Positions 1 through 8,785 of a stretch of DNA of 8,785 nucleotides are shown here, piece by piece. A program made the translations under genes and the position numbers. The stretch is from Thermoproteota archaeon (GTDB taxonomy: Archaea; Korarchaeota; Korarchaeia; Korarchaeales; Korarchaeaceae), in the NCBI GenBank assembly GCA_003661265.1, contig QMVU01000030.1, positions 1-8,785 of the forward strand, given 5' to 3'. Position 1 is the stretch's first letter. Each line of letters begins with the position of its first letter. Below the pieces are notes generated by a model. It saw only the letters and a program-made list of their open reading frames with translations, ran no database searches and had not been told where the DNA came from.

Positions 1-348
1 CTCTAGGACTTCGTGATCTGCATCTCTAGGGTCCCACTCCCGAACCCTTAACCCATATCCCGCATTTTCAAACCCATTCATGTGGGGGAAAAGGGCCAAA
101 TCCTGGAAAATGAAACCGATGTTCCGTTCCTCGGGGGGCTTTCCTAGGATCGACTCTCCATCCACCAGCACATCTCCCTCATCTGGCTCCACTATCCCTG
201 AAATTACCTTGAGGAGGGTCGACTTGCCGCAGCCACTGGGACCTATTACAGCCATGTATTCCCCGTCATTTACGTGGAGGTTAACTCGATCTATTGCTAT
301 AATTCGACCGTAGGTCTTCCTGATGTTAACGAGCTCTATCTCCGGCAT
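1..348 (-). CDS. ABC transporter ATP-binding protein, 3' part cut off by window edge
   Basis: This gene would supply ATP-hydrolysis power to the membrane permease encoded two genes upstream. Its first 116 codons are visible, read from an ATG at 348-346, and the frame stays open to position 1. The Walker A motif GPSGCGKST lies at about residues 36-44 and the Q-loop FQDLALFPH at about 81-89. The signature motif, Walker B and any C-terminal domain lie beyond the edge. The start overlaps the end of the preceding ATPase gene by 23 bp and has a strong ribosome-binding site (GAGGTGAT). The visible part closely resembles that neighbour, including a shared WDPRD stretch after the Q-loop, so the two are probably tandem paralogues. 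Family assignment is secure; the substrate is not. Confidence 0.93.
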   Translation of the reverse strand, partial: MPEIELVNIRKTYGRIIAIDRVNLHVNDGEYMAVIGPSGCGKSTLLKVISGIVEPDEGDVLVDGESILGKPPEERNIGFIFQDLALFPHMNGFENAGYGLRVREWDPRDADHEVLE

Positions 349-1426
349 TCAAAATCACCTCTTTGACCTCAGGATATCCTTCTACGGTCTCCAGCCTGTA
401 GAGGAGCACGTCTTCTGGGTCTACGTTAATGAGGACTTCATCTCCTTTTTTTAAGCCTTCAATTCTCAAAGTAGGTAACTCGCTCACCATTCTTAAACCA
501 TTGACGTTCAGGAGGATCTTAGTCACCCTTCCGAAGAACCTAATTTCCTCAACGGAGGCTCTGATGGAATTTGTTAATCTTTCCTCTGCCTGACATATCT
601 TCACTTCCCTTGTCCTTATCGCGACTAAGACGTCGCCTTCAAGCTTCGAAGAGCTTTTTAGCTCGACGCCATCTATCCTCACCACCCCTTTATCGGCATA
701 GCCTATGTAGAAATTGCTCTCTCCTATGAAGTAAGCGGTGAAGGGATTTTCTGGAGCTCTAAATAGCTTTTCTGGAGGTCCCTCCTCAAGAATCTTACCC
801 TCCCTTAAGACAAAAATCCGGTCTCCTATACTCATGGCCTCCTCTTGGTCATGAGTTACGTGTATTACGGTTAAATTGAGGGCCTTGGCCATTTTCCTGA
901 TTTCATACCTCAACAAGATGCGAAGCATTACATCTAAAGCGGAGAGGGGCTCGTCCAAGAGAATAAGATCGGCTCCAGATGCTATTGCTCTCCCCAAAGC
1001 AACTCTTTGTGCCATTCCCCCACTTAACTCATGGGGATAAGCGTCAGCCCTCTCAATGAGGCCAATCATGTTTAAGATCCTCCTAGCTATGACTTCGATG
1101 TCTCTAGGATCCCATCCCCTGCTGGTTGGACCAAACGTAATGTTCCCCCACACATCTAGATGGGGAAAGAGCGCGTATCCTTGAGGTAAGTATCCTACTC
1201 CCCTCTTCTCAGGTGGGATGCCTGTGATGTCCTTCCCATCCACTAAAATCCTCCCCCTCGCTAGAGGGACTAAGCCGCAGATAGCCTTCAACAAGGTGGT
1301 TTTCCCTGCACCCGTGGGACCAGCGATTATGCTGTAGCTTCCATCCTCTATCGTGATGTTAACGTCCTCCAGCGCAACCTTCCTTCCATATTTTACCGTA
1401 ACCTCTCTTAGCTCTACTTTGGGCAA
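326..1426 (-). CDS. ABC transporter ATP-binding protein with C-terminal TOBE-like domain
   Basis: This is a 366-aa ABC ATPase of the CysA/ModC/WtpC-like importer type, acting at the inner face of the membrane with the fused permease. Walker A is GPTGAGKTT at about 36-44 and the Q-loop is Q82. The signature LSGGMAQR at 134-141 is a variant of the usual LSGGQ. Walker B LILLDEP is at 154-160, the D-loop SALD at 162-165 and the switch histidine H192 sits in HVTHDQEEA. Residues from about 235 onward look like a TOBE-type domain (VLVAIRTREVKI, then a beta-rich stretch), common in oxyanion and metal importers. The start is TTG, directly after the permease stop TAA, with the ribosome-binding site GGAGGGGTGA. 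The substrate could be molybdate, tungstate, sulfate or something else. Confidence 0.93.
   Translation of the reverse strand: MPKVELREVTVKYGRKVALEDVNITIEDGSYSIIAGPTGAGKTTLLKAICGLVPLARGRILVDGKDITGIPPEKRGVGYLPQGYALFPHLDVWGNITFGPTSRGWDPRDIEVIARRILNMIGLIERADAYPHELSGGMAQRVALGRAIASGADLILLDEPLSALDVMLRILLRYEIRKMAKALNLTVIHVTHDQEEAMSIGDRIFVLREGKILEEGPPEKLFRAPENPFTAYFIGESNFYIGYADKGVVRIDGVELKSSSKLEGDVLVAIRTREVKICQAEERLTNSIRASVEEIRFFGRVTKILLNVNGLRMVSELPTLRIEGLKKGDEVLINVDPEDVLLYRLETVEGYPEVKEVILNAGDRAR
354..361 (-). promoter_or_regulatory. Ribosome-binding site of the second ABC ATPase
   Basis: The minus strand reads GAGGTGAT, an eight-base match to the archaeal 16S 3' end (AUCACCUC). Five bases separate it from the ATG at 348. 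It lies inside the end of the upstream ATPase gene, so the two genes are probably translationally coupled. Confidence 0.8.
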
Positions 1427-3016
1427 TTACTCACCCCTCCCTGTTCTCTTCAGAGCGTAAAGCAATACTCCAGAGATGAGAAGCAGGATCATGCAAGATA
1501 TCCCTGCAACGGAGTAAGCTCTCTCGCTTACAAGTTCAACTATGTAAACGGGGGCAGTTAATGCCTTCGGAACAACCGAGATTGTTGCTCCGGTTTCTCC
1601 AAGGCTTCTTGTGAAGGACAGAATAGTTCCAGCTACTATACCTGGCTTTATTAGGGGAAAAGTTATTTTTCTGAACGTCTTAAGGGGATTTGCCCCTAAG
1701 GTCCTTGCGGTATCCTCTAACGAAGGATCCAATTGTTCCAGGGATGCTATCACATTTCTCACAAGCAGAGGTTGAGTAAAAGAGATGTGAGCAAGGGAGA
1801 TAACTGCTAGGTCAGAAAGACCCAAGGCAATGCCTTTACTCCAAAAAAGGGAGATAGAGAAACCCAAAGCCGTAGTAGGAACTATTAGGGGTATGTTTAC
1901 CATGGCATCCAGTAAGCTAGCTGCAAGCGAGGATTTAGACCTCGCGATAAAGATAGAAAGGGGAATGCCAGTTATCAGGTTTATCATAGTTGCAATCGAG
2001 GCTATTACGACGGAGTTCCATATTGCTGTAAGAAGACCACTTGGTAATCCGTCCGCATTTAACCAAAGAGGGAAGAGGGCTATGAACAGAGAGGGGGCAA
2101 GGACAACGAAGATGGGAAAAAGCACGGAGAGGAAGTCTCTGAGGGAAGTGAAGGGTCTTTGACTAAGCCTCCTCTCCCATAACCATATTTTTCGAATGGG
2201 AACTCTCCACCTTGTTGCGAGGGTTCTAAATGAGTACAGAGCCAGTAAGGAAGAGATAATTAGAATAGCACTTAGGATACCTCCTGCAAGTAAGAAAACT
2301 TCTGCCTGGGTTGTCGCCGCCTTCCAACTCTTTATTAAGACAGGACCGGTGCGCTCCACGGCCTCTATCACCGAGAGGGTTACAGCTGTCCCTCCTGTTT
2401 CGCTCAAGCTTTTTGCAAAGCAGAGGATGCATCCTGCAATTATGCCCGGCTTAGCTATGGGTAGGGTGATGGTTCTGGCTACTGTAAAGGGATGGGCCCC
2501 CAAAGTACGGGCAGCTATCTCATACTGAGATTTCACCGACTCTAAGGAAGCTATAAGCGTCCTTAACATATAAGGATAGCTCATTGCCACATGTAAAGCA
2601 ACCACGGCCCAGAAAGCGTTTCTTAAATCAGCTAACCTCAACCAAAACATCGCTACGGAGAAGCCCAGTGCAGATGTAGGAAGAGCCATTGGAAGATCTA
2701 ATAACGTGTCGAGGAGTCCCTTTAAGCGAAATTTCTTCTTTAAAAGGATCCATGCCATGGGAAGAGCGGATATCAAATCTATGACCGTGACAGTAGCCGC
2801 AATAGCGTAGCTGAAGTATATCGCCCTTTTCATCTCTCCCATTATCTCAGAATTACTCAAAACAACGGGAAGCTTATCGTAACTCCCTGCCAAATAGATG
2901 AAGAGATATATTGGGGGTATTAGGACGAAGAGAAGAAAGAAGCCGACCACTATAGAGTACCAAGTAGCTCGTAAGATCTTATTGGATGAGAGTTCTTCTA
3001 TTAGCCCGATGCTCAT
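1427..3016 (-). CDS. Fused two-domain ABC transporter permease, molybdate/tungstate/sulfate-like
   Basis: This 529-aa integral membrane protein forms the channel of an ABC importer. It is an internal duplication: residues about 1-265 and 290-529 each look like a complete inner-membrane component with about six hydrophobic segments. The repeats align through LPMALPTSALGFSVAMFW (108-125) and IPLIVPTTALGFSISLFW (375-392). Each half has an EAA loop that docks an ATPase (ARTLGAHPFTVARTITLP near 169, ARTLGANPLKTFRKITFP near 437). Each loop is followed by SLSETGGT (203-210) or SLGETGAT (471-478), close to the SLGEFGAT of ModB and CysT. Fused permeases are also known for iron(III) and thiamine importers, so the oxyanion call is an inference. 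The ATG at 3016 has no clear ribosome-binding site, which would fit a very short leader. Confidence 0.9.
   Translation of the reverse strand: MSIGLIEELSSNKILRATWYSIVVGFFLLFVLIPPIYLFIYLAGSYDKLPVVLSNSEIMGEMKRAIYFSYAIAATVTVIDLISALPMAWILLKKKFRLKGLLDTLLDLPMALPTSALGFSVAMFWLRLADLRNAFWAVVALHVAMSYPYMLRTLIASLESVKSQYEIAARTLGAHPFTVARTITLPIAKPGIIAGCILCFAKSLSETGGTAVTLSVIEAVERTGPVLIKSWKAATTQAEVFLLAGGILSAILIISSLLALYSFRTLATRWRVPIRKIWLWERRLSQRPFTSLRDFLSVLFPIFVVLAPSLFIALFPLWLNADGLPSGLLTAIWNSVVIASIATMINLITGIPLSIFIARSKSSLAASLLDAMVNIPLIVPTTALGFSISLFWSKGIALGLSDLAVISLAHISFTQPLLVRNVIASLEQLDPSLEDTARTLGANPLKTFRKITFPLIKPGIVAGTILSFTRSLGETGATISVVPKALTAPVYIVELVSERAYSVAGISCMILLLISGVLLYALKRTGRGE
1431..1440 (-). promoter_or_regulatory. 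Ribosome-binding site supporting the TTG start of the first ABC ATPase
   Basis: The minus strand reads GGAGGGGTGA. It lies within the last permease codons and ends four bases before the TTG at 1426. It supports TTG initiation and tight coupling to permease translation. Confidence 0.7.
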
Positions 3017-3047
3017 CTGGTGCCCTATGGGGTGAATTCAGGACATC

Positions 3048-3057
3048 CTATAAGCTT
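3048..3057 (-). promoter_or_regulatory. Possible TATA box of the ABC transporter operon
   Basis: The minus strand reads AAGCTTATAG, about 35 bases upstream of the permease ATG. Archaeal transcription starts about 25 bases downstream of the TATA box, so the leader would be roughly 10 nt. That fits the missing ribosome-binding site. The match to the TATA consensus is only moderate. Confidence 0.35.
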
Positions 3058-3067
3058 GTTGTGGCCC

Positions 3068-3077
3068 GCCCATGGGC
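3068..3077. repeat. GC-rich perfect palindrome GCCCATGGGC in the divergent intergenic region
   Basis: A 10-bp perfect palindrome lies between the presumed promoters of the ABC operon and cgi121, just upstream of the possible transporter TATA box. It could be an operator for a metal- or oxyanion-sensing repressor. Ten-bp palindromes occur several times by chance in a window this size, so position is its only support. Confidence 0.25.
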
Positions 3078-3120
3078 CCGTATGAATAGCCAAATTTATT
3101 TACAGAAGTTTCTGAATATG

Positions 3121-3130
3121 TTTATATAAT
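3121..3130 (+). promoter_or_regulatory. TATA box of the cgi121 transcription unit
   Basis: TTTATATAAT is a near-ideal archaeal TATA element in an AT-rich stretch upstream of cgi121. The usual spacing predicts a transcription start near 3148-3152. That is about 67-70 nt ahead of the cgi121 start codon and coincides with an ATG at 3148. Confidence 0.6.
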
Positions 3131-3147
3131 CCCGAATTATTTAACAA

Positions 3148-3201
3148 ATGACAATTAGAAGAATCCTAGGACGGGAAGTCCTAAAATCTCTTACTGGATA
3201 G
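3148..3201 (+). CDS. Possible leaderless 17-residue ORF upstream of cgi121
   Basis: An ATG at 3148 opens a 17-codon frame (MTIRRILGREVLKSLTG) ending at TAG 3199-3201, seven bases before the cgi121 ribosome-binding site. Its ATG lies about 23-25 bases downstream of the TATA box, where a leaderless transcript would begin. The peptide is basic. The DNA also contains a short inverted repeat (TAGGAC 3167-3172 and GTCCTA 3178-3183). It may be a leader peptide, a tiny protein or chance. No homology is recognised. Confidence 0.25.
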   Translation: MTIRRILGREVLKSLTG

Positions 3202-3207
3202 TGGAGC

Positions 3208-3213
3208 GGTGAT
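3208..3213 (+). promoter_or_regulatory. Ribosome-binding site of cgi121
   Basis: GGTGAT (3208-3213) lies five bases before the GTG at 3219. It decides for this GTG over the in-frame GTG two codons later. Confidence 0.6.
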
Positions 3214-3218
3214 CAGAG

Positions 3219-3722
3219 GTGGACGTGTTCAGGACATCGGAAGGATACATCGCCGTTCTCCCCCTAAGGCTATCGATGCCACTAACTGAGATGCCGAAAA
3301 ACCTTGTCGAAGGAGGAAGGGTTGTCTTCACTAGGCTATCAGCGGTAATTTCCTCAAGACATGCGGCCATAGCAACATATAGGGCTTTGAGGGCCTTTAA
3401 AGAGGGAAAAAACCTGGCTAGAAATCTGGAATTAGAAGTAGCGGTTTGTCTTACCGGAGAGAGACAGATCCATAGGGCGCTAGCTCAAACAGATCCTATA
3501 GGAGCCGATAGATTGGTTTCAATCATAATTTCCCCGCATCCATTGGATTGGGAGGGCGTTGCGAGGAGAATATGTGAAGTCCTGGGGGCCGTGCAAACAT
3601 CAGACTTTTGCTCCGCAGAAGATCTGGCAAGAAAGTTCGGCGTACATGACTTCTCATCGTGCTCTGGGAGATTAGAGTTCCTTATATTGGAGAAGGCAGC
3701 TCTAGTTGAGCTTGAAAGATAG
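3219..3722 (+). CDS. cgi121: KEOPS complex subunit Cgi121
   Basis: This 167-aa protein matches the Cgi121 family. Cgi121 is the KEOPS subunit that contacts Bud32 and helps bind tRNA during N6-threonylcarbamoyladenosine (t6A37) synthesis. The clearest block is ARNLELEVAVCLTGERQIHR at about 67-86, matching the family pattern of a helix running into a strand, a T/A-G-x-RQI turn and a helix. The length is near the usual 150-170 aa, and the beginning and end appear intact. The start is GTG with ribosome-binding site GGTGAT. Its partner kinase Bud32 is encoded in the same window at 6568-7194 on the opposite strand. Prefoldin beta follows after 57 bp. Confidence 0.85.
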   Translation: MDVFRTSEGYIAVLPLRLSMPLTEMPKNLVEGGRVVFTRLSAVISSRHAAIATYRALRAFKEGKNLARNLELEVAVCLTGERQIHRALAQTDPIGADRLVSIIISPHPLDWEGVARRICEVLGAVQTSDFCSAEDLARKFGVHDFSSCSGRLEFLILEKAALVELER

Positions 3723-3779
3723 CCCGCTAGGGGATCAAATTAAAAGATCTCCCCACAAGAGCTACTTGGTGTTGTACAA

Positions 3780-4115
3780 TTGACTTCTGATGATATGCAG
3801 TATGCTCAGGCGAAGTATAGAGAGCTTGTCAGCAAGATAGAGTCCCTTAGGACACAAATAGCAACCCTTGAATTGGATCTTAGGTCTATGGAGGAAGCTC
3901 TAAGAAAATTAGAGAAAATTGAAGGGGATACAGAAGTCTACGAGCGGGCAGGGCACGTTTTCATAAAGAGAGACAAGGAGGAACTTGTAGAGGATTTGAA
4001 ATCGAGAAAAGAGCTGACCAAAACCCTGCTTGAGAAGTACAAGAAGGAGGAGTTAGAAGCAAGAAAGGAGCTGAAACAGCTACTCGAGAACCTTGGGCTC
4101 TCCCAGACACTCTAA
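3780..4115 (+). CDS. pfdB: Prefoldin beta subunit
   Basis: Prefoldin is a jellyfish-shaped cytosolic holdase that hands unfolded proteins to the thermosome, with two alpha and four beta subunits. This 111-aa protein has the beta layout: an N-terminal coiled coil (about 6-47), a beta-hairpin section with EVYERAGHVFIKRDKEEL (about 52-69), and a C-terminal coiled coil (about 70-104). The GHV-x-x-KRDKEEL stretch is characteristic. The start is taken as TTG (3780), with GGTG eight bases upstream. ATG at 3795, five codons later, is an alternative, but the TTG start is closer to the usual length of about 115. Its last 36 bp overlap the convergent DHH gene. Confidence 0.88.
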   Translation: MTSDDMQYAQAKYRELVSKIESLRTQIATLELDLRSMEEALRKLEKIEGDTEVYERAGHVFIKRDKEELVEDLKSRKELTKTLLEKYKKEELEARKELKQLLENLGLSQTL

Positions 4116-5510
4116 AATCGTCTCAATGAATCTTTCCTCCTCACCTTCAGGGATGTAACCTCCGGCAGCGTGCCTATGACCCCCTCCGATGCCTCCAACC
4201 CTAACACAACTCCTCCTCATCAGGCTATCAAGGTTTATTCCAACCCTAACACCGGCCTCCGTTAACCTTGCGGATACCTTTACAAGCGATCCGCTTTTTG
4301 CTAGACCGATTACCATGAAGAAATCCTTTGAGAACTTGCTTCTTGATAATATGGACGTTAGCGTCCCTATTAGAGTATCCCTTATCTCTTCCCCGCCTAA
4401 CAGGAAGAGGACGCCTTTCTCCTTCCTGGTTCTCTCACCTTCCATTATTTTAGATAACGCTTCCGCGAGGACTCTTCTGTAATTAGAGAGGGTCTGCAGA
4501 GCCGATTCAAGAACAGTTCCCCTAAAGCCCATCGCCAATGCTATACCCAAATCAGGCCTCCCCATCCTGCCGCAAGCATTTAGAAGCGTTGAAAACCCAC
4601 TAAGCTCCCTCGTTGGCGATCCTATTGGCTCGGAAATGGCTAGGTATACCTCACCGTAGAGATTTGTCAGCGCCGAAAGGCCACTCTCTCCCCTGGAAGC
4701 TATCTGCTTTACGATCTCGTTGAAAAGATCCCTTTTCTGCTCGATAGTTAAATCGGAAAGCCTTATGGCTCTATCTCCTACTTTCAGAGGGATCTTAAGG
4801 CGTTCTAATAGGTTTACAGCTTCTTTTGCTTCCTGAAACAATCCAAGAAGGTTTAGATCATAAGTCCTCTGCAGGGCTGGTACTAAGGGATAATCTGGGC
4901 CTCCAAAAAGTCTCAAGTCCTTTTTAACTTCAAGGACACCGAGTTTCTCTGCTAGTCCCACGAGCAAAGAATTTATTCCAGTAAAACCAGCTTCGGAAGC
5001 CTGTTGGTCTCCTAAAGCCCCAGTTATTGCCATAATGAGGCTCTCATCGTCCCTTCCAATTAGGTGTCTGTATACAAGGTAAGCGATCCCTGCGCCACTT
5101 ATCTCATGGCTCCCATCTATGCCTTCATTAAATGGATTTAACAGATAGAAGCCGCTATAACTACCTTTGACGGGGGGATGGTGATCTAACACAAGAACTC
5201 TCTTTTCAGAGTTGAGGGCTTCTCGAATCTCTTTTAAGTACCCAGCACCTAAGTCAAGGAATATGAAGAGGCCGTACTCCTCGGATGTTATTTCTGAGAT
5301 GAGTTCTTTGCTTAAAAACTTCACAGAGGAAAGGTGAAAGGGGATCTTCAGTTTTCTCAAGGCTTTTGCAATTAATCCTCCAGCGCATAAACCGTCTGCA
5401 TCTATGTGCGTGATTATCCTTATTGGGGTGCTTTTCCCAACGCTGTAAATAATTTCTGCGACTTCCTTAGCTTTCGAGTTTAACGACTCCCAAGCTCCCT
5501 TACCTTCCAT
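4080..5510 (-). CDS. DHH/DHHA1 phosphoesterase, archaeal RecJ-like exonuclease (probable GAN)
   Basis: This is a 476-aa member of the DHH superfamily. Metal-binding motifs are present in order: HIDADG (35-40), LDLG (85-88), DHHPP (109-113) and GALGDQ (164-169). The C-terminal DHHA1 substrate-binding motif GGGHRHAAGG is at 442-451. All catalytic positions I can recognise are retained, so it should be an active Mn/Mg-dependent nuclease. In Pyrococcus and Thermococcus the gene beside S15 encodes GAN, the GINS-associated nuclease of the replisome. The same neighbour here makes that the best guess, by synteny rather than proof. The ATG at 5510 has AAGAGGGAG upstream, overlapping the S15 stop. A 15-bp gap separates it from S15. 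It overlaps prefoldin beta tail to tail. Confidence 0.9.
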   Translation of the reverse strand: MEGKGAWESLNSKAKEVAEIIYSVGKSTPIRIITHIDADGLCAGGLIAKALRKLKIPFHLSSVKFLSKELISEITSEEYGLFIFLDLGAGYLKEIREALNSEKRVLVLDHHPPVKGSYSGFYLLNPFNEGIDGSHEISGAGIAYLVYRHLIGRDDESLIMAITGALGDQQASEAGFTGINSLLVGLAEKLGVLEVKKDLRLFGGPDYPLVPALQRTYDLNLLGLFQEAKEAVNLLERLKIPLKVGDRAIRLSDLTIEQKRDLFNEIVKQIASRGESGLSALTNLYGEVYLAISEPIGSPTRELSGFSTLLNACGRMGRPDLGIALAMGFRGTVLESALQTLSNYRRVLAEALSKIMEGERTRKEKGVLFLLGGEEIRDTLIGTLTSILSRSKFSKDFFMVIGLAKSGSLVKVSARLTEAGVRVGINLDSLMRRSCVRVGGIGGGHRHAAGGYIPEGEEERFIETILECLGEPKVLE

Positions 5511-5525
5511 TTAGGAAGCTCCCTC

Positions 5526-5975
5526 TTAAGTGATGATCATTTCTAACATGTTCGGATCATATTTCCAATCTTTAGGAAGCTTTCCCGTCCTTTTGTAGTA
5601 TTTAACTAGCCTCTTAATCTTGGACTCGGTGAGCTGAAGCCCCCTTTTTGAATGGAAGTCCTTTCTATGGATTTCAAGATGTTTCCTAATCTTATAGGCC
5701 TTTTTCATGAGAGAAAGGAGATCTTCAGGTATTTTTTGGGCAACTCCCTGTTCTTCTAGGATTTCAGTTATCTTCTTACCTACGATCTGTTTGACAGATG
5801 GTATGCCGTAGACATCCCTTAGGATCATCCCTATTTGACTTGGAGGAACTCCCTTCCTTCCCATTTTGACGATCAATGAGACTATCTCCTCTGGCTCCAT
5901 GGAAACCCATTCAGGTTTCTCTTTGTGGGGAAAATGCCCGTGTACCTCTTCATCTCCCTTTTCCAAGGGGTCCAC
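5526..5975 (-). CDS. rps15: Small-subunit ribosomal protein S15 (uS15, archaeal type) with unusual N-terminus
   Basis: uS15 binds the central domain of 16S rRNA and forms an inter-subunit bridge. Diagnostic blocks are intact: PPSQIGMILRDVYGIP (44-59), IRKHLEIHRKDFHSKRGLQL (96-115), and ESKIKRLVKYYKRTGKLP followed by DWKYDP (117-141). The first 20 residues are odd. Archaeal S15 normally starts MGRMH/MARMH plus a basic, Gly/Ser-rich tail, whereas this frame begins with acidic DPLEKGDEE. An in-frame TAG immediately precedes the GTG at 5975, so the frame cannot extend upstream. A TTG at 5966 with AGGTG six bases ahead is another possible start. An overlapping frame begins ATG GGT AGG at 5983 and is basic, so the true N-terminus may involve a frame change. 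Gene identity is certain; the start is not. Confidence 0.92.
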   Translation of the reverse strand: MDPLEKGDEEVHGHFPHKEKPEWVSMEPEEIVSLIVKMGRKGVPPSQIGMILRDVYGIPSVKQIVGKKITEILEEQGVAQKIPEDLLSLMKKAYKIRKHLEIHRKDFHSKRGLQLTESKIKRLVKYYKRTGKLPKDWKYDPNMLEMIIT

Positions 5976-5994
5976 CTACCCATCCCTTGTTATT

Positions 5995-6558
5995 TCAGGG
6001 TTTTTTAACTTTTCTTGAGAACCAGGAAGCCATGAGCTCAAGAGATTTCCTCCTATGAGAGACCAAATTCTTTTTATCCCCTAACTCAGCGTACGTAAGG
6101 CCTCCTACTCCTTCTGGGATGAAAATAGGATCGAAACCCCACAAAGCTCCACGGATGGATTGGGCTATGAACCCGTTTGTCTCGCCGCAGAAGGTATAAT
6201 GCTTATCGTCCACGGCCAGGCCTATAACAGATTTGAAAGTAGCTCTTCTGTCCTTAATATCCTCCATCAACTTCAATATCCCCTCGTTACCTAATGTCTT
6301 GAACACGTACGATGAATAAGGTCCCGGAAAACCGTTTAAGGAATGGATGAATAGTCCAGCATCTTCTATGAAAAAGGGCTGCTCAACCCTCTCGCTTAAC
6401 CATTTCAGCGAGTGTAGGACAATCTCCTTGAGAGTATCAGCCTGAATTTCCGGATATTTCAGTTCAATCCACTCGATTCTGAACCCATAGTTCTCTAAGA
6501 TGGTCTCTGCCTCTCTGAACTTGTGCGGATTGGAGGTCACGAATCTCAACGTTTTCAA
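5995..6558 (-). CDS. rdgB: XTP/dITP diphosphatase (HAM1/RdgB family)
   Basis: This 187-aa house-cleaning enzyme hydrolyses XTP, ITP and dITP to monophosphates plus pyrophosphate, keeping deaminated purines out of nucleic acids. Family motifs are complete: the nucleotide-binding start TSNPHKFREAE (8-18), the catalytic acidic pair in EDAGLFI (65-71), FPGPYSSYV (77-85), the base-recognition loop GFDPIF (141-146) and SHRRKSLE (167-174). The length is typical. The start is TTG, with an excellent ribosome-binding site that overlaps the bud32 stop codon (TGA followed by GGTGATC). Only 9 bp separate the two genes. Adjacency of HAM1 and the KEOPS kinase fits an archaeal housekeeping operon. Confidence 0.95.
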   Translation of the reverse strand: MKTLRFVTSNPHKFREAETILENYGFRIEWIELKYPEIQADTLKEIVLHSLKWLSERVEQPFFIEDAGLFIHSLNGFPGPYSSYVFKTLGNEGILKLMEDIKDRRATFKSVIGLAVDDKHYTFCGETNGFIAQSIRGALWGFDPIFIPEGVGGLTYAELGDKKNLVSHRRKSLELMASWFSRKVKKP

Positions 6559-6560
6559 AG

Positions 6561-6569
6561 GATCACCTC
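6561..6569 (-). promoter_or_regulatory. Ribosome-binding site fixing the TTG start of rdgB
   Basis: The minus strand reads GAGGTGATC, complementary to the 16S 3' end over nine bases. It overlaps the bud32 TGA and sits two bases before the TTG at 6558. Counted from GGTG, the gap is about four to five bases. This strong match supports TTG initiation. Confidence 0.8.
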
Positions 6570-7194
6570 ATCTCACCTTGTATCTCCCCCTTCTTTCGAT
6601 GGCATGAAGCCTTGAAATGATCTCTTCAGCTCCCTCTCCGAGTTCCTTGCGGTATCCCTCAAGGAACTTCTCTACTATGAAGTCCCTCCTTCTTGGATCT
6701 ATCGCTCCAACGGATTGCTTAAAGACGTGTAAGTCCACAGCCCTATCCTCGCAATCTTCTGAGAACTCAACGAGTCCAAAATCTATCAAGCAAATCCTTT
6801 CTTTGTCCATCAAAATGAAGTTTACTCCAGTTAGGTCGTTGTGAACCAAGCCTGCTTTATGGAGCTTACCTACAATACCTCCCAACCTATTCGAAATTAT
6901 AGCTAGCTCTTCCTCGCTCAGCTCAATTAAAGAATCCCTCAAACTAATGCCCTCAACTTTCTCCATGATGATTTCATAGTCATGAACGTCGAGAACAGAA
7001 GGGCATGGAACTCCAAATTTCTTAGCTCTATGTAAGGCTCTTACTTCCTTTGAAGTTCTCTTCTTCCTGAGAAATACATCCAGCTGAGTGGTCCGGTACT
7101 TCTTCTCTATTCTAACTTTCTTGATGGCTGGGATTCCGAAAAATTCAGTTTCATAGATTTTCGCCTCTGCTCCACTTGCTATTAGCCTTTCCAT
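6568..7194 (-). CDS. bud32: KEOPS complex kinase/ATPase Bud32
   Basis: This 208-aa protein is a small atypical kinase (PRPK family) that supports Kae1 in t6A37 tRNA modification. Visible motifs are the nucleotide loop SGAEAKIY (7-14), probable ATP-contact lysines near KKV (25-27), the RTSKEVRAL helix (46-54), catalytic loop HNDLTGVN (118-125), metal-binding DFGL (138-141) and the basic tail RRGRYKVR typical of Bud32. The catalytic loop differs slightly from the common HGDLTTSN, but the Asp and Asn needed for catalysis remain. It is a stand-alone Bud32, not the Kae1-Bud32 fusion of some archaea; Kae1 is not in the window. The ATG at 7194 overlaps the pcm end by 13 bp and has AGAGGT eight bases upstream. 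Confidence 0.95.
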   Translation of the reverse strand: MERLIASGAEAKIYETEFFGIPAIKKVRIEKKYRTTQLDVFLRKKRTSKEVRALHRAKKFGVPCPSVLDVHDYEIIMEKVEGISLRDSLIELSEEELAIISNRLGGIVGKLHKAGLVHNDLTGVNFILMDKERICLIDFGLVEFSEDCEDRAVDLHVFKQSVGAIDPRRRDFIVEKFLEGYRKELGEGAEEIISRLHAIERRGRYKVR

Positions 7195-7915
7195 CCATAT
7201 CTACCTCTCAGGGGCACAAATGCGACATCTGCTACCTCTCTTACACTGAATTTCTCCTCACCTATCTTATCAGCTACGACAAGTCTCTGGGCAAAGAATA
7301 TCCTGTAGGCAGATCCAACGGGAATTACAATTCTCCCTCCTACCTTCAACTGATCCATCAAGGGCTTCGGAAGAGAGGGAGCTGCTGCTGTTACGAGAAT
7401 CCTGTCAGCCTTGATGTTAAGGGGAAGGCCTGAACTTCCGTCGCAATGAAGGACGCTCACTCTATCCCCGTATCCAGTCTCTATGAGATTTTTCCAGGCT
7501 CTAGCTGCGAGTTCTCTTATTATCTCAGCTGAATACACGTGCCCCCACTTCTCTACAGGCATATCGCTAGGAGCAACTATTTCTGCGATGGTGGCTGCGT
7601 GATATCCGCTTCCAGAGCCGACCTCGAACACTATCATCCCCTCTTTCAACATAAGGAGTTCATTCATCATGAAAACCATGTATCGCCCGGATTCCTTACA
7701 AGGAATCCGTGTGGCGCACTTATGGTCTGACCCTCTCCTATGGGAAGCGGAGTATCTTGATAAGCAAACTCCCTTTGGCTCGGCGGAACGAACCTCTCCC
7801 TTGGAACCCTCATAGCAGATCTCTTTACCGATTCTGATCTGATAATTCCTTGCCTAACTAAACTCTCAACTAACCTAATTCGCCTCAAGGCATATTCCTC
7901 ATCCTTCTCAACCAT
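7182..7915 (-). CDS. pcm: Protein-L-isoaspartate O-methyltransferase, two exons joined across a 29-nt intron
   Basis: Pcm uses S-adenosylmethionine to methylate isoaspartyl residues in aged proteins and start their repair. The gene reads as exon 1 (7915-7711) and exon 2 (7681-7182). Joined, they give 705 nt, or 234 residues plus stop, a normal family length. Exon 1 ends in the conserved LPIGEGQTISAPH (57-69). Exon 2 continues with MVFMMNELL, the SAM-binding loop FEVGSGSGYHAA and ILVTAAAPSLP. Without removal of 7682-7710 the first frame stops at 7667 after 82 residues and lacks the SAM site. The ATG at 7915 has no strong ribosome-binding site and may be leaderless. Exon 2 ends in TAA, overlapping bud32. 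The alternative reading is a pseudogene broken by a 29-bp insertion; the exact bulge-helix-bulge geometry argues against it. Confidence 0.88.
7682..7710 (-). other. Predicted 29-nt archaeal bulge-helix-bulge mRNA intron in pcm
   Basis: On the RNA strand, exon-1 bases CGCC (7716-7713) pair with intron bases GGCG (7687-7684) as a 4-bp central helix. The bulges are A-C^A (7712-7710) and A-U^A (7683-7681). The inner helix is formed by CGGAUUCCU (7709-7701) and AGGAAUCCG (7696-7688), closed by loop UGUA. A short outer helix pairs G7717-C7680, U7718-A7679 and G7719-U7678. This is the canonical target of the archaeal tRNA-splicing endonuclease, which cuts after the second base of each bulge. Those cuts rejoin CCA-CAC-ATG, restoring Pro-His-Met of Pcm. 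A two-base AC repeat at the borders leaves the cut ambiguous by up to two bases, with the same product. Confidence 0.87.
7688..7709. repeat. Inverted repeat with 10-bp arms inside the pcm intron
   Basis: Arms CGGATTCCTT and AAGGAATCCG are perfectly complementary around a 2-bp centre, so the intron is nearly all hairpin. Ten-base arms this close together are unlikely by chance in 8.8 kb. No second copy was noticed in the window, so it does not look like a dispersed element here. Confidence 0.9.
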
Positions 7916-7947
7916 CTCTTTTTTATGGAGGGTGTAAAGAGATAACT

Positions 7948-8367
7948 TTGTTGATCGAGGAAGTTATACTCGCTAAGGGGCATCCCAACATAACCGGCAG
8001 GCATAAGACGACTATAGAGGTCACTAGGGAAACTGAGATATCGATTAGAGCCGATTGCGTAATTGGAATAAGGGCTAATAAGGCTGTTGTAGACCTTTGT
8101 CCCGAGCTGAAGAGGCATTTACTAAGCGGCGGTCAGATTGAAGTCATTATCCTGGTGGGAAGTGAGAGGTTCTCTTTTACGGCATATGGATCTCCGAAAC
8201 TAAAGCTTTCCTCAGATAGAGAGATCGTATTCAGAAAATCGTCATATGTAGACGATCGCACAATAGCTATAAGGTCAACAGCAGCTGCTAAAGACGTTCC
8301 TAGGTCCATGATCAATTTATTGAGGAGAGGAGAGGACATTACAATAAAAATCAGGGCTCTATGCTGA
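7948..8367 (+). CDS. DUF371 family protein, function unknown
   Basis: This 139-aa protein matches the archaeal family DUF371, which has no established function that I know of. Recognisable blocks are AKGHPNITGRHKTTIEVT (9-26), ADCVIGI (35-41), KAVVDL (45-50), AYGSPKLKL (79-87), VFRKSSYVDDRTIAI (94-108) and AAAKDVPR (112-119). The sequence suggests a compact beta-rich fold with no membrane segment. The start is TTG at 7948, or the next codon TTG at 7951. GGAGGGTG lies rather far upstream, at 7927-7934, so the start is uncertain by a codon or two. It diverges from pcm across only 32 bp, implying overlapping promoters. Its TGA directly abuts the pth2 stop codon on the other strand. Confidence 0.85.
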   Translation: MLIEEVILAKGHPNITGRHKTTIEVTRETEISIRADCVIGIRANKAVVDLCPELKRHLLSGGQIEVIILVGSERFSFTAYGSPKLKLSSDREIVFRKSSYVDDRTIAIRSTAAAKDVPRSMINLLRRGEDITIKIRALC

Positions 8368-8742
8368 TTATTTCAGAGGTCTCAGGTTTCCAGTGATCTT
8401 ATCTATCTCCTCATCATAATACGGACCTATTGCGACCGCAGTGAGGGTTCCAGGAGGCAATTCTGTCAAACCAGCATCTCTAATTAACGCTCTTGGAATC
8501 CCTAGAAGCCCAGCTTTCTCATAGATCTCAAGGAGCTCCTTCTCGCCTGCAACTAGGACTACCTTCTTACTTCCTTCTTCTCTCCAAGCGCGCCAGATAT
8601 CTGGAACCATTTTTCTGGCATTTTCAAAGGCCTCGCATGCTGCATGAGCAACTTGAGCGGCTATCTTGCCCCTGCTCATCTCTATATCTCCTCTGACGAC
8701 GATAACCTGTTTGTACCTAAAACAGCGCCCTCTGGCTTTCAT
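8368..8742 (-). CDS. pth2: Peptidyl-tRNA hydrolase, archaeal/eukaryal Pth2 type
   Basis: Pth2 releases peptides from peptidyl-tRNA that drops off ribosomes, recycling tRNA. Counted from the chosen ATG, the 124-aa protein has the family hallmark YKQVIVVRGDIEMSRGKIAA (10-29) followed by QVAHAACEAF. It continues with KKVVLVAGEKELLEIYEKA (59-77), then LIRDAGLTELPPGTLTAVAI (86-105) and GPYYDEEIDKITGNL. These cover the expected Lys, His, Asp and Thr active-site positions. The start is ATG 8742 because GGAG (8754-8751) is eight bases upstream. In-frame ATG 8748 and GTG 8751 would be too close to that site and add only two or three residues. The frame is intact. Confidence 0.95.
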   Translation of the reverse strand: MKARGRCFRYKQVIVVRGDIEMSRGKIAAQVAHAACEAFENARKMVPDIWRAWREEGSKKVVLVAGEKELLEIYEKAGLLGIPRALIRDAGLTELPPGTLTAVAIGPYYDEEIDKITGNLRPLK

Positions 8743-8763
8743 TGGCATCACTCCTCAAGATTT

Positions 8764-8774
8764 GTTTTTATCTA
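8764..8774 (-). promoter_or_regulatory. Possible TATA box of pth2
   Basis: The minus strand reads TAGATAAAAAC, centred about 26 bases upstream of the pth2 ATG at 8742. Transcription would then start at or very near the start codon. That competes with the ribosome-binding-site reading, so this is tentative. Confidence 0.3.
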
Positions 8775-8785
8775 GGGTGGGGTAA

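Follow-up and report, generated by a model that had tools for sequence, protein, structure and literature searches.

Protein-L-isoaspartate O-methyltransferase (Pcm) is a repair enzyme for aged protein, and the locus described here raises the question of how one such enzyme could be obtained from a gene whose reading frame breaks within the methyltransferase domain. The window, by which we mean the whole stretch of DNA that was analyzed, is the 8,785-nt contig QMVU01000030.1 of Korarchaeota (assembly GCA_003661265.1; source genome coded G000). A preliminary description, made from the letters of the window, had read the break as a bulge-helix-bulge (BHB) intron of the pcm mRNA, and this reading gains support from the relatives, from covariation, and from the genes for the endonuclease EndA and the ligase RtcB found in the genome. 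We consider it very probable that the 29 nt at 7682–7710 are an archaeal BHB intron of the pcm mRNA, which EndA would cut and RtcB would likely seal.

Interruption of pcm within the PCMT domain

In the list of open reading frames (ORFs), pcm lies on the minus strand and is distributed over two of them, 7915–7667 and 7679–7182; the upstream ORF (7667–7915) has a C-terminal end composed of QTISAPH followed by GFLVRNPGDTWFS, and the downstream ORF (7182–7679) starts with the residues MVFMMNELL. The former matches positions 5–60 and the latter positions 61–208 of the Pfam profile PCMT (PF01135), and because the two matches abut at profile positions 60/61, a single PCMT domain is interrupted between neighboring positions. 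On the minus strand, the letters of the junction read GCGCCAC^ACGGATTCCTTGTAAGGAATCCGGGCGAT^ACATGG. Upon removal of the 29 nt between the carets (7682–7710), the sequence becomes GCG CCA C-AC ATG, encoding SAPH-M, by which both the frame and the conserved His of QTISAPH-M are regained, and the joined Pcm protein aligns without a gap across the joint to 2yxe and 4o29. According to the ORFs and the profile matches, exon 1 (7711–7915, minus strand) consists of 68 codons and the first base (C) of the His codon, whereas exon 2 (7182–7681, minus strand) consists of the last two bases (AC) of that codon, 165 further codons, and a stop. The preliminary description had placed pcm out of frame by 29 nt exactly at the ISAPH-M junction, for which the ORFs and the split of the Pfam match give 7682–7710 as exact limits, and its claim that the frame and the conserved residues return when each bulge is cut behind its second base is borne out as well.

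Fold of the insert and its flanks

The proposed succession of a 3-nt bulge, a CGCC/GGCG helix, a second 3-nt bulge, and a hairpin is found in full on the minus strand. The 5′ bulge, ACA (7710–7712), would be cut between 7711 and 7710, as predicted from sequence and fold, and the 3′ bulge, AUA (7681–7683), would be cut between 7682 and 7681, as predicted from sequence. Between the bulges stands the central helix, composed of the exon strand CGCC (7713–7716) and the intron strand GGCG (7684–7687). The inner hairpin (7688–7709), seen in the fold and in covariation, has a stem of 9 bp, with 7709–7701 pairing with 7696–7688, and a loop of 4 nt; a hypothetical tenth pair leaves a loop of just 2 nt. 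The outer helix, in which 7717–7719 (5′ strand) pair with 7678–7680 (3′ strand) as G-C, U-A, and G-U, is weak, and across 19 loci its pair 1 is formed in all 19 and its pairs 2 and 3 in 11 each. A strict BHB scan covering the two strands of the window gives five BHB-like sites, the pcm site and four weaker ones, among which only the pcm insert has four G/C central pairs together with a 9-bp inner stem. A group I or group II self-splicing intron was also considered and rejected: the insert has 29 nt, and no Rfam family is matched at the gathering threshold in the window.

How much such a motif says by itself was estimated by scanning 60 stretches (about 1.05 Mb) of the related genomes G000, G007, and G008 ab initio for ORF-rescuing BHB motifs. 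The scan yielded 47,963 motifs and 5477 rescues, with no excess in these 60 stretches compared with control cuts displaced by +1 (5616) or −1 (5457). Since the rescue counts are on a par with those of the displaced controls, a BHB motif with an ORF rescue proves nothing alone; the pcm insert stands above chance because the same site, geometry, and covariation are found in 21 loci.

Inserts at the same site in Korarchaeota and Asgard archaea

The pcm gene is present in all 29 korarchaeal genomes, of which seven carry an insert at the exact site (29 nt in G000, 28 in G028, 23 in G006, 23 in G007, 20 in G008, 20 in G004, and 29 in G005) and 22 carry none. The insert of the sister genome G028 is unlike that of G000 in sequence, and the letters at the pcm site of QMVZ01000040.1 (isolate B15_G15, L034) are identical to those of G028. 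With a covariance model built from the seven korarchaeal inserts (R1), the same seven alone were detected in the 29 genomes below an E-value of 1e-11, the next match having an E-value of 0.13. The preliminary description had suggested examining pcm of relatives to see whether the intron is absent or moves; most of the phylum indeed lacks it, and the inserts of the remaining genomes vary in length and sequence but keep to one site instead of moving.

These genomes being assembled from metagenomes, and rtcB of G000 showing a stop as well, the break might alternatively be an assembly error or belong to a decaying pseudogene. However, the truncated protein of the N-terminal part is found on five contigs, the longest of 45,357 b, in assemblies that are not necessarily independent; an error in a single assembly is unlikely because of these five contigs and because the 28-nt insert of the sister genome differs in sequence. 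Furthermore, 21 loci share the site and a covarying fold, both parts of Pcm are conserved as protein, and in the homology survey described below, which contained 250 query ORFs with matches, the only breaks judged real were those in cbf5 and pcm and one codon of rtcB. Error or decay is thus exceedingly improbable.

When R1 was applied to 297 archaeal genomes, one further interrupted pcm was found, that of G139 (E-value of 8.7e-7), with an insert of 32 nt and the central helix CACC/GGTG, a compensated change; a match in G178 (E-value of 0.0034) lies outside pcm and was taken as chance. On account of matches to P0193 of Njordarchaeum guaymaensis and P0159 of Jordarchaeales, the phylum of G139 was taken as Asgard. 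Here the C-terminal part of Pcm was matched in 181 of 227 genomes, and 12 of the best 30 loci, which were examined, are interrupted at the pcm site. A second covariance model, built from eight inserts (R2), detects, at E-values up to 1, all but one (L234) of 11 interrupted loci new to it and none of 40 uninterrupted loci. A third, built from 18 loci including 11 of Asgard (R3), with G601, the second locus of G550, and G468 outside the training set, detects 14 loci in 13 of the 227 Asgard genomes at E-values below 0.01, all at the pcm site and with inserts of 29–32 nt; inspection of eight R3 matches with E-values above 0.1 revealed no interrupted pcm. Two different interrupted pcm genes are present in G550, on contigs C132 (L225) and C172 (L273), in an assembly with a contamination of 12%. 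Among 30 archaeal genomes picked by PCMT E-value from 394, G139 alone has pcm split at this site, although interrupted genes can be hidden in such a selection because it consists of best-scoring matches.

In a protein search with the C-terminal part from G139, at least 37 of the 120 matches listed (of 7471) are short, and at least 35 of these begin exactly at the Met after SAPH. Such proteins, annotated by gene callers as C-terminal parts only, would also fit a pcm that is truly split into two polypeptides, the second being re-initiated at the ATG past the insert and then assembling with the first, and ATG does open exon 2 in most loci. Nevertheless, G006 has ATT at the start position, and the Met is conserved in insert-free pcm too and therefore has nothing special as a start; the cut interrupts a conserved motif, and neither the fold nor the constraint on the exon codons described below is explained by two polypeptides. 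We therefore regard a split gene as very improbable. When the 82-residue N-terminal part was used as the query, at least 13 of the 120 matches listed, one of them the window's own, ended in QT[IV]SAPHG, bare or followed by a short tail, and at least 9 of those at least 13 bear, at the protein level, G[DEG]TW as a read-through of the 3′ splice region. The N-terminal parts P0009, P0011, P0012, P0013, and P0030, which end in QT[IV]SAPHG and are rather unlike the sequence of the window, are, judging from the proteins, probably further insert carriers.

Rules common to the 21 loci

In all 21 interrupted loci (7 korarchaeal and 14 Asgard), the four pairs of the central helix are formed, and two 3-nt bulges are placed on opposite strands with the 4-bp helix between them, which is the arrangement characteristic of an EndA-type BHB intron. 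A central G-C pair is replaced by A-U in two loci, the helix being kept by compensatory change. The inserts have 20–32 nt, 19 of them in numbers that are not multiples of three, and the two with lengths divisible by three (L230 and L265) hold an in-frame stop. Exon 1 ends with C and exon 2 starts with AC or AT, so that the predicted cut yields His in 21 of 21 loci. Because the first intron bases differ in G468, G464, and G601, the unspliced codon is Arg or Leu there, and only the predicted splice gives His.

A hairpin situated between two coding parts in different frames might instead be bypassed by the ribosomes (programmed translational bypassing, as in T4 gene 60), with no splicing of the mRNA. 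Bypassing requires matching take-off and landing codons, however, and these are identical in only 4 of the 21 loci; His stands at the landing position in 9 of the 21 and Arg or Leu at the take-off position in 3, as against His in all 21 by the splice rule. Bypassing also gives no reason for the conservation of the central helix on its exon strand, and we consider it highly unlikely.

In keeping with a BHB intron, the helices covary across the korarchaeal and Asgard inserts, which answers another check proposed in the preliminary description. In a model-fitted alignment of 18 loci, 10 of 13 pairs have changed on both sides, and 97.3% of cells are paired in register, compared with 33.5–47.8% when the alignment is slid, figures in which shared ancestry is ignored. 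An alignment of 19 loci whose only anchors are the exon boundaries agrees for inner pairs 1–9. In L234, inner pair 2 is mismatched. The hairpins thus differ in sequence among the loci, yet covary. The exon side is constrained at the level of codons: in 19 of 19 loci, exon 1 has GCG or GCA (Ala) followed by CCA (Pro), and a later addition of two loci contributed one CCA and, in G601, one CCT. CCA is accordingly used for this Pro in 20 of 21 interrupted loci, as opposed to 2 of 40 insert-free genes, shared ancestry being ignored in both counts.

Splicing machinery and other interrupted genes

An EndA with two domains in one ORF is encoded in 28 of the 29 korarchaeal genomes, including G000, and RtcB in 27 of the 29; in G005, an insert carrier with a genome 66% complete, neither was found. 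Korarchaeota have α4 or α2 EndA, according to the accessible part of PMC4090602. The rtcB gene of G000 (L080; contig C16, minus strand, around position 1111) contains an in-frame TGA in LGT*GGGNHF (asterisk, stop), for which the sister genome G028 has TTG, and the TGA may be either a sequencing error or a real change. In G011, G012, G015, G020, G021, and G022, the RtcB matches are split at profile positions 45–50 inside a single reading frame that stays open over about 950 aa, looking as if an intein had been inserted. Nine of the 31 tRNA genes listed for G000 hold introns of 16–52 nt, so that BHB splicing is expected to run in this organism.

The cbf5 gene is interrupted at GH[CSAL]GTL^DP in 9 of 13 korarchaeal loci examined (L052, L053, L071, L072, L073, L074, L076, L077, and L078), with three intact and one cut by a contig end. 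The interrupted genes are those of G028, G006, G007, G008, G004, and G005, in which the pcm insert is present, and of the outgroup G001–G003, in which it is absent; no cbf5 was found for G000. In six of the nine, the Cbf5 protein is restored by a strict BHB, and no such motif was detected at the cbf5 insert of G008, G001, and G003. The occurrence of a cbf5-type intron in the same lineages was counted in favor of the pcm intron. The cbf5 gene of K. cryptofilum is listed as intron-free in the accessible part of PMC2738675.

In the homology survey, 390 kb of G009, a genome without the insert, supplied 411 ORFs, which were compared with the 60 stretches of G000, G007, and G008, giving 250 queries with matches and 342 query-stretch pairs above 80 bits. 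Frame changes were observed in cbf5 of G008 and pcm of G007, and a stop inside the alignment in 10 pairs above 80 bits, including cbf5 of G007 and rtcB of G000. The other eight stop-bearing pairs were set aside by eye, five having the stop in the last 7% of the query and q357 just before an internal Met, and q210 and q349 being low-scoring and taken for wrong-frame ORFs. As the sample was partial, other mRNA introns may exist.

Discussion

The reading of the insert as a BHB intron draws on the broken frame, the canonical fold, the exact recovery of both frame and His, the recurrence in 21 loci, the covariation, and the exon-codon constraint. The points against it are the weak outer helix, the lack of an excess over controls in the scan, the TGA in rtcB, and the missing EndA and RtcB in G005. 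In the predicted mechanism, which we infer from sequence comparison, EndA, the tRNA-splicing endonuclease, would cut the pcm mRNA at both bulges, RtcB would likely seal the exons, and the spliced message would then be translated into one full-length isoaspartate methyltransferase. An unspliced message would give the 82-residue N-terminal fragment.

The pcm insert is comparable with the cbf5 pre-mRNA intron of Desulfurococcales and Sulfolobales, likewise a short BHB intron inside a protein-coding region. As described in the accessible part of PMC2738675, cbf5 introns have 16–44 bp, are predicted to be cut between the second and third bulge bases, and have been lost in some lineages, and most of their motifs are unconventional, needing a hetero-oligomeric EndA. 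The motif of pcm is canonical, in contrast to those mostly unconventional ones, and the host gene differs; the pcm insert would work like the cbf5 intron, yet is not that intron. Beside these cbf5 introns, the tRNA introns of G000, and the 20 other pcm inserts, a length of 29 nt is not very small, contrary to the preliminary description. Another mRNA BHB intron, that of HVO_1309 in Haloferax volcanii, is EndA-processed and confirmed in vitro, according to the accessible part of PMC7714728, and lies in the 5′ UTR, whereas the pcm insert lies inside the coding region. Archaeal tRNA BHB introns have the same motif and size range as the pcm insert, in which, unlike in tRNA introns, the host RNA is an mRNA and the exon strand of the helix is built of protein codons. 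A further archaeal BHB intron, in another gene and lineage, is that in the XPD-helicase mRNA of Thermoproteales, which was not found in the literature searched.

That few archaeal mRNA introns are described, notably in cbf5, as the preliminary description stated, agrees with the accessible parts of two papers: archaeal pre-mRNA introns are confined to Cbf5 homologs in PMC4810243 (2016), and, besides its own 5′-UTR case, PMC7714728 (2020) gives crenarchaeotal cbf5 as the one archaeal mRNA BHB intron reported. Very many tRNA introns in Asgard genomes are described in the accessible part of PMC11291895, and PMC6125680 and PMC12558985, as far as their accessible parts go, match on Asgard, intron, and bulge-helix-bulge. 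No report of a pcm intron was found in the literature searched, the coverage of which leaves most subscription papers outside. As a host gene for this known type of intron, pcm is new, and the spread of the insert over two phyla is surprising.

On a tree of pcm from the 29 Korarchaeota, three changes are needed to account for the distribution of the insert, for example, one gain and two losses. On a pcm tree of 67 rows, several outside rows of which are very long-branched, six changes are needed, at least three being forced by well-supported branches. Since the pcm of G601 and the second copy of G550 group with korarchaeal pcm, transfer is possible; the insert may have had one old gain followed by losses, or it may have spread by transfer. 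As for the gene surroundings, DUF371 neighbors pcm at 12 of the 16 loci inspected, with cases in both phyla. The window also encodes a CGI-121-like protein (3219–3722, plus strand) and a Bud32-like RIO-family kinase (6568–7194, minus strand), proteins of kinds known to be subunits of KEOPS.

It is possible, though doubtful, that the pcm intron represents a second conserved archaeal mRNA intron, occupying one site in korarchaeal and Asgard archaea (including Njordarchaeum and Jordarchaeales), which predates the split of the phyla and persists by tying the production of Pcm to the tRNA-splicing machinery. If this is true, EndA-dependent splicing of mRNA would be an ancient feature of the archaeal side that gave rise to eukaryotes. 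The insert would explain the short, C-terminal-only Pcm proteins present in databases from these lineages. With a second host gene in two phyla, Asgard included, archaeal mRNA splicing would become a comparative subject, in which gain, loss, transfer, exon-codon constraint, and possible regulation become testable.
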